A stretch of 64,000 bases of DNA from Bacteroidota bacterium (GTDB taxonomy: Bacteria > Bacteroidota > Bacteroidia > SXHM01). Positions 1 through 64,000 of the stretch are shown one piece after another (position 1 is the first letter of the stretch; each line of letters begins with the position of its first letter). Location of the stretch: the NCBI GenBank assembly GCA_947478465.1, contig CANJWH010000005.1:1-64000 (forward strand), given 5' to 3'. Under the pieces are notes generated by a model. That model had not been told where the DNA came from. It did no database searches and saw nothing but the letters and a program-made list of their open reading frames with translations. Position numbers and translations under genes: made by a program.

Positions 1-21
1 GCAGAAAAAAAGGGCAGCACA

Positions 22-147
22 TAACAGCACCTACAAGAAATTGGCGGTTCAGTGGTTAAATGAAGCTTTATGCTTCGTATCAAGTTCAGTGGTGGCAGAC
101 AGTTTAGTGCTCCGAAATCGCCAACTTCTTGTAGCTGCAAAACGTTA
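22..147. repeat. attC-like imperfect inverted repeat (possible integron cassette recombination site)
   Basis: Two 16-bp arms at 31-46 and 119-134 are inverted copies with one mismatch. They are flanked by a TAACAGC/GCTG...GTTA pair near 22-28 and 134-147. The spacer between the arms contains a small perfect hairpin (62-66 with 72-76). The bipartite stem with TAAC...GTTA ends resembles integron attC sites such as Vibrio VCRs. The exact RYYYAAC/GTTRRRY core is not matched, no integrase lies in the window, and only one copy is seen. An alternative is a dispersed Bacteroidota hairpin repeat. Confidence 0.4.
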
Positions 148-223
148 TAGGTAACTCTAAAACGATAGTGCAGACTCCAACCGACATAGCTTTTAACGAC
201 CTGACTGACCAGACAACAAAAGA

Positions 224-994
224 ATGAAAAATACTATTCTAATGCTTTTTACGGTGGTATTGACACACTTGTGTTATGCACAAGAGTTTGCACCATTAAA
301 TGCTGAATGGCACTACCAAAAGTGGAGTATAAATGATGACTACTTTGTGGACTACTATTCCGCCAAAGCTGAACGAGATACTATGATAAACGGTAATTAT
401 GCTACTATACTTACATATAAAGCAAATGGAACTGTAATACCAGATGCAGAAATAATCATAAGGGAAGAAAACAGCAAAGTTTATTTTTATGAAAACAATT
501 CATTTAAATTATTGTATGACTTTACTTTATCAGTGGGGGACACTTTAACTTTCAGTGTTCCACAAAATTTTTACTACTATGATATTTCCTGTGGACCAGG
601 TCCAGACACTTCATCTCTACATCTTGCACAAGTTACAATTGATTCTATATTTCCAAATATATTTGACAACCAATCTTTAGATGTTTTTTACACGACTCCA
701 ATTTATGATAACTCTGCTCAATATTTCAGTTGGCAATTAGGGCCTATTGTAGAAAGAATTGGATGTTATTATGGAATGTTTGGGTTGTCAACAACTCAAT
801 GCCTTGGTGGCGACTTTGGACATTTCAGATGTTATAGCGACAGCATATTAACTTACTATCTTTCTGTAGAAGATTGTAATTACACAACCACAGGGATAAA
901 TAATGTAGCAGATAAATTACCTGTTTCTGTTTACCCAAATCCTGCGACTAATGCTATTACAATAGAAACAACTTTGCGACAGAACGCTTTTTGA
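224..994 (+). CDS. Secreted T9SS-type protein with a truncated C-terminal sorting domain
   Basis: The 256-residue protein starts with a signal peptide (about residues 1-19, cleavage after CYAQ). No known enzymatic domain is recognised in the body. Near residue 235 it has YPNPATNAITIE, the opening of a type A Por-secretion (type IX) sorting domain, which usually runs about 70-80 residues. Here it stops after about 20. Bases 995-1102 still encode recognisable pieces of such a domain in two frames, so the 3' end looks broken by frameshifts and an internal deletion. In the intact state it would be exported by Sec and then delivered to the cell surface by the type IX machinery. It follows an attC-like repeat, so it may be a captured gene. 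Its molecular function is unknown. Confidence 0.7.
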   Translation: MKNTILMLFTVVLTHLCYAQEFAPLNAEWHYQKWSINDDYFVDYYSAKAERDTMINGNYATILTYKANGTVIPDAEIIIREENSKVYFYENNSFKLLYDFTLSVGDTLTFSVPQNFYYYDISCGPGPDTSSLHLAQVTIDSIFPNIFDNQSLDVFYTTPIYDNSAQYFSWQLGPIVERIGCYYGMFGLSTTQCLGGDFGHFRCYSDSILTYYLSVEDCNYTTTGINNVADKLPVSVYPNPATNAITIETTLRQNAF

Positions 995-1102
995 AGTAAA
1001 TAGTGTCCTTTTGCCAGAGGGTATTTGATTTTAAGGTTTTATAAGTTCTGCATAGCAAGTGAAAGATTTGTCAAAACAGAAAGTAAATTATTTTCAGATT
1101 GA
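995..1102 (+). pseudogene. Decayed remainder of the sorting domain of the preceding gene
   Basis: In the frame of the upstream gene, 1013-1099 reads ARGYLILRFYK...SERFVKTES. This resembles the usual sorting-domain end (LPxGIYxLRxxN...KRFVK). The frame one base over at 990-1022 reads FEVNSVLLPEG, which also belongs to that domain. The two pieces join if one T is removed from the T run at 988-992 and one G is added at 1019-1021. About 20 residues would still be missing compared with a normal domain. Bases 1103-1302 show no further gene. Confidence 0.45.
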
Positions 1103-1302
1103 AAATAGAATCTGAATGTGTAACAAATAGATGTCGTTTTTATTGAATATAAATCATGCTCTATATTCAAATTGCTTATAAAAGGAGTGTTTACCCGTGT
1201 AAGAAATCCGTAAATTCAAGTTGTACATACTTATAAGCAGGGCCATATTTGCACCGTAATTAATCCCAAACAAGTAATTACTAATAAATAAAACAATAAA
1301 AA

Positions 1303-3828
1303 ATGAAAAAACTACTTTCAACAATTGCCATAGTTTTTGCAGCTTTTTGCAGCAGCTATGCGCAGCCCGATCCCAATGCAATGCTCATTGAGGGGTACAT
1401 TTATGACAATGGCAGCGGATCACCTGCCGCAGGATGGTACGTTTGCGTATCAACCGATTCAACCAATCAGTTTTCATACAGTGCATGTGATACTACCGAT
1501 GCCAACGGGTATTACAGTTTTTACATTCCGGGCGGCAGTGTAATAGGTCCTAATGTGGCCTACACCGTTTACACCTGGGATTGTCTTCAACAGTACCTTG
1601 ATACTGTAATAAACAATATGCAGGGTACTGTAAACAATGGCTCACATGATTTTTATGTGTGCACCTCCAACGGAAACACCTGCGACCCTTCTTTTACATG
1701 GGGAAGTGTTCCGGGAACCACCGCTTTTCAGTTTTATGCGAACGGTGACCCTAACAGTGGCATAAACTATGTTTGGGATTTTGGAGATGGTAGCACCGGA
1801 TCGGGACAAAACCCTACCCATAGCTATAATGGAACAGGTCCTTATGGTGTTTGTCTTACTGTATCAAACAGCTTTTTAGGTTGCACTGCTACCTCTTGCG
1901 ATACAGTTGGGCCTAACCAGGGCAGTGGTTGTGATGCAACATTCTATTATATGCGCGACAGCCTTAACTACCTTACCCAATATTTCTATGGCTATTCAAA
2001 CAGCAACGTAACCTCATGGTTCTGGGATTTTGGTGACGGAAGCTCTTCAACAGCGCAAAATCCTGTACACACTTTTCAGGATACCGGATGGTACTATGTA
2101 TGTCTTACTGTGAATAACTGCAACTCTGCTTATTGTGAGTATATTGATATCACTGATGGAAGCAATGACTGCTATGCATATTTCGGCTGGAATACAGTGA
2201 GCAATCCTAATGGATTATCAGGCTTTCAGTTCACAAACTACAGTTCCGGTTCTCAAAACGCTACTTATTTATGGGATTTTGGTGATGGTTCAACCTCCAA
2301 CCTTGAAAACCCTATCCATTATTTCATTGATAGCCTTGCTCACACCGTTTGTTTAACCATTACTTCGGGCAACTGTTCCAACACGTATTGCGAAACAGTT
2401 CAGGAAAACAATACCGGTGGTTGTCAGGCTTATTTCTTCCCTGTTGATAGTTCAGGAACCCTTGTGTTTATTGATAATTCATCAGGCAATATCGGTTACT
2501 GGTTATGGGATTTTGGTGATGGAACAACTTCAAATCAGCAATACCCAACTCATCAATATGCTAACCCAGGAGTTTATAATGTTTGTCTGCAGGTAGGTGA
2601 TTTCTCTAACACTTGTGGCGATACTTATTGCCAGCAGGTGGTTGTTGATAGTACAAACACCAATCCATGTCAGGTATGGTACCAATACTATTCTGTTCCT
2701 GGTGGAGCAAGTGTTTTCAGCGCATATGGTGCCGGAAGCAACTCTGCTCAATATACCTGGAATATAAACGGAACAAGCTATCAGGGACAAACAATAAGTG
2801 TAGCGCTTTCAGCCGGAACCTATCAGGTGTGTGTATTTGTCAGCGACCCTGCAACAGGTTGTCAGAATTCATACTGCGAGGCAGTAATTATCGGTGGTAA
2901 TAATACTTTCGACTATTGCATAAGCGGTCAGGTATTTCTTGGAACACCTAATTTGCCTGCCGATGTAGCTATTGTTTACCTGATTACTTATGATCAGAAT
3001 ACCAATATGCTGGTGGCAGTGCAGGCTACAACGGTTGATTCAAGCGGATGGTATAGTTTCTGTCAGGTTCCTGCCGGTCAGTATCTGATTAAGGCAGCGC
3101 TTACTCAAAACTCATCTTACTACTGGAATTACCTGCCTACTTATTACGGAAATTCACTCTTCTGGAATTATGCTCAACAGGTTAACGTGAATGCAAACAC
3201 CAGTGGAGTTGACATCTGGCTGATTGCAGGTGCAAACCAAGGTGGTCCCGGTTTCATCGGTGGTGATGTAACACAGGGTGCCAACAAAACTGAAGGTCCT
3301 GGTGATCCACTTGCTGATGTACAGGTAATGTTGTTGGATATGAATAACTACCCGATTGCTTACACCTATTCTGATGCTCAAGGTCACTTTGAATTTGACG
3401 GTGTTCCTTATGGTACATACCAAGTGTGGGCTGAGGTTGCAGGATTGCTTACTACTCCTGCAATAGTAACCATTGGTGATTTAGAGCCTTCTATAACTAA
3501 CATTGGAATTATCGTGAACGAAACAGAAGTTACTACCGGTATCAGCCCAATGGTTGAAGCTGCAAAACTCGGTTTCGGAAATGTGTTCCCAAATCCTTCG
3601 GCAAACGAAATGTTTATACAAGTTTCGTCTGAGGCTAATCTGCAATTGAACTTCAATATTTTTGATGTTGCAGGAAGAATGGCAGATAGTCGTTTGGTAA
3701 CAATTCCTTCAGGTAAAACACAGGTTGCGCTGCAAACAGCAAGCCTTAGTGCAGGAATTTATACGCTGAACATTCAGTCAACCGATGGTTTGTTAAAGAT
3801 TTCTAAAAAACTGGTGAAAACCGAATAA
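1303..3828 (+). CDS. Large secreted PKD-repeat protein with T9SS sorting domain
   Basis: The 841-residue protein has a signal peptide ending near residue 20 (SSYAQ). Four PKD domains carry the WDFGDG signature near residues 156, 239, 322 and 400, each ending in VCLTV or VCLQV. A fifth, degenerate copy lies near 490-530. Residues about 540-640 and 650-730 are two carboxypeptidase-regulatory-like or SdrD-B-like beta-sandwich domains (for example YSDAQGHFEFDGVPYGTYQV). The C-terminus is a complete type A sorting domain: VFPNPSANEMFIQV, then the IFDVAGR loop, GIYTLNIQ, and a basic end KLVKTE. It is predicted to be surface-attached through type IX secretion. PKD repeats usually mediate protein or carbohydrate contacts, and no catalytic domain is visible, so an adhesin or structural role is inferred. 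A strong terminator follows. Confidence 0.85.
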   Translation: MKKLLSTIAIVFAAFCSSYAQPDPNAMLIEGYIYDNGSGSPAAGWYVCVSTDSTNQFSYSACDTTDANGYYSFYIPGGSVIGPNVAYTVYTWDCLQQYLDTVINNMQGTVNNGSHDFYVCTSNGNTCDPSFTWGSVPGTTAFQFYANGDPNSGINYVWDFGDGSTGSGQNPTHSYNGTGPYGVCLTVSNSFLGCTATSCDTVGPNQGSGCDATFYYMRDSLNYLTQYFYGYSNSNVTSWFWDFGDGSSSTAQNPVHTFQDTGWYYVCLTVNNCNSAYCEYIDITDGSNDCYAYFGWNTVSNPNGLSGFQFTNYSSGSQNATYLWDFGDGSTSNLENPIHYFIDSLAHTVCLTITSGNCSNTYCETVQENNTGGCQAYFFPVDSSGTLVFIDNSSGNIGYWLWDFGDGTTSNQQYPTHQYANPGVYNVCLQVGDFSNTCGDTYCQQVVVDSTNTNPCQVWYQYYSVPGGASVFSAYGAGSNSAQYTWNINGTSYQGQTISVALSAGTYQVCVFVSDPATGCQNSYCEAVIIGGNNTFDYCISGQVFLGTPNLPADVAIVYLITYDQNTNMLVAVQATTVDSSGWYSFCQVPAGQYLIKAALTQNSSYYWNYLPTYYGNSLFWNYAQQVNVNANTSGVDIWLIAGANQGGPGFIGGDVTQGANKTEGPGDPLADVQVMLLDMNNYPIAYTYSDAQGHFEFDGVPYGTYQVWAEVAGLLTTPAIVTIGDLEPSITNIGIIVNETEVTTGISPMVEAAKLGFGNVFPNPSANEMFIQVSSEANLQLNFNIFDVAGRMADSRLVTIPSGKTQVALQTASLSAGIYTLNIQSTDGLLKISKKLVKTE

Positions 3829-3854
3829 TACACTGTTGTGTGTTGTGTTGAGAG

Positions 3855-3888
3855 GGGCGGACGCATTTTGGTCCGCCCTTTTCTTTTT
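3855..3888 (+). terminator. Rho-independent terminator after the PKD protein
   Basis: A perfect 8-bp GC-rich stem (3855-3862 with 3871-3878) encloses an 8-base loop and is followed by TTTTCTTTTT. It lies 27 bases after the stop codon at 3828. Confidence 0.85.
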
Positions 3889-3897
3889 ATATCTATT

Positions 3898-3923
3898 CGT
3901 CATGCTGAACTTGTTACAGCATC
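3898..3923 (+). repeat. Dispersed hairpin repeat, CGTCATGCTGAACTTGTT type
   Basis: This reads CGTCATGCTGAAC then TTGTTACAGCATC, a short imperfect hairpin. The same sequence recurs at 60851-60878 and, inverted, at 60896-60922. All copies are intergenic, so it behaves like a REP-type element. Confidence 0.6.
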
Positions 3924-4037
3924 TTTACTCTGCGAAAGATGTTCCTAATCGGTTGATAAAAAGAACCATAATTCAATTAGTTTTAACAAACAAACAAAGA
4001 TAATTTTATCACTTTTGCTGCATTAAGTAATTGTTAA

Positions 4038-5426
4038 ATGGAAGGCAGGTATTCACGGTTTCTTGGTTTTTTACACTTCACGGGTGATATTCTTTTATTG
4101 AACATTGCTTTTCTTCTCGCCCGTGAGATTCGCTTTGGTGAGCAAATCGTTTTTAATGATCAGTATCGAGTGCTGCTCATTATGTTTAATCTGCTCTGGG
4201 GCATAGTTGCCTTTGGTTTGCGCATTTATGATATCAGCCGTGTTACCAGTCTTGAAAAAGTTGTAATAAACCTTTTCAAATCTGTTTTTCTGCACGCCAT
4301 ACTAATTGCAGCTATGATTTTTTCATTGAAAGGTTATTACTACTCGCGTCTTTACATGCTTATTATGTACATCGTTTTTCCGGTCCTGCTTTTTGGTTGG
4401 AGAATGTTGGCTCTATATCTTCTTGAAAAATACCGCGAGTCAGGCTATAACTATCGCAAAGTGGTTATTGTAGGCGGAGGTTCAGTAGGTGCACAGGTTC
4501 ATGATTTTTTTGAAAAAAATCGTTCGCATGGTTACCATTTTCAGGGTTTTTTTGAAGATAATCCCAACGGACATATTGACCACGCTCTGGTAAAAGGAAA
4601 GGTAAGTTCAGTTCCTGAATTTTGCAAGGTAAATGGCATAGATGAAATATATTGTGCACTTCCGTTGAGCGAATCAGATAAAATAAGAGAGCTTATCTCG
4701 TTTGCTGATAACAACATGGTACGTCTGCGTATTGTTCCCGATTTCAGAGGCTTTCCATATAAGAGGGTGAACATGGATTTTTACGGAAGCGTTCCGGTTC
4801 TTACTATTCGGGGAGAACCACTCGAGAATTTATTCAATCGTTTTACCAAGCGTGCTTTTGATATTGTTTTCTCGTTGTTTGTTATTGTGTTTCTCTTTTC
4901 GTGGATGTTCCCCATTATTGCGTTGGCGATAAAACTTACTTCAAGGGGCCCTGTATTCTTTAAACAACTGCGCTCCGGAAAAGACAACGAGGAGTTTTAT
5001 TGTTACAAGTTCCGTACAATGAAGGTGAATGACAAGGCGCATGAAATGCAGGCTACCAAAGACGATGAACGCACAACAAAAGTTGGTCTTTTTTTGCGCA
5101 AAACAAGTTTAGATGAGTTGCCTCAGTTTTTTAATGTGCTAATCGGAACAATGAGTGTGGTGGGCCCGCGTCCGCATATGGTAAAACATACATCAGCCTA
5201 TTCAGCAATGATTGACAAATTTATGGTGCGCCATTTTGTGCAGCCCGGAATTACAGGCCTTGCACAGGTGCGTGGCTACCGTGGCGAAATAAAAAGTCCC
5301 AAAGACATGGAAATGCGCGTAGGAGCCGATGTGTGGTACATTGAAAACTGGAGCTTCCTTTTAGATATGAAACTTATTTTCCTTACGGTTTTCAATATCC
5401 TTAAAGGAGATAAAAAGGCATACTAA
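4038..5426 (+). CDS. Polyprenyl-phosphate sugar phosphotransferase (WcaJ-type initiating enzyme)
   Basis: This 462-residue integral membrane enzyme should start polysaccharide assembly by moving a sugar-1-phosphate from a nucleotide sugar onto undecaprenyl phosphate. Four or five transmembrane helices fill roughly residues 10-130. A soluble CoA-binding-like Rossmann domain follows (VVIVGGGSVGAQV, about 138-150). From about residue 270 comes the catalytic bacterial sugar transferase domain: KRAFDIVFSL, a membrane hairpin, FFKQLRSGKDNEEF, YKFRTMKV, LRKTSLDELPQF, GPRP and the late PGITGLAQVRGYRG. The length fits the WcaJ/EpsL family. It stands alone, about 44 kb from the glycosyltransferase cluster at 48.7-55 kb that it may serve. 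The sugar specificity cannot be read. Its stop shares four bases with the convergent hppD. A near-consensus -7 element (CACTTTTG) lies at 4009-4016. Confidence 0.88.
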   Translation: MEGRYSRFLGFLHFTGDILLLNIAFLLAREIRFGEQIVFNDQYRVLLIMFNLLWGIVAFGLRIYDISRVTSLEKVVINLFKSVFLHAILIAAMIFSLKGYYYSRLYMLIMYIVFPVLLFGWRMLALYLLEKYRESGYNYRKVVIVGGGSVGAQVHDFFEKNRSHGYHFQGFFEDNPNGHIDHALVKGKVSSVPEFCKVNGIDEIYCALPLSESDKIRELISFADNNMVRLRIVPDFRGFPYKRVNMDFYGSVPVLTIRGEPLENLFNRFTKRAFDIVFSLFVIVFLFSWMFPIIALAIKLTSRGPVFFKQLRSGKDNEEFYCYKFRTMKVNDKAHEMQATKDDERTTKVGLFLRKTSLDELPQFFNVLIGTMSVVGPRPHMVKHTSAYSAMIDKFMVRHFVQPGITGLAQVRGYRGEIKSPKDMEMRVGADVWYIENWSFLLDMKLIFLTVFNILKGDKKAY

Positions 5427-6589
5427 TAATTTAGTGTTCCTCTTTTCTCTTGCTCGCGCTCAATGGATTCAAACAAAGCTTTAAAATTCCCAGCACCAAA
5501 ACCTTTTGCCCCCATACGTTGAATAATTTCAAAAAATAAAGTAGGTCGGTCTTCAACCGGTTTAGTAAAAATCTGTAAAAGATATCCCTCTTCATCAGCG
5601 TCTACCAGAATACCAAGTTTCTCCAAAACTGAAATATCTTCGTGCATCATTTTCATGTGCTCACCTAAACGGGCAGGCACCTCATCATAATAGGAGCGGG
5701 GAGGAGCAGAAAGAAATTCTACACCACGAGCCCTTAACGCAGTAACGGTAGTAATAATATCATCTGTAGCAACGGCAATATGCTGGCAACCGGGACTTTC
5801 ATAAAAATCGAGGTATTCCTCAATCTGAGATTTCTTTTTTCCTTCTGCAGGTTCATTAATCGGGAATTTTATTCTACCGTTTCCGTTGCTCATTACTTTA
5901 CTCATCAGCGCAGAATATTCGGTATGAATTTGTTTGTCGTCAAACGAAAGAAAATTCACAAATCCCATCACATCCTCATACCATTTCACGGTTTTGTTCA
6001 TTTCACCCCAACCAACATTTCCAACCATGTGGTCAATAAATTTCAGTCCTGTTGGTGTTGGGTTGTAATCAGATTTCCATGGTTTGTAACCAGGAAGAAA
6101 AGTGCCTTTGTAATTTTTGCGTTCAACAAAAATATGAACGGTTTCGCCATAAGTAAAAATACCGCTTCTCACTACTTCACCGAATTCATCTTTCTCAACT
6201 GTCGGCTGCATAAAAGGATTTGCCCCGCGTTTGGTAGTTTCTTCAAATGCTTTGGTTGCATCCTCAACCCATAATGCAATCACCTTTACTCCATCGCCAT
6301 GTTTGCGCAAATGCGCATTGATAGGGGAGTCGCTGTTGAGCGGAGTTGTTAATACCAATCGGATTTTATCTTGTGCTAAAACATAGGAAGCCTTGTCTTT
6401 TACTCCCGTTTCCAATCCTGCATAAGCCAGAGACTGAAAGCCAAAAGCAGTTTTGTAAAAATGTGCACTTTGCTTTGCGTTGCCCACATAGAACTCCACA
6501 TAATCTGTTCCTAACAGCGGCAAAAAATCCTGTGCGCCTTCAAAGATTTTTTCTAACCCGTATTCTACATTTTTAATTTCTGTTGCCAT
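5423..6589 (-). CDS. hppD: 4-hydroxyphenylpyruvate dioxygenase
   Basis: This Fe(II) enzyme converts 4-hydroxyphenylpyruvate to homogentisate, the second step of tyrosine degradation. The 388 residues contain two vicinal-oxygen-chelate domains. The three iron ligands can be placed: a His in FIDHMVGNV (about 187), a His in CQHIAVATDD (about 270) and a Glu in FFEIIQRMG (about 353). The C-terminal RMGAKGFGAGNFKALFE segment is the helix that closes the active site in the family. The length is typical of bacteria. It lies 23 bases downstream of hmgA on the same strand and is almost certainly cotranscribed with it. The later genes for fumarylacetoacetate formation and cleavage are not in the window. 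Confidence 0.96.
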   Translation of the reverse strand: MATEIKNVEYGLEKIFEGAQDFLPLLGTDYVEFYVGNAKQSAHFYKTAFGFQSLAYAGLETGVKDKASYVLAQDKIRLVLTTPLNSDSPINAHLRKHGDGVKVIALWVEDATKAFEETTKRGANPFMQPTVEKDEFGEVVRSGIFTYGETVHIFVERKNYKGTFLPGYKPWKSDYNPTPTGLKFIDHMVGNVGWGEMNKTVKWYEDVMGFVNFLSFDDKQIHTEYSALMSKVMSNGNGRIKFPINEPAEGKKKSQIEEYLDFYESPGCQHIAVATDDIITTVTALRARGVEFLSAPPRSYYDEVPARLGEHMKMMHEDISVLEKLGILVDADEEGYLLQIFTKPVEDRPTLFFEIIQRMGAKGFGAGNFKALFESIEREQEKRGTLNY

Positions 6590-6612
6590 GGCTTTGTTCT
6601 ATAATTGTTAAG

Positions 6613-7770
6613 TTATTCAACCCAGGTTTTGTAGTAAACCTTATCATCAATTTTCATCGCATCTTCCGTAACCATCAGCGGGCGGAAAGTATCCACCATT
6701 ACTGCCAATTCCTGTGTTTCTTTTTGCCCGATGCTACGCTCCATTGCTCCCGGTGCCGGTCCGTGTGGTATGCCTTTAGGGTGCAAAGTAATATGTCCTT
6801 GTTTGATATTATTTCTGCTCATAAAATCACCATCAACATAATAAAGCACTTCATCGCTGTCAATGTTGCTGTGGTTGTATGGCGCAGGAATTGCCTTTGG
6901 ATGATAATCATACAAGCGCGGACAGAACGAGCAAATCACAAATGTGTTTGTCTCAAATGTTTGGTGAATAGGCGGAGGTAAATGCACGCGACCGGTTATC
7001 GGTTCAAAATTATGAATGGAAAAACCGTAAGGATAATTATATCCATCCCAACCCACTACATCAAAAGGGTGTGTGGCATAAACTATTTCATGAATCATTC
7101 CTTCTTTTTTAACCTTCATCAGGAAATTCCCTTTCTTGTCATTGGTCTCCAGATTTTTAGGAAGTTTCAAATCACGCTCGCAGAAAGGTGAGTGTTCCAG
7201 CAATTGTCCGAAAGGATTGCGGTAACGTTTAGGAGTATAAATTGGTGAAAACGATTCTAAAAATAACAGTCTGTTATCTTTTGTGTCAAATTCAATCTGA
7301 TAAATCATTCCGCGTGGAATGATGAGGTAATCACCGTATTCAAAAGGAATATTTCCCAGATATGTTTTCAGTGTTCCGCTGCCTTTGTGGATGAAAAGCA
7401 TTTCATCCGCATCGGCATTTTTGTAGAAATAACTTGTCAGCGATTTTGTTGGAGCGGCAAGGCCGAGCAACACATCATTATTCACCAACATGTATTTTCT
7501 GCTTTCCAGAAAATCTGCTGTTGGTTTTACATTAAAGCCACTCAACAACATAGGACGTATATTTTTCTCTACTGCAATTTTTGGTGCTATGCTGTAAGAT
7601 TTAACGATTTCTTTTATCTGCGTTGGGCGGTGCACATGATACAGTAGTGACGACATTCCTGCAAAACCTTCCGTACCGAAAAGTTGTTCGTAATAATATT
7701 TGCCGTCTTTGTTTTTAAAAACCGTGTGGCGCTTCTGCGGTATCTTTCCAAGCTTGTGATAAATAGGCAT
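6613..7770 (-). CDS. hmgA: Homogentisate 1,2-dioxygenase
   Basis: This enzyme opens the homogentisate ring to maleylacetoacetate in tyrosine and phenylalanine catabolism. At 385 residues it is shorter than the classical enzymes of about 430-445 residues, which I take to be the compact form. Iron-ligand segments are present: PYNHSNIDSDEVLYY, with a His near residue 297 and a Glu near 303, and GIPHGPAPGA with a His near 336. The cupin part begins with LFIHKGSGTLKTYLG, and LHPKGIPHGP near the C-terminus is also typical. It is the first gene of an operon with hppD. Together they indicate aerobic growth on aromatic amino acids. Confidence 0.95.
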   Translation of the reverse strand: MPIYHKLGKIPQKRHTVFKNKDGKYYYEQLFGTEGFAGMSSLLYHVHRPTQIKEIVKSYSIAPKIAVEKNIRPMLLSGFNVKPTADFLESRKYMLVNNDVLLGLAAPTKSLTSYFYKNADADEMLFIHKGSGTLKTYLGNIPFEYGDYLIIPRGMIYQIEFDTKDNRLLFLESFSPIYTPKRYRNPFGQLLEHSPFCERDLKLPKNLETNDKKGNFLMKVKKEGMIHEIVYATHPFDVVGWDGYNYPYGFSIHNFEPITGRVHLPPPIHQTFETNTFVICSFCPRLYDYHPKAIPAPYNHSNIDSDEVLYYVDGDFMSRNNIKQGHITLHPKGIPHGPAPGAMERSIGQKETQELAVMVDTFRPLMVTEDAMKIDDKVYYKTWVE

Positions 7771-7850
7771 GTTTTATGTTTTGGTGTGGCTAAATTAGAT
7801 AAACCTTGCATCACAAAAAAATGAGGTGCGTCATGTTTTCTATTAATAGG

Positions 7851-7858
7851 TAAATTTG
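7851..7858 (+). promoter_or_regulatory. -7 promoter element TAAATTTG
   Basis: An exact match to the Bacteroidota -7 consensus TAnnTTTG, 10 bases before the ATG of the M28 peptidase gene. A clear -33 element is not seen. Confidence 0.5.
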
Positions 7859-7868
7859 TCCGCAAATT

Positions 7869-9134
7869 ATGAAGTTAATAAGGCAACTTTTATTTTTTAT
7901 TTTCCTCAGCAATGTTGCGCTAGCACAGGATATTGATTTTGCCCGTCAGGTTATTAATGATTTGTGTGCTCCCGAAATGTATGGACGCGGCTATGTTAAT
8001 AATGGCGATGAAGCAGCAGCACATTATTTGCGCAATCAGTTGGAAAAGATGGGTGTATCGGCTTTTGATTTCAATTACTATCAGGATTTTAAAATGAATG
8101 TAAATACGTTTCCTGAAGCAATGGAAGTGGAAGTTGACGGAAAGCAATTGCATCCCGGGATTGATTTTATTGTTTCACCTGATGCGCCATCTGTAAACGG
8201 GGAATATGATATTATTTATCTCAATAAATCAGTTATTGGCAATCCGAATAAAATGGATGAATTTGAGAAAGCAGATAAAAAAGGGAAAGCCATTCTACTT
8301 GACTCTACAGGTTTTAACAAAGTGCAGAAAGAGTATTATCAGCAAGTTGAAAAAAATCCCTTTGAAGCCGTTGTTATTATTAAGTTACTTCACGAAAAGT
8401 TAACCTGGGGTGTTTCGCAAAACGTTTCACCTTTTACAACACTTGAAATTCTGAAAGGAATTTTTCCTTCAAACGCAAAAAAAATAAAACTTAACATCAC
8501 CAATAAGTTATTGCCGAAATATGGTTCGCAAAATATTCTCGGTTTTGTTGAAGGCAAAACTAAGCCCGATAGCAGTATTGTATTTTCAGCGCATTACGAC
8601 CATCTTGGTATGATGGGAAAAGAAACTTTTTTTCCGGGTGCAAACGACAATGCCAGCGGAACGGCTATGATTCTCAACCTTGCGCAATACTATTCTAAAC
8701 CTGAAAACAAACCTGATTATACAATGGTATTTATCTTTTTTGGTGCAGAAGAAGCAGGATTAGTTGGCTCAAAATTCTACACCGAAAATCCGGTTTTCCC
8801 GCTTGAAGAAATAAAATTCCTGATCAACATTGATTTAGCAGGAACAGGAGAAGAAGGAATTACGGTTGTGAACGGAAGTGTGTTTGAAAAAGAGTTTAAC
8901 AAATTGAAAGAATTGAATGATGAAAAAAATTATTTGATGCAAGTAAAAGTGCGTGGCAAAGCCGCCAACAGCGACCATTATTATTTTTCAGAGAAAGGTG
9001 TTCCTGCATTTTTCATTTACACAATGGGCGGAATAAAAGCCTATCATGATGTTTATGATAAACCCGAAACACTTCCATTGACCGAGTTCAAAGACTTATT
9101 TCGTTTGCTGACTGATTTTGTAAAAACATTCTGA
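7869..9134 (+). CDS. Secreted M28-family zinc aminopeptidase
   Basis: The 421-residue protein has a signal peptide (residues 1-19, ending ALAQ), so it acts in the periplasm or outside the cell. After an N-terminal region with a PA-like insertion, the M28 di-zinc catalytic domain shows SAHYDHLG (first His and Asp region, about 241), GANDNASG (bridging Asp, about 259), FFGAEEAGLVGS (catalytic and metal Glu pair, about 292), NIDLAG (Asp, about 322) and YHDVYD (final His, about 397). It probably removes N-terminal residues from peptides. The spacing and length fit Bacteroidota M28 peptidases. Its stop overlaps the start of rsmI (TGATG), so the two are translationally coupled. Confidence 0.9.
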   Translation: MKLIRQLLFFIFLSNVALAQDIDFARQVINDLCAPEMYGRGYVNNGDEAAAHYLRNQLEKMGVSAFDFNYYQDFKMNVNTFPEAMEVEVDGKQLHPGIDFIVSPDAPSVNGEYDIIYLNKSVIGNPNKMDEFEKADKKGKAILLDSTGFNKVQKEYYQQVEKNPFEAVVIIKLLHEKLTWGVSQNVSPFTTLEILKGIFPSNAKKIKLNITNKLLPKYGSQNILGFVEGKTKPDSSIVFSAHYDHLGMMGKETFFPGANDNASGTAMILNLAQYYSKPENKPDYTMVFIFFGAEEAGLVGSKFYTENPVFPLEEIKFLINIDLAGTGEEGITVVNGSVFEKEFNKLKELNDEKNYLMQVKVRGKAANSDHYYFSEKGVPAFFIYTMGGIKAYHDVYDKPETLPLTEFKDLFRLLTDFVKTF

Positions 9135-9808
9135 TGTCAAAACTCTACCTCGTTCCAACTCCTATCGGCAACCTTGAAGATATTACACTTCGGGCTTTGC
9201 GTATTTTAAAAGAAGTAGATGTTATTCTTGCTGAAGATACTCGTACTTCGGGAAATCTGTTGAAGCATTTTGGCATTGAGAAAAAAATTCAGGCACATCA
9301 TCAGCACAATGAGCATTTAACTGTTCAGCATATTGCAGTAAGAATTGCCAACGGTGAAAATATTGCATTGGTAACCGATGCCGGAACTCCCGGAATCTCT
9401 GACCCCGGTTTTTTATTAGTGCGTGAATGTGTTAAAGCAGGAGTGGAGATTGAATGTCTCCCTGGACCAACGGCATTTGTTCCTGCATTAGTTAATTCAG
9501 GATTGCCTTGCGATCGTTTTTATTTTGAAGGTTTTTTGCCACAAAAGAAAGGAAGACAGACCCGTTTGCACTACTTAGCAACTTTAGATTGTACAATTGT
9601 TTTATATGAATCACCACATCGTTTGGTAAAGGCGTTGGAACAACTTAAAGAAATTTTTGGAGCAGAGCGCAAAGCTTCTGTATCACGCGAACTCACTAAA
9701 ATGTTTGAAGAAACGAAACGAGGAACGCTTGAAGAATTGCAGACTTATTTTGAAAGTAAAGTGGTCAAGGGTGAAATTGTGATTGTAGTTGCCGGAGCAG
9801 ATTTCTAG
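9134..9808 (+). CDS. rsmI: 16S rRNA (cytidine-1402-2'-O)-methyltransferase
   Basis: RsmI 2'-O-methylates C1402 in the decoding centre of 16S rRNA using S-adenosylmethionine. The 224-residue protein has the tetrapyrrole-methylase fold with the family markers LVPTPIGNLEDITLRAL at the N-terminus, AEDTR, VTDAGTPGISDPG and PGPTAFVPALVNSGLP. It ends about 50-60 residues before the E. coli enzyme, so the small C-terminal domain is missing or reduced. The start overlaps the M28 peptidase stop by one base. Its stop codon shares four bases with the convergent deacetylase gene. Confidence 0.95.
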   Translation: MSKLYLVPTPIGNLEDITLRALRILKEVDVILAEDTRTSGNLLKHFGIEKKIQAHHQHNEHLTVQHIAVRIANGENIALVTDAGTPGISDPGFLLVRECVKAGVEIECLPGPTAFVPALVNSGLPCDRFYFEGFLPQKKGRQTRLHYLATLDCTIVLYESPHRLVKALEQLKEIFGAERKASVSRELTKMFEETKRGTLEELQTYFESKVVKGEIVIVVAGADF

Positions 9809-10416
9809 TTTATCGCTTCGAACCTATAGCCTCTCTCAGAAAAATATTCCAAAGTTCTGGGAAGTGCATAGCTCATATTCTTAAATGCCTTTTTGCTGTC
9901 GTGGAAAACGATAATACTTCCCGGCTTTGTATTATTTAAAACGTTCTTCAAACATTTTTCCGGAGCAGTTTCTAAATTAAAGTCCCAACTTAAAACATCC
10001 CAAAGAACTACAGAATAATGAGATTTCAGATTTGAATATTGCGAAAATTTGATTTTCCCATAAGGCGGACGAAATAATTTTGAATTAACTAATTCAGCGC
10101 ATTTGCCCGTGTTTGCAAGGTAATCAGGAGTTTTAGCTTTCCAGCCGTTTATATGGTCAAAGGTATGGTTGGCAGTTTTGTGTCCTTCATCCAAAACCTG
10201 TTTATACAACTCAGGGTTTTCCTGCACGTTTTTTCCGATGCAGAAAAATGTAGCCTTGGCATTATATTTTTTCAGTTGCTCTAAAACAAATGGTGTTGCT
10301 TCAGGAACTGGCCCGTCATCAAAGGTTAGGTAGATCTTTTTCTCTTCAGTAAGAACACGAAAAACCGCATCTCTGAGAAACCATTTGTAAATAATGGGCG
10401 GGCTAACGTAAAACAA
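9805..10416 (-). CDS. Polysaccharide deacetylase (NodB domain)
   Basis: The 203-residue protein has the NodB homology domain of carbohydrate esterase family 4, which removes N-acetyl groups from sugar polymers. The motifs are in order: TFDDGP (catalytic Asp and metal Asp), HTFDH for the H-x-x-x-H metal site (NHTFDH), RPPYG, WDVLSWDF and the C-terminal IIVFHDS. The translation start is a TTG codon 12 bases after the stop of the upstream DUF2723 gene. No ATG is available in frame before the conserved region. There is no obvious signal peptide, although the first residues (YVSPPIIYKWFL) could form a short membrane contact. Cotranscription with DUF2723 suggests a shared role in cell-surface glycan modification. 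Confidence 0.88.
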   Translation of the reverse strand: MFYVSPPIIYKWFLRDAVFRVLTEEKKIYLTFDDGPVPEATPFVLEQLKKYNAKATFFCIGKNVQENPELYKQVLDEGHKTANHTFDHINGWKAKTPDYLANTGKCAELVNSKLFRPPYGKIKFSQYSNLKSHYSVVLWDVLSWDFNLETAPEKCLKNVLNNTKPGSIIVFHDSKKAFKNMSYALPRTLEYFSERGYRFEAIN

Positions 10417-10428
10417 ATTTTCAAGAAA

Positions 10429-13400
10429 TTATTTTCTCATTTTACCAGCATTCTTCTCCATAACCGCATCCAGTTTTTTCTCAATCTTATCCGCAACTTC
10501 TTTCTGGTTATATACCATAGCAAGTGAAAGCGAGCGCTGTAAAACTGAAGAAGCCTGGTCAATATCATCTCCCACTAATTTCACAAAACGAGGCTCCAGT
10601 GAAAAATAATAATTCAATTCATGCTCATAAATATCTGCCATTCGGAACAAAATTGCATTTGCTTTGTCATTTGCATCAGCTTTGTAATAGGCCTCTGCAA
10701 CTGCAATCATCAAAAAGTTGTAAGGAATAGTTTCGTCAGGCATTTCCTGCAAACAAAGGTCTAATACTTTAACAGCAGAATCTTTTTTGTTTTCTTCTAC
10801 CAGTGAAGTAGCTAATCGTGCCATATTCAAGCGCAACCCGGTTGTTAATCTCACAGTTTCCGGATCCATATAAAGACTAGGATCTTTCATGCCTCCCCAT
10901 TTGAATTTTGTCATTACATTTTCAAACATGGTTGAAGTATTTACTCTGCCAATTGATCCATTTTCATTAGAAGTTTTTATTGGAACTATTTTATAGGTCA
11001 TTCCTTCCAGTTGAAAATAATCTTCCAGACCTAGATAGTTGTCACTGCCTACTGTTACTGCAAAATATACAGGACGTTTCCAGTTATTGTTTGCAAGAAT
11101 GTCCAATAAAATCATATCGTTTTTCAGGATATAACGTTTGTCCAATTCCCACTCCATTTGCTTTACAACTTGTCCTGCTGCATCTTTAGGAACATAGCCG
11201 TTGCTGACAACCTGCGCGGAATCAATCGGAATAAAAAGTCGTTTAGAAGGAACAAAATTGATTTTTTTATCACCGTATTCTTTCTTCGCATTGGGCGCTT
11301 CACTGGCAACAATTTTCATCACTTCGCGCAGGTCAACTGCTTTGTCGGTTATCTCCTCAATAGGCAAGTAATCGCGAGTTCCCTGACGATATTGTTCGGT
11401 AGTAAATGAAATAGGCAATGGCTCTGATTCATAAGCCTTTTGTCTCATCTGATCAATATACCAATCGGTGTTCAAAAGGCTGAGGTTAACAACCCTTACA
11501 TCTGTTCTTATTCCTTCCACATCCTGCGCGTACCAGAGCGGGAATGTATCGTTATCACCATTGGTAAAAAGGATTGCATTTGGTTCGCATGAGTTCAAAT
11601 AATTCATTGCAAAATCACGTGCAGAATAACGCCCTGCTCTGCTGTGATCGTTCCAGCCATCTTTTGCCATCACTATAGGAGCTCCAATTAAACAAAGTGC
11701 AGCAGCAACTCCTGCCGAAATATTCTGAGGCATTTTTGTAGCCAGAAAATCAAAAACAGAATACACACCAAAACCAATCCAGATAGAGAAAGCATAGAAT
11801 GAGGCAGCATATGCATAATCACGTTCGCGTGGTTGATAAGGATACTGATTTAGATATACAACAATGGCAACGCCTGTGAAAATGAAGAGAAGAAAAACTA
11901 CAAAAAAGTCTTTTTTGTCTTTGCTAAGTTGCCAAACCAGACCAAGAATTCCGATTATCAAAGGCAGAAGATAAAATTTATTCATGGCTTTATTTTCAGC
12001 CATGTATTCTGGCAGATTTTCTTGCGAACCCACTAACCCCTCATCAATAAGAGGAATTCCGGTAATCCAATTCCCTTCCAATGCACTTCCGTGTCCCTGA
12101 ATATTATTTTGTCTTCCCGAAAAATTCCACATGAAGTAACGGAAGTACATGTGCCCTAATTGGTATTTGAAAAAGAAAGTCAGGTTCTCGCCAAACGTTG
12201 GCATCTCTACTTCTTTTATATCGGGTCTGTTTGTTTTTATTTTTTTGCCTTTAATATCTGCCCAGTTTCTATAGGCCGACTTATGGTGCCCTTCCGAACT
12301 ATACATGCGCGGAAAAATCGTGCAAAATTTAGGGTCGTAAACCGGAATAGATGCTTTGCGGTCGTCTGCAATTAAATATTTGTCCTTGCCACTTTTGTCT
12401 TTTCCTTGGTAATAAACAGGAGTTCCGTCTTCGTATTTATACTGTTGCTTGTCGTAATCAATAGCCAGAGGTGTGCTGTAATATTGTCCGTAAGCCAAAG
12501 GGCGGTCGCCATATTGCTCACGGTTCAGGTAAGCAAGCAAACTGTAAACATTAGAAGGTTCGTTTTCATTCATCGGTGGTTTTGCCGAAGAGCGGATTAC
12601 AATCATAGCATAAGATGAATAACCTATTAATATTACCGTAAGACAAAGCAGCGCTGTGTTTGCTAGGCGCATTCCTCTTTGCCCGGTGAAATACAAACCA
12701 TAGGTAACCAAACTTACAATCACAATTCCGTAAACCAACAACCCTGAATTAAATGGCATTCCAAAACTGTTTACTAATAACATTTCAAATTTTGCTGCAA
12801 TTTTTACTACTCCCGGAATAATCCCGTATTGAATAAAAACTAAAAGACCTACTCCAGTTATGGCGGTAATAATAAAACCCTTCCACGAAAATTCGTATTT
12901 CTTGAAATAGTAAATAAATGCAAGAGCAGGAATACAAAGTAGATTCAATAAGTGAACACCAACTGAAAGTCCCATCAAATAAGCAATCAGAATTAGCCAG
13001 CGGTCGGCATGAGGTTTATCGGCAACGCTTTCCCATTTTACCATTGCCCAAACTACGGCAGCTGTGAAGAAAGATGACATTGCATAAACTTCTCCTTCCA
13101 CAGCTGAGAACCAAAATGAATCAGAAAATGTGTAAGCTAAAGCGCCAACAACTCCGCTACCTAAAACAGTAATTATTTTTGCAGTTGTCATTTCGCCTTC
13201 CACAAGCGCTGCTTTTTTCGCAAAAGCTGTAATGGTCCAGAAAAGAAATAAAATAGTGAAGCTGCTGCACAATGCACTCATAATGTTCACCATCATAGCA
13301 ACTTTGGTAACATCGCCCATGGCGAATAGCGAAAAAATTCTGCCCAACATCATAAAAAAGGGAGCTCCAGGAGGGTGCCCCACCTGTAATTTATAAGACG

Positions 13401-13524
13401 AGGCAATAAACTCACCACAGTCCCAGAAACTTGAAGTTGGTTCTATGGTAATTAGGTAAACTGCCGATGCTATTAAAAATACAATCCAACCTGTAAGGTT
13501 GTTCAGATACTGGTAATTCTTCAT
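10429..13524 (-). CDS. DUF2723 (TMEM260-like) polytopic membrane protein with C-terminal helical-repeat region
   Basis: The 1031-residue protein begins with about eight to ten transmembrane helices. The N-terminal motif SSFWDCGEFIASSYKLQVGHPPG places the acidic pair DCGE just after the first helix, as in GT-C glycosyltransferases. More helices follow near residues 520-620. After the motif LFTNGDNDTFPLWYAQ (positions about 11,524-11,590 on the minus strand), the rest is soluble. The final 150 residues look like TPR helices (DLCLQEMPDETIPYNFL). The human homologue TMEM260 is a protein O-mannosyltransferase, so transfer of a sugar from a lipid donor to exported proteins or glycans is a reasonable inference. 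It forms an operon with a polysaccharide deacetylase. Confidence 0.85.
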   Translation of the reverse strand: MKNYQYLNNLTGWIVFLIASAVYLITIEPTSSFWDCGEFIASSYKLQVGHPPGAPFFMMLGRIFSLFAMGDVTKVAMMVNIMSALCSSFTILFLFWTITAFAKKAALVEGEMTTAKIITVLGSGVVGALAYTFSDSFWFSAVEGEVYAMSSFFTAAVVWAMVKWESVADKPHADRWLILIAYLMGLSVGVHLLNLLCIPALAFIYYFKKYEFSWKGFIITAITGVGLLVFIQYGIIPGVVKIAAKFEMLLVNSFGMPFNSGLLVYGIVIVSLVTYGLYFTGQRGMRLANTALLCLTVILIGYSSYAMIVIRSSAKPPMNENEPSNVYSLLAYLNREQYGDRPLAYGQYYSTPLAIDYDKQQYKYEDGTPVYYQGKDKSGKDKYLIADDRKASIPVYDPKFCTIFPRMYSSEGHHKSAYRNWADIKGKKIKTNRPDIKEVEMPTFGENLTFFFKYQLGHMYFRYFMWNFSGRQNNIQGHGSALEGNWITGIPLIDEGLVGSQENLPEYMAENKAMNKFYLLPLIIGILGLVWQLSKDKKDFFVVFLLFIFTGVAIVVYLNQYPYQPRERDYAYAASFYAFSIWIGFGVYSVFDFLATKMPQNISAGVAAALCLIGAPIVMAKDGWNDHSRAGRYSARDFAMNYLNSCEPNAILFTNGDNDTFPLWYAQDVEGIRTDVRVVNLSLLNTDWYIDQMRQKAYESEPLPISFTTEQYRQGTRDYLPIEEITDKAVDLREVMKIVASEAPNAKKEYGDKKINFVPSKRLFIPIDSAQVVSNGYVPKDAAGQVVKQMEWELDKRYILKNDMILLDILANNNWKRPVYFAVTVGSDNYLGLEDYFQLEGMTYKIVPIKTSNENGSIGRVNTSTMFENVMTKFKWGGMKDPSLYMDPETVRLTTGLRLNMARLATSLVEENKKDSAVKVLDLCLQEMPDETIPYNFLMIAVAEAYYKADANDKANAILFRMADIYEHELNYYFSLEPRFVKLVGDDIDQASSVLQRSLSLAMVYNQKEVADKIEKKLDAVMEKNAGKMRK

Positions 13525-13582
13525 CCTGTCTTTCTTGGTTTGGCTGGCGAAATTAGAAAAATATCGCTCAGGCTTTAAGCCC

Positions 13583-13590
13583 TAAATTTG
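13583..13590 (+). promoter_or_regulatory. -7 promoter element TAAATTTG
   Basis: An exact TAnnTTTG match 52 bases upstream of the lipoprotein ATG at 13643. It would drive the lipoprotein-radA pair. Confidence 0.4.
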
Positions 13591-13642
13591 TATTTAAGAA
13601 TAAATACTTAATTTTAACCTGCATTTTTCAAAATAAAAGCGC

Positions 13643-14029
13643 ATGAAAAACATCTTTTACTCTCTAGGCATACTCTCAATTGTTCTTGGATTGAGCCTCA
13701 CTTCCTGTACTCAGGATACTGTTAATAAATTGCAGGGGGAATGGTTGCTTGTTCCAATTCATGATCCTGCTGATACGTTAAATGAAACATGGGAATTTAC
13801 CAATGATAACAGGGTGGTGGTGAGACGGAATGGAACTGAGATAACTCAAGGAGAGTATTCAGTGAAAGCTACATTTACTGAAACACGGCTTATCACTACA
13901 GGAATGACCGATGTCAATAACTATAACTACTATGATGCTGAATGGTGGATTGTTGAATTGAAAGCCAACAAATTATATATCGTTAACGATAAAGACGGAG
14001 GTCTTTACAACCGAGAGTTTGAGAAATAA
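13643..14029 (+). CDS. Lipocalin-like lipoprotein
   Basis: The 128-residue protein has a lipoprotein signal with lipobox LTSC at about residue 22, so it should be lipid-anchored. The mature part begins with LQGEWLLV, followed by WEFTNDNRVVVRRNG and alternating beta-strand pattern ending LYIVNDKDGG. This resembles the small lipocalin-like beta-barrel proteins common in Bacteroidota, whose ligands are mostly unknown. It is five bases upstream of radA on the same strand and probably cotranscribed, although no functional link is evident. Confidence 0.7.
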   Translation: MKNIFYSLGILSIVLGLSLTSCTQDTVNKLQGEWLLVPIHDPADTLNETWEFTNDNRVVVRRNGTEITQGEYSVKATFTETRLITTGMTDVNNYNYYDAEWWIVELKANKLYIVNDKDGGLYNREFEK

Positions 14030-14034
14030 CCTTT

Positions 14035-15405
14035 ATGTCAAAGGTTAAATCGGGCTTTTTTTGCCAGAATTGCGGAGCGCAAAGTGCAAAATGGATTGGC
14101 AAATGTCCTGAATGCGGTGAGTGGAACACTTACGCAGAAGAAATCATATCAAAATCGGAAAAGAAAGAGGCATGGGAAGCCGTGTCGGGAAAAACTTCCG
14201 ATTTTAAACCTAAACTTGTTTCTGAAATTAATCAGGGAAGCGGAGAGCAGCGCATTGTTACTAACGACAATGAATTGAATCGTGTTCTTGGAGGAGGAAT
14301 TGTAAAAGGCTCTTTAATCTTGTTAGGCGGTGAACCAGGTATAGGAAAATCAACTCTTTTGCTCCAATTAGCATTAGCTCCTGGAAATCTTAAAACACTT
14401 TACATCTCAGGTGAGGAAAGCGAACAACAGTTGAAAATGCGTGCAACACGAATTAATGAAAACAATACTTCGTGTTATATTCTTACCGAAACAAATACTT
14501 CAAAAATTTTTGCCCAAATAGGAGCATTACACCCCGAATTGGTAATTGTTGATTCAATTCAAACGCTTTCAACAGATATGATTGATTCTTCGCCAGGGAG
14601 TATTTCTCAAATTCGTGAATGTGCATCGGAGTTTTTGCGTTTTGCAAAAGAAACATCTACTCCGGTTTTTCTTATCGGACACATTACTAAAGACGGAAAT
14701 ATTGCTGGACCAAAAGTATTGGAACATATGGTGGACACGGTTTTGCAATTTGAAGGCGACCGTAACCACGTTTACCGCATTGTGCGTGCAGTAAAAAATC
14801 GTTTTGGTTCAACGCCCGAATTAGGCATATATGAAATGCAGGCAAACGGCCTGCACGAAGTAAGCAATCCATCTGAAATTCTGCTTTCGCAACGCGATGA
14901 TAATTTGAGCGGAATCAGTATTGCTGCTACTATGGAAGGCTTACGGTCATTGCTGATAGAAATACAAGCCTTGGTTAGCACTGCCGCTTACGGAACGCCT
15001 CAGCGCTCCACCACTGGTTTTGACAGCCGCAGATTAAATATGTTGCTTGCAGTTTTAGAAAAGCGCTGCGGTTTCCGTTTGGGTACTAAAGATGTTTTTC
15101 TCAACATTACCGGAGGCATAAAAGTGGATGACCCCGCAACGGACTTAGCGGTTATTTGTGCAGTGCTTTCCTCCAACGAAGACATTGCCATTCCCGGAAA
15201 TGTTTGCTTTGCTGCAGAGGTTGGGCTTTCGGGCGAAATTCGTCCCGTTACCCGCATTGATGCACGTATTGCCGAAGCCGAAAAACTAGGCCTAGAGAAA
15301 ATATTTATCTCGGCCTACAGTAAAGGTATCGACATTCAAAAACACAACATCGAAATTGTGAAAGTGAAGAAGGTAGAAGATGTCTTTTCTGCTTTGTTCG
15401 GGTAG
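14035..15405 (+). CDS. radA: DNA repair protein RadA
   Basis: RadA is a RecA-like ATPase that promotes branch migration during recombinational repair. The 456 residues show the full architecture: an N-terminal C4 zinc finger (CQNCG ... CPECGEWN, about residues 10-31), a RecA core with Walker A GEPGIGKST (about 99-107), Walker B LVIVDSIQT (about 170), the RadA-specific KNRFGS motif (about 256), and a C-terminal Lon-protease-like domain (STTGFDSRRLNMLLAVLE onward) that lacks the protease dyad in this family. The length is normal. The ORF ends three bases before the convergent VWA gene, leaving no room for a terminator between them. Confidence 0.97.
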   Translation: MSKVKSGFFCQNCGAQSAKWIGKCPECGEWNTYAEEIISKSEKKEAWEAVSGKTSDFKPKLVSEINQGSGEQRIVTNDNELNRVLGGGIVKGSLILLGGEPGIGKSTLLLQLALAPGNLKTLYISGEESEQQLKMRATRINENNTSCYILTETNTSKIFAQIGALHPELVIVDSIQTLSTDMIDSSPGSISQIRECASEFLRFAKETSTPVFLIGHITKDGNIAGPKVLEHMVDTVLQFEGDRNHVYRIVRAVKNRFGSTPELGIYEMQANGLHEVSNPSEILLSQRDDNLSGISIAATMEGLRSLLIEIQALVSTAAYGTPQRSTTGFDSRRLNMLLAVLEKRCGFRLGTKDVFLNITGGIKVDDPATDLAVICAVLSSNEDIAIPGNVCFAAEVGLSGEIRPVTRIDARIAEAEKLGLEKIFISAYSKGIDIQKHNIEIVKVKKVEDVFSALFG

Positions 15406-15407
15406 TT

Positions 15408-16538
15408 CTAAAACTCCGAACTATACCCCTTCGCAACAGCCTCCTGCACAATCGTCTTTTTCACCACACCCAAAAAGGTGTTGTTGTAGCGGAATAGTTC
15501 TAATTTATCCTTCTTGCGCTTCAGAAATTCTTCACGTTTCTGGCTGAGCATTTTTATGATTGAAATATATTCCTGGCGCTCGCTTATTTTATCTTCTACA
15601 AGCGTTTTCAGGTCTTCATCGCTTATCTGCTCCATTTTTGGCGGTAGAAATTTGCGGTCTATTTTTGAGTAATTAACGGTTTGTTTTCCCGCAAGGTCAA
15701 CCAGGTCCCATCCCGCATTTTTACCCTGATACAGTTTGGTGCCTTTTAAAAAACTGCGCGCTTCCGTTTCCCAGTCGCTCACCGTGTTGGTAAGCACATC
15801 CAGTCGCTCCTGCGTTTCAAAACGGTCTTTTCCCGTTTCTCCATAATAAATGTAAGTATTGTTAATAGCGCTGTTGGCTTCTACCAAAAGATCGTTGTGG
15901 TAGCTTTTTTCAAAAACAATATTGTTTCCTGCATTCAAAAGAATGTTGGCATACGCTCCATTCCCAACTTCGGCAAGGTCTTTCCACTCAGCTTCATCTC
16001 TGCCGCTGGTAATGTTGGGGAAGTACAAAGAAAATATTTTTATCCCTTTTTTTACTGCACTCTCCGCTGCCTTTCGATAATCATAACCATTGCTAAGGGG
16101 ACCATTACCAACCAAAAAAATGAGCTTCACAGCATTGTCATCTTTACTCCAACTAAATTCATCCACTGCTTCTCTAAGTGCATTACCAAAATATACTTTT
16201 CCCTTGGTGGCATTGTCTTTAATCGTAAACATTTCGTTGGCCACATAATCAATGTCGGTAGTAAGGTCTGAAGCAATTTTGATGTAAGCATTTTCTTCCT
16301 TAAAACTTGGTCTGCCAAGAAGCATAAGACCAATGCGGTAATTCGGTTCAGGCTTTAAACGCGAAACATCATTATTGATTTCCCAGAAATTATTGCGTAC
16401 TGATGAAAGCAACCCTGTTGTGCTCGAACTGATGTCAACTATAAAAACAATGTCTAAGGCTGGAGATTTTGTTTCCTGCGAAAAAACCGAAAATGCTATC
16501 AGCAGGACGGAAAGAAAGCTGCTGAAAAATTTGCTCAT
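15408..16538 (-). CDS. Secreted von Willebrand factor A domain protein
   Basis: I start this gene at the ATG at 16538 (376 residues), which gives a clean signal peptide MSKFFSSFLSVLLIAFSVFS. An ATG 21 bases upstream adds a polar tail and would weaken the signal. The VWA domain begins with DIVFIVDISSSTTGLLSSV, containing the MIDAS DxSxS motif, and continues through LIFLVGNGPLSNG and IKIFSLYFPN. The last 90 residues are charged and helical (SEISERQEYISIIKML region, KRKKDKLELFRYNN). VWA domains bind partners through a divalent metal. This one is probably periplasmic, with an unknown partner. A -7 element lies at 16573-16580 on the same strand. Confidence 0.82.
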   Translation of the reverse strand: MSKFFSSFLSVLLIAFSVFSQETKSPALDIVFIVDISSSTTGLLSSVRNNFWEINNDVSRLKPEPNYRIGLMLLGRPSFKEENAYIKIASDLTTDIDYVANEMFTIKDNATKGKVYFGNALREAVDEFSWSKDDNAVKLIFLVGNGPLSNGYDYRKAAESAVKKGIKIFSLYFPNITSGRDEAEWKDLAEVGNGAYANILLNAGNNIVFEKSYHNDLLVEANSAINNTYIYYGETGKDRFETQERLDVLTNTVSDWETEARSFLKGTKLYQGKNAGWDLVDLAGKQTVNYSKIDRKFLPPKMEQISDEDLKTLVEDKISERQEYISIIKMLSQKREEFLKRKKDKLELFRYNNTFLGVVKKTIVQEAVAKGYSSEF

Positions 16539-16572
16539 ATATATTGTCCTGTCGTGCAATGCGGTTCAAACG

Positions 16573-16580
16573 CAAAAGTA
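16573..16580 (-). promoter_or_regulatory. -7 promoter element TACTTTTG for the VWA gene
   Basis: The plus strand reads CAAAAGTA, which is TACTTTTG on the minus strand, 34 bases before the ATG at 16538. It is back to back with a plus-strand -7 motif 25 bases away. Confidence 0.5.
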
Positions 16581-16604
16581 GGCAATAAAGTTTTATCAAA
16601 TAAA

Positions 16605-16612
16605 TACCTTTG
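16605..16612 (+). promoter_or_regulatory. -7 promoter element TACCTTTG, four bases before an ATG
   Basis: An exact TAnnTTTG match ending at 16612, with the ATG at 16617. In this promoter class transcription begins about four or five bases after the motif, so the mRNA would start at or next to the start codon. Confidence 0.5.
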
Positions 16613-16616
16613 CCCT

Positions 16617-16952
16617 ATGGATGAAGTATTTGAAGCAGAATGGAAAACAGTTGTTGCACGTATTGAGCAACAGTTTGGCGAAGATATTGACCTGCAGGGA
16701 ATATTGTTTCTTGTAGGTGTTCAGGAATTGGGGCAAGGCTTTCGTCAGTTTAGTAAAGATGAGAAACTAAACGTGATGCACGTTGCCATTTGCACACTAT
16801 TAAGTCGTTATGGATATTACGAATTTGAAGGCAATGACGAAGAAGGCTGGCCTCATTGGAAAGCTACCGAAAAACTACCCTCACTTAAACCCGGTCAGCA
16901 AATGCGGCTGATGAAAGAGGCACTTATAGAGTATTTTAAAGAAGACGCATAA
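16617..16952 (+). CDS. Conserved hypothetical acidic protein
   Basis: This 111-residue soluble protein starts at MDEVFEAEWKTVVARI. An in-frame ATG 63 bases upstream lies before the -7 motif and is unlikely to be used. The sequence has GILFLVGVQELGQGFRQFSKDEKLNVMHVAICTL as its core, with a helical pattern and a Trp-rich turn (GWPHWKATEKLP). No signal peptide, membrane segment or known domain is recognised. The gene is divergent from the VWA gene and followed by a strong terminator, so it is probably monocistronic. Function unknown. Confidence 0.75.
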   Translation: MDEVFEAEWKTVVARIEQQFGEDIDLQGILFLVGVQELGQGFRQFSKDEKLNVMHVAICTLLSRYGYYEFEGNDEEGWPHWKATEKLPSLKPGQQMRLMKEALIEYFKEDA

Positions 16953-16956
16953 AAAA

Positions 16957-16981
16957 GGCCCCTCGTCTTAGACGAGGGGCC
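16957..16981. terminator. Bidirectional terminator hairpin
   Basis: A perfect 11-bp stem (16957-16967 with 16971-16981) with a three-base loop, preceded by six A and followed by TTTAATTA. It sits between the stop at 16952 and the convergent lipoprotein stop at 17007. Confidence 0.85.
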
Positions 16982-17006
16982 TTTAATTAGGAAAGTAAGA
17001 ACTTGT

Positions 17007-17342
17007 TTAAGGTCTTACAATAATCTTCTCAACTTCTTCTCCCGCTTGCAGCTCAACATAGCCCTCAGGGTCTCCATCTACAAAAACTTTCAAAATTCCT
17101 GGGTTTGCAAACTCAAAGTGAGCAGTTCCGTCAGTAAGAGTAGTTTCATTTTCGTCAATTATGCACAGTGGATTCTCTACATCATCACACCATAATCTTA
17201 TTTCAGCCCCAACAATAGGTTCCTCCAGCGAATCCTGAACAATAACCAACACTTTGCAGGTTCTGTCTTTTTTACATCCAATAACCCCCAAACCAATTAC
17301 TCCGGTTAGTAGAATAAGGCTTAAAATTGCTCTGAATTTCAT
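17007..17342 (-). CDS. Small lipoprotein with a beta-sandwich domain
   Basis: The 111-residue protein has a lipoprotein signal with a Cys near residue 23 (GVIGC) followed by KKDRT. The mature part resembles a carboxypeptidase-regulatory-like or Ig-like beta-sandwich: VLVIVQDSLEEPIVGAEIRL, then TLTDGTAHFEF and LKVFVDGDPEGYVEL. It is rich in acidic residues. Such proteins are surface or periplasmic lipoproteins of unknown role. It faces a terminator at its 3' end, and its -7 motif lies at 17395-17402. Confidence 0.72.
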   Translation of the reverse strand: MKFRAILSLILLTGVIGLGVIGCKKDRTCKVLVIVQDSLEEPIVGAEIRLWCDDVENPLCIIDENETTLTDGTAHFEFANPGILKVFVDGDPEGYVELQAGEEVEKIIVRP

Positions 17343-17345
17343 TAT

Positions 17346-17353
17346 TATCTTTG
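17346..17353 (+). promoter_or_regulatory. -7 promoter element TATCTTTG for the cyclophilin operon
   Basis: An exact match to the most common form of the Bacteroidota -7 element, 65 bases before the ATG at 17419. Confidence 0.45.
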
Positions 17354-17394
17354 TTTAATAATTAATATTGTATGCGTTTCTGTTTTGCGCGAAA

Positions 17395-17402
17395 CAAAAT
17401 TA
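17395..17402 (-). promoter_or_regulatory. -7 promoter element TAATTTTG for the small lipoprotein
   Basis: The plus strand reads CAAAATTA. It lies 52 bases upstream of the minus-strand ATG at 17342 and overlaps the region transcribed from the divergent plus-strand promoter. Confidence 0.4.
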
Positions 17403-17418
17403 ATAAAAATTAAACACC

Positions 17419-18042
17419 ATGCTAAAATCTTTTATTTCTGTTATAGTTTCTTTATTTGTTTTTGCAACTGTTTTTGCTCAAAATACTAAAGAACCAGTGG
17501 TGCAGATTTCTACTAATTACGGTATAATTAAGGTGAAACTTTATAACGAAACACCTGTTCACCGCGATAATTTTCTGAAGATGGTAAAAGAAGGGAAATA
17601 CGAAGAAACAGACTTCTATCGTGTTATCAATACCTTTATTATACAAGGCGGAGAAGTGAAGGATGGTGGAAATATGAAAACATTACCTGCCGAAATTATT
17701 CCCGGCAAATACCACAAACGCGGAGCATTAGCTGCAGCCCGAGGAGATGATTTGGTTAATCCTGAGAAGGAATCTTCGCCTTGTGAGTTCTATATTGTAG
17801 TTGGAAAAGTTTATGAGTATGACTTGATGGACCGTATTGGCGACCGTATTGGTTATAAATTCAATGAAGAACAGAAGAAAGTTTATTCAACAACAGGAGG
17901 CGCCCCTCACCTGGATGGCGGCTATACCGTTTTCGGTGAAGTAATTGCAGGCATGGATGTAGTGGATAAAATTGCTTCAACTCCTGTAAATGGTGAAACT
18001 CCAATGGAAGTTATTTCAGTAAAAATGAAAGTTATCGAATAA
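17419..18042 (+). CDS. Periplasmic cyclophilin-type peptidyl-prolyl isomerase
   Basis: This 207-residue protein has a signal peptide (residues 1-20, ending TVFAQ) and a cyclophilin domain that interconverts cis and trans prolyl bonds during folding of exported proteins. Family motifs are VQISTNYGIIKVKLYNETPVHRDNF, FYRVINTFIIQGGEVK, LAAARGDDLVNPEKESSPCEFYIV and GYTVFGEVIAGMDVVDKIA. The insertion around LMDRIGDRIGYKFNEEQKK is typical of Bacteroidota forms. It is 13 bases upstream of acs and may be cotranscribed with it. Confidence 0.92.
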   Translation: MLKSFISVIVSLFVFATVFAQNTKEPVVQISTNYGIIKVKLYNETPVHRDNFLKMVKEGKYEETDFYRVINTFIIQGGEVKDGGNMKTLPAEIIPGKYHKRGALAAARGDDLVNPEKESSPCEFYIVVGKVYEYDLMDRIGDRIGYKFNEEQKKVYSTTGGAPHLDGGYTVFGEVIAGMDVVDKIASTPVNGETPMEVISVKMKVIE

Positions 18043-18055
18043 AAGCAAACCCGAC

Positions 18056-19951
18056 ATGAGTTTTCGTATCAAAAAATTTGAAGAATATCAAAGTGAATAC
18101 ACAAAAAGTGTTGAAAATCCTGAGCAATTTTGGGCAGATAAAGCAGAACACTTTTCGTGGCGAAAAAAGTGGGACAAAGTTCTGGAATGGAATTTCACCC
18201 AGCCCGATGTAAAATGGTTTATTGGCGGCAAACTCAATATTACCGAGAATTGTCTTGACCGCCATCTGATTGAAAAAGGTAATCAGACTGCCATAATCTG
18301 GGAGCCCAACAATCCAAACGAAGAAGTAAGAAAGTTAACGTATAATGAACTTCATAGAGAGGTTTGTCGCTTTGCTAATGTTTTAAAAAACAACGGAGCA
18401 AAAAAAGGAGACCGCATTTGCATCTATATGCCAATGGTTCCTGAACTGGCAATTGCAGTTTTGGCTTGCGCCAGAATTGGTGCCATTCATTCAGTTGTAT
18501 TTGGAGGTTTTTCATTTAGCTCTCTTGCCGATAGAATAAATGATGCTGAATGCAACATTGTAGTAACTGCTGATGGCGGTTACAGAGGTGCAAAAGATAT
18601 TTCCCTGAAAGCTATAGTGGATGAGGCTTTACAAATCTGTCCTTCGGTGCAAAAGGTAATTACCCTGAAACGCACAGGAATTGATGTGAACATGGAAAGC
18701 GGAAGAGATGTCTGGTGGCACGATGAAGTTAAGAATACAAACGGAGAATGTGTTGCCGAAGAAATGGATTCAGAAGACAAACTCTTTATCCTTTACACTT
18801 CTGGTTCAACAGGAAAACCAAAAGGCGTGGTGCATGCAACAGGAGGGTACATGGTTTACACAGCATATACTTTTCAGAATGTATTCCAATATAAATCAAA
18901 TGAAATTTTTTGGTGTACTGCTGATGCGGGTTGGATCACAGGGCATTCATACCTCATATATGGTCCTTTATTAAGTGGCGCAACAACCTTGATGTTTGAA
19001 GGCATTCCAACTTTCCCGGATGCAGGAAGATTTTGGAGTGTGATTGATAAACACAAGGTGAATATTTTTTACACAGCACCAACAGCAATCCGTTCATTGG
19101 AAGCAATGGGACTGGATTTTGTAAAACCATATAAACTGGACTCACTCCGAGTGCTTGGCAGTGTTGGCGAACCGATTAACGAGGAAGCATGGCATTGGTA
19201 TGATGAACATATTGGAAAGAAAAAATGTCCTATTGTAGATACATGGTGGCAGACTGAAACTGGTGGAATTATGATTTCACCTTTAGCAGGAATTACTAAA
19301 ACAAAACCATCTTTTGCAACACTTCCGCTTCCGGGAATTCAACCTGTTTTATTAGATGAAAAAGGAAATGTATTGGAAGGAAATTCAGTTGAAGGCAGAT
19401 TGTGCATGAAATTTCCATGGCCTTCTATTATCCGCACCACTTATGGAAATCATGAGCGTTGTCATGATGCTTACTTCTCGCAGTTTAAAGGCTATTATTT
19501 TACAGGTGATGGCTGTAAACGCGATGAAAATGGTTATTACAGAATCACCGGTCGTGTAGATGATGTAATAAAAGTTTCAGGCCATTTATTAGGAACTGCT
19601 GAAATTGAAAATGCAATTAATGAACATCCTGATATTGTGGAAAGCGCTGTAGTTGGTTTTCCACACGACATCAAAGGTTGGGGTATTTATGCCTTTGTTA
19701 TTGACGAACACGGAAGAACAGATACCGATGAGTTGAAAAAAGAAATTATTACTACCGTAAATAAATTTATGGGAGCAATAGCTAAACCTGATAAAATTCA
19801 GGTAGTGAAAGGTTTGCCAAAGACTCGCAGTGGAAAAATTATGCGTAGAATTTTGCGCAAAATAGCTGAAGGCGATGTTGCTAATCTTGGCGATACATCA
19901 ACGCTTCTTGACCCTGCTGTAGTAGATGAAATTAAATTGGGAGCTATTTAA
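18056..19951 (+). CDS. acs: Acetyl-CoA synthetase
   Basis: This enzyme activates acetate to acetyl-CoA through an acetyl-AMP intermediate. The 631 residues match the family length. Motifs in order: the P-loop-like YTSGSTGKPKGVVH (about residue 245), DTWWQTETGG (about 400), TGDGCKRDENGYY, the hinge GRVDDVIKVSGH (about 500) and the C-terminal RSGKIMRRILRKIA, whose first Lys is the site acetylated by protein acetyltransferases in homologues. It is cytoplasmic and allows use of acetate. It follows the cyclophilin gene closely. Confidence 0.97.
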   Translation: MSFRIKKFEEYQSEYTKSVENPEQFWADKAEHFSWRKKWDKVLEWNFTQPDVKWFIGGKLNITENCLDRHLIEKGNQTAIIWEPNNPNEEVRKLTYNELHREVCRFANVLKNNGAKKGDRICIYMPMVPELAIAVLACARIGAIHSVVFGGFSFSSLADRINDAECNIVVTADGGYRGAKDISLKAIVDEALQICPSVQKVITLKRTGIDVNMESGRDVWWHDEVKNTNGECVAEEMDSEDKLFILYTSGSTGKPKGVVHATGGYMVYTAYTFQNVFQYKSNEIFWCTADAGWITGHSYLIYGPLLSGATTLMFEGIPTFPDAGRFWSVIDKHKVNIFYTAPTAIRSLEAMGLDFVKPYKLDSLRVLGSVGEPINEEAWHWYDEHIGKKKCPIVDTWWQTETGGIMISPLAGITKTKPSFATLPLPGIQPVLLDEKGNVLEGNSVEGRLCMKFPWPSIIRTTYGNHERCHDAYFSQFKGYYFTGDGCKRDENGYYRITGRVDDVIKVSGHLLGTAEIENAINEHPDIVESAVVGFPHDIKGWGIYAFVIDEHGRTDTDELKKEIITTVNKFMGAIAKPDKIQVVKGLPKTRSGKIMRRILRKIAEGDVANLGDTSTLLDPAVVDEIKLGAI

Positions 19952-19956
19952 AGTTT

Positions 19957-20013
19957 ACCACTAAGGGCACAAGAACACTTAGTTTTTCTTCTGCCCTTAG
20001 TGTTCTTAGTGGT
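19957..20013. repeat. Inverted repeat ACCACTAAG...CTTAGTGGT
   Basis: The arms ACCACTAAG (19957-19965) and CTTAGTGGT (20005-20013) pair perfectly. Between them the words GGGCAC, AAGAACAC, CCCTTAG and TGTTCTTAG allow alternative pairings. It follows acs directly and may end transcription, although there is no clean T run. Similar CACTAAGGGCACAAGAAC minisatellite-like words are known from other Bacteroidota intergenic regions. Confidence 0.5.
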
Positions 20014-20051
20014 GAAATAATCTCTACTTTCGGCAAGCTAAATTTTTCCTT

Positions 20052-21026
20052 TTGCTCACGCTCGACCAGATAAAAGCCCCTATTGCTGCTGAAATGGATT
20101 CGTTTGAATCACATTTCCGCGATTCAATGAAGAGTAAAGTTGCTCTGCTGGATAAAATAACCCATTATATTGTTAAGAGAAAGGGGAAACAGATGCGACC
20201 AATGTTTGTTTTTCTCTCTGCCGGAATGTGCGGAGGAATCAACGATTCAACTTTTCGGGCAGCAACTTTGATTGAACTTCTGCACACCGCAACATTGGTC
20301 CATGATGATGTGGTAGACGACTCGAATGAACGCAGAGGATTTTTTTCTGTTAATGCACTTTGGAAAAATAAAATTGCTGTGCTGGTTGGAGACTACTTGC
20401 TTTCGCGAGGCTTGCTGCTTTCGGTTGAAAATAAAGAGCACCGCTTATTAGGAATTGTTACAAATTCTGTTCGTGAAATGAGTGAAGGTGAGTTGATGCA
20501 AATTGAAAAGGCACGAAAACTGGACATTGACGAAATGGTATATTTCGAAATCATTCGCCAGAAAACGGCTTCGCTAATTGCATCGTGTTGCAGTTGTGGT
20601 GCAGCTTCTGTGTCTGATGACGATGTGTTAGCTGAAAAAATGCGTCTCTTTGGTGAATATGTTGGAATTGCCTTCCAGATAAAAGACGATTTGTTTGATT
20701 ATGAACTTGCCAATGAAACAGGTAAGCCCAGCGGCATTGACATCAAAGAAAAAAAGATGACGCTTCCTTTGATTTTTAGTTTAAATAAATCAACTAAAAG
20801 TGAAAAACGACATATCATAAACATTGTTAAGAATCACAATACTGATATGCAAAAAGTGGCGGAGGTAATTGAATTTGTAAAGCAAAAAGGTGGTATCACA
20901 TATGCCGAACAAAAAATGCTGGATTATCAGAATAGTGCTTTAAAAATGCTCAATGATTTTAGCGATAGCACTTACAAAACTTCACTGGCTGAATTGGTGC
21001 AATTTGCAACAAGAAGAAAGAAGTGA
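20052..21026 (+). CDS. Long-chain polyprenyl diphosphate synthase
   Basis: This trans-prenyltransferase adds isopentenyl units to make the side chain of menaquinone. The 324 residues contain the two Asp-rich Mg-binding motifs: HDDVVDDS (about residue 84) and the second, FQIKDDLFDYE (about 214). KGKQMRPMFVFLSAGM forms the substrate-diphosphate site. I accept the TTG at 20052 as the start because the N-terminal IKAPIAAEMDSFESHF segment resembles the family; the ATG at 20094 would remove part of it. A near-consensus -7 element (TACTTTCG, 20025-20032) lies just upstream, after the acs inverted repeat. It fits with mqnC at 42.5 kb in quinone synthesis. Confidence 0.9.
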   Translation: MLTLDQIKAPIAAEMDSFESHFRDSMKSKVALLDKITHYIVKRKGKQMRPMFVFLSAGMCGGINDSTFRAATLIELLHTATLVHDDVVDDSNERRGFFSVNALWKNKIAVLVGDYLLSRGLLLSVENKEHRLLGIVTNSVREMSEGELMQIEKARKLDIDEMVYFEIIRQKTASLIASCCSCGAASVSDDDVLAEKMRLFGEYVGIAFQIKDDLFDYELANETGKPSGIDIKEKKMTLPLIFSLNKSTKSEKRHIINIVKNHNTDMQKVAEVIEFVKQKGGITYAEQKMLDYQNSALKMLNDFSDSTYKTSLAELVQFATRRKK

Positions 21027-21038
21027 ACAGTCCTTCTT

Positions 21039-21482
21039 TTACTTAGAAAGTAACTCCTTCACAATCTTAGAAATCACACTTCCGTCTGCCTTTCCGCTTA
21101 GTTCTTTAGTGGCAGCTCCCATCACTTTTCCCATATCTGCTGGTGAAGATGCACCAACTGTTGTAATAATATTCTGAAGAATCATCTTCAATTCATCTTC
21201 GCTCATTTGTTTAGGTAGGTAGTTTTCAATTATGGCAGCCTGAGCAAGTTCCACATCGGCTAATTCTTGTCTTGCCTGACCAACATAAACTTCAGCAGTT
21301 TCTTTGCGTTGTTTCACCATCTTTTGCAGGGCTTTCAGTTCAGTAGCTTCGCTTTGTCCTTCAGGTGAAGTTTTTAGAAGCAGCAGTGCAGATTTAATAG
21401 CACGTAAAGCTTCAAGCTTTGAAGCATCTTTGGCTAGCATTGCATTTTTAATGTCGGTGTTGATTTGGTCAGTAAGGTTCAT
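21039..21482 (-). CDS. yqeY: GatB/YqeY domain-containing protein
   Basis: The 147-residue protein is a stand-alone YqeY domain, related to the tail of the GatB amidotransferase subunit that binds tRNA. Diagnostic segments are LTDQINTDIKNAMLAKDASKLEALRAIKSA at the N-terminus, QKMVKQRKETAEVY, AAIIENYLPKQMSEDEL and the Gly-Lys end DMGKVMGAATKELSGKADG. It is likely a soluble RNA-associated protein; its precise role is unsettled across bacteria. Convergent with the polyprenyl synthase gene. Confidence 0.93.
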   Translation of the reverse strand: MNLTDQINTDIKNAMLAKDASKLEALRAIKSALLLLKTSPEGQSEATELKALQKMVKQRKETAEVYVGQARQELADVELAQAAIIENYLPKQMSEDELKMILQNIITTVGASSPADMGKVMGAATKELSGKADGSVISKIVKELLSK

Positions 21483-21515
21483 ATTGGTAAGATTAATTGA
21501 TTAAAAGTGGAAAAA

Positions 21516-22190
21516 TTAATTCTGTTTTGTACTATCGACTGTGGACTCATTCGCAATTTCCTTCAACACTTCAGCATTCATTTCGTGTTTGCCTTCAAAG
21601 GTAACTATGTTGTAGCTGAAGCCTGCAGTATCAAGAAAATTTTTGTAGTCTTCTGGTTTCAGGTATTCTAAATACTCATCCTGATGACCATAAACCAGAG
21701 TAACAGGAATAACCCTAAAACGATTTCCATGAATAGTTAAATCAACATCTACCGGAAATGTTCCGGCCCACATTATTAGTCGACCTACTTTTACGTTGCA
21801 TTGTGCCAGCCATCGGCAAACAGTTGCTGTGCCTTGCGAGAAGCCAAGCACATTCAGTTTCACCTTATTAAAATCTATTCCGGGAAAAAGTTTATCAAAC
21901 AGTTTGTTCAAAAAGTTGAGGTAGTCAGCAACTTCGTTTTCACGGTCTTCTTTGGTCATCCAGGCTGCACCCATTCTTCCGGTAACTCCATCCAGATAAA
22001 ATTTTGAAAGCCCTTCAGGAGCAACTATAAAAGTTTTGTCATTTTCCAGTAGTTGAAAATGTTTGATAAAATATTCTGCCAGCTGTCCGTAACCATGACA
22101 AACCAACCAAATATTTTCTGTGGAGGAGTCTAAGTTCCCGGTGGTATAATACCGCCCAGTTTTGCTTACGGTAATGGTGTGTTGAGTCAT
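21516..22190 (-). CDS. Alpha/beta-hydrolase, predicted esterase
   Basis: I place the start at the ATG at 22190 (224 residues, MTQHTITVSKTG). The longer reading adds ten residues with no family support. The fold markers are WLVCHGYGQ (oxyanion region), the nucleophile elbow LGFSQGTATVCRW with Ser near residue 114, VYGHQDEYL for the acid Asp and GKHEMN for the catalytic His. This matches the carboxylesterase/phospholipase group of cytoplasmic hydrolases. The substrate is not readable. It lies 33 bases upstream of yqeY on the same strand. Confidence 0.85.
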   Translation of the reverse strand: MTQHTITVSKTGRYYTTGNLDSSTENIWLVCHGYGQLAEYFIKHFQLLENDKTFIVAPEGLSKFYLDGVTGRMGAAWMTKEDRENEVADYLNFLNKLFDKLFPGIDFNKVKLNVLGFSQGTATVCRWLAQCNVKVGRLIMWAGTFPVDVDLTIHGNRFRVIPVTLVYGHQDEYLEYLKPEDYKNFLDTAGFSYNIVTFEGKHEMNAEVLKEIANESTVDSTKQN

Positions 22191-22309
22191 TTTTATATAA
22201 TTATGTCGAAAGAAATCCAAATTGGTCGATAAGAAAGCTGGATTGGGCGAAAGTTTTCAAAAAAACAATGTGAATAACTAATTTCAACCATACAATCAGA
22301 ATTTATTCG

Positions 22310-23956
22310 GTGCGGCAAATATACTCTATTCTGTTTTTCTTTTTTCTTCAGACGTTTGCGAACAATGTATTTGCGCAGTGTTCAATGATTGTATTGAGTG
22401 CTGAAGAAAAATCTGCAAAGGCCGATGTTGTTTTTGATGGAAAGGTTTTATCAAAAAATTCCTACTATGATGAGTCAGGCAACATTTCAACTTCTAACAT
22501 TATTCAAGTTGTAACTAAAAAATCAGGGAATGAAATTCCTCTTTTGATTGAAATTATTACACCGGGAGGAGTTATGGAGGATAAAGCCCAAATACACTTT
22601 CCGGGATTGAATTTACAGGTGGGCGAACAAGGTACTTTTTACTGTATAGAAAAAAACGGAAAGTATTTTCCTGTCGCTCTTTCACAAGGCTTTGTGCCGT
22701 ATGAAGTAATTGAAGAAAAATCGTCTGCAGCACAAATTTTTGCTATTACACCTTTAATGATTACAGCCGGAACACAAAATGAAATAACAATTACCGGTTC
22801 CAATTTTGGCAGCAGTCAGGGTAATGGAACTGTTTCGTTTCGCAATGCAGATAATGGTGGTGCAGGTTGGGTAACTATTCCTTCCGGTCCACATTATACT
22901 TTATGGAATGATACCATGATAAAAATGCTAATACCTACTTACACGCAAAATGGTGTTACTGTAGCAGGTTCAGGAAATATTAAAGTAAGCACTTCATTAG
23001 GTGAAAGCGTGCAAAGCGCACAGCAATTGAATATTCGTTATGCCCTTAGTGAGTTAGTTTATAATAGTCAGATAGGAAAAATAGCACTTGCTGCTGCTGA
23101 TATCAGTGGAGGATATAATATGAAAATGAGTTCATTGTTTTCGCAAAATACACAGGCAACGCATGCGTTAAAAAAGGCAATGAGCACCTGGCGCTGCAAT
23201 ACAGGAATAAATATTTCATTAGATACTTTAAATTATCTACATGGAATTACTGCCTATAATGATGGATATAGTTCTATTTCATTTGATGAACAAGGTTTGC
23301 TGCCCGGAGGTGCATTATCTACTACCGTTATTTCTGTTTCTGCCTGCAATAATGAAGGTGTAGTTAACTGGCAGTTAAGTGAAGTGGATATGATTTTCAG
23401 TTCTTCGGCTTTATGGAACACAGGAGGTGGACAACCTTTTACTAATTATTATGATTTTGAATCGGTTGCCCTGCATGAATTTGGGCATATGCATCTTGAG
23501 CAGCATAATAACAATGCATCATCGGTTATGTATTATCTAATAAATTCAGGTGAAACCAAACGCAATTTATTTAACGACAGCGGACTTGATGGTGGGATTG
23601 AAGTAATGCAGAATAGTGTTAATCCCGGATATAGCTGCAATAGTTTTGAAAATATAGTTCCATTAAATGGTAATAATTGCAGTTTGGTTGGAATTGAAAA
23701 TGTTGAACCAATTGCCGAAAACAGCGTTACTGTTTTTCCTAATCCATCTCAGGGAAATTTTAGACTTAATTGGAATGATTTATTCAAAGACAATGTTCAG
23801 GTAAATATTTATAATCAAATAGGTGAATTGGTTTTATCAAACACATTCACTAATCAGAATTCGGCTTCATTTAATCTTCCTCTTGCAGCAGGAATGTACT
23901 TTATTGAATTGCTGAGCGAAGAAAAAATCATCACCAGGAAAATAAGTATTCAATGA
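22310..23956 (+). CDS. Secreted metzincin-like zinc metalloprotease with IPT/TIG and T9SS sorting domains
   Basis: The 548-residue protein starts at a GTG and has a signal peptide ending VFAQ (about residue 23). An IPT/TIG Ig-like domain lies at about 145-245 (ITITGSNFGSSQGNGTVSF). The catalytic domain follows, with the zinc motif HEFGHMHLEQH near residue 390 and a Met-turn SSVMYY shortly after. Compared with the metzincin consensus HExxHxxGxxH, the Gly position is Leu. The C-terminus is a type A sorting domain (VFPNPSQGNFRLNW ... GMYFIELLSEEKI). It is predicted to be exported by the type IX system and to act on external proteins or peptides. The stop overlaps the next start by four bases (ATGA). 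Confidence 0.85.
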   Translation: MRQIYSILFFFFLQTFANNVFAQCSMIVLSAEEKSAKADVVFDGKVLSKNSYYDESGNISTSNIIQVVTKKSGNEIPLLIEIITPGGVMEDKAQIHFPGLNLQVGEQGTFYCIEKNGKYFPVALSQGFVPYEVIEEKSSAAQIFAITPLMITAGTQNEITITGSNFGSSQGNGTVSFRNADNGGAGWVTIPSGPHYTLWNDTMIKMLIPTYTQNGVTVAGSGNIKVSTSLGESVQSAQQLNIRYALSELVYNSQIGKIALAAADISGGYNMKMSSLFSQNTQATHALKKAMSTWRCNTGINISLDTLNYLHGITAYNDGYSSISFDEQGLLPGGALSTTVISVSACNNEGVVNWQLSEVDMIFSSSALWNTGGGQPFTNYYDFESVALHEFGHMHLEQHNNNASSVMYYLINSGETKRNLFNDSGLDGGIEVMQNSVNPGYSCNSFENIVPLNGNNCSLVGIENVEPIAENSVTVFPNPSQGNFRLNWNDLFKDNVQVNIYNQIGELVLSNTFTNQNSASFNLPLAAGMYFIELLSEEKIITRKISIQ

Positions 23957-24618
23957 GCGGAAAAACAGCTCTTATTGCTGGTGCCAGTGGATTAGTAGGC
24001 AGTCATGTACTTAATTTGCTTGCAGAAGATGATGTTTTCAGTAGAATAAAATTAATTACCCGGAAACCGCTTGCTGTAAACCTTGAAAAAGTTTCGGAAA
24101 TTATAGTTGATTTTGATTCACTCAATCAGTTCTCACAACGTCTTGCAGCTGATGTGGTTTTTTGTTGTCTTGGTACAACTATTAAAACTGCAGGCTCGCA
24201 GGAAAAATTTCGTAAAGTAGATTTTACTTTTTGTCTTGAATTGGCAAAAGCCGCCAAAGCTCAGGGTGCAAAACAATTTATTCTTATCTCATCTTTGGGT
24301 GCTGACGATAAATCCTCAAATTTTTATCTGCGCACCAAAGGCGAAATTGAAAGCGCAATTTCTGCGCTGAATTTTGATAGCTTTTGTATTCTTCGCCCTT
24401 CCATGCTGCTTGGCGACAGAAAAGAAAAAAGAATTGGAGAGAGTATTGGTAAGGTTTTTATGCAGGCAACCGGCTTTCTTTTTGCCGGACCACTAAAGAA
24501 ATATAAAGCCATAGAAGCCAAAACTGTTGCACGTTGCATGATTGAACTTGCCAAAAATCCGGAAAATGGAAAACTGATTTTTGAGAGCGACTTAATTTCA
24601 AGATTTGAGAAGCCTTAA
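23953..24618 (+). CDS. NAD(P)-binding atypical short-chain dehydrogenase (TIP30/HTATIP2-like)
   Basis: The 221-residue Rossmann protein opens with TALIAGASGLVGSHVLNLL, the dinucleotide-binding glycine motif of atypical SDRs. Other family segments are VVFCCLGTTIKTAGSQE, FILISSLGADDKSSNFYLRTKGEIE (YxxxK site) and ILRPSMLLGDRKE. It is a soluble oxidoreductase-like protein, sometimes with a redox-sensing rather than catalytic role; the substrate is unknown. It overlaps the upstream metalloprotease by four bases and the convergent histidine kinase by four bases. Confidence 0.85.
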   Translation: MSGKTALIAGASGLVGSHVLNLLAEDDVFSRIKLITRKPLAVNLEKVSEIIVDFDSLNQFSQRLAADVVFCCLGTTIKTAGSQEKFRKVDFTFCLELAKAAKAQGAKQFILISSLGADDKSSNFYLRTKGEIESAISALNFDSFCILRPSMLLGDRKEKRIGESIGKVFMQATGFLFAGPLKKYKAIEAKTVARCMIELAKNPENGKLIFESDLISRFEKP

Positions 24619-26978
24619 TTTACAGGTTCAGGAATTGTGAAATAAAAAACACTGCCTTCCCCGGCTTTTGATTCAACCCAAATTTTTCCGTTGTGCAATT
24701 CCACAATTTTTTTGCAGTGCGATAAACCGATACCCGAACCTTTATAATTATCGCGCGAATGAAGGCGCTGGAAAAGAAGAAATATTTTTTCAAAATGCCG
24801 TTCTTCTATTCCTATTCCTTTGTCGGCAAATGAAAAAAGCCATTGATTATCCTGTTTTATAGCTTTTATATTAATTTCAGGTGCTACTTCTTTTTTGCTG
24901 AATTTAATACCGTTACTAATCAAATTCTGAAACAACAATTCCAGCTCAATGGGATACGCTTTTAGCACAGGAAGATTTCCCGCTTTTATAACTGCTCCAC
25001 TTTCTTTTATGGAAATTTGCAAATTTTCTTTGGCATGTTTCAGAATTTCGTTGCAATCGGTTTGCTTTAAAACAATTTTATTGCCGAGCCGAGAGTATTC
25101 AAGCAATCCTGTTATTAAATCGCGCATCCGCAATGCAGATTGAGAAATAAAACGGACATAAGTATTTGCGTTAGTATCAAATTTTGAAGCATATTCTTCT
25201 GTAAGCAGTTCTGTAAAACTGCTGATTGTTCTCAGTGGTTCCTGTAAATCATGCGAGGCAATAAATGCAAATTGTTCAAGTTCTTTATTTTTCTGGTCTA
25301 ATTGTATATTGTTTTGTCGCAACTTTTCTTCAAACATTTTTCGCTCAGTAATATCTTGTGTTGTTCCTCTGAGCCAAAGAGGTTCACCTTCCTCGTTTTT
25401 AATAATTTCGCCAAGCCCTAACAGGTGTTTTATGCTGCCGTCTTTCATAATTATCCGGTGCTCATAAACCGCAGCAATTCCGGCTTCATTTGCCAGATTA
25501 ATTGCATCATCAAGGTTTGAAATATCGTCAGGGTGAATTTTTTTTCGGCAAGCTTCAAATAGTTTTTCAGCAGGTGTTTCTTCAACTTCAAAAATATGGT
25601 AAAGCTCATCTGACCAAAATAATTCACTGGTTTTAAGATTGAATTCCCAACTGCCGGTTTTTGATATTTTTTGAGCATCATTAAGGCTCTTCCTGCTTTT
25701 GCGGATTTCCTCTTCAATTGCTTTACGCTCTGTAATATCAATAAGTGTATTGAGCATATGCGGTTCGCCATCAATTTCAATTGTTTGTGTTGATGTAAGT
25801 ATGTCAATTCTTTTTCCGGTTGCACTTCTCAGAGTAATCTCTACATCCTCCATGTTGTAATTCTTTTGTTTTACATGTTCAAGAAGGTCTTTTCTTTTTT
25901 TAGTATCTACGATATTAAATTCGGCAGAAGTCTTTCCTATTACCTGTTCTCGGGTAAGAGAAAACAATTTTAGAAACGCATGATTTACGTGAATATATCG
26001 GCCATCTCTTATCCTTATAATATTGGTTGGTACCGGGCTTGATTTAAAAAATTTAAAAAAACGGTTATGAGAGGACTGTAATTCTCTATTCACTTTTAAT
26101 AATTCTATTTCAACCCCTTCTCGTAGTTTATTAATTTTATTAAGCTTAATACTAATATTCCAGGTAATAAAAAATGAAGACACTATTATACTTAATACAC
26201 CTAATGCAATAATGAATTCTGTACTTACTGAAAAATGATAGTGCAAAAACAGAAGAATAAATCCCAGAATAATGCCAATAGAAAAAGTGACTGACATGAA
26301 AAAACGTGTAACAAACCAGCTATCGTCAGAATGGGTAAAATCTTTCATAAAACTGACGTTTCTATTTTTAAACAGAATTACCAAAGCCGAAATGAGAAAA
26401 CACACTGCAGTGTGCACGGCCATGGGATGAACATTAAGCACTTCAAAAAACTCAGGAACAAAATAGATATAGCCCAACATTGAAAAAAGTGCAACTAGTA
26501 TTGAAAGTAAAGACAGATAATTTGAAATTGATTTTAAGGATATTTTTTTGCTTGTACTGAGAATAATGGAGAGCCCTAACACAATAAAGTTTAATGCCGT
26601 TGCAGGTGCAATACTACTTGAGAGTCCGCTTAGTTTTTCATTGAAAAGTTTGTGATTGAATAACCACTCTTCTTCTCCTATTCCTGTTTTGAAAATAAAA
26701 TCAGAAAGTTTTAATACACCAATAGATACGGTTAATAATGCAGCAACTATGCTTAGCCAATAAAATAAATTTTTGTCGCCTTTGCTTTTCAGAATAAAAA
26801 ATATAGCAAGCCCGGATATTATAAACCCTATTGCTGTAACCGGGTTCATAGCAACAAGCCCCGGAATGGGGCGTTTCAGAAATTCAATATCAAACTGCCA
26901 GCCCAACAGCACAAGAAAACCAACTGAGGCAATAGCTAAACTAAAAAATTCTGCAGTTTTATTTTGTGTGGTTTGCAT
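24615..26978 (-). CDS. Membrane PAS sensor histidine kinase
   Basis: The 787-residue protein starts with about eight transmembrane helices over residues 12-270. Two PAS/PAC segments follow (about 305-420 with ITERKAIEEEIRKS, and about 430-560 with TQDITERKMFEEKL). The HisKA dimerisation domain has its phosphoacceptor His near residue 576 in FIASHDLQEPLRTISSFTELL. The HATPase shows the N box LISNGIKFS, the G1 box DKGIGIEERHFEKIF and the G2 box GSGIGLSHCKKIVELH. The sensed signal is unknown. It is the third gene of an operon with two free receiver proteins, so phosphoryl flow to them is likely. Confidence 0.92.
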   Translation of the reverse strand: MQTTQNKTAEFFSLAIASVGFLVLLGWQFDIEFLKRPIPGLVAMNPVTAIGFIISGLAIFFILKSKGDKNLFYWLSIVAALLTVSIGVLKLSDFIFKTGIGEEEWLFNHKLFNEKLSGLSSSIAPATALNFIVLGLSIILSTSKKISLKSISNYLSLLSILVALFSMLGYIYFVPEFFEVLNVHPMAVHTAVCFLISALVILFKNRNVSFMKDFTHSDDSWFVTRFFMSVTFSIGIILGFILLFLHYHFSVSTEFIIALGVLSIIVSSFFITWNISIKLNKINKLREGVEIELLKVNRELQSSHNRFFKFFKSSPVPTNIIRIRDGRYIHVNHAFLKLFSLTREQVIGKTSAEFNIVDTKKRKDLLEHVKQKNYNMEDVEITLRSATGKRIDILTSTQTIEIDGEPHMLNTLIDITERKAIEEEIRKSRKSLNDAQKISKTGSWEFNLKTSELFWSDELYHIFEVEETPAEKLFEACRKKIHPDDISNLDDAINLANEAGIAAVYEHRIIMKDGSIKHLLGLGEIIKNEEGEPLWLRGTTQDITERKMFEEKLRQNNIQLDQKNKELEQFAFIASHDLQEPLRTISSFTELLTEEYASKFDTNANTYVRFISQSALRMRDLITGLLEYSRLGNKIVLKQTDCNEILKHAKENLQISIKESGAVIKAGNLPVLKAYPIELELLFQNLISNGIKFSKKEVAPEINIKAIKQDNQWLFSFADKGIGIEERHFEKIFLLFQRLHSRDNYKGSGIGLSHCKKIVELHNGKIWVESKAGEGSVFYFTIPEPVN

Positions 26979-27003
26979 CCGACATCAAACATCGGAAATA
27001 AAA

Positions 27004-27420
27004 TCAATAATTGTCTGAAAAATATTCGCGCAGAATTTCTTCCAGCGATTTGCGCAAAAGAGGTTTTTTCATAAAAACTGTCTTTGGGTGCTTGGTTCTT
27101 GCTTTTGCTTCATCATCGGGGTTACGTGATGTTGTAAGTATAACAATCAGCGTTCCCCAGCGCTGCTCCCTTGTCAGGTTTTTATATTCTTCCAGAAACT
27201 CCCATCCGTTCATTCCTGGCATGTTCAGGTCAAGAAAAATAATTTCAGGATGTGGATAACTGTCCTTTTGCTCAGTTCTTAAAAAATTAAGAGCGTTTTC
27301 ACCATTGGTTTCTACATTCACTTTTTCTGCACAACCAACTTCGTTTATTACCTTTTCATGAAGAAAATTAGCGCCTTCAAAATCATCAACTAATAAAATC
27401 AGTTTTAATTTTTGCTTCAT
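27004..27420 (-). CDS. Single-domain response regulator (CheY-like)
   Basis: The 138-residue protein is a stand-alone receiver. It has the acidic pair LLVDDFEGANF (Asp 11-12 region), the phosphoacceptor Asp in IIFLDLNMPGMNGWEFLEEY, the Thr switch ILTTSRNPDDEAKA and the conserved Lys-Pro MKKPL. There is no output domain, so it should act by protein contact. It overlaps the upstream receiver by four bases and lies 25 bases before the histidine kinase, which is the probable phosphodonor. Confidence 0.92.
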   Translation of the reverse strand: MKQKLKLILLVDDFEGANFLHEKVINEVGCAEKVNVETNGENALNFLRTEQKDSYPHPEIIFLDLNMPGMNGWEFLEEYKNLTREQRWGTLIVILTTSRNPDDEAKARTKHPKTVFMKKPLLRKSLEEILREYFSDNY

Positions 27421-27869
27421 ATTCTTCTTGCGCGCTGGTCAATCACATTAACAGGTTTGTTTGCAGTTTCAATGTTAAAAATCTCTGTAACTATTTTGCA
27501 TAGGTTAACAGCCGTTATGGTTTTGAAATAATAATATTTCATCCCATTAGCTGCATAAGCAGCAACATCCTCATTAGTCATTGTAGTTGCTAAATATGCC
27601 AACTCAGTGCGTTTTTCATTAAAGTTGGGAAGCGATCGAACCGAATCAATAAATTCATGTCCAGTCATTCCCGGCATCTTAATATCTATAAAAATAAGAT
27701 CAGGGAAATCGTATTTTGTTTTAATATCAGAAAGGTATGCCAGTGCGTTTTCTGCTGTTGTGAAGAAATACGAATCACGAGCTACATCTGCCTTTTTGAC
27801 AATAAATTTATGATATTCATTGGTAGGAATATCATCATCAATGAAAACTATTTTATTCAGTTTTTTCAT
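27417..27869 (-). CDS. Single-domain response regulator, divergent copy
   Basis: The 150-residue receiver is the first gene of the operon. It has the acidic cluster FIDDDIPTNEY, the phosphoacceptor in LIFIDIKMPGMTGHEFIDSV and ATTMTNEDV for the switch Thr. The usual Lys-Pro is Lys-Thr (YYYFKTI), so the proline is absent. It has no DNA-binding domain. Having two different receivers before one kinase suggests a branched or competing output. Confidence 0.9.
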   Translation of the reverse strand: MKKLNKIVFIDDDIPTNEYHKFIVKKADVARDSYFFTTAENALAYLSDIKTKYDFPDLIFIDIKMPGMTGHEFIDSVRSLPNFNEKRTELAYLATTMTNEDVAAYAANGMKYYYFKTITAVNLCKIVTEIFNIETANKPVNVIDQRARRI

Positions 27870-27912
27870 GACTTCTAATTACTTAGGAAAGTAAAAATTA
27901 TTAACAACAATT

Positions 27913-28197
27913 TTAGTTGTTCTTAAGGTAATTTTTTACAACGTTAAGTAATCCGTAGAGTTCACGCGAAGCTATAGCGTAATAAATAAATTTCCCGCTT
28001 CTTCTTCCTTTGATAAAACCTGCTTTGGTTAGCAACATTAGGTGATGAGATGTAAGTGATTGCTCAGAATCAATTTTTTTGACTACATCATTTACAGATA
28101 CTTCTCCTTCTTCGTTTAATAATTCAAGAATCTGGACACGGATAGGGTGGCCTCCAGCACGCAGAACAGCTGCGATTGTTTTTTCATTGATTTGCAT
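27913..28197 (-). CDS. ArsR-family winged-helix transcriptional regulator
   Basis: The 94-residue protein is a small DNA-binding repressor of the ArsR/SmtB type. HPIRVQILELLNEEGEVSVNDVVKKI and the recognition helix SLTSHHLMLLTKAGFIKGRRSGKFIYYAIA are diagnostic. The metal-binding ELCVCDL motif of ArsR is not present, so it probably responds to something else. It is a single gene, and its regulatory targets cannot be deduced. The AT-rich stretch 28198-28350 upstream includes repeated TTAAATTATT/TATTAAATTATT words that might be its own operator. Confidence 0.88.
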   Translation of the reverse strand: MQINEKTIAAVLRAGGHPIRVQILELLNEEGEVSVNDVVKKIDSEQSLTSHHLMLLTKAGFIKGRRSGKFIYYAIASRELYGLLNVVKNYLKNN

Positions 28198-28363
28198 GGT
28201 GTGTGGTGTTAAGTTAATGTTAAATTATTTAGTATTAAATTATTCAATACAATACTATAAACAAAAAGTTAATACGTTATAAAATTATACAAAGAAGCTA
28301 TTTTTATAGATAAAGCATAAAGATATAACGATTAATAATATATCAGAGGAAGAAGCAAATGAT

Positions 28364-28371
28364 TACTTTTG
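28364..28371 (+). promoter_or_regulatory. -7 promoter element TACTTTTG deciding the ABC-F start
   Basis: An exact TAnnTTTG match 17 bases before the ATG at 28389. A longer in-frame reading begins at 28359, before this motif, and would fall outside the transcript. Confidence 0.5.
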
Positions 28372-28388
28372 CGCCCTTTCGTAAAAAA

Positions 28389-30359
28389 ATGATTTCAGTA
28401 AACAGGCTTTCGGTTCAATTTGGTGGCAGCGATCTTTTCGATGATGTTTCTTTTCTTGTAAACTCCCGCGACCGCATTGGGCTTACCGGAAAGAACGGTG
28501 CAGGAAAATCAACCATGTTAAAAATACTGGCCAAGGAGCAGCAGCCTACTGAGGGAGAAGTGGCTATTCAGAACGATTGCACATTGGGTTATCTTCCTCA
28601 GGAAATGCACCTTAGGTTGGGAAAAACTGTTTTCGATGAAACCGAAACAGCCTTCGTTGAAGCCAAGGAACTGGAAAAGAAAATTGAACATTATAATGAA
28701 CAGTTGGGTATTCGCACTGATTACGATAGCGATTCCTATTCAGACCTGATTGTAAAAATGAACGATGCCAACGAACGCTATAATCTGATTGGTGGCTATA
28801 CCATGCAGAGTGATATTGAGCTGGTTTTGTTTGGTTTAGGTTTTGAGCGTAAAGATTTTACACGTCTTACCGATGAATTCAGCGGTGGATGGCGCATGCG
28901 TATTGAGTTGGCAAAAATTCTTTTACAAAAGCCAAGCGTAATGTTGCTCGATGAGCCTACGAACCACTTGGATATTGAGTCTATTCAGTGGCTTGAGGAT
29001 TTTTTAAAAAATTATTACGGGGCAGTGGTGCTGGTTTCTCATGACAGGGCTTTCCTTGATAATATTACCACGCGGACCATTGAGATTTCGCTTGGAAAGA
29101 TATACGATTACAAAGCCAACTATTCCAAGTATGTTCAGTTACGCCAGGAACGCAGAGAACAGCAACAGGCAGCCTTTGCAAATCAGGAAAAATATATTGA
29201 GCATACTGAAATGTTGATTAATAAATTCAGAGCGAAAGCCAGCAAGGCTTCTATGGCGCAGAGTTTAATTAAGAAGCTGGATAAGATTGACCGCATTGAA
29301 GTGGATGAAGAGGATAATGCTACTTTGCGTTTCAAGTTTCCACCCGCACCGCGTTCAGGCAAAGTAGTGGTGGAAGCCGAGAACGTTGCCAAACGTTATG
29401 GCGAGAAAACAATTTTCAGCAAGGTTGATTTTATGATTGAGCGCGAAGAGCGCATTGCCTTTGTTGGTAAGAATGGTGAAGGAAAATCAACACTTTCTAA
29501 AATCATAGCTGGTGTTGAAGAATTATCTGAAGGCAAACTTACTATCGGTTATAACGTGAAGATTGGATACTTTGCACAGAACCAGGCCGAAATTTTGGAC
29601 GGTGAGAAAACTGTTTTCCAGACAATTGATGATGTTGCAGAAGGCGAGGTTCGAAAAAACGTGCGCAGTTTGTTAGGTTCATTTTTGTTTGGAGGCGATG
29701 CGGTTGACAAAAAAGTAAAGGTGCTTTCGGGTGGAGAAAAAAATCGTCTCGCACTTTGTAAATTATTATTGCAGCCCTACAACCTGCTCATTATGGATGA
29801 GCCCACTAACCACCTGGATATGCGCTCGAAAGAGATGTTGAAGAGTGCACTGATGAAGTATGACGGAACGCTGGTTGTTGTTTCGCACGATCGTGATTTC
29901 TTACAGGGATTAACAGATAAAGTCTATGAATTCCGTAACGGGAATATCAAAACACATATTGGTGATCTGCAGGCATTCCTTGCTTCGCGAAAAATTCAAA
30001 ACCTTGCTCAGCTGGAGGTAAAAGCCGCAGCAAACGGAGCAGAGAAGAAGGAGAAAGAAAAAGAGAAGTTTGAATCAAAGCACGAACATGAGGAGAAGAA
30101 GAAGCTTGAGAAAGAACTGAAACATGCGCAAACAGCTGTACAGAAAAACGAAAAGGAAATTGAGCGTCTGGAGCAACTGATAAAAGAAATGGACGACAAC
30201 TTACTTGATCCGGAATTTTACAGTGAAGCACTCAAAGATGCTACTGTATTTGAACGTTACAATGAACTCAAGAAAAATTTAGAGCGCGAAATGGAAGTCT
30301 GGGACAGACACCAAAACGCGCTCGAAAAACTGCAACTAAGTGTAGGAAAGCTTACTTAG
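28389..30359 (+). CDS. ABC-F family ribosome-associated ATPase
   Basis: This cytoplasmic protein (656 residues from the start I prefer) has two ABC cassettes and no membrane domain, as in Uup/EttA-type factors that bind the ribosomal E site. The first cassette has Walker A GKNGAGKST and signature FSGGWRMRIELAKILLQ. The second has Walker A GKNGEGKST and signature LSGGEKNRLALCKLLLQ. Both have MLLDEPTNHLD-type Walker B motifs. The interdomain linker is present, and a charged coiled-coil C-terminus (about 560-650, KKEKEKEKFESKHEHEEKK) resembles Uup. The start at 28389 begins MISVNRLSVQFGG and fits the promoter. Its 3' end overlaps the next convergent gene by eight bases. Confidence 0.92.
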   Translation: MISVNRLSVQFGGSDLFDDVSFLVNSRDRIGLTGKNGAGKSTMLKILAKEQQPTEGEVAIQNDCTLGYLPQEMHLRLGKTVFDETETAFVEAKELEKKIEHYNEQLGIRTDYDSDSYSDLIVKMNDANERYNLIGGYTMQSDIELVLFGLGFERKDFTRLTDEFSGGWRMRIELAKILLQKPSVMLLDEPTNHLDIESIQWLEDFLKNYYGAVVLVSHDRAFLDNITTRTIEISLGKIYDYKANYSKYVQLRQERREQQQAAFANQEKYIEHTEMLINKFRAKASKASMAQSLIKKLDKIDRIEVDEEDNATLRFKFPPAPRSGKVVVEAENVAKRYGEKTIFSKVDFMIEREERIAFVGKNGEGKSTLSKIIAGVEELSEGKLTIGYNVKIGYFAQNQAEILDGEKTVFQTIDDVAEGEVRKNVRSLLGSFLFGGDAVDKKVKVLSGGEKNRLALCKLLLQPYNLLIMDEPTNHLDMRSKEMLKSALMKYDGTLVVVSHDRDFLQGLTDKVYEFRNGNIKTHIGDLQAFLASRKIQNLAQLEVKAAANGAEKKEKEKEKFESKHEHEEKKKLEKELKHAQTAVQKNEKEIERLEQLIKEMDDNLLDPEFYSEALKDATVFERYNELKKNLEREMEVWDRHQNALEKLQLSVGKLT

Positions 30360-30609
30360 GTAATCCCATTGCGGTTGCATCATTCACCACAATGTAGTGG
30401 TTGTGTGAAACATCGCCTGTATTAGTTTCCAGAAAAGAAGTTATATGTTCAAGATCATTAGCTTCCCAAACACAAACGGCATCACCTCCTGCTGCATTAG
30501 GTAATACGCTGTGAATTTTTATTCCTTCAGGAAGATTTGGCAATGCTGCCTGTGCGCGTGTCCAGAATTCTCCCGGATTGCTGATAGTGTGTTTAACTGC
30601 GAAAAACAT
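30352..30609 (-). CDS. Conserved small hypothetical protein, possible dimeric alpha-beta barrel fold
   Basis: The 85-residue protein begins MFFAVKHTISNPGEFWTRAQ and continues GIKIHSVLPNAAGGDAVCVWEANDLEHITSFLE. The beta-alpha-beta pattern and size fit a ferredoxin-like or Dabb-type fold. No catalytic motif is clear. A -7 motif lies at 30644-30651, and it has its own transcript. Function unknown. Confidence 0.75.
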   Translation of the reverse strand: MFFAVKHTISNPGEFWTRAQAALPNLPEGIKIHSVLPNAAGGDAVCVWEANDLEHITSFLETNTGDVSHNHYIVVNDATAMGLPK

Positions 30610-30643
30610 GGTTTTTGGTTTTTTAAAGATTTAAATTATTTAC

Positions 30644-30651
30644 CAAATGTA
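30644..30651 (-). promoter_or_regulatory. -7 promoter element TACATTTG
   Basis: The plus strand reads CAAATGTA, 34 bases upstream of the minus-strand ATG at 30609. Confidence 0.4.
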
Positions 30652-30674
30652 CAATTTTCACGCACTTACGAAAA

Positions 30675-32444
30675 TTACAAAAGATTTATCCCAATCCTGA
30701 AACCAAACCGCACAGGAACATAAAACTTATTCCAGCGCTCAGGATCATAACGTTTATCAGAAGCATTTCCAAAATCATAACTATTGTAATCAAACGCATT
30801 ATTATTGGTAGAAGAAATATCCAGTTGACGATAACCAACTCCAACTCCAAAGTAATAATCAATATGGAAAAATCCACCAAGATTATCGCCAAGAAAACCC
30901 GCTAAAATGGAAAATTCATAACGTGAAGCAGAAGCCGTAATATCAGTTGCATTAAATGTATGAATTACTGCGCTTGAGTCTTGAAATGTTAAAGGAGCAG
31001 CCGAGAAATTATATTTTGCATATCGCGGCTGAAATCCTACATAACCACCAACAATCTGGTTTCTTCTTCCCACTTGTTTTGTTTCCATTTTTCCTGCTAG
31101 TATTTTCAGAGTGTATGAATATTCCATTCCTGAATAATGGTAAGGATTGGTATTTGAACTGTTGTTTATTTTGTATTGTCCGAAACGGTATTTGTCGCCC
31201 TTATCAGTGGTGTTTGAAAAATTCACCCTGAACTCGTTGATGACTCTTCCAATCCTTATATCAAGTGCAACGGGATAATCTTTCCATATATACATAAAAG
31301 GATTTGTGGAAACGGCAACTGAAAATCTTCCGCGTGCACCACGTTTGCGTTCTTCTTTTTCTCTGCGCTTCCTTTCTTCTTCATCGCGCTGAGCCTGCAA
31401 CCTGCGCTCTTCTTCAGCTTTTCTTCGGTTTTCAATGATTTTATTTTTTATCTCCTGCACTTTAGCATTATCACCAATAAACTCATACACTCTTTGCAGT
31501 CGTTCCCATTCATATTCCGAAAAACCTGAAGTATGTTTTTCAATAATATTTGCTGCGTTTCGTGCATCGGTTTTGTCGGGTTCTTTCATGGCTGATTCCG
31601 AGTAATCCCACCCGGCATCAAGTGTTGGCGAACTTGCCGACTTTGCATAATTGCCAAATAATTTATCAGCTTCTGTATATTTTTCAACATTGTATAAGGC
31701 ATGTGCAGCGCGAAGCATTACATTGTTATCGTTAGTGCTCATTCCGTTTACTTTTTTTACCATGTAATCAAAAGGACCTTTATTTTTTTCTTTGTATTCC
31801 GACTTCACCGCTGGCCATTTTTCAAGAGCTATTAGCCAATGTTCAGCTTTTTCGTTGTTGTTTTTTTCAATATCATAAGTTCGTGCAATATTATAATGAA
31901 TGAGCCATTCATTAAGCGCTGAAATATCCTTTTTCACAGGTTCATAGAGTTTCTCAAGTTCATAAAGACGTTTGTAATTTTTAGTTTCAAATCCTGAGTA
32001 TACGCCTAAATAAATAAGGTCAGTGTAAGTCTGATCCATTGGGTTGGCATCACCAAATTTTATCTGCTTTTCAACCGCATACTGACTGACGTAACTGAAA
32101 TAAGGCCAAATTGCCAAACCCATATTAGCATATTCTTCTTCTTTTTGAAAATCCTTTATTTTTTCATAAGCAAGGCCTAAGTTGAAGTAGATTCCACACT
32201 TGCGGTAAATAGCAGCTTCCCTATAATCAGATGATTTTGATTCCGCCTGCGCGATAAGGCTCAACACTTCATCATAGGCTGCTTTTAAAGCAGGAATTTT
32301 TGATACATCCGGGTTTGCATAGAATTCATCAGCAAGTTTATCGGCCTCATCCATTTTATCAAAATGCTTGTCCCACTCTTCTTTTTGCGCGAACAGAAAC
32401 AGTGAAGAAAAAACAAAAGAGAAAAAAAGTATAACTTTCTTCAT
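30675..32444 (-). CDS. Outer-membrane-type protein: helical-repeat N-terminus and beta-barrel C-terminus
   Basis: The 589-residue protein has a signal peptide (MKKVILFFSFVFSSLFLFAQ). Residues about 25-330 are rich in TPR-like helices (YREAAIYRKCGIYFNLGLAYEKI). A highly charged linker at about 335-370 is made of K, R and E. The last 220 residues alternate like transmembrane beta-strands and end in a strand with aromatic or hydrophobic residues (FYVPVRFGFRIGINLL). This suggests a periplasmic repeat domain joined to an outer-membrane barrel. I recognise no named family. A -7 motif lies at 32468-32475. Confidence 0.7.
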   Translation of the reverse strand: MKKVILFFSFVFSSLFLFAQKEEWDKHFDKMDEADKLADEFYANPDVSKIPALKAAYDEVLSLIAQAESKSSDYREAAIYRKCGIYFNLGLAYEKIKDFQKEEEYANMGLAIWPYFSYVSQYAVEKQIKFGDANPMDQTYTDLIYLGVYSGFETKNYKRLYELEKLYEPVKKDISALNEWLIHYNIARTYDIEKNNNEKAEHWLIALEKWPAVKSEYKEKNKGPFDYMVKKVNGMSTNDNNVMLRAAHALYNVEKYTEADKLFGNYAKSASSPTLDAGWDYSESAMKEPDKTDARNAANIIEKHTSGFSEYEWERLQRVYEFIGDNAKVQEIKNKIIENRRKAEEERRLQAQRDEEERKRREKEERKRGARGRFSVAVSTNPFMYIWKDYPVALDIRIGRVINEFRVNFSNTTDKGDKYRFGQYKINNSSNTNPYHYSGMEYSYTLKILAGKMETKQVGRRNQIVGGYVGFQPRYAKYNFSAAPLTFQDSSAVIHTFNATDITASASRYEFSILAGFLGDNLGGFFHIDYYFGVGVGYRQLDISSTNNNAFDYNSYDFGNASDKRYDPERWNKFYVPVRFGFRIGINLL

Positions 32445-32467
32445 GGGTTTAGTTTTGGTTTGAGAAT

Positions 32468-32475
32468 CAAAAATA
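32468..32475 (-). promoter_or_regulatory. -7 promoter element TATTTTTG
   Basis: The plus strand reads CAAAAATA, 23 bases upstream of the minus-strand ATG at 32444. Confidence 0.4.
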
Positions 32476-32483
32476 TGTTTTTT

Positions 32484-33497
32484 TCACAACTCCAAACCAA
32501 TTCCCGGTTTTTCAGAAGGAAGAATACAGCCATCAATCAACTCAGGATTTTTATATGGATTGTTAGAAATCAGAAAAGGTCCGTCTAAGTCAACATAATC
32601 TGCAAGTGAAGCAAGATGAGAGGCTGCTAAAATTGCACACGAAGTCTCCGTCATACAACCTAACATAATTTTCATTTTTAATTCACGGGCACGTACAATC
32701 ATTTTATAAGCTTCAAACATTCCGGTTGATTTCATAAGCTTGATATTAATGCCGTGAAAAAATTCTGCTGCTTTATCTAAATCACTAAAACGTTTAACAG
32801 ATTCATCTGCCAATAGCGGTAGTGGACTTTTTTCTTTCAGCCACATCATATCATCGTCTAAGCAATTAACAGGCATGGGTTGTTCCACTACTTCAAAACC
32901 ATTTTCTTTAAGCATGTAAAGCATTTCAAGCGCCATGCTTTTATCGTTCCAACCCTGATTAGCATCGGCATACAGTTTTTTGTCACATTCGTTTTTTACA
33001 ATGTGAACAATCTTTTCATCGTCTTTTGTTCCCAGTTTTATTTTCAGGATTTTAAAATCTTTTGCCTCTTTTATTTTTTTCGGAAGTGTTGACAGTTCAT
33101 CAATAGCAATAGTATAACTTGATAATTTTTTTTCTGCTGTTTTTATCCCGAAAAGTTCATAACAGGGTTTTCTTAGAATCTTCCCGATCAAATCATGTAA
33201 TGCAATATCTATTGATGCTTTAGCGGCATTGTTTCCTTTTTCAATTTTATCAACGTAGGATAAAATCTTTTCTATGTGCTCCGGATCTTCAAATTGTTCC
33301 AGTTCCAGTTTAGAAAGAAATGCAATCACACTTTCCTGTGTTTCGCCATGATAGGGCGGGAGCGAGGCTTCACCGTAACCGATAATTCCTTTGTGTTCCA
33401 GTTGTGTTAAAACAATGGCTGTTGTATTTCTTGTGCCATGCGCCAGCCCGAAAGGATTTTTGAGTTGCAGTGTGTAGGGGCGGAAGCTGAGTTTCAA
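32484..33497 (-). CDS. L-Ala-D/L-Glu (dipeptide) epimerase, enolase superfamily
   Basis: The 337-residue protein belongs to the muconate-lactonising branch of the enolase superfamily. It probably epimerises L-Ala-D-Glu from peptidoglycan turnover to L-Ala-L-Glu so that peptidases can use it. The catalytic KxK motif is ILKIKLG (about residue 160), the metal ligands are Asp in YADANQGW, Glu in VVEQP and Asp in LLADES, and the second catalytic Lys is in NIKLMKSTG (about 258). The N-terminal capping domain starts FRPYTLQLKNPFGLAHG. It is cytoplasmic. The family includes other dipeptide specificities, so the substrate is inferred. It is the last core gene before the accessory section. Confidence 0.88.
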   Translation of the reverse strand: MKLSFRPYTLQLKNPFGLAHGTRNTTAIVLTQLEHKGIIGYGEASLPPYHGETQESVIAFLSKLELEQFEDPEHIEKILSYVDKIEKGNNAAKASIDIALHDLIGKILRKPCYELFGIKTAEKKLSSYTIAIDELSTLPKKIKEAKDFKILKIKLGTKDDEKIVHIVKNECDKKLYADANQGWNDKSMALEMLYMLKENGFEVVEQPMPVNCLDDDMMWLKEKSPLPLLADESVKRFSDLDKAAEFFHGINIKLMKSTGMFEAYKMIVRARELKMKIMLGCMTETSCAILAASHLASLADYVDLDGPFLISNNPYKNPELIDGCILPSEKPGIGLEL

Positions 33498-33579
33498 CGA
33501 ATAAAATTTGCGCTAAAGTATTCAGAATTCGGGTTAACATAATTCAACATGAACAGAAAAATAAATTATCCCAAAAATG

Positions 33580-33599
33580 TTATCAACATTGGTTGATAA
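33580..33599. promoter_or_regulatory. Palindrome TTATCAAC-ATTG-GTTGATAA, possible operator
   Basis: Perfect 8-bp inverted repeats (33580-33587 and 33592-33599) with a four-base centre lie 58 bases upstream of the SMC gene start. ATG/CAT flanks extend the symmetry with one bulge. This is the layout of a dimeric repressor site. No repressor gene is adjacent. Confidence 0.4.
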
Positions 33600-33657
33600 A
33601 CATAATTGCAAGTTATACTCAAAAATCATTTTTTTGCATCTTATAGATATACATATT

Positions 33658-36384
33658 ATGCTAAACAGAATCATAGTTATTAACTCTGAGTTGTATGCCA
33701 AGGCAGCAATTCAGATAGGCCAGAACAGCAGTATTCAGATGACTGCCGAAAACAACGTGGGGAAAAGCTCCTTCCTGAACACACTCAACTTTCTTTACAT
33801 CACGGATAAAGATCAGATGCGTTTTGAGGATAACCGCAAACTGGCCGACTCCATGAAACACTATTTTGACGGAACAAGTCTGCATAGTTTCATCATTTTC
33901 GAAATTTTTAAAACCGAATATTACTGCCTGCTGGTTAAAGCAACTCCTGAAAACACCATTGAGTATTACCGTTTGCCCGGAGCATTTAAAGAAGAAAATT
34001 TTATTCAGAAATCTGCCGACTCCTCAAAAGTAAAACGTTGGGATAAAATTCTGGAGGAGATGACCAAAGAAAATCCGCTTGACCCGCCTGTATTGCTCAA
34101 AGGAGAAGACCTTTACAACACGGTTTACAATTCAGACCGCACAAAAAATCCCGTTGTCTGGATTAAACGCGAAGTAAAACGCAAAGGCCGTTCGTTCTCC
34201 AACAGCTTTACCGAAATCTACCGTCACCTGATTAAAACAAGTGATATCAGCGAAAAATCTTTTAAGAATGCGTTGCTTATTGCCGACAACAAACAAGACC
34301 TTTCATTGAATGTTTTCACCAGTTCAAGCTTTGAAAAGATTAATGAGTTCGAAAAAAAGAAACATCATCTGGATAATCTTTCGGCAGTAAAACAGGACTT
34401 TGAAAAGCTGAAATTGCTGAATGACAAATTCTCAACCGAAGAAAATATTCTTGCAAAGCTGAAGCACACCTTTGTGTTGCATTTCAATGCAATTGAAAAA
34501 GAACTGTGGGAGAAAACTGGTTCAGAAAGTCCGCTTTCTCTTTCTATCCGCGAACTGGAAAACAAAATTGAATATACGCTGAAACATCAGCGCGACCATT
34601 TGATTACCGAAAAAGCAAATCTGAATAATCAGATTTCAAACGCCACCAACGCCATTGAAGAAATAAATAAACAATTGGCCGAAGTAGCAGATTTTGAGCC
34701 TACAGAAGACAACCTGATGTTTCAGGGCATTATGGCAAAGTACGAAGAAGAGAACCGTCAGCGCATCAATATTGAAGCACAGATCATGCAACTCGACCGC
34801 AGTAAATTTACCTTGCAGGAAGTAGAGAGTGCAATCAAAAAGCTGAATGACGAAATTGAACAGCAGCAAAAAAATATCAAAGATTTTGATAACCTGCTTT
34901 ATCAGAACATCTCAACAAAGGCTGATGTAATCAGCAAAGTTTATACTTACCTGAGCAGCGATGTGGCTTTCTTAAGCAAATCGCACATCAAGAAAAAAAT
35001 TACCAAAGCAGATTTGCCGCTTTCGTTTTTTGATGGTAAAATTGATGTGAAAGGAATTGAACTGAAACATCCTCCAACTGTTAAACAATTGCAGGACGAA
35101 GTAAAAACAAAGAAGAAAGAGCTTGCAGAAAAAACAATTCAGTTAGAGGCAATAAAAAACCGCAGCACACTGCAACAGCAGGTAGAGAAGCTTGCTCAAT
35201 CCATTGCTGATACTGCCAAGCTGATTAAAAAGATCAACGATAAACCTTCGTTGGTTGCAGCTAAAAAAGAAAACGAAGCATTGGTAAACAGCAAGCTGAG
35301 AAAAACACTGAGCGAAATTCAGCGCAAGATTGATGCTAAAGATGCAGAGATAACTAAAGAGAAAGAAACACTGGCTGCACGCAAATTAGAACTGAACAGG
35401 CTGCATGCTAATCTTTCAAAATACCGCGAGCAATACGAACACATTATTGCCAAGAACGATATTCTTGACACAGACGAAACCGTGAACGAACATTTTGATA
35501 AAATCTACGACCGCTTTTACCGTGTGTATGATAGTTTCCGTGCAACACGCGAGCAACGTAAAGAGTTGAAAGATGCCATCAATAAAAAGCTGGACAAAGA
35601 CATTCAGGATATAAAAGAGTTTGTTACAGAGGTTGAAGAAGAGATCAGCAATATTCCTCAAATGGATAAGGTTATCAGTAATTTGCTGGATACACTTTCT
35701 TATGAGATTGGAAATCCTACGCATTCATTCCTTACACAGTTCAACGATTTTAAAACGTTTATCTACAAAAGCTACAACGCAAAACTTGCCGAATATCCGG
35801 TTTCGAATATTCAAAGTGTGCGGGTAAAAATTGTTGAGAATGAAGAAATGATTCAGGATCTGGAAAAAATTTCGCGTTTGAAATTTACCGGTGGAATTGA
35901 TTTTGACAACGGGTACACTGAAAGCAAAAAAGCTCTGGAGAAACAACTGACCGACAGCAAAGGCAAACCGGTAGACATAACCGATTTGTTTACCATTAAA
36001 GTTGAGATTACTAAAGTTACAGGCGAAAGTGAAGAGATTGATTTGTCGAAACAGGTACAATCGCGTGGAACTAACATTGTGTTGAAACTTTATCTATTCC
36101 TGAACATTCTGAAAGATCTTGTGCACAGTGATCCTGAAAATAAAATTGTGATTTATGTGGATGAGCTGGATGCTATCGGGCAGAAGAACGTGAAGCAACT
36201 GGTGCGTTTCTGTATAGACCACAACTTTGTTCCCATCTTTGCTGCACCAAGAAAAGTAGAAGGCATTCAGAAGTATTATCTGGTGAAAGAGCCGCTGGTA
36301 AAAGATAAAGGAGCTGCCCGTAAACCCAAGATTACTTTTGGCGAGTTGCAATCATTTCCTGTTACTTACAGAAATGCGAATTAG
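33658..36384 (+). CDS. MksB/JetC-like SMC (condensin) ATPase
   Basis: I start at the ATG at 33658 (908 residues, MLNRIIVINSELYAKA). An ATG 81 bases earlier overlaps the palindrome and adds nothing conserved. Walker A is AENNVGKSS (residues 30-38), with Ala in place of the usual first Gly. Residues about 225-690 are long coiled coils with no Cys-x-x-Cys hook. The C-terminal head has a QSRGT signature (about 800), where SMC/ABC proteins have LSGG-like sequence, and Walker B VIYVDELDAIG (about 832). The length is close to MksB and much shorter than MukB. With the two following genes it forms a three-subunit SMC operon. By analogy it would load on DNA and extrude loops for chromosome folding or plasmid/phage exclusion. 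The family assignment is from architecture. Confidence 0.72.
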   Translation: MLNRIIVINSELYAKAAIQIGQNSSIQMTAENNVGKSSFLNTLNFLYITDKDQMRFEDNRKLADSMKHYFDGTSLHSFIIFEIFKTEYYCLLVKATPENTIEYYRLPGAFKEENFIQKSADSSKVKRWDKILEEMTKENPLDPPVLLKGEDLYNTVYNSDRTKNPVVWIKREVKRKGRSFSNSFTEIYRHLIKTSDISEKSFKNALLIADNKQDLSLNVFTSSSFEKINEFEKKKHHLDNLSAVKQDFEKLKLLNDKFSTEENILAKLKHTFVLHFNAIEKELWEKTGSESPLSLSIRELENKIEYTLKHQRDHLITEKANLNNQISNATNAIEEINKQLAEVADFEPTEDNLMFQGIMAKYEEENRQRINIEAQIMQLDRSKFTLQEVESAIKKLNDEIEQQQKNIKDFDNLLYQNISTKADVISKVYTYLSSDVAFLSKSHIKKKITKADLPLSFFDGKIDVKGIELKHPPTVKQLQDEVKTKKKELAEKTIQLEAIKNRSTLQQQVEKLAQSIADTAKLIKKINDKPSLVAAKKENEALVNSKLRKTLSEIQRKIDAKDAEITKEKETLAARKLELNRLHANLSKYREQYEHIIAKNDILDTDETVNEHFDKIYDRFYRVYDSFRATREQRKELKDAINKKLDKDIQDIKEFVTEVEEEISNIPQMDKVISNLLDTLSYEIGNPTHSFLTQFNDFKTFIYKSYNAKLAEYPVSNIQSVRVKIVENEEMIQDLEKISRLKFTGGIDFDNGYTESKKALEKQLTDSKGKPVDITDLFTIKVEITKVTGESEEIDLSKQVQSRGTNIVLKLYLFLNILKDLVHSDPENKIVIYVDELDAIGQKNVKQLVRFCIDHNFVPIFAAPRKVEGIQKYYLVKEPLVKDKGAARKPKITFGELQSFPVTYRNAN

Positions 36385-36387
36385 ACC

Positions 36388-37620
36388 ATGAGCAATTTAA
36401 ATTTATCGGGTAAAGAAATACTGCGTTTTTTGAATACGCATTATGAGTTTGTGCACAGCGCCTTTGTTGCGGGCAAGCCACATTTTATGATTGATTCGGA
36501 CAAGTTCATGCGTCTGCTTCATGATTACAATGCAAAGAACGAAAGCAAAATTTCGCTTTACCGTCTTACATCGGAAGTAAAATTCTGCCGTCAGCTTTCA
36601 ACCGGTGAGTATAAACTCAACCGCAATTACATTCCTTTTCTGGAATACCTGTTCAATGATTTTGTGCTCAACTTACCGGAGACGTTGAAGAACAGGTATC
36701 AGGCGGTTTTCAATCACTACAATTCGTTGAAAGACGAAACAAGTGCTTACCGTATTGTTTTACTAACGCAGGAAATCATTAATGTAATTGAAGACTTCCT
36801 CAGTGATATTGAAGGACAAACACAGCGACTGCTGCGCGATACCGAGGCGCTGAAAGTCAATGTGGGAAATCATTCTGCTTTCTCAACCCGTATTCAACGT
36901 GCTAATTTCTGGATTGACGAATACATTATTCCGCTCAATGCTATATTGGATAAAGACCGTGCTGATTCAATTGTAAACATGATTATTAAGTTGCAGCAAT
37001 ACTCCAATGAAAGACGTTTGCTCTCTGATAATTATGAATTGAAACTGGAGTTTGAAAAACTTTATGCCTGTGCTGTAAATGCAAAATCGGAATTAGATAA
37101 AACGCTGAGCAAACTTACGCGCGAATTATTGCCGCTGCTGGAACGCATAAAAAGTGATTCCATTATCCTTAACGGCTTTTATCATTTTGTGGAAAACATT
37201 GATGACCCTAAAGCCTATGTTGCAGCACTTCCGCATATTGTTCGCAGAACAAAATCAAGTGTTACCTCTCATTCATTTGCTGCCGAGGCCGAGTTTTACA
37301 TTGATCAGTTCAGCTACCTGACACCCGAAATTCTTTTCAACGAAAGCGAAGAAGATGTAGAGTGGCTGCCCGATGCAGGTTACTTTAAAGATAAACTGCT
37401 GAAAGAAGACGGAGTAAAAGATTTTTACAAATGGTGTTTAACTTCGCTGGAAGAACAAACCGAAACCATTACACTTTCCAAATTTTTTACGCTTACCAAT
37501 ATGCTGCTGGACGAAGATCTGGTAGTAGAATACAAAGACGAAAAGCGCCAGGAAATAAAACTGGCCGATGCCACCTTATTAATGCCAAAAATTAAAGTTT
37601 ATGCAAAGCTATCCAAGTGA
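36388..37620 (+). CDS. MksF/JetA-like kleisin subunit (tentative)
   Basis: The 410-residue soluble, mostly helical protein starts three bases after the SMC stop. The first 90 residues look like a winged-helix region (GKEILRFLNTHYEFVHSAFV), the middle (about 100-240) is helical with coiled-coil stretches, and the C-terminus (about 320-405) has a second compact domain ending with LADATLLMPKIKVYAKL. Position between an SMC gene and an MksE-like gene, size and the winged-helix plus coil arrangement suggest the bridging kleisin. Sequence similarity to MksF or JetA is too low for me to confirm. It overlaps the next gene by 20 bases. Confidence 0.55.
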   Translation: MSNLNLSGKEILRFLNTHYEFVHSAFVAGKPHFMIDSDKFMRLLHDYNAKNESKISLYRLTSEVKFCRQLSTGEYKLNRNYIPFLEYLFNDFVLNLPETLKNRYQAVFNHYNSLKDETSAYRIVLLTQEIINVIEDFLSDIEGQTQRLLRDTEALKVNVGNHSAFSTRIQRANFWIDEYIIPLNAILDKDRADSIVNMIIKLQQYSNERRLLSDNYELKLEFEKLYACAVNAKSELDKTLSKLTRELLPLLERIKSDSIILNGFYHFVENIDDPKAYVAALPHIVRRTKSSVTSHSFAAEAEFYIDQFSYLTPEILFNESEEDVEWLPDAGYFKDKLLKEDGVKDFYKWCLTSLEEQTETITLSKFFTLTNMLLDEDLVVEYKDEKRQEIKLADATLLMPKIKVYAKLSK

Positions 37621-38119
37621 ACACCGTGAAATTGTAAGCGCTCTGGTTGACGGACGTTTCGTTATTTATCCTAATCCCACCTTTGTTTCGCTGAAACTGC
37701 AGGAAGAAGAATACCGCGAATTTTTTACGCAGAGTTACGGGTATGAACTGGTAATTGATTCAGAGATTGCTTACCTTACTTCAACAGAAGGAACCGAAAA
37801 ACGTACCCGTGATTTTGTATTGTTTCTTGCCTTGCTTTGCCGTGAGCTGGATTACAGCGGAAAGAATTTCCGTGATGCTATTGACGTTGGTGTTTTTGAC
37901 ATGGCCGAAACAGAACAGATGCTCCGCCAATCATCTAAATGGGAAGTACTGGAAAAAACTTCGGTGGCCGACTTTAATGAGTTCATCAGTATCTGGCATC
38001 GTAAGAATGTTTTGTTCCGTGCCGAAGGACAATTTAAATTTACCAAAGCGGTGAAAATCTTTTTTGACTTTGCAGTGAATGTTGCGAATGCGAAGTTGAA
38101 GGAAGTGGAGGCGATGTGA
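37601..38119 (+). CDS. MksE/JetB-like accessory (kite) subunit
   Basis: The 172-residue protein begins inside the previous gene (20-base overlap). The pattern EIVSALVDGRFVIYP, then EEYREFFTQSYGYELVIDSEIAYL, then FVLFLALLCRELDY matches the paired winged-helix layout of MksE-type (DUF4194) proteins that dock on the kleisin. Its size also fits. A hairpin repeat begins right at the stop codon. No JetD/MksG-type Toprim nuclease gene follows, which separates this operon from complete Wadjet systems. Confidence 0.62.
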   Translation: MQSYPSEHREIVSALVDGRFVIYPNPTFVSLKLQEEEYREFFTQSYGYELVIDSEIAYLTSTEGTEKRTRDFVLFLALLCRELDYSGKNFRDAIDVGVFDMAETEQMLRQSSKWEVLEKTSVADFNEFISIWHRKNVLFRAEGQFKFTKAVKIFFDFAVNVANAKLKEVEAM

Positions 38120-38157
38120 CCACACCCCTAACCCCTCTCCTTATTTAAGGAGAGGGG
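38120..38157. repeat. Hairpin repeat, CCACACCCCTAACCCCTCTCC type (also a likely terminator)
   Basis: The 12-bp stem 38132-38143/38146-38157 is perfect with a two-base loop and is preceded by the lead CCACACCCCTAA. A second copy with the same lead (CCTCACCCCTGA) lies at 43684-43720. The element directly follows the SMC operon. No T run follows, so terminator function is uncertain. Confidence 0.6.
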
Positions 38158-38253
38158 GACTGCAGCCGCGCAGCACCTAAACTGCATTAGAAAAAACGCA
38201 GGCAACTTTACTAAGTTTTTATGTATTGTAAGTTTTGAAACCATAATCTGCTT

Positions 38254-38640
38254 TTAGCGGGCAGCTGGCTTCTTTATTTGTTCATGAAGTTGTTTATACC
38301 TAAAATGCGCTGGTGAGGACAATTTAGAAATGAGTTTTTTTAACTGAGTTAAAAGCTGGTTTGATTGAGGAAGCTTTAATGAGAACATAGGAAGGCGTAT
38401 AAGTAATTAAGAAGTTAATGGAGGTAAATCAGGAGTTAATAAACGTAAATTAGGAGTTGCCATAAGTAAATGAGGAGTTAACATGTGTAAATGAGGAGTT
38501 AGTATAGTTTAATCAGGAGTTAGTATTAAGTTCTGAGGAATTATTACTACGACCTTAGGAATTGACATTAAGGTTTCAGGGATTAGCATGCAGGAGAGAG
38601 GAAGCGATAAATACGGAAGAGGAACGGAATACTAAAACAT
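38254..38640 (-). pseudogene. Degenerate proline-heptad protein with a basic C-terminal segment
   Basis: One minus-strand frame reads through 38640-38254 with stops at 38632-38634, 38509-38511 and 38407-38409. The upstream two thirds spell heptads of the form LTPxLxx (for example MLTPHLL, MATPNLR, LLTPDLP) that correspond to the 21-bp DNA repeat. The last 44 codons, from a possible ATG at 38388, read MFSLKLPQSNQLLTQLKK ... LHEQIKKPAAR and then TAA. The joined reading suggests a once-intact protein; the C-terminal 44-residue piece might still be expressed. The function is unknown. Confidence 0.45.
38368..38640. repeat. Thirteen tandem 21-bp units in exact register
   Basis: The word AGGAGTT or a close variant starts at 38368, 38389, 38410, 38431, 38452, 38473, 38494, 38515, 38536, 38557, 38578, 38599 and 38620, always 21 bases apart with no indel. 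The central units are most alike (GTAAATnAGGAGTTA). The minus strand has a CCT codon at each start except 38410. Confidence 0.85.
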
Positions 38641-38666
38641 TGGATTTGTACGTTAACTAAAACAGA

Positions 38667-38687
38667 AGCATTGCACGGTGCAATGCT
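38667..38687. promoter_or_regulatory. 21-bp palindrome before the small protein gene
   Basis: AGCATTGCAC and its exact reverse complement flank a single central G, 21 bases before the ATG at 38709. It could be an operator or an RNA hairpin in the leader. Confidence 0.45.
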
Positions 38688-38708
38688 CTATTATAAACTG
38701 TACAGAAC

Positions 38709-38957
38709 ATGAAAAAATTAACACAGGAGGAGGCGGATGCCATAAAGGTATTGCCCCCGGGAAAAAGAACTTTGTTAAGGGTAACGTTGCTGAGCATGAA
38801 CACCGGTGAGATTATATTAATTGAGCCACATGAATGGACGTGGAAGAACCAACCGCTGAGCACGTATTGCAGGCGACTGGAAAAGCTGACGAAGCGAAGG
38901 TTTGATTGCCGCAAAGCGGTGGATGGAACGGGGTGGGTGGTGAAGAGGGTGGGGTGA
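38709..38957 (+). CDS. Small basic hypothetical protein
   Basis: The 82-residue protein is rich in Lys and Arg in its second half (YCRRLEKLTKRRFDCRKAVDG). It starts MKKLTQEEADAIKVLPPGKR and ends GWVVKRVG. The basic helix followed by a Trp-Val-Val strand suggests nucleic-acid binding. No domain is named. Similar short proteins with KLT-EE openings and GW(I/V)V-R ends occur in Bacteroidota accessory DNA as far as I recall. It diverges from the heptad element and has a palindrome in front of it. A minus-strand ORF in the same place is hydrophobic and unlikely to be real. Confidence 0.65.
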   Translation: MKKLTQEEADAIKVLPPGKRTLLRVTLLSMNTGEIILIEPHEWTWKNQPLSTYCRRLEKLTKRRFDCRKAVDGTGWVVKRVG

Positions 38958-39127
38958 TTGCGATAAATGCCGTTTCAACAAGTAATTTGGGACACGAGGG
39001 CGAGGGTGCGTCTTAGGGGATAATCAGAGATTATGAACGGAAATACATAAAAAATCTTTTTTCAGATATTTTCATATATCTTCACCCAATCTGATGCCCT
39101 AAGGGCTTACCTAATCCAACCAACATA

Positions 39128-39364
39128 ATGAATTATTCTTCTACGCGATCAGCAGGCTGCCGCATTGCACTTTTTTTGCTTGTGATTAATTGTCAGTTAT
39201 CAAGTTTAAATTTATTGGCACAGTCTCCTGAAAAAATCAACTATCAAGGTGTTGCTCGCGATATTGGTGGCAACATTCTTGGTGCTCAGAATATTGGACT
39301 GCGATTTACACTGCACAGCAGCTCACCTGGTGGTACTGCTGTTTATCAGGAAACGCCCACGTAA
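39128..39364 (+). CDS. N-terminal part of a surface protein interrupted by a frameshift
   Basis: The 78-residue piece has a signal-peptide-like start (CRIALFLLVINCQLSSLNLLAQ) and EKINYQGVARDIGGNILG, the usual beginning of Bacteroidota tail-fibre-domain proteins. The frame then ends at TAA (39362-39364) right after VYQET. The next frame continues HVTTNNFGLFNVEIGGG without a gap, so adding one base in the CCC run at 39355-39360 would fuse it with the downstream ORF. See the next entry. I regard these as one gene with a single-base error or mutation. Confidence 0.75.
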   Translation: MNYSSTRSAGCRIALFLLVINCQLSSLNLLAQSPEKINYQGVARDIGGNILGAQNIGLRFTLHSSSPGGTAVYQETPT

Positions 39365-39381
39365 CTACCAATAACTTTGGC

Positions 39382-41688
39382 TTGTTCAATGTGGAAATAG
39401 GAGGAGGCATAGTGATTTCAGGAAGTGTGGCGACCATCAACTGGGGCAATAACAGCTATTATGTGCAAACCGAAATGGATGCCACAGGCGGAACCAATTA
39501 CAACAATATGGGAACTTCACAACTGCTGAGTGTACCATACGCACTTTATGCCAAAACAACAGGGACTCCCGGCCCGGCAGGGCCTGCCAGAGCCACAGGC
39601 CCTGCCGGTAGTACAGGAGCAACTGGAATTGGAGCAGTTGGTCCAACAGGTCCAACCGGCAGCAGCGGCAGCAGCTGGTCGCTTACCGGAAATTCGGGAA
39701 CGAACCAGAGTACAAACTTTATTGGCACCACCGATAACGTTCCTCTTAATATTCGTGTCAATAACCAAAAAGCTGGAGAAATAGATGCATCTTCAGTTGG
39801 TAACACTTTTTTAGGATATCTGTCCGGAAATTCCAATATTTCTGATACATATAGCACAGGTATTGGAGTTGAGGCGCTATTTTCAAATACTACAGGATAC
39901 CAAAATACCGCCCTCGGAAACCGAGCGCTTTATAATAACACAACCGGATACTACAATACCGCTACCGGGTATCAGGCGCTTTTTGCCAACACAACCGGAA
40001 TACAAAATACTGCAAACGGTCAGCAAGCACTTTTGAGTAACACTACAGGAAACAATAACACCGCCAGTGGGTATTTTGCCCTTGGAGCCAACACAACAGG
40101 AAATTCCAATACCGCTATCGGCACACAAGCACTTACCGGCAATACTACCGGACAAGAAAATACGGCAATAGGAACAGGGGCGCTTCAAAGCAACTCAACC
40201 GGAAATTACAATACCGCCACCGGACTTAGATCGCTTTTTGTCAACACAAGCGGAGCTGAAAATACCGCCACCGGACATTATGCCCTTAGTAGTAACATAA
40301 CAGGCACTGCCAATACCGCAACAGGGTTTCAGGCACTTTTTTTCAATACCACAGGAAATTCCAACACCGCCAATGGTCATCTGGCACTAACCAACAACAC
40401 AGGTTCGTTCAATACCGCCATTGGAACAAGTGCACTTCAATTCAATACTTCGGCAAACAGCAATACTGCCACAGGGTACCGGGCGCTATATAATAACACT
40501 ACAGGAAGTAATAATACTGCAATTGGCATGTCGGCACTTCAATTCAATACCTCTGCAAATAATAATTCCGCCTTCGGAAAAACTGCGCTTTATGCCAATA
40601 CCACAGGAAGCAGCAACACTGCAATTGGAACGAGTGCGCTTCAACTCAACACCACAGGCGCATACAATACAGCAAACGGAACCATTGCTCTTTCTAATAA
40701 TACCATAGGAAACAACAACACCGCCACCGGCAACGGATCACTCTTTTCCAACACTAACGGAGGTAACAACACCTCCACCGGATACAATACACTTTATAAC
40801 AACACAACAGGAATAAACAACACAGCAAATGGTTTCGAGGCATTACTTTCAAACGTTACAGGAGTAGGTAATACCGCCACCGGGTCGGGAGCACTTAAAT
40901 CAAATACAGATAGCTACAATACAGCATATGGAATGGGGTCTCTTTATTCCAACACCTCCGGTCAACAAAATAGTGCATTCGGATATAATTCACTCTACGC
41001 CCACACCACAGGTATTTTCAATACCGCTATAGGTTGGGGGGCACTTTTTCATGTTACTGATGGCAGTAGAAATACTGCATTGGGGCATTTTGCAGGTAAT
41101 ACAATTGTAGGAGGTACTTTCAATACTTTTATTGGATTTAATGCAAATTCAGATGATGCCTCACGAACGGGTTGTATTGCTTTGGCAAGTAATGATAACC
41201 TGGCTTTCGGAGGAAATAACAGGGTAAGAATTGGTAACAGTTCCATTACATCTATTGGGGGGCAGGTGAGCTGGACAACTATCTCAGATGAGCGGGTGAA
41301 AACTAACTTTGAAGATAATGTTGCCGGTCTTTCGTTTATTATGAAACTGAAACCCTATACCTATAATTACAGCATTGCAGCAAGCAATAAGGTACAAGGT
41401 AAGACTGATACTATTAACTGGACAGGTAAATATGATATTGAACAAATGCGCTTTAGCGGTTTCCGCTCCCAGGAAGTAGAACAGGCAGCCATAGCAGCAG
41501 GTTATAACTTCAGCGGGGTGGATAAACCGCAAGATGCCGATGGTTTATGGGGTTTGCGATATGCTGACTTTACTGTGCCACTCGTAAAAGCTGTTCAGGA
41601 ACAGCAACAAATTATCTTACAATTGATAAAACAAAATGAAGCAATGTTCACAAGACTTTACGAACTTGAGCAAAAAACAAATAAATAG
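39382..41688 (+). CDS. Repeat-rich surface protein with S74 intramolecular chaperone (frameshifted main part)
   Basis: The open frame carries, in order, a beta-rich segment, a collagen-like stretch (GPAGSTGATGIGAVGPTGPT), 23 repeats of 17 residues of the type NTTGxxNTAxGxxALxx, and a C-terminal peptidase S74 domain with SDERVKTNF (the Ser-Lys dyad of self-cleaving tail-spike chaperones), LKPYTYNY and FRSQEVEQAAIAAG. These proteins trimerise, then cleave off the chaperone. The NTxxG repeats resemble the head repeats of trimeric adhesins and form beta-helices. Its start given here is a TTG inside the fused gene; the true start is at 39128. An adhesive or surface-fibre role is inferred. Confidence 0.85.
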   Translation: MFNVEIGGGIVISGSVATINWGNNSYYVQTEMDATGGTNYNNMGTSQLLSVPYALYAKTTGTPGPAGPARATGPAGSTGATGIGAVGPTGPTGSSGSSWSLTGNSGTNQSTNFIGTTDNVPLNIRVNNQKAGEIDASSVGNTFLGYLSGNSNISDTYSTGIGVEALFSNTTGYQNTALGNRALYNNTTGYYNTATGYQALFANTTGIQNTANGQQALLSNTTGNNNTASGYFALGANTTGNSNTAIGTQALTGNTTGQENTAIGTGALQSNSTGNYNTATGLRSLFVNTSGAENTATGHYALSSNITGTANTATGFQALFFNTTGNSNTANGHLALTNNTGSFNTAIGTSALQFNTSANSNTATGYRALYNNTTGSNNTAIGMSALQFNTSANNNSAFGKTALYANTTGSSNTAIGTSALQLNTTGAYNTANGTIALSNNTIGNNNTATGNGSLFSNTNGGNNTSTGYNTLYNNTTGINNTANGFEALLSNVTGVGNTATGSGALKSNTDSYNTAYGMGSLYSNTSGQQNSAFGYNSLYAHTTGIFNTAIGWGALFHVTDGSRNTALGHFAGNTIVGGTFNTFIGFNANSDDASRTGCIALASNDNLAFGGNNRVRIGNSSITSIGGQVSWTTISDERVKTNFEDNVAGLSFIMKLKPYTYNYSIAASNKVQGKTDTINWTGKYDIEQMRFSGFRSQEVEQAAIAAGYNFSGVDKPQDADGLWGLRYADFTVPLVKAVQEQQQIILQLIKQNEAMFTRLYELEQKTNK
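39886..41052 (+). repeat. Coding repeats: 23 units of 17 residues (about 51 bp)
   Basis: Counting from NTTGYQNTALGNRALYN to HTTGIFNTAIGWGALFH gives 23 units: 21 of 17 residues and two of 16, which add up exactly to the 389 codons. Individual units vary at the DNA level, so this is an old array, not a recent expansion. Confidence 0.85.
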
Positions 41689-41757
41689 TTTATACCCTGG
41701 ATTAAAGGTCGTTGTTAAGAGACTACCAGGTTACATTGCCCAATTATTTTAATTAAC

Positions 41758-41795
41758 AAAAAAGCCTTCTGTCCATGGTTCGTGGGGCTTTTTTT
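41758..41795 (+). terminator. Terminator after the repeat protein
   Basis: AAAAAAGCC (41758-41766) pairs with GGCTTTTTT (41786-41794), ending in a T tract. The loop is about 19 bases. It is 70 bases after the stop at 41688. Confidence 0.7.
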
Positions 41796-41832
41796 ATTGG
41801 TTTCAGTAATTACTCTGCGTGCTGCCTCTCTG

Positions 41833-41869
41833 CACCCTTTGCGGTTAAAGGGTGTTGATTTTTTTTTAT
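41833..41869 (+). terminator. Second terminator-like hairpin
   Basis: CACCCTTT (41833-41840) pairs with AAAGGGTG (41847-41854), followed by TTGATTTTTTTTT. It insulates the toxin-antitoxin pair from upstream transcription. Confidence 0.6.
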
Positions 41870-41919
41870 TGCAAAGTCACCAAACAGAGACATTAACTCG
41901 TAAAGCAAAACATATTTTG

Positions 41920-41927
41920 TAATTTTG
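41920..41927 (+). promoter_or_regulatory. -7 promoter element TAATTTTG for the toxin-antitoxin pair
   Basis: An exact TAnnTTTG match 16 bases before the antitoxin ATG at 41944. Confidence 0.5.
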
Positions 41928-41943
41928 AATATCAATTAAATGT

Positions 41944-42228
41944 ATGAAACAAAAACGCGGTAAAAAAGAATATGCAAAAGAACAGGTAGTTCACCATGCA
42001 AAAGAACCTGCCGCAGTTTATAGCATCACTAAACCCGAAAACAACATGCTCTCAAAATCTTCTGTAATTGATTCTGTAAAAAATCTTCCTAATAAATTTA
42101 CGATAGATGAATTAATCGAACGATTGTTGTTTATGCAATCGGTAGAAAAAGGAATAAAAGATTCTAAAGAGGGAAGAGTCTACACCGAAGCCGAGGCTAA
42201 GAAAAAGCTGAAGAAATGGCTAAAGTAA
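41944..42228 (+). CDS. Putative antitoxin of a RelE/ParE-type pair
   Basis: The 94-residue protein has a basic, probably flexible N-terminus (MKQKRGKKEYAKEQVVHH) and a helical C-terminal part FTIDELIERLLFMQSVEKGI, then KKKLKKWLK. The C-terminal helix pattern, small size and a 13-base overlap with the following ParE-like toxin fit an antitoxin that blocks the toxin and represses the shared promoter. No named DNA-binding fold is visible, so the identity comes mostly from position. Confidence 0.7.
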   Translation: MKQKRGKKEYAKEQVVHHAKEPAAVYSITKPENNMLSKSSVIDSVKNLPNKFTIDELIERLLFMQSVEKGIKDSKEGRVYTEAEAKKKLKKWLK

Positions 42229-42503
42229 TATGGACTGCCAATGCACTTGAAAACTTAGATGATATTGCAGAATACATTGCAAAAGATTCGTTGCATTATG
42301 CTGAACTGACTTTAGCCAAACTCTTTTCCTCAACTGAAATGCTTAAAAAGTATCCTCTCTTGGGAAGAGTTGTTCCTGAATTTGAGTTGGAACATATCCG
42401 CGAAATTATTGAAGGTGGTTACAGGATTGTTTACCAGATTAAAGACGATAAAACTATTGAAGTGCTGTCTGTAAGGCATGGGTCAAAATTGATGAAGATG
42501 TAG
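42216..42503 (+). CDS. RelE/ParE-family toxin
   Basis: The 95-residue protein matches the plasmid-stabilisation toxin family: VIWTANALENLDDIAEYIAKDS at the N-terminus, a central GRVVPEFELEHIREI and the C-terminal strand pattern GYRIVYQIKDDKTIEVLSVRHGSK. ParE proteins poison gyrase and RelE proteins cut mRNA on the ribosome; the sequence resembles ParE more. It follows its antitoxin with a 13-base overlap, which couples translation. It is the last accessory gene before mqnC. Confidence 0.85.
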   Translation: MAKVIWTANALENLDDIAEYIAKDSLHYAELTLAKLFSSTEMLKKYPLLGRVVPEFELEHIREIIEGGYRIVYQIKDDKTIEVLSVRHGSKLMKM

Positions 42504-42538
42504 TCCCTGCCTTGTATAGTTGGCAAGTATAAATCCTC

Positions 42539-42546
42539 TATATTTG
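42539..42546 (+). promoter_or_regulatory. -7 promoter element TATATTTG for mqnC
   Basis: An exact TAnnTTTG match 10 bases before the ATG at 42557. A TTG at 42520-42522 may be the -33 element, with a spacing of 16. Confidence 0.5.
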
Positions 42547-42556
42547 CCTTCTTATA

Positions 42557-43681
42557 ATGACTACCGAAACACTACTTGACCGCGCCCTAAATTTTGAGTT
42601 CCTCACTATTGAAGAAGGCATGTTCCTTTTCCAACAAGCAGCCCTGAGCGAACTGATGTTTGTTGCCAACGAGCTGCGCAAAAAACAAAAGCCCGATAAT
42701 AAAGTAACCTGGATAATAGACCGTAATGTAAACACCACCAATGTGTGCATTGCCAATTGCAAGTTCTGCAATTTCTATCGTATTCCCGGTCACCCCGAAA
42801 GTTACATTACCACCATTGAACAATACAAGCAAAAGATTGAAGAAACCTTTCGCTATGGTGGCGAACAACTTTTATTACAGGGTGGGCATCATCCCGAATT
42901 GGGTCTGAAATTTTACACCGATTTATTTCGTCAGATAAAAAGTCTTTACCCGAATTTAAAGCTGCATTCACTTGGTCCGCCCGAAGTGGCGCATATCAGC
43001 AAGCTGGAAGGGATTTCACATACTGAAACACTGAAAGCCTTGAAAGAATCAGGTTTGGATTCATTGCCCGGTGCAGGAGCAGAGATATTGAATGACCGTG
43101 TAAGGCGCATGATCTCCAAAGGCAAATGTGGAGGGCAGGAATGGCTGAATGTGATGCGTGCAGCACATCAACTGAACATTACCACATCCGCAACCATGAT
43201 GTTCGGACATATAGAAACCTTGTATGAACGCTTTGAACACTTGGTTTGGCTGCGCGAGGTGCAAAGCGAAAAACCAAAATATGCAAAAGGTTTTCTTGCT
43301 TTTATTCCCTGGCCTTTTCAGGATGATGGTACTTTGTTAAAACGTGTGAAAGGGATTTCCAATAATGTAAGCGCAGAAGAATACATCCGCATGATTGCTA
43401 TGAGCCGCATTATGCTGCCGAATGTGATTAACATTCAGGCTTCATGGCTTACAGTGGGAGAAAAAACCGCACAGATATGTCTTCATGCAGGAGCAAATGA
43501 TTTTGGTTCTATTATGATTGAAGAGAATGTAGTTTCGGTAGCAGGTGCCCCTCATCGTTTTACTTCAGAAGGAATTCAGAACGCCATTCGTGAAGCAGGA
43601 TTTGAGCCGCAACTAAGAACACAACAATACGAATACCGTGAGTTGCCTAAAGTTATGGAACAACAAGTAATCAACTATTAA
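42557..43681 (+). CDS. mqnC: Cyclic dehypoxanthinyl futalosine synthase
   Basis: MqnC is a radical SAM enzyme of the futalosine route to menaquinone; it cyclises dehypoxanthinyl futalosine. The 374 residues have the CxxxCxxC iron-sulfur motif CIANCKFC after RNVNTTN. Further MqnC markers are LLLQGGHHPELGLKFYTDL, SLGPPEVAHISK and SLPGAGAEILNDRVR. The C-terminal TSEGIQNAIREAGFEPQLRTQQYEY ends the family. It shows that this organism makes menaquinone from chorismate by the futalosine path. The other mqn genes are not in the window. The polyprenyl synthase at 20 kb could supply the side chain. Confidence 0.95.
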   Translation: MTTETLLDRALNFEFLTIEEGMFLFQQAALSELMFVANELRKKQKPDNKVTWIIDRNVNTTNVCIANCKFCNFYRIPGHPESYITTIEQYKQKIEETFRYGGEQLLLQGGHHPELGLKFYTDLFRQIKSLYPNLKLHSLGPPEVAHISKLEGISHTETLKALKESGLDSLPGAGAEILNDRVRRMISKGKCGGQEWLNVMRAAHQLNITTSATMMFGHIETLYERFEHLVWLREVQSEKPKYAKGFLAFIPWPFQDDGTLLKRVKGISNNVSAEEYIRMIAMSRIMLPNVINIQASWLTVGEKTAQICLHAGANDFGSIMIEENVVSVAGAPHRFTSEGIQNAIREAGFEPQLRTQQYEYRELPKVMEQQVINY

Positions 43682-43683
43682 AA

Positions 43684-43720
43684 CCTCACCCCTGACCCCT
43701 CTCCTTTAAAAGGAGAGGGG
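43684..43720. repeat. Hairpin repeat, second copy of the CCTCACCCCT family
   Basis: The 12-bp stem 43696-43707 with 43709-43720 follows the lead CCTCACCCCTGA. It matches the element at 38120-38157 and sits just after the mqnC stop, before the fad gene. Confidence 0.65.
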
Positions 43721-43738
43721 AAGGAAAAAACAAATACC

Positions 43739-45886
43739 ATGATAAACTACACCCTACTCGAAGACAGCATTGCACTCATCAGCTTTGATATGAAGAACGC
43801 AACGATGAATGTGCTCAACCAGGAATCAATTGCTGCTTTTGACGAAGCGTTTGATAAAGCTGTAAAAGATGCCAACGTGAAAGGCATTATTGTTACTTCC
43901 GATAAAAAAGAATTCATTGCCGGTGCGGATTTAAAAATGATTGCAGCTGTGAAAACGCCTGAACAGGTGATGGAGAAATCAGGTGTATTGCATAAGCTCT
44001 ACCGCAAGATGGAAACCTGCGGAAAACCTGTGGTTGCAGCTATCAACGGCACTGCATTGGGTGGAGGTTTTGAAATTTGTCTAGCTTCTCATTTCCGTAT
44101 TGCGGTTAATGATTCAAAAACACAAATCGGTTTGCCCGAAGTATTATTGGGTTTGCTTCCCGGTGCTGGAGGAACGCAACGTTTACCCCGCCTGATTGGT
44201 ATTGAACAGGCACTCCCTTTATTACTGGAAGGAAAAAAACTGCGCCCTGAACAGGCGCTTGAAAAAGGCCTGGTGAATAAACTGGTTGCTACAAAAGAAG
44301 AGTTAATTCCTGCTGCTGTGGAATGGATAAAAACAGTGGGTAAAAAAGTTCAGCCGTGGGATGATAAAGGATTTAAAATTCCGGGAGGAGGTGTGCAGAC
44401 ACCATCAGGAGTGCGTGTATTTATGGCCGGAAGCGCACTGTTACAAAAGAAAACATTTGGCAATTATCCTGCTCCTACTGCTATTATGAATTCGGTTTAT
44501 GAAGGTTTGCAACTGGATTTTGAAAGAGCACTGAAAGTGGAGATGCGTTATTTTACGCAATGCGCTATGTCGCAGGTGGCGAAGAATATGATACGCACAT
44601 TATTCTTTACTATGAATGCTGCTAATAGTGGTGCAGCACGACCAAAAGATGTTCCTGCAAATACACTTAGTAAAGTGGGAGTATTAGGTGCTGGAATGAT
44701 GGGAGCGGGCATTGCATATGTTTCAGCTGTTGCCGGTCTCAATGTTGTTTTGAAAGACCGTTCAATTGAAGATGCAGAAAAAGGAAAAGCATATTCGGTG
44801 AAGCTGCTGAATGAGAAAGTCAGCAAAGGTCACATGAGCAAAGAAAAAGCAGATGAAATTTTAGCACGCATTGTTACTACTGCCGACCCGAAAGCAGTGG
44901 AAGGCAGCGAGCTGATTATTGAAGCCGTTTTTGAAGACCGTGCGCTGAAAGCAAGCGTAACAAAAGAAACGGAAGCGGTGTTGGCACCAACAGCAGTATA
45001 TGCTTCCAATACTTCTACCTTGCCTATCACAGGACTGGCAGAAGCATCTGTTCGCCCTGAGAATTTTATCGGTATTCACTTCTTTTCACCCGTTGATAAA
45101 ATGCAATTAGTGGAAATTATTCTTGGAAAGAAAACTTCTCCATACGCGATTGCCATGGCAATTGATTATGTAAAACGCATTAAGAAAACACCTATTGTGG
45201 TGAATGACGGAAGAGCATTTTATACTTCACGTATTTTCTCTACTTACATTGCAGAAGGCCTGAACATGTTACAGGAAGGCATTGCTCCGGCATTAATTGA
45301 GAATGCAGGAAAAGCAGCAGGAATGCCGGTTGGGCCGCTTGCTGTTGCGGATGAGGTGAGCATTGAATTGATGTATAAAATCAACAAGCAAACGGAGAAA
45401 GATTTAGGAAAAGTAAATGAAGGAGCAGAAGCAAAAGTGGGTCGTTTGTTTATGGAAACACTTAACCGTCCAGGCAAAAAAGCAGGAAAAGGTTTTTATG
45501 AATACCCTACAGACGGAGGCAAAAAATATCTCTGGTCGGGATTGGCAGAGCATTTTCCTCTTGCAAAAGAACAACCCGATGTTGAGCTTTTGAAAAAGCG
45601 TTTGTTGCATTATCAGGCATTGAATGCCGTGAAATGTCTGGAAGAAAATGTATTGACTTCTCCGCGTGATGGAGACATCGGTTCTATCCTTGGCTGGGGC
45701 TTTCCGCCTTACACAGGTGGTATTTTCTCTTACATTGATATGATTGGTGTGCGACAGTTTGTTGAAGATTGTAAAACACTGGCAACCGCTTACGGTGCAC
45801 GTTTTAATCCCCCTGCTTTGCTGGAAGAGATGGCAAAGACAGGAAAGAAATTTTACGAAGAGAAAACAGAAAAGGCAGTAGCTTAA
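43739..45886 (+). CDS. Multifunctional fatty acid beta-oxidation enzyme (enoyl-CoA hydratase / 3-hydroxyacyl-CoA dehydrogenase)
   Basis: The 715-residue protein fuses two activities of beta-oxidation. The N-terminal crotonase domain has FIAGADLKMIAAV for the oxyanion hole, GTALGGGFEICLA and LPEVLLGLLPGAGGTQRLPRLIG, with the catalytic Glu residues in their usual places. From about residue 312 the dehydrogenase begins with the Rossmann motif KVGVLGAGMMGAGIAYVSA, followed by NTSTLPI and HFFSPVDKMQLVEII. The C-terminus has the tandem 3-hydroxyacyl-CoA dehydrogenase C domains. It acts in the cytoplasm on fatty acyl-CoA thioesters. The arrangement is that of FadB/FadJ; thiolase is not nearby. It is nine bases upstream of tyrS. 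Confidence 0.92.
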   Translation: MINYTLLEDSIALISFDMKNATMNVLNQESIAAFDEAFDKAVKDANVKGIIVTSDKKEFIAGADLKMIAAVKTPEQVMEKSGVLHKLYRKMETCGKPVVAAINGTALGGGFEICLASHFRIAVNDSKTQIGLPEVLLGLLPGAGGTQRLPRLIGIEQALPLLLEGKKLRPEQALEKGLVNKLVATKEELIPAAVEWIKTVGKKVQPWDDKGFKIPGGGVQTPSGVRVFMAGSALLQKKTFGNYPAPTAIMNSVYEGLQLDFERALKVEMRYFTQCAMSQVAKNMIRTLFFTMNAANSGAARPKDVPANTLSKVGVLGAGMMGAGIAYVSAVAGLNVVLKDRSIEDAEKGKAYSVKLLNEKVSKGHMSKEKADEILARIVTTADPKAVEGSELIIEAVFEDRALKASVTKETEAVLAPTAVYASNTSTLPITGLAEASVRPENFIGIHFFSPVDKMQLVEIILGKKTSPYAIAMAIDYVKRIKKTPIVVNDGRAFYTSRIFSTYIAEGLNMLQEGIAPALIENAGKAAGMPVGPLAVADEVSIELMYKINKQTEKDLGKVNEGAEAKVGRLFMETLNRPGKKAGKGFYEYPTDGGKKYLWSGLAEHFPLAKEQPDVELLKKRLLHYQALNAVKCLEENVLTSPRDGDIGSILGWGFPPYTGGIFSYIDMIGVRQFVEDCKTLATAYGARFNPPALLEEMAKTGKKFYEEKTEKAVA

Positions 45887-45895
45887 GATATACGT

Positions 45896-47167
45896 ATGAA
45901 CTTTGTTGAAGAACTGAAATGGCGCGGCATGTTGCAGGACATCATGCCCGGAACAGAAGAATTACTGAATAAAGAAATGGTGAGCGGCTACATCGGCTTT
46001 GACCCAACTTCTGATTCATTAGGTGTCGGGAATCTGGTGCAGATAATGACTTTGCTGCATTTTCAACGTTGCGGACATAAGCCGATTGCATTGGTTGGCG
46101 GTGCAACCGGAATGGTAGGTGACCCGAGCGGAAAATCACAAGAGAGAAATTTGCTGAACGAAGAAACATTGAACCACAATCTTTCTTCGCAGAAAAAACA
46201 ACTGGAGAAATTTCTTGATTTCAATTGCGGTAAAAACTCAGCAGAGATTGTCAACAATTATGACTGGTTTAAGAATTTTACCTTTCTTGATTTTATCCGT
46301 GATGTGGGAAAACACATTTCCGTGAACTATATGATGGCAAAAGATTCGGTGCAGAACCGATTGGAAACCGGAATGTCATTCACAGAGTTTTCATACCAGT
46401 TGGTGCAGGGCTATGATTTTTACTGGCTTTGGAAAAATAAAGGAATCAAATTGCAGATGGGTGGCAGCGACCAGTGGGGAAACATAGTTACAGGAACAGA
46501 ACTCATCCGCAGAAAAGATGCAGGAGAAGCATTTGCGCTTACTACACCTTTGATTAAAAAAGCAGACGGAACCAAATTCGGAAAAACAGAAAGCGGCAAT
46601 GTATGGCTGGATGCGAAGAAAACTTCTGCCTATAAATTTTACCAGTTCTGGCTTAATGCCAGCGATTCAGATGTTGCTACGTACATCCGTATTTTCTCTT
46701 TGAAAACAAGAGAAGAAGTGGAAGCATTAGAAGCAGAGCACAAAACAGAACCGCATTTGCGCAAATTGCAGAAAGCACTTGCTGATGAAATCACCACACG
46801 TGTGCATTCTGCTGAAGCATTGCAACGTGCCAAGGAAACTACCGATATACTTTTTGGTTCTTCATTTGAAGATTTTAAAAAGCTGTCAGGAGATGAAATT
46901 GAAGATGCGTTTGATGCTGATACAACATTCTCGGTTGATGCAAATTTATTTGCAGAAGGAATTGATGTTGTGAGTTTGCTTGGTGAAAAAGCTGCTGTGT
47001 TTCCATCAAAAGGTGAAGCACGGAAAACTATACAAGGCAATGGAGCCAGCATAAACAAAGAGAAAATAGCTTTAGATAAAAAGATTACTGCTTTTGATCT
47101 GCTATACAACAAATACCTTTTGGTGCAGAAAGGGAAGAAGACTTATTTTTTGGTGAAGGCAGCGTAA
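45896..47167 (+). CDS. tyrS: Tyrosyl-tRNA synthetase
   Basis: This class I enzyme charges tRNA-Tyr. The 423 residues carry [18 protein letters not shown] near residue 35, where most family members have a HIGH-like motif (SLHxGHL). Here both His positions are replaced (Gly and Asn). The KMSKS-equivalent is KFGKT in [14 protein letters not shown], as usual for Tyr[11 protein letters not shown] and GYDFYWL are also typical, and an S4 RNA-binding domain ends the protein ([19 protein letters not shown]). It follows the beta-oxidation gene by nine bases. Confidence 0.95.
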
Positions 47168-48160
47168 TTACTGCACCAATAAGTTACACCCGCGCAAATC
47201 AGAATTATCAAACCTTCCGCTTACTTCAAAGCTTCCATCATTGTGACGTATTCCTAAATCCTGTGTCGCAATAAACGAACAGGAATTAATGTTGGCTAAG
47301 TCAATCACATTAATGCCGCCTGTTTTTCCGCGGTCAAGAATTTTCAAGGGGTCGTTCACATCTCTAACCAAAACTTTCATCCAGGGAGGACATTGAAAAA
47401 TTCCATTCCCTTTTGAGTAAGCCTGTGAAAGTAATTCTGTCATTCCGTATTCGGAATGAATAACGTTAACTCCAAATTTTTCGCACAGGATTTGATGTAA
47501 TTCTTCGCGCAGTAATTCTTTACGTTTTCCTTTCATACCACCTGTTTCCATGACAATAAGTTCTTCGGAAAGAGGAGCAGATAATAGTTCTGCTAAGTCA
47601 AGTAAAGCATACGTAACACCAAGCAGAATTACTTTTTGTCCTTTTGCAAGAAGCGATTTTAGTTTTTCTGAAAGCTCATTTAAGTTATGGAGATAAAACC
47701 CACTGTCATGATTTCTACTCCTCTTTATTAAATCATCAACCATGTAAACCAATGATGAGCCTTCGCGCTCCAGGTAGGAGGGAAGTAAGGCGAGTAAACA
47801 ATACTCTTCTATATTGCCGTAAAATAATTCAAACCCTTTTCTGAAACTTTCTTCGTAAATAGAAATATCGGCAACGTAGTGTTTGCCTTGAACAGAACTT
47901 GTTGTGCCGCTGCTGGTGAAGATTTTTGATGGAAGCTTATCGACTACGCTCGAAGTGACAGTGTGTGTTTTGAAAAATTCAATCGGCAAAAATGGAATAT
48001 CATTTACTGATATTATTTCTGCAGGATTGATTTTCAGAACATCACAAAATTGCCTGTAAACAAGGCAATGTTCGTGCTGTAAACGAAAAACGGCTAAAGC
48101 AGTCTCTTCAAAATCGCTCTCGGTTTTTATTGCCAATATTTTCTCTGTTAGCGTGCTCAA
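47168..48160 (-). CDS. LuxE-like acyl-protein synthetase family protein
   Basis: The 330-residue protein belongs to the adenylate-forming LuxE family (acyl-protein synthetase). LuxE in luminous bacteria activates fatty acids, but here there are no luxC, luxD or luxAB genes. Characteristic segments are IPFLPIEFFKTHTV, FTSSGTTSSVQGKHYV (the ST-rich P-loop-like stretch), YMVDDLIKRS and GMTELLSQAYSKGNGIFQCPPWMKV. Orphan members occur beside surface polysaccharide or lipid genes, so acyl activation for an envelope product is a guess. It is convergent with tyrS, with no bases between the two stops. Confidence 0.85.
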   Translation of the reverse strand: MSTLTEKILAIKTESDFEETALAVFRLQHEHCLVYRQFCDVLKINPAEIISVNDIPFLPIEFFKTHTVTSSVVDKLPSKIFTSSGTTSSVQGKHYVADISIYEESFRKGFELFYGNIEEYCLLALLPSYLEREGSSLVYMVDDLIKRSRNHDSGFYLHNLNELSEKLKSLLAKGQKVILLGVTYALLDLAELLSAPLSEELIVMETGGMKGKRKELLREELHQILCEKFGVNVIHSEYGMTELLSQAYSKGNGIFQCPPWMKVLVRDVNDPLKILDRGKTGGINVIDLANINSCSFIATQDLGIRHNDGSFEVSGRFDNSDLRGCNLLVQ

Positions 48161-48182
48161 ATCTGTTTAGCGTTAAAATTCT

Positions 48183-48190
48183 TATTTTTG
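48183..48190 (+). promoter_or_regulatory. -7 promoter element TATTTTTG, four bases before an ATG
   Basis: An exact TAnnTTTG match ending at 48190 with the ATG at 48195, again predicting a leaderless or near-leaderless transcript. Confidence 0.45.
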
Positions 48191-48194
48191 CTTA

Positions 48195-48704
48195 ATGAAT
48201 AAGAATTCAAAAGTAAGTTTATTTGTCTTGTTTCTGTTGGTTGTTGCTTTCTCTTCGTGCCTGAAAAGAAATGATTTTCCTGACGAACCACAGATAGAAT
48301 ACCTTGATTTTGTGAAGTATCAGAATACACAAGGCAAAGATTCTATTGGTATATTAAAGTTCAAATTTACGGATGGAGATGGTGATATAGGTCTTGACCA
48401 ACAGGATACTTTTCCACCTTTTGATGAAGGCAGTCTGTATTACTATAATTTTTACGTGAAGTATTTTGAGAAACAGAATGGTGAATTTGTAGAAGTTGTG
48501 CTTGCGCAACCTAACAATTCGCGCATTCCAAATATTACCCCCGAAGGGCAAAACAAAACGCTGGAAGGAGAAATTGAAATAGCGCTTTACATCAATAATC
48601 CGCTTTCAAATTTTGACACGATAAAATTCGAAGCTTATATTTTTGACCGCGCATTACATCAAAGTAATACTATTGAAACATCTGAGATAGTGGTGGAAAA
48701 GTAG
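48195..48704 (+). CDS. Hypothetical lipoprotein
   Basis: The 169-residue protein has a lipoprotein signal with a Cys near residue 22 (FSSCLKRN). The mature portion has FKFTDGDGDIGL, a Ca-binding-like acidic loop, and repeated beta-strands (GEIEIALYINNPLS, IKFEAYIFDRAL). It resembles a family of Bacteroidota lipoproteins with one or two beta-sandwich domains. Function unknown. It diverges from the LuxE-like gene and precedes the polysaccharide cluster. Confidence 0.72.
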   Translation: MNKNSKVSLFVLFLLVVAFSSCLKRNDFPDEPQIEYLDFVKYQNTQGKDSIGILKFKFTDGDGDIGLDQQDTFPPFDEGSLYYYNFYVKYFEKQNGEFVEVVLAQPNNSRIPNITPEGQNKTLEGEIEIALYINNPLSNFDTIKFEAYIFDRALHQSNTIETSEIVVEK

Positions 48705-48749
48705 CTTAGTTTGATATTTCCCTTTTGTAATTTCAGATGATACGTTCAC

Positions 48750-50039
48750 ATGAGTAAAAACACAGTAGTGATGTTTTCTATGTGGGCGCCCGATTCACCT
48801 ACTCCTATTGCTCACCGGTTGGATAAAATTATAAGATGTCTTAATGATGAAGGAGTTGAAGTTATTCTGGTTTCTTTCTACAAGAGTAAAATAGATTTTA
48901 AGCATAATATATACCGCCATTATTCGCTTGAGCGGATTCTTCCTTTTTTAAAAAGGCTTACGAATATTAGAAATAATGAAGAGCAGGCAAATGTTTCAGA
49001 ACTAAAGAGTGTTTCATTTTTCTCAGGAGTAAAGCAATTTTTTGCTGCAATAACAAGATGTTTATTTGCCCCTGACATCAACATTATTTTTGCACTTCCT
49101 ACTGCATTTCTCCTTGTTTTGGCAATTCTCAGACACAGAGCCAAGTATGTATTCTCAGTTACAAATCCAGCCAGCTTTGCTTGTGCAGGGAGTTTTACAG
49201 GTTGGTTGCTGAGGCGCAATGTTATTACAGATCTTGGCGATCTTTGGTATGTTATAAAAGAGCCTCGCCTGAATTTTAAATTTGAAAAAAGATTTCACAG
49301 ATGGCTGGAAAGATCAACTGTTCAGCGTTCCAATCTGGTTACGTTTGCTTATCCTGAACTAATGGAATTGTTTAGCGCTCAGTATCCTGAACTACATTGC
49401 AAAATGAGGGTAATGGAACAAGGTTATGACGGAAATTTTATTTCACCCGTTAAGATGCAGTCGAAAAAAAATAATGTCTTTACCATCGGCTATTTCGGAA
49501 GTTTAAGGATGAACGAACAATACAAATCTTTCCTTTCAGTGCTTGAAGGCTTTAATGATCTTTTGAAAGAAAATCCTCAACTTAAGCCACAAGTAAAAAT
49601 GTTATTAGCCGGAAGTATTTCAGATGAATTTTTACAGAAAATAAATTCACCTGAAATTTCTGATAATTGCAACTATCTTGGTTATTTACGTGCAGGAGAG
49701 CTTGAGTCAAAAATGGAAGAATGCGATGCTTTTATTGTAGTAACAGGAGCAAAGGAAATTCCATTTTCATATCTGGTTCCTCAGAAACTTTATATGTATA
49801 TGCCTTACAAAAAACCGATTATTTATGTAGGTTATGCAGGCAAACAATTACAGAGGCTGAAAACGCTATTTCCACCCGTATATCCTTTTTCACCGGAGGA
49901 TACAGATGGAATAAAAATCTGTTTGCAGAAATTGATTAAAGGAGAATTTTCAGATGTTACTATTGATGACACTCAGCTCCTGAAACTTGATTTTCGCAAT
50001 CAGTTTAAATCAGCTTTTGCCGGTTATTTTAAATCCTGA
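48750..50039 (+). CDS. Glycosyltransferase (GT-B fold, family 4-like)
   Basis: The 429-residue protein opens the polysaccharide cluster. The N-terminal half has VVMFSMWAPDSPTPIAHRLDKII and hydrophobic strands INIIFALPTAFLL. The C-terminal half has GYFGSLRMNEQYKSF, MLLAGSISDEF and ECDAFIVVTGAKEIPFSYLVPQKLYMYM, which is the donor-binding site of GT-B enzymes. The donor and acceptor sugars are not readable. It likely acts at the cytoplasmic face of the membrane. Its stop overlaps the convergent flippase by 11 bases. Confidence 0.8.
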   Translation: MSKNTVVMFSMWAPDSPTPIAHRLDKIIRCLNDEGVEVILVSFYKSKIDFKHNIYRHYSLERILPFLKRLTNIRNNEEQANVSELKSVSFFSGVKQFFAAITRCLFAPDINIIFALPTAFLLVLAILRHRAKYVFSVTNPASFACAGSFTGWLLRRNVITDLGDLWYVIKEPRLNFKFEKRFHRWLERSTVQRSNLVTFAYPELMELFSAQYPELHCKMRVMEQGYDGNFISPVKMQSKKNNVFTIGYFGSLRMNEQYKSFLSVLEGFNDLLKENPQLKPQVKMLLAGSISDEFLQKINSPEISDNCNYLGYLRAGELESKMEECDAFIVVTGAKEIPFSYLVPQKLYMYMPYKKPIIYVGYAGKQLQRLKTLFPPVYPFSPEDTDGIKICLQKLIKGEFSDVTIDDTQLLKLDFRNQFKSAFAGYFKS

Positions 50040-51351
50040 GTTTCTTTTCCAGAAAAGGAATATAAAGCGCATTTAATTTCATTGCTCTTCTCAGGTAAAC
50101 GGCAGCAATAATTGTCCATGCTGTAGAAGTAAGCATAGTTGAAAACGCTGCACCGTTAATACCCCACAACGGAACAAAAATGAGGTTCAGCACAATGTTT
50201 ATTATAAAAACAGCCAGCGCAATATTCTGATCAATTTTTTGTTTGCCAATCATTGAAAGTATGGGTAGTCGTCCTCCCAGAATTGCGGCTAACCTGGCAA
50301 GCGAAAGAAGGATGAGTGCTATGCTTCCTTCTTTAAATTCAGCTCCGAAAATATTCAGAACAGGAGCAGCCAAAAGTATAATTCCAACTATTGCGGGAAA
50401 TGTTGACCAGAAAACCAGTTTGTTTGCTTTGTCAATTGCATTCTGTAGGCCCTCATGGTCGTTCTTATTATTTAAAATGGCAAAGTCCGGTGCAGAAACA
50501 CCACCAACTGCTACTATAGAAAGCGTAAGAAACATTGATATTCTGAAAGCAATATTGTAAACACCTACTTCTGATTCGGTTCGGAACATTCCGAGAATCA
50601 GCGTGTCGGTCCAAACCATCAGGTAGAACAGTGAGTTGGCAAGCATCATTGGAAAACCTTGCTGAATAATACTTTTATAATCCAACCACTTCTCTCCGGC
50701 AGTTTTAAAAAAGGACAGTTGTTTCATAACCATTACACCACTGATAAGCCAACTTAAACTGACTGCTGAAATATAAACTTCAATTAAATAGTCGTTTCTA
50801 AAAAGCAGATTTGAAATAAGCAATGCCGGCATTGCAAACAGCCATACACATGCATTTCTGAAAAAGGAAGAAAACACGGGATACTTAATTCCTTTCATGG
50901 CTTCAGAGTTAAGCAGCAGCATATTCATAGGAATAATTGCAAGTGAAATAATTCTGAGTTGAGTTATAAGCTCCGGATTTTTAAAGAAGTTGATTGCAAT
51001 GATATCGCTTAAGAAAAACAACAGACAGGAAAATATAGCACCCGATAAAAATGTGATTACTACTGATTTGAAATAAATGTCTTTTACCCTGCTCATGCTT
51101 TTTGAATGCTCTTCAGCTACAAGCTTTACAATCAGTGTATCTAAGCCAATGCGACTAAAGACACACAGAAGCTGTAACACAGTAAGACATAACGTAAATT
51201 GCCCCCAAACACTACTTCCGTAGTAGTTTCCGGCAATCATAGCAAAGAAAAAATTGAGTGAAACACCGCCAACATTCATTAAAAAAAATGCTGCGCTGCC
51301 TTTAATTAGTGATTGTGAATGGCTATAAAATCCTGTTAATATTTTAATCAT
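50029..51351 (-). CDS. Wzx-type polysaccharide flippase
   Basis: This 440-residue integral membrane protein has about twelve to fourteen predicted helices and belongs to the MATE/MOP exporter superfamily. The N-terminal segment LIKGSAAFFLMNVGGVSLNFFFAMIAGNYYG is the typical first repeat, with SIALILLSLARLAAILGGRL and INIVLNLIFVPLWGINGAAFSTML further on. It should move lipid-linked saccharides across the inner membrane. It runs opposite to its neighbours and overlaps the upstream glycosyltransferase end. Near-consensus -7 motif TATTTTCG lies about 20 bases upstream. Confidence 0.85.
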   Translation of the reverse strand: MIKILTGFYSHSQSLIKGSAAFFLMNVGGVSLNFFFAMIAGNYYGSSVWGQFTLCLTVLQLLCVFSRIGLDTLIVKLVAEEHSKSMSRVKDIYFKSVVITFLSGAIFSCLLFFLSDIIAINFFKNPELITQLRIISLAIIPMNMLLLNSEAMKGIKYPVFSSFFRNACVWLFAMPALLISNLLFRNDYLIEVYISAVSLSWLISGVMVMKQLSFFKTAGEKWLDYKSIIQQGFPMMLANSLFYLMVWTDTLILGMFRTESEVGVYNIAFRISMFLTLSIVAVGGVSAPDFAILNNKNDHEGLQNAIDKANKLVFWSTFPAIVGIILLAAPVLNIFGAEFKEGSIALILLSLARLAAILGGRLPILSMIGKQKIDQNIALAVFIINIVLNLIFVPLWGINGAAFSTMLTSTAWTIIAAVYLRRAMKLNALYIPFLEKKLRI

Positions 51352-51418
51352 TAAACTAATTGAAGAGGCGCGAAAATAACCAATTTTGCACCTTAAGGCG
51401 GTAAACGTTTAAGGAATG

Positions 51419-51426
51419 TATTTTTG
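51419..51426 (+). promoter_or_regulatory. -7 promoter element TATTTTTG for the ligase/polymerase operon
   Basis: An exact TAnnTTTG match 29 bases before the ATG at 51456. Confidence 0.45.
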
Positions 51427-51455
51427 CAAACATAATCAGGAATTAAAAGAGCGAG

Positions 51456-52772
51456 ATGACAGAATTAGCTGAAACGAAAAATACTTCGCACCCTCTTTCA
51501 TTTAATATTAATACAGGCAAGTTGCTGCTGTTTTTAATGATAGTATTTCCTGTAGTGATTGATTTGCTCAACGGGTTTATTACTTTCTTTATCGGTCTTG
51601 ATTTTTCAATTGGTGTGCTTTACAGAGGTTTAATATTTCTCTGCTCATTGCCGGTTTTTATTCTTCAAAAAGATAAGATCTGGAAACTGTATGTCCTTAT
51701 TATTACAGGCTTGTGGACACTGAGTTGCATTATTTGGGCAGGAAGCGGGATATTGCAAATATCAAAAGAGTTAATGCTTTTCATTAAAATGCTTTACCCG
51801 TTTATAATTTTGCCTTTGCTTTTTTACATCATCAAGAAATACGCGATTAATATTGAGTATGTAATAAGTTGCTCAGTAACCTATTGTGCTATTGCAGGAG
51901 CCAGCATCATTTTTTCATTGGTAACAGGTTTGGGTATTGAGTTTTCGGCAAGCAAATATAGTTTTGGCGCCAAGTCATTTTTTGTAGCACAAAATGATAT
52001 CGGACTTTCTATGCTTATTGGTTATACGCTTAGCCTTTACCTGTTTTTCGGAAAATTCAGTTTCAGATATTTCGTCTCCACAATTTTGATTATGGCAGGG
52101 TTAATTGGCCTCAGTACCAGAACAGGAATAATGGGAGCATTAGGCGTGTTTATCTTTTTGATGTTTGCCATTATGTTTTACGGTAAAAAATCAATTAATA
52201 TCGGATACTTTACCAAGGTAATTATCTTTTCATTTTTTGCTGTAGCGGTTGCAATTGGAACTGTAAAAGTTACTCAACTGGTTTCGGAATATGAATATAT
52301 GCTTACAAAATTTCAGGCATTAACGTATGAACATCCGAGACAAAATCTTACACAGGCAGCTCACAACAGAATAGAAGGAAGACACTGGATTTATAATCTT
52401 TTTGGTGAAGGAATGACTCATTTTAAACATGAAGTCGGGAACCGACTTATTGGTGCTTTTGATGTATCGGAAGAAGGGCAGCCTGTTGAAGTTGATTATC
52501 TTGATCTGATGGGAAATTACGGACTGATTATGACCCTTATAATTCTGATGTTCCCTCTTTACCTATTTTTTAAAATACTTTTCGACTTTATTCTCAACCG
52601 CAATTTCCGCGACCTTATTTTCCTGATATGTATTTCACTTTTTTTAGTTCATTCAACGCTTGCAGGGCATGCGATTATTAGTCCGCTGGTTGCTACAAAT
52701 ATGGTTGTCGTTTATCTGTATATTCTTTACAGAAAACAATTTTCAGCAGAACAAAAACCACTTCTGGTATGA
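51456..52772 (+). CDS. O-antigen ligase/polymerase-like membrane protein
   Basis: The 438-residue protein has about ten to twelve transmembrane helices. A long loop near residues 280-350 carries HNRIEGRHWIYNLFGEGMTHF, which fits the external loop of Wzy/WaaL-type proteins. Family features also include GLSTRTGIMGALGVFIFLM. It would join or polymerise repeat units on the outer face of the inner membrane. The stop overlaps the next start by four bases, so the following glycosyltransferase is in the same operon. Which of ligase or polymerase it is cannot be decided. Confidence 0.75.
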   Translation: MTELAETKNTSHPLSFNINTGKLLLFLMIVFPVVIDLLNGFITFFIGLDFSIGVLYRGLIFLCSLPVFILQKDKIWKLYVLIITGLWTLSCIIWAGSGILQISKELMLFIKMLYPFIILPLLFYIIKKYAINIEYVISCSVTYCAIAGASIIFSLVTGLGIEFSASKYSFGAKSFFVAQNDIGLSMLIGYTLSLYLFFGKFSFRYFVSTILIMAGLIGLSTRTGIMGALGVFIFLMFAIMFYGKKSINIGYFTKVIIFSFFAVAVAIGTVKVTQLVSEYEYMLTKFQALTYEHPRQNLTQAAHNRIEGRHWIYNLFGEGMTHFKHEVGNRLIGAFDVSEEGQPVEVDYLDLMGNYGLIMTLIILMFPLYLFFKILFDFILNRNFRDLIFLICISLFLVHSTLAGHAIISPLVATNMVVVYLYILYRKQFSAEQKPLLV

Positions 52773-53827
52773 ATATACTACTGATTAATAATCTTTACCC
52801 GACAGATCAAAATCCTCAACCCGCAGCTTATATTAAATCCCAGAAAGATTGCCTTGAAGCAACAGGTGCTGAGGTTGATTTACTGGTTCTGAAAGCAGAT
52901 TTCTCCGGATTTGTTTCCAAATATTTCAATTACCTGAAATTTTTTGCTCAGCTTTTATTCAATTTTTCATACAGCAAATACAATCTGATTTATCTTAATC
53001 ATCTGCCTAACTATTTTTTTGTTTTGTTTATTCATTTCCCGTTTATGAAAAATGTGTTTATTCATTGGCACGGGAGTGAGATATATGCACCCAATAGCCA
53101 CAATCACTGGTTGAACAGAATATCTTATCTCTTTACACCAAGACGTTTTTATCACATTGCACCTTCTGAATATTTTGCAAAGGAAGTTGCGCGGGTTATG
53201 AAAATTAAATCGGAGCAAGTTTTTATTTCTCCAAGCGGTGGTGTTGATATAGATAAGTTCAAACCTTCTGAAAATAAAAGAGAAACAGATGAAGTTGTTA
53301 TTGGCTTTGCTTCTGAGTTGTCATTTATGAAAGGTGCTGATACACTACTAAGGCTTGTTGAAAGAAAAGATGATTTAGAAAAATCCTGCGGAAAGAAAAT
53401 CAGATTTAAAGCAATTGCTTACGGAAGAGACAAGAATTATTTTCTTGAACAATTCAGAGCAGAAAGAGACAAGATTGAAGTGTTGAAGCCAATACCCAAT
53501 GATCACATGGTAAATTTTTTCAACTCGCTGGATATTTTATTTTTCCCTACTCGCAGAAAAGCGGAAAGCCTTGGTTTGGTTGCATTAGAGGCAATGGCTT
53601 GTGGTAAACCGGTATTAGGTCCAAGAGCTTTTGCATTGCCTGAATATATTATGCCGGGTATTAACGGTGAGTTTTATGAAAGTGACAACATAGAAGAAAT
53701 TGAACGTATTCTCATAAAAATGATTCGGAATATTAATAGTTATAAAACAAGAGAGTTTGTAGCTGAAAAATATTCCAGCAGATCAGTAGTCGAGGGCTAT
53801 AAAGTGTTTCTGAAACAATTTGAGTAA
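52769..53827 (+). CDS. Glycosyltransferase family 4 protein
   Basis: The 352-residue protein has the GT-B fold: ILLINNLYPTDQNPQPAAYIKSQ at the N-terminus, FIHWHGSEIYAP, VFISPSGGVDIDKFKP, and the donor site ILFFPTRRKAESLGLVALEAMACG (E-x7-E) with GKPVLG and GINGEFYESDNIEE. It transfers a sugar from a nucleotide donor in the cytoplasm. It overlaps the ligase-like gene by four bases and ends directly before the next glycosyltransferase ATG. Confidence 0.88.
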   Translation: MNILLINNLYPTDQNPQPAAYIKSQKDCLEATGAEVDLLVLKADFSGFVSKYFNYLKFFAQLLFNFSYSKYNLIYLNHLPNYFFVLFIHFPFMKNVFIHWHGSEIYAPNSHNHWLNRISYLFTPRRFYHIAPSEYFAKEVARVMKIKSEQVFISPSGGVDIDKFKPSENKRETDEVVIGFASELSFMKGADTLLRLVERKDDLEKSCGKKIRFKAIAYGRDKNYFLEQFRAERDKIEVLKPIPNDHMVNFFNSLDILFFPTRRKAESLGLVALEAMACGKPVLGPRAFALPEYIMPGINGEFYESDNIEEIERILIKMIRNINSYKTREFVAEKYSSRSVVEGYKVFLKQFE

Positions 53828-55018
53828 ATGAATTTAACGGGTAAACACATATTAATCATTGTAGAAAATCTTCCAGTGCCTTTAGACCGAAGAGTGTGGC
53901 AGGAAGCCCGCCATTTAAAATCATTGGGTGCTGATGTTTCCATTATTTGTCCGAAAATGAAAGGCTACATCAAATCACGGGAAACACTCGAAGGAATTGA
54001 TATTTACAGACACCCGCTTCCGGTTGAAGCATCGGGGCCAATTGGTTATCTTATTGAGTATTCAACAGCTTTGTTCTTCGAATTTTTCTTTGCTCTTCAA
54101 ATTTATTTCGGAAAAAAATTTCATGCCATTCATGGATGTAGCCCGCCCGATCTGATATTTTTAGTGGCTCTGCCTTTTAAATTATTTGGAGTTAAATATG
54201 TGTTTGACCATCATGATTTAAGTCCGGAATTGTTTCAGACAAAATTCATAGGAAAAAAATGGTTGCATAAAGCCTTGTTGTTTCTTGAGAAACTAACATT
54301 CAAAACAGCGAACTTCTCGATTGCAACAAATCATTCATTTAAAGAAATTGCAATGCGAAGAGGAAAAATGCTTTCTGAAAATGTTGAAATTGTAAGAAGC
54401 GGTCCTGATCTGAGAAGGTTTAAAATTATACCTGTTGATGAGCAATACAAAAAGGGTAAGAGATTTTTAATCGGCTATCTTGGAGTTATAGCAGAACAGG
54501 ATGGATTGGATTTACTGATGAAAATTGCCGAGATATTATTACAGAAAAGAAATGATATTCGATTTGCAGTAATAGGTGATGGAACAGAACTTAAGAATAT
54601 TAAGAAAATTGCTGCTGATTTAGGGATTTCATCAAATATTGATTTTTACGGGATGGTAAGTGATGATGTACGACTTAATGCAATTCTAAATTCATGTGAT
54701 GTGTGTGTTAATCCGGATATTCCAAATGAGCTAAATAATCTTCTTACTACCAATAAAGTGATGGAATATATGGCAGTGAAGAAACCTGTTGTGCAGTTTG
54801 ATTTAAAAGAAGGAAGGTTTTCCGCACTTCAGGCATCTCTTTATGCCCAACCAAATGACTTGCATGATTTTGCTGAAAAGATTTCTTTTCTTTTGGACAA
54901 TCCTCAGAAGAGAAAGGAGATGGGTGAGTTTGGATATAACAGGATTATCAACCAACTTTCGTGGGAGCACGAAAAGAAAAATTTAGAAAATTTATACGCT
55001 AAAGTTTTCCGGAAATAA
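53828..55018 (+). CDS. Glycosyltransferase family 4 protein
   Basis: The 396-residue GT-B enzyme begins right after the stop of the preceding gene. Segments include ILIIVENLPVPLDRRVWQEARHL, YVFDHHDLSPELFQTKF, GYLGVIAEQDGLDLLM and the donor-binding end NDLLTTNKVMEYMAVKKPVV (NNLLTTNKVMEYMA). The LSPELF loop and DHHDL pattern are shared with the family of glycosyltransferases that act on lipid-linked acceptors. It closes the polysaccharide operon and overlaps purN by 20 bases at its 3' end. Sugar specificity unknown. Confidence 0.88.
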   Translation: MNLTGKHILIIVENLPVPLDRRVWQEARHLKSLGADVSIICPKMKGYIKSRETLEGIDIYRHPLPVEASGPIGYLIEYSTALFFEFFFALQIYFGKKFHAIHGCSPPDLIFLVALPFKLFGVKYVFDHHDLSPELFQTKFIGKKWLHKALLFLEKLTFKTANFSIATNHSFKEIAMRRGKMLSENVEIVRSGPDLRRFKIIPVDEQYKKGKRFLIGYLGVIAEQDGLDLLMKIAEILLQKRNDIRFAVIGDGTELKNIKKIAADLGISSNIDFYGMVSDDVRLNAILNSCDVCVNPDIPNELNNLLTTNKVMEYMAVKKPVVQFDLKEGRFSALQASLYAQPNDLHDFAEKISFLLDNPQKRKEMGEFGYNRIINQLSWEHEKKNLENLYAKVFRK

Positions 55019-55571
55019 AATGCTCAACCACTTCCGGAAAATACCTGTGCTCTAACTCCTGTACCCGTGTAGCAAGTATCTCAGCCGTATCATTTTCTAA
55101 AACAGGACACTTGGCCTGATACAAGATCCTTCCTTCATCATAATGTTCATTCACAAGATGAATAGTAATTCCGCTTTCTTTTTTACCACTCTCAATCACG
55201 GCTTTATGAACATTTAAACCATACATCCCTTTACCACCAAAGTCAGGGAGCAGGGCAGGGTGTATGTTGATGATCTTATTCTCGTATGCCTTTAAAATGT
55301 TGTCTGGTATTTTTATAAGGAAACCGGCAAGCACAATGAAATCAATTTTTTCGGAAACTAATTTCTCAATGACTGTTGAAGAATTATAGAATTCCTCTTT
55401 CGTGAAATTAACAGCAGGGACATTTGAGTTTCGGGCAATCTCTAAAGCTCTGGCTTCTTTTCGGTTGCTTACTAAAAGTGCAACTGAAATGTCTTTGTTT
55501 CCTGAAAAATAGTCAATCAGTTGCTTTGCATTGCTCCCTGTTCCGGAAGCAAAAATAGCCAGTCGTTTCAT
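54999..55571 (-). CDS. purN: Phosphoribosylglycinamide formyltransferase
   Basis: PurN transfers a formyl group from 10-formyltetrahydrofolate to GAR in purine synthesis. The 190-residue protein begins MKRLAIFASGTGSNAKQLI, with the ATG at 55571 (a TTG two codons earlier is less likely). The catalytic residues are Asn and His in KIINIHPALLPDFGGKG and Asp in LVNEHYDEGRI. FIVLAGFLIKIP lies between them. It is probably cotranscribed with the upstream metal-binding protein gene, nine bases away. It overlaps the convergent glycosyltransferase gene by 20 bases. Confidence 0.95.
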   Translation of the reverse strand: MKRLAIFASGTGSNAKQLIDYFSGNKDISVALLVSNRKEARALEIARNSNVPAVNFTKEEFYNSSTVIEKLVSEKIDFIVLAGFLIKIPDNILKAYENKIINIHPALLPDFGGKGMYGLNVHKAVIESGKKESGITIHLVNEHYDEGRILYQAKCPVLENDTAEILATRVQELEHRYFPEVVEHFISGKL

Positions 55572-55580
55572 CAGCAAAAA

Positions 55581-55922
55581 TCAGTGTCCGCCTTTTTTAC
55601 AGCAATTAGGAAGTTTGTCGTATGTTTCTTTTTTTGCAGGAACTTCATCCGCATCATAGCCAATATTGGCAATAGCTTCACGAATTTTTTCAGGTGTAGT
55701 TCTTTTGTCGTAATAAACAACTGTAACCATTTTATCTTCCACATTAACGGTTGCGTTTTTTATTCCTTTTTCAAAGGCAAGAGCTTTTTCGATACGCTCT
55801 TTGCATTCATCACATTGAGCTGAAGTTTTAATTTTAACTTCTGCTGTTTGCGCTCTAACAGAGAAAGAAAAAACTGAAATAAAAAGAATTAGAGCACCTG
55901 TGATTTTTTTTATGATTTTCAT
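55581..55922 (-). CDS. Secreted heavy-metal-associated (HMA) domain protein
   Basis: I start at the ATG at 55922 (113 residues), which gives the signal peptide MKIIKKITGALILFISVF, then SFSVRAQ. A reading 120 bases longer would begin upstream of the -7 motif at 55959-55966. The HMA domain runs over the rest of the protein: AEVKIKTSAQCDECKERIEKAL has the CxxC metal site, and VTVVYYDKRTTPEKIREAIANIGY follows. The C-terminal NCCKKGGH adds Cys and His. It probably binds a soft metal such as copper in the periplasm, as a carrier or sensor. It precedes purN. Confidence 0.85.
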   Translation of the reverse strand: MKIIKKITGALILFISVFSFSVRAQTAEVKIKTSAQCDECKERIEKALAFEKGIKNATVNVEDKMVTVVYYDKRTTPEKIREAIANIGYDADEVPAKKETYDKLPNCCKKGGH

Positions 55923-55958
55923 TTTTAATATTATGTTGATTTTGTGTTTTAACAGCAA

Positions 55959-55966
55959 CAAAGATA
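55959..55966 (-). promoter_or_regulatory. -7 promoter element TATCTTTG for the HMA-purN pair
   Basis: The plus strand reads CAAAGATA, 36 bases upstream of the ATG at 55922. Confidence 0.55.
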
Positions 55967-55976
55967 CCACTATTCC

Positions 55977-55984
55977 TATCTTTG
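55977..55984 (+). promoter_or_regulatory. -7 promoter element TATCTTTG for the radical SAM gene
   Basis: An exact consensus match ending six bases before the ATG at 55991. It is back to back with the minus-strand element only ten bases away. Confidence 0.55.
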
Positions 55985-55990
55985 CCCACC

Positions 55991-57019
55991 ATGTTTGCTG
56001 CAAGAGCCAAAGACGGACTAAATTTTTTATCAAAAACCACACCGCGCAGGGCTTTAAACGCCTTAAAAGTGCTGGGCAGTTACTATTATTCCAAGTACTC
56101 GAAAAAGCCGGTGCAGTTGGGTTTGCCTATCAGTATTTCTATTGAACCTACTACTTCTTGTAACTTACGTTGTCCTGAATGTCCAAGCGGGTTGCGTTTT
56201 TTTACTCGTCCAACCGGAATGCTAAGGCAGGAATTTTATAAAGATACTATTGACCAGTTGCATAAAGATTTGCTGTATCTGATTTTTTATTTTCAGGGTG
56301 AACCATACCTCAATCCTGCTTTTCTTGATATGGTAAAATATGCCTCTGAAAAAGGAATTTATACTGCTACTTCTACAAATGCACATTATTTAAATGATGC
56401 TAATTCAAAGAAAACGATTGAAAGTGGATTAGATCGTTTAATTATTTCGATAGATGGAACTACGCAGGAGGTATATGAGCAATATAGAATAGGAGGAAAC
56501 CTTGAAAAAGTTCTGGATGGCACTAAAAATATAGTGAAATGGAAGAAAGAATTGAATTCAAAAACACCTCACATTATTTTTCAGTTTCTTGTTGTAAAAC
56601 CTAATGAGCATCAGGTGGAGGATGTGAAAAAACTGGCCTTAGAATATGGTGTGGATGAAGTTAAATTTAAAACAGCTCAGGTATATGATTATGAAAACGA
56701 CCCTAATCAGTTAATTCCCGATAACGATAAATATTCGCGTTATAAAAAGAACAAGAGCGGCTCGTTTGATATTAAAAACCCTTTGCTGAACCATTGCTGG
56801 AAACTCTGGCATTCGTGTGTTATTACCTGGGACGGTTTAGTAGTTCCCTGCTGCTTTGATAAAGATGCCACTCACCAGTTTGGTGATTTAAAAGAAACAA
56901 CGTTTGCGCAACTCTGGCAAAACGAGAAATACCAGAATTTCCGTTCAGCCATTTTAAAGTCACGTTCAGAGATTGATATTTGCACCAACTGCACAGAAGG
57001 TGCAAAAGTTTGGGGATAA
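55991..57019 (+). CDS. Radical SAM/SPASM domain protein
   Basis: The 342-residue protein (ATG at 55991; a TTG nine bases earlier is within the promoter) has a radical SAM core with CNLRCPEC after EPTTS, the iron-sulfur CxxxCxxC site. A SPASM region with VPCCFDKDATHQFGDL and CTNC follows, giving one or more extra iron-sulfur clusters. Family members modify peptides, sugars or nucleosides. Here no small peptide precursor gene is adjacent, and the neighbours are a TPR-like protein, FkbM methyltransferase and a sterol-desaturase-type hydroxylase, so a surface-lipid or polysaccharide modification is possible. Confidence 0.88.
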   Translation: MFAARAKDGLNFLSKTTPRRALNALKVLGSYYYSKYSKKPVQLGLPISISIEPTTSCNLRCPECPSGLRFFTRPTGMLRQEFYKDTIDQLHKDLLYLIFYFQGEPYLNPAFLDMVKYASEKGIYTATSTNAHYLNDANSKKTIESGLDRLIISIDGTTQEVYEQYRIGGNLEKVLDGTKNIVKWKKELNSKTPHIIFQFLVVKPNEHQVEDVKKLALEYGVDEVKFKTAQVYDYENDPNQLIPDNDKYSRYKKNKSGSFDIKNPLLNHCWKLWHSCVITWDGLVVPCCFDKDATHQFGDLKETTFAQLWQNEKYQNFRSAILKSRSEIDICTNCTEGAKVWG

Positions 57020-57043
57020 ACGTTTAATTATTTTCGTATCCTT

Positions 57044-57892
57044 GTGTTAACTAATTATAATTTTTGTTTTTTGAAACTGCTACGAACAAACAATAAATAT
57101 CTTTTTTCCTGGCTACTTTTAATTCTACTTAAAGGATTCGGATTTTGCTGTGTTGCATTTCCAGTTCCTGTTGTTGCACAAGATCTATTTGCGGAAGGCA
57201 AAAAGTCTTACGAAAAAAGAGCAGAGGGAGCAACAGGTTTAATAGCCAGACCCGAAAATATTAACATAGCTATTGCTGATCTTGAAAAGGCATACGCTTT
57301 GGGAACTAATCCTGAAGAGACAGGGGTTTATCTTATTAAATGCTACAACTACAAAGGTCGTTTTGTATGCACCAACAATGCAGATAAAAAAGCAGTGTTT
57401 GAGAAAGGAAAAAACTTGGGTGAAGCTTTATTGAAAAAATATCCTAATTCTGCACCTGTATTATATGAATATATATGTGTATTAGGTTTATGGGCAAATG
57501 AAATTGGTGCTTTAAAAGCAGGTTGGGATGGGGTTATAGGAAAAATGAAAAGCAATACAGAGAAACTAATTTCAGTTGAACGTACTTATTCGTTTTGCGC
57601 AGGCGAAAGAATCCTTGGGTTGTTGTATCTGAAAGCACCTTATATTCCTTTAGTGCTCACCTGGCCGGATAATGAAGATGCTCTTTTGTATCTTGAAAAA
57701 TCTGTGAAGTGCTCCCCTACTGACTTTGGAAATGTTTTTTATTATGCTGAAGGCTTGCACAAGAATAAACAAGAAGAAAAGGCTAAAGAGTATATGAAGA
57801 AGGTAATTGGAATGGCTCCCAGAGCAGAGTTATATCTTGAAGATCTGCAGTTTAAAAAAGATGCAGAGAAAATTCTGCTTGAGTGGAAATGA
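57044..57892 (+). CDS. Exported TPR-like protein (possible TRAP-T type)
   Basis: The 282-residue protein has a long hydrophobic N-terminus (about residues 15-45) ending VPVVAQ, so it is exported. The remainder is helical repeats with ENINIAIADLEKAYALGTNPEE and YLIKCYNYKGRF. It resembles the TatT-type TRAP-transporter accessory family, though I am not certain. The start drawn is a GTG; a TTG at 57071 is also possible because a near-consensus -7 element (TATCCTTG) overlaps the GTG. Confidence 0.7.
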   Translation: MLTNYNFCFLKLLRTNNKYLFSWLLLILLKGFGFCCVAFPVPVVAQDLFAEGKKSYEKRAEGATGLIARPENINIAIADLEKAYALGTNPEETGVYLIKCYNYKGRFVCTNNADKKAVFEKGKNLGEALLKKYPNSAPVLYEYICVLGLWANEIGALKAGWDGVIGKMKSNTEKLISVERTYSFCAGERILGLLYLKAPYIPLVLTWPDNEDALLYLEKSVKCSPTDFGNVFYYAEGLHKNKQEEKAKEYMKKVIGMAPRAELYLEDLQFKKDAEKILLEWK

Positions 57893-57955
57893 ACCACTAG
57901 TTTTCAGCCGCAATTTCCGCTGATTATCATCACGTTTTTTGTTAAACAATTTATC

Positions 57956-57963
57956 TATGTTTG
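57956..57963 (+). promoter_or_regulatory. -7 promoter element TATGTTTG for the FkbM gene
   Basis: An exact TAnnTTTG match 27 bases before the ATG at 57991. Confidence 0.45.
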
Positions 57964-57990
57964 CCGCAGCAAAAATACCTGACCAAATAA

Positions 57991-58788
57991 ATGATAACGA
58001 CCAAACTGATTGACGGAACTGAAATTTTCTGCCTTCGCAAACCCGAAGCCAAAATGCTTGACCACCACGTTGAAGGCTATATGCAACACGGCATCTCCAT
58101 TAATGATGGTGATGTGGTGTTTGATGTGGGTGCAAACATTGGGGTGTTTGGTGTACGAGCTGTTCAAAAATTCAGTAACGTAAAAGTATTTGCCTTTGAG
58201 CCTATTCCTGAAATTAATGAAGTGTTGAGAGCTAATGCAGAAAAATTTGGTAAAGGAAGATTCTTTGCGCTGAAATACGGAGCCTCGGATGCGAATGGTA
58301 CTACTTCGTTTTCTTATTTCCCGAATACGCCTGCACTTTCCACTTCGCATCCCGAAATGTGGGATGAAAATCCTGATGCATTTGAAAACGCAGTGAAAGG
58401 AAGTATGAAAAACGCACCTGCTGATATGCAATGGATGAAATGGTTACCAACTTCACTTGCAGGATTAGTAGCACGTTTTCTGCGCAGCGGAAAACAAATG
58501 ATTACCTGCGAGTTGCGAACCATTTCTTCAGTAATTGAAGAATATAAAATTGAGAAAATTGATTTGCTGAAAATTGATTGTGAAGGTGCTGAGCTTTCTG
58601 CAATAAAAGGAATTAAAGAAGAAGACTGGAAGAAAATTAACAAAGTAGTTGTTGAAGTTCATGATATGGAAAATCGGGTTGAGTTTATTTCTGATTTGCT
58701 GCGCAGGCACGGACTTACTAAAATTGTAAAAGAAAAAGAAAAGGCCCTTGAAGAAACTGCTCTTTATAATGTTTACGCTACACGCTAA
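57991..58788 (+). CDS. FkbM-family methyltransferase
   Basis: The 265-residue S-adenosylmethionine-dependent methyltransferase has the AdoMet motif VFDVGANIGVFGVRAV (about 47) and the FkbM marker LLKIDCEGAELSAI (about 190). Members methylate sugar or lipid hydroxyl groups. It is directly followed by the hydroxylase gene without a gap. The acceptor is unknown. The polysaccharide cluster upstream makes a glycan acceptor plausible. Confidence 0.88.
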   Translation: MITTKLIDGTEIFCLRKPEAKMLDHHVEGYMQHGISINDGDVVFDVGANIGVFGVRAVQKFSNVKVFAFEPIPEINEVLRANAEKFGKGRFFALKYGASDANGTTSFSYFPNTPALSTSHPEMWDENPDAFENAVKGSMKNAPADMQWMKWLPTSLAGLVARFLRSGKQMITCELRTISSVIEEYKIEKIDLLKIDCEGAELSAIKGIKEEDWKKINKVVVEVHDMENRVEFISDLLRRHGLTKIVKEKEKALEETALYNVYATR

Positions 58789-59490
58789 ATGACTAACACC
58801 ACCATTATATTAATTACACTGGGTATACTGCTTGCAGGAAATATTATTGCGCTGGTGTATTCATGGCTGGTGCTTTATACCGATGTATTTAAAAATTTAC
58901 GCCTTCAGGATAAAAAGTATAAACCAGGAATTTTCTTTCAGCGCCTGCCGCTGATTTTATTGAACCTTACTATTCTTGCCGGGCTTACTGCGGTTTCGCT
59001 GTATTTTTTTGCGGATAAGATTTTTGACACCTCGCTTCCGGTGTGGTGGTTAATTCCGGTGCAGGTGATTTTCATTTTTATTATTGATGATGCATGGTTT
59101 TATTTTGCCCACCGCCTGATGCACGAAAATAAATTTCTGTTACGCAAAATCCACAGCATCCATCATCAGGCAATAACACCGTTTCCACTGGAATACATTT
59201 ATGTGCACCCGCTTGAGTGGATGATTGGCAGTGTTGGTTCATTCCTTGGATTGATTGCGCTGCTTATGATTATGCCTGTTAATATTTATGCTTTTTGGGT
59301 GTATGGTCTTATCCGCAATTTGCATGAGGTGGAAATACATTCTGACCTTCGTTCGCCCATCAGCAAATATATTCCTTTGTTGAATCCAACTGAAAATCAC
59401 GATTTGCATCACTCAAAAGTTAAAGGCAATTATGCCTCTATGTTCACAATCTGGGACAGGGTTTTTGGAACGGAGCTAAAGAAGGATTAA
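58789..59490 (+). CDS. Sterol desaturase / fatty acid hydroxylase family membrane protein
   Basis: The 233-residue protein has four transmembrane helices and the three His clusters of the diiron hydroxylase family: HRLMHE, HSIHHQ and DLHHSK near the C-terminus. A further His (HPLEW) lies between them. It uses oxygen to hydroxylate or desaturate a lipid, such as a fatty acid, carotenoid or sterol. It starts at the base after the FkbM stop, so the two are translationally coupled. Confidence 0.9.
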   Translation: MTNTTIILITLGILLAGNIIALVYSWLVLYTDVFKNLRLQDKKYKPGIFFQRLPLILLNLTILAGLTAVSLYFFADKIFDTSLPVWWLIPVQVIFIFIIDDAWFYFAHRLMHENKFLLRKIHSIHHQAITPFPLEYIYVHPLEWMIGSVGSFLGLIALLMIMPVNIYAFWVYGLIRNLHEVEIHSDLRSPISKYIPLLNPTENHDLHHSKVKGNYASMFTIWDRVFGTELKKD

Positions 59491-59509
59491 TTTTCTTTCA
59501 GGGCATTCT

Positions 59510-60844
59510 TTAAATCATACCTCGTGCCTTAAGCTCGAGATACTTGTTCACTGTATTAATAGAAAGATCCTCGGGTCGCGTAAGAATACTCTGAATACCA
59601 TATTGTCTGAGCAACTGCACCACCTGATTTTTTTCCGACACAAACTTTTGTGCAATTGTTTTCAGATATATTTCTTCCACATTTTTTGCAGCGGAGACAG
59701 AGAAATCTTTTACCTCCGTGTTTTCAAAAAACATAACAACGAGCAGGTGGGTGCTGTTTATTCTGCGTAGCAAAGGTAACACACGCTCTACGGCATACAA
59801 ACTCTCGAAATTAGTGTAGAAGAAAATCAAGCTGCGGCCTCGCGCAAGGTTGCGCACCGCATTATACATCAGCTCGTAGTTGGCTTCCATCTTGCGCTCT
59901 TCCTCGTTATACAGCGCTTCTAAAATCATGCGCAGTTGTTTTTGTCCGCGGTCGGCTTTTATAGAGCTGCCTATTTTGTCAGAGAATGTAAGCAGCCCCG
60001 ATTTATCATGTTTCTTCAACGCAATGTTAGAAATCACCAGACTAGCATTGATGGAATAGTCCAGTAAACTCAGTCCGTTGAAAGGCATGCGCATGGTGCG
60101 GCTTTTGTCAATCAGCGAATACACCTGTTGCGAGCGCTCGTCCTCATATTGGTTCACCATCAGTTCAGCTTTGCGCCCTGTGGCTTTCCAGTTGATGCTG
60201 CGAAAATCATCACCCTGCACATAATTTTTTATCTGCTCAAATTCATAGCTGTGTCCCAGCCTACGAATTTTTTTCACACCCTGATAAATCGAAATCTTTG
60301 ACATAGCGAGCAGTTCATACTTCTTCATGTCAATCACTGAAGGATAGACTTTAATCATCTCCTTCGTCTCTTTCACAAACCTGCGTTGAACCAAACCAAA
60401 TTGTGTTTGTGCGAAAATATTTACGTTGTTAAAAACATACTCACCCCTCACCACAGGGCGCAGGTTATAACCCAGCGATTGCTTTTCGCCCGACTTCAAG
60501 ACAATGCGCATCCGCATATCACGCTTCTGAAACTGAAAAGGAATTTCGTCAATCAGTGTAATCTTCAGTTGCTGTGGAGAATGATTTATAATGTCTAAGC
60601 GCACCGGATTTTCGTTCCCCAACGAAAACATTTTTCCCACCGTACGTTTGCAAAGCACTTGTGATGATGGGCGAAACAGTAGAATAATATCCAACACAAA
60701 AAAAGCAATCAGCGCAATCAACACAATCTGCGCCACGGGAAACACAACCGGAAAAATAAACCCGAACACAAACAACGCAACCGTAGCTGCTCCCGAAAGG
60801 AAGAAGCGATTGGTAAGGTATAAGTTTCGGAACAGGTTTAGCAT
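59510..60844 (-). CDS. DUF58 domain protein
   Basis: The 444-residue protein has two N-terminal transmembrane helices (residues about 12-55) and a DUF58 domain with the family motif GDDFRSINWKATGRKAELMV (about 210-230), followed by a VWA-like fold without a clear MIDAS. DUF58 proteins are encoded beside MoxR ATPases and are thought to be their substrates or partners in envelope assembly or stress tolerance. It is the last gene of the operon. The 83-base gap to the upstream gene holds hairpin repeats. Confidence 0.9.
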   Translation of the reverse strand: MLNLFRNLYLTNRFFLSGAATVALFVFGFIFPVVFPVAQIVLIALIAFFVLDIILLFRPSSQVLCKRTVGKMFSLGNENPVRLDIINHSPQQLKITLIDEIPFQFQKRDMRMRIVLKSGEKQSLGYNLRPVVRGEYVFNNVNIFAQTQFGLVQRRFVKETKEMIKVYPSVIDMKKYELLAMSKISIYQGVKKIRRLGHSYEFEQIKNYVQGDDFRSINWKATGRKAELMVNQYEDERSQQVYSLIDKSRTMRMPFNGLSLLDYSINASLVISNIALKKHDKSGLLTFSDKIGSSIKADRGQKQLRMILEALYNEEERKMEANYELMYNAVRNLARGRSLIFFYTNFESLYAVERVLPLLRRINSTHLLVVMFFENTEVKDFSVSAAKNVEEIYLKTIAQKFVSEKNQVVQLLRQYGIQSILTRPEDLSINTVNKYLELKARGMI

Positions 60845-60850
60845 TTTATT

Positions 60851-60922
60851 ACGTCACCCTGAACTTGTTTCAGGGTCTTTTATTTGTTTTTGTGAGATGC
60901 TGAAACAAGTTCAGCATGACGT
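60851..60922. repeat. Inverted pair of CGTCATGCTGAAC hairpin repeats
   Basis: A copy at 60851-60878 (ACGTCACCCTGAACTTGTTTC...) and an inverted copy at 60896-60922 (GATGCTGAAACAAGTTCAGC...) flank a T-rich spacer. The first arm has the CCCTGA/CAGGG stem, the second the GCTGAA/TTCAGC stem. They match the element at 3898-3923. Confidence 0.65.
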
Positions 60923-60927
60923 TTGGA

Positions 60928-61950
60928 TTATCTCGGCACTTCCACTTTTTCAATTATTTCTTTAATCACCTGCTCCGTCTCTGTTCCCTCCATTTCGCGT
61001 TCAGGCGAAAGAATGATGCGATGGTTCAAAACAGGATACGCCACAAACTTAATATCGTCTGGTGTAACAAACTCGCGGCCTCTCATCGCTGCAATGGCTT
61101 TACTTGTTTTCATAATCGCCAGCGATGCGCGTGGTGAAGCACCCAGAAACAAATCACCGTTGTTGCGCGTGTTGTGTATAATCGTTGCGATATAATCCAG
61201 CAGTTCGTCTTTGATGTGAATCTTTTCAATCAGAGAGCGCACAGCCTGTAAATCCATAGCATTTAAAATGTTCTTAACATCGCCAGTGCTCTGAAAATTA
61301 AAATCGTTGCGGAACTTTCTCAGAATGTCTTTTTCGTTTTCTAACGTTGGGTAATTCATTTTTATGCGGAACAGAAAACGGTCAAGCTGCGCTTCGGGAA
61401 GTTTGTAAGTTCCTTCCTGTTCAATGGGGTTTTGCGTGGCCACCACAAAAAACGGAAACTCTAAATAATGCGTAATACCGTCCACCGTAATCTGGCGTTC
61501 TTCCATTACCTCAAACAAAGCTGCCTGTGTTTTTGCAGGCGAACGGTTGATCTCGTCAATCAGCACAATGTTAGAAAACACCGGACCTTTTTTAAAATTA
61601 AACTCCGATGATTTCATGTTGAATACGGTAGTACCTATCACATCAGTTGGCATCAAATCAGGTGTGAATTGTATGCGCGAAAAATTAACCGACAATGTTT
61701 TCGAGAGCAGTTTTGCCGTCAGCGTTTTTGCAATGCCGGGCACACCTTCCAGAATAATGTGTCCGCTCGTGAACAGACCAGCCAGCAGAAGTTCTATCAT
61801 CTGGTCCTGGTCCACAATTACTTTGTGTATTTCGCTTTTGACGCGGGAAACCGATTCGCTCAGTTTGTTCAGTTCCGCGGAAAGCGGTGAAGGAGTTCCG
61901 ATGTTAAACTCAGGCGTTTGTCCCGTGTTGGGTGTTTGATTTTCTTCCAT
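60928..61950 (-). CDS. MoxR-family AAA ATPase
   Basis: The 340-residue AAA+ ATPase has a Walker A GVPGIAKTLTAKLL (about 82), Walker B VLIDEINRSPAKTQA (about 140), the sensor VVATQNPIEQEGTY and the C-terminal lid. MoxR proteins remodel or insert cofactors into exported enzymes and envelope complexes. It is two bases downstream of the DUF4350 gene. Downstream DUF58 is the usual partner. Confidence 0.95.
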   Translation of the reverse strand: MEENQTPNTGQTPEFNIGTPSPLSAELNKLSESVSRVKSEIHKVIVDQDQMIELLLAGLFTSGHIILEGVPGIAKTLTAKLLSKTLSVNFSRIQFTPDLMPTDVIGTTVFNMKSSEFNFKKGPVFSNIVLIDEINRSPAKTQAALFEVMEERQITVDGITHYLEFPFFVVATQNPIEQEGTYKLPEAQLDRFLFRIKMNYPTLENEKDILRKFRNDFNFQSTGDVKNILNAMDLQAVRSLIEKIHIKDELLDYIATIIHNTRNNGDLFLGASPRASLAIMKTSKAIAAMRGREFVTPDDIKFVAYPVLNHRIILSPEREMEGTETEQVIKEIIEKVEVPR

Positions 61951-61952
61951 AA

Positions 61953-63218
61953 TTACTTGGCTTTTGTGTAAAAATTATCAATGGATTGGTTAAATATAAT
62001 CAGGCTTTCTTCGTTAATGCTTTTTTGATTTTCTATTACTTTATAGTTTCCAAATAAACGTTCAATTTCTTTCTGCGCCACCTGAGATTTTTGAGCAAGT
62101 TTCAAAATAAAAGCATCGTCAATAATGTTGGTGGCAATGTTATAACGGTTGCGTATTCCTTCCAAAAACAGTTTCATTTTCTGCGAAGCTAATTTTTTGT
62201 GGTCGTTTTGCAGGTAATAAATTCTGCCAATAGTTTCCGCAAACTCTAATGATGTATTGGTGTTCGAAATAAGCACCGGAATAGCCCTTTGTCTCCGCTT
62301 CGCGCGGAAAAGAATAAATAGCAGCACCAAGGCAAGAATAAGATACCATGCAGTTTTTAGTGCCGGCTGTGATAGAATAAAATACAAAGGGCTTTTTTCC
62401 CACTTCAACTCGCCTCCCTCGTTGTTGTTCTCAGTTTTATACTCAATCGGAATTTTTGAAAATTCGTCCCAATAAATATCGCCTTCGGGTAAAAATGAAA
62501 ACACTTTTTCTGCATACTCTACCGAGCGCTTGTTTAGCAACTGAACATTGGTAAATGCCAGTGGTGTGGTATGAATAAAGAAATAACCTTTGCCGTAAGC
62601 TACACGCATATAGTTGGTCAATGTGTCATTCATGTAAGCATAAAAAACAGCCTGCGCCTCAGGGTTTATACAGGTATCCATAATGTATGTCCATGAATAT
62701 TCCAGTGTGTCGTTCAGGTTACGGTAAGCAAATTCATAATCCGGATTACTTTTGAAATCCGGCTGATAAAAATTCAGATGTGCAAATGAATCAGGATAAG
62801 AATAAGTGGGATAGTAATATTCGCAAACACTTAGATTTAAGGTGTCTTCAATTATGTATGGAATTGACGGAATAGACAGAAACGCATTGTTACCACGAGC
62901 TACATAGTCCAACAATTTCAATTCGCTCAAAGAGTCAAGATACATTCCCGAGCCGATAAAAATATAGTTGTTGCCTGAATTACGCGGCAAACTTTCGTGT
63001 AATGGTCTGCGGATAACATTGAACTTTTTTGAAGGAAAATATTTCTCCAGCATCTCTGCAATCACATACGTATCGTAAGGTTCTTTCTGATTGTTTTTAT
63101 AACTCTCGTGCCAACTGTGTTTGGGTTTTTCAATGTTTGTCTGCCATAAATAAACACCCACGCCAAGCCCCAGCACAACAATCAGAAAAATAATAACAGG
63201 GATTTTATTTTTGCCCAT
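61953..63218 (-). CDS. DUF4350 domain membrane protein
   Basis: The 421-residue protein has one N-terminal transmembrane helix (residues about 7-27), an extracytoplasmic domain (DTYVIAEMLEKYFPSKKFNVI, then NNYIFIGSGMYLDSLSELKLLDYVARG, the DUF4350 fold) and a second helix near 285-305 (YLILALVLLFILF). A cytoplasmic helical tail follows. It is part of the MoxR gene cluster in Bacteroidota, with unknown biochemistry. Its start overlaps the end of the upstream gene by 14 bases. Confidence 0.88.
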   Translation of the reverse strand: MGKNKIPVIIFLIVVLGLGVGVYLWQTNIEKPKHSWHESYKNNQKEPYDTYVIAEMLEKYFPSKKFNVIRRPLHESLPRNSGNNYIFIGSGMYLDSLSELKLLDYVARGNNAFLSIPSIPYIIEDTLNLSVCEYYYPTYSYPDSFAHLNFYQPDFKSNPDYEFAYRNLNDTLEYSWTYIMDTCINPEAQAVFYAYMNDTLTNYMRVAYGKGYFFIHTTPLAFTNVQLLNKRSVEYAEKVFSFLPEGDIYWDEFSKIPIEYKTENNNEGGELKWEKSPLYFILSQPALKTAWYLILALVLLFILFRAKRRQRAIPVLISNTNTSLEFAETIGRIYYLQNDHKKLASQKMKLFLEGIRNRYNIATNIIDDAFILKLAQKSQVAQKEIERLFGNYKVIENQKSINEESLIIFNQSIDNFYTKAK

Positions 63219-63933
63219 TACTTCTGATTGAATTGATAAAATTGCTGAACGAAGGACTTAATACAATGAACTCTTTTTCTTCAATCTCCACATCGCCATA
63301 CCACACAATTTCAAATGCCCGCGTAAGCGAACGGAAGTGCTCAAACTCTTTGCGTTCGCGCATTTCGGTCAGGTATTCAAAATTGGTTTTGTTCTTCTTC
63401 CATACAATAAAGTTTTGTTGCATCAGTTCTTTTATGCTCATCAGGTAATAGATGCGTACTGCAACTTTGTATTGTTTTTTCTCCAATGCATCTCTGAGAA
63501 AACGCTCTAAGTCTGATTCTTCAAGATTCTCTTCTGCATCATCCAGAAAAGAGAATTCGCCTCCTTTTATTTTCTGATTTTTCAAAAACTTAGCATTACC
63601 AAAAATTTTCCACAGCAAAAACACCAGTGCAATAATTACTATTGTAACTACCACCACTTTTACTGCCATTGGATTAAAATTGAACGTTGGAAGTGACAGC
63701 GGCTCTTTTTCTTTCTCTTTCTTTTTAACGGCTTCGTTGTAGTCAAGATCTTTGGTCAGATTTTCCCAGCGCTTTTCGTCAAACTTTTTCAGTTCAGCTT
63801 GGGGTTCATCCTTTTTTACCTCAGTTATAGTTTCGCTTTCAGCTGCAACAGAGATAGAATCCTGCGCAAATGCATCGGCATTTGATATCAGTAAAATAAA
63901 AATCAACGCTCTAATTCTCCACATCCATTCCAT
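63205..63933 (-). CDS. DUF4129 domain membrane protein
   Basis: The 242-residue protein has a signal-like N-terminus (residues 1-24, ending DAFAQ) and one transmembrane helix near 90-110 (VVVVTIVIIALVFLLWKIFG). The C-terminal segment after about residue 135 (LERFLRDALEKKQYKVAVRIYYL) is the DUF4129 helical domain. The start is either the ATG at 63933 or 63924; both overlap the upstream partial gene. It is a standard member of the MoxR operon. Biochemical role unknown. Confidence 0.85.
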   Translation of the reverse strand: MEWMWRIRALIFILLISNADAFAQDSISVAAESETITEVKKDEPQAELKKFDEKRWENLTKDLDYNEAVKKKEKEKEPLSLPTFNFNPMAVKVVVVTIVIIALVFLLWKIFGNAKFLKNQKIKGGEFSFLDDAEENLEESDLERFLRDALEKKQYKVAVRIYYLMSIKELMQQNFIVWKKNKTNFEYLTEMRERKEFEHFRSLTRAFEIVWYGDVEIEEKEFIVLSPSFSNFINSIRSNGQK

Positions 63934-64000
63934 AGCGTTGTTTTTTATATCCGATATTGTTGATGCGCTGTTTTAGTTCACCGGCTTCATTTATTTCAAG
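63911..64000 (-). CDS. 3' end of a gene continuing beyond the window
   Basis: Twenty-nine codons and a TAG (63911-63913) remain open on the minus strand to the window edge: LEINEAGELKQRINNIG, then YKKQRYGMDVEN. It overlaps the DUF4129 gene start by 23 bases, so it belongs to the same operon. The usual gene in this place of the Bacteroidota MoxR cluster encodes another membrane protein, but too little is visible to name it. Confidence 0.6.
   Translation of the reverse strand, partial: LEINEAGELKQRINNIGYKKQRYGMDVEN

Follow-up and report, generated by a model that had tools for sequence, protein, structure and literature searches.

A three-gene SMC operon of Bacteroidota that probably derives from a Wadjet-type defence system by loss of the JetD nuclease gene

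We have analysed an operon of three genes, encoding an SMC ATPase, a kleisin and a kite protein, in a 64,000-nucleotide stretch of DNA from a Bacteroidota bacterium, hereafter the window (Table 1). The coordinates and lengths of the genes, the 3-base gap between SMC and kleisin and the 20-base overlap between kleisin and kite, as given in a preliminary description made from the sequence alone, were all confirmed. An alternative in-frame ATG for the SMC gene is found at 33577, but the alignment of orthologues begins at 33658 (MLNRI). All three frames are open in every complete copy of the operon, and conservation of the set in six of the seven genus genomes, and in many Bacteroidota besides, confirms that the operon is real and beyond chance. 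The Walker A, signature and Walker B motifs of the SMC protein are present as described and, with the central FDGKID motif, are invariant across 18 relatives. The alanine in Walker A and the QSRGT signature do occur, as had been pointed out, but they are common to close relatives that carry a nuclease gene, and a reading of the ATPase as degenerate was dropped for this reason.

Table 1. Features of the operon in the window (nucleotide positions, or residues of the SMC protein where indicated)
Feature	Position	Strand	Basis
SMC subunit, MksB/JetC-like, 908 aa	33658..36384	+	ORF and translation
SMC, Walker A AENNVGKSS	residues 30-38		
SMC, FDGKID (hinge region, central, conserved)	residues 458-463		
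SMC, signature QSRGT	residues 801-805		
SMC, Walker B VIYVDELDAIG	residues 830-840		
Putative deletion scar, former JetD start site	36374..36391	+	Junction comparison with 13 JetD-bearing relatives, and sequence
Kleisin subunit, MksF/JetA-like, 410 aa	36388..37620	+	AlphaFold model against PDB
Kite subunit, MksE/JetB-like, 172 aa	37601..38119	+	Pfam MksE PF21980

The kite protein matches the Pfam MksE family at 68.8 bits (cut-off 27), while the SMC protein matches the DUF3584 and JetC2 profiles weakly and the kleisin has no usable match among the family profiles of Pfam and the PADLOC models. Sequence searches of all three proteins against the PDB, even with alignments, returned nothing useful, and fold prediction was therefore used. 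AlphaFold models of the SMC protein and the kleisin were built on 18 relatives. For the kleisin (mean pLDDT 78.6), the top five PDB matches were MukF/JetA chains (best E 1.1e-5) with low full-length TM-scores of 0.14-0.36; for the SMC protein (pLDDT 77.2), the top five Foldseek matches were MukB (best E 1.1e-15), with Rad50 ranking below them and JetC of Wadjet I and II also further down. Low full-length TM-scores are expected because the proteins are elongated and multi-domain and the relative placement in the models is approximate, and the evidence from folds thus lies in the ranking of the matches rather than in the scores. The SMC protein scores 28.7 bits against the canonical Smc profile TIGR02168, far below its cut-off of 567, and does not belong to Smc-ScpAB. 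Placement in a RecN or Rad50-like clade, which the preliminary description had named as the outcome that would overturn its view, was not seen either: MukB outranks Rad50, and the SMC gene is accompanied by kleisin and kite genes, which also argues against Rad50/SbcC. Profiles and predicted folds together support a MukB/JetC-like SMC, a MukF/JetA-like kleisin and an MksE-like kite, so that the earlier assignment of all three subunits to the MksBEF/Wadjet group holds. Counterparts of JetA, JetB and JetC of Wadjet are thereby recognized by profile and fold, but the operon has no JetD.

The operon had been described as lacking a nuclease gene at its 3' end, and indeed none was found downstream in the window, elsewhere in the genome or in six congeners. 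A profile search for JetD was negative in all seven genomes of the genus, and it detected the gene in each of the 16 control genomes where JetD was known to occur. The proposed survey of gene neighbourhoods for a conserved fourth gene was informative outside the genus, where each of the 13 nearest relatives (SMC identity 54-69%, plus two at 33-35%; closest 66-69%) has a JetD-type gene encoding about 270 aa between its SMC and kleisin genes; among the congeners, no conserved neighbouring nuclease was found. Ten of 12 JetD-type proteins tested match Pfam JetD_C and seven match PADLOC JetD1, and the Toprim catalytic E and DxD are intact in all 18 JetD proteins found. In the nearest relatives, the JetD frame overlaps the end of the SMC gene by 11 bases and the start of the kleisin gene by four. 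In the genus of the window, the bases ACC separate the SMC stop from the kleisin ATG. The junction can be read as a scar in which an ATG lying within the end of the SMC gene, at 36374, opens a frame of five codons that closes at a TGA overlapping the kleisin ATG, just as the JetD stop overlaps it in the relatives. This ATG is mutated in two congeners, which argues for a scar and not a conserved open reading frame. One congener (G002) has 156 bases between SMC and kleisin (L035, 1849-2004) where the others have three; these bases were considered as a JetD remnant and the idea was dropped, as they show no similarity in any frame. Changes fixed in the genus do not cluster at the possible contact surface for JetD and are scattered (28 in SMC, 18 in kleisin and 7 in kite).

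The direction of this difference was judged from trees and from the relatives' own JetD genes. All sequences were from metagenome assemblies, and a scan of the whole collection gave 188 loci encoding a relative of the SMC protein, of which 80 were kept. The genus groups with L033, L034 and L036 in a clade of eight rows (support 97/98), and the AU test rejects a topology that unites the 11 JetD-bearing rows to the exclusion of the genus (p 0.0017). Across 18 operons, distances between JetD proteins correlate with the corresponding distances for SMC, kleisin and kite (rho 0.78-0.82; none of 2000 permutations as high), and this co-divergence makes JetD an ancestral member of the operon. In a separate nuclease-free lineage (L066), the 430-base gap between SMC and kleisin still holds a 55-residue fragment of the JetD C-terminus. 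The fragment is devoid of the catalytic E and DxD and aligns with the intact JetD of L069, a relative of L066, at 54.5% identity (E 6e-16). Nesting, co-divergence and this fossil indicate that the change was a loss, and a recurrent one; the genus is nested among JetD-bearing operons and has lost JetD precisely. It could instead be held that this is an ordinary MksBEF of Bacteroidota that never had a nuclease, and that its relatives gained JetD. The wider family lends this some weight, as 69 of the 87 rows in the large tree lack JetD and simple parsimony on that tree requires at least six changes of state (only six on a plain count, more if only losses are allowed). With the genus inside the JetD-bearing rows, JetD found at the same place and diverging in step with its operon partners in every one of the 18 carriers, and a fossil in L066, we consider that history very unlikely. 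The genome G397/G219, the source of L036, carries both a JetD-bearing operon and a nuclease-free operon of the other clade. It also has two more loci of the MksE type, and a weak JetD-like match lies near one of them.

Within the genus, the operon is 93-99% identical (kleisin 93-96%), and the single genome in which it was not detected is 78% complete. It occupies the identical locus in the four carriers with visible flanks, a fifth being on a 4-kb contig; outside the genus, it occurs across Bacteroidota in unrelated neighbourhoods. An insertion hot spot separates the kite gene from the next conserved one, which is CofH-like (window 38120-42556; L016 11193-19308). This interval measures about 100 bases in three congeners. 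In the window, it encodes a 768-aa protein of repetitive sequence and a toxin-antitoxin pair judged by eye to be RelE/ParE-like, and in G003 it holds other cargo and the same pair at more than 91% identity. Downstream of the operon, positions 38420-38560 contain short tandem repeats, imperfect and of the type 'taaatgaggagttaa'.

Ratios of dN/dS within the genus are 0.013-0.027 for SMC, 0.012-0.061 for kleisin and 0.010-0.094 for kite, against 0.07-0.18 for the adjoining metabolic gene. Other nuclease-free members have a median SMC value of 0.022 (seven pairs), and nuclease-bearing pairs range from 0.07 to 0.16 with a median of 0.099 (six pairs, every one from a single Flavobacteriaceae-type clade). 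The two groups do not differ in their kleisin and kite values. The genus stem measures 0.35 against 0.12-0.18 in the JetD-bearing sisters, and a long stem followed by slow evolution would be compatible with a change of role and subsequent conservation. Such a stem, together with the missing effector gene, might be expected of a defence system in decay, with no present function. That reading is hardly credible, as the selection data contradict it: an SMC dN/dS of about 0.02 means that the operon is not decaying, the values for all three genes stay within 0.01-0.09, their frames are open in complete copies, and the Walker and signature residues are intact. Among the nuclease-bearing loci L041, L042 and L044, SMC dS is about 0.6 and kleisin dS about 0.2 in pairs with L044, a roughly threefold excess suggestive of an SMC gene that has recombined or been exchanged.

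Other condensins were sought by profile search, and neither Smc (TIGR02168) nor ScpA was found in the seven genomes of the genus, two of which are 98-99% complete. Among 395 sampled Bacteroidia, 91 have Smc, 47 have the kleisin of this operon and one has both (G214, whose operon bears JetD). The JetD-free operon and Smc never occur together in this sample (Fisher p 2e-5 by genome, but about 0.11 by family, the genomes being related). Hosts of JetD-bearing operons likewise lack Smc in 10 of 13 cases, and 258 of the 395 Bacteroidia lack both canonical Smc and this kleisin. Absence of Smc is thus nothing special in the class and the test by family is not significant, which restricts how far a housekeeping role can be claimed and weakens the statement that the complex is certainly the only condensin. 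An MksE-type kite was found in only 119 of the 395, and the models used show no chromosome organiser in most of the sampled genomes.

We propose that the ancestor of the operon was a four-gene Wadjet plasmid-defence operon in the order SMC-JetD-kleisin-kite, and that the ancestor of the genus lost the nuclease gene by a precise deletion. Without JetD, the ATP-driven motor of SMC, kleisin and kite would most likely still entrap DNA and extrude loops, and the complex would now serve as a chromosome-organising condensin of the MksBEF type. We give a probability of roughly 0.7 to the reading that this is an MksBEF-type SMC complex that arose from Wadjet by loss of JetD and now organises the chromosome; loop extrusion and the chromosomal role are inferred from the family. 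The clean deletion of JetD, with the rest of the operon under strong selection, suggests that a defence machine became a chromosome organiser. At slightly less than even odds, we would go further and regard the complex as a defence system domesticated by excision of its nuclease, as the main condensin of a genus without detectable Smc-ScpAB, and as one instance of a loss that recurred many times in Bacteroidota while nuclease-bearing sister systems survived.

The preliminary description had left the choice between a divergent condensin and a defence system whose effector lies elsewhere or is different; the condensin is favoured here, and an effector elsewhere is disfavoured by the JetD searches given above. 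Still, the complex might defend against plasmids or phages with no nuclease of its own, by compacting and silencing circular foreign DNA or by recruiting an unrelated nuclease from elsewhere in the genome. Its nearest relatives are nuclease-bearing Wadjet-type operons, and two of these adjoin restriction-modification or other defence-type genes, whereas the locus in the genus is constant. One of the two (L043) is flanked by a type III restriction-modification pair on one side and a type IV restriction enzyme on the other, with an adjoining regulator that clusters with the WYL-type regulator beside the other (L036), which also adjoins a phosphoesterase/AAA pair; no defence neighbours were seen at the other JetD-bearing loci checked. 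Smc5/6 offers a precedent for an SMC complex that restricts circular DNA without a nuclease (PMC10586767). We nevertheless regard continued defence as unlikely: the operon is syntenic, near-universal in the genus and under housekeeping-like constraint, unlike a mobile defence gene, the congeners have neither a conserved neighbouring nuclease nor JetD in their genomes, and suppression of plasmid transformation is stated to require the full set of four Jet subunits (PMC10586767).

Loss of JetD has been proposed before: according to reviews, the MksBEF and MukBEF condensins may derive from nuclease-armed Wadjet in this way (PMC10586767), and several members of the Wadjet group lack MksG/JetD (PMC7617805). 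What is new here is a recent, clean and nested loss in a branch of Bacteroidota whose nuclease gene lies in mid-operon. The examples known previously are old, and the present one is accompanied by repeated losses in other lineages, by the L066 fossil and by nuclease-bearing sisters, which at 66-69% SMC identity make the step from defence to housekeeping testable by part swaps. The arrangement SMC-JetD-kleisin-kite may be under-detected, given that the PADLOC kleisin models miss this kleisin and that one published survey of Wadjet asked for hits to MksB, MksF and MksE that directly follow one another and are flanked by MksG (PMC7617805).

Wadjet itself (JetABCD, also MksBEFG or EptABCD) has the same MukB/JetC-like SMC, MukF/JetA-like kleisin and MksE/JetB-like kite in one operon, and the sister operons of the genus carry JetD. 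It differs from the operon of the window in having that nuclease, and the latter has an SMC of only 908 aa and a kleisin that escapes the PADLOC kleisin models. The order of mksFEBG is kleisin-kite-SMC-nuclease (PMC10123090), against SMC-(JetD)-kleisin-kite in the operon of the window and its relatives. MukBEF of Escherichia coli gives the best PDB fold matches of the SMC and kleisin and is likewise nuclease-free. MukBEF serves where Smc-ScpAB is absent. The MukB chains among the PDB matches have about 1,470 residues against 908 in the SMC studied here, and the aligned folds share about 10-12% sequence identity. In Pseudomonas aeruginosa, the gene order of MksBEF differs and the host also has Smc (PMC7485682), which was not found in the genus of the window; by comparison with that system, the loss in the genus is recent, as relatives at 66-69% SMC identity keep JetD.
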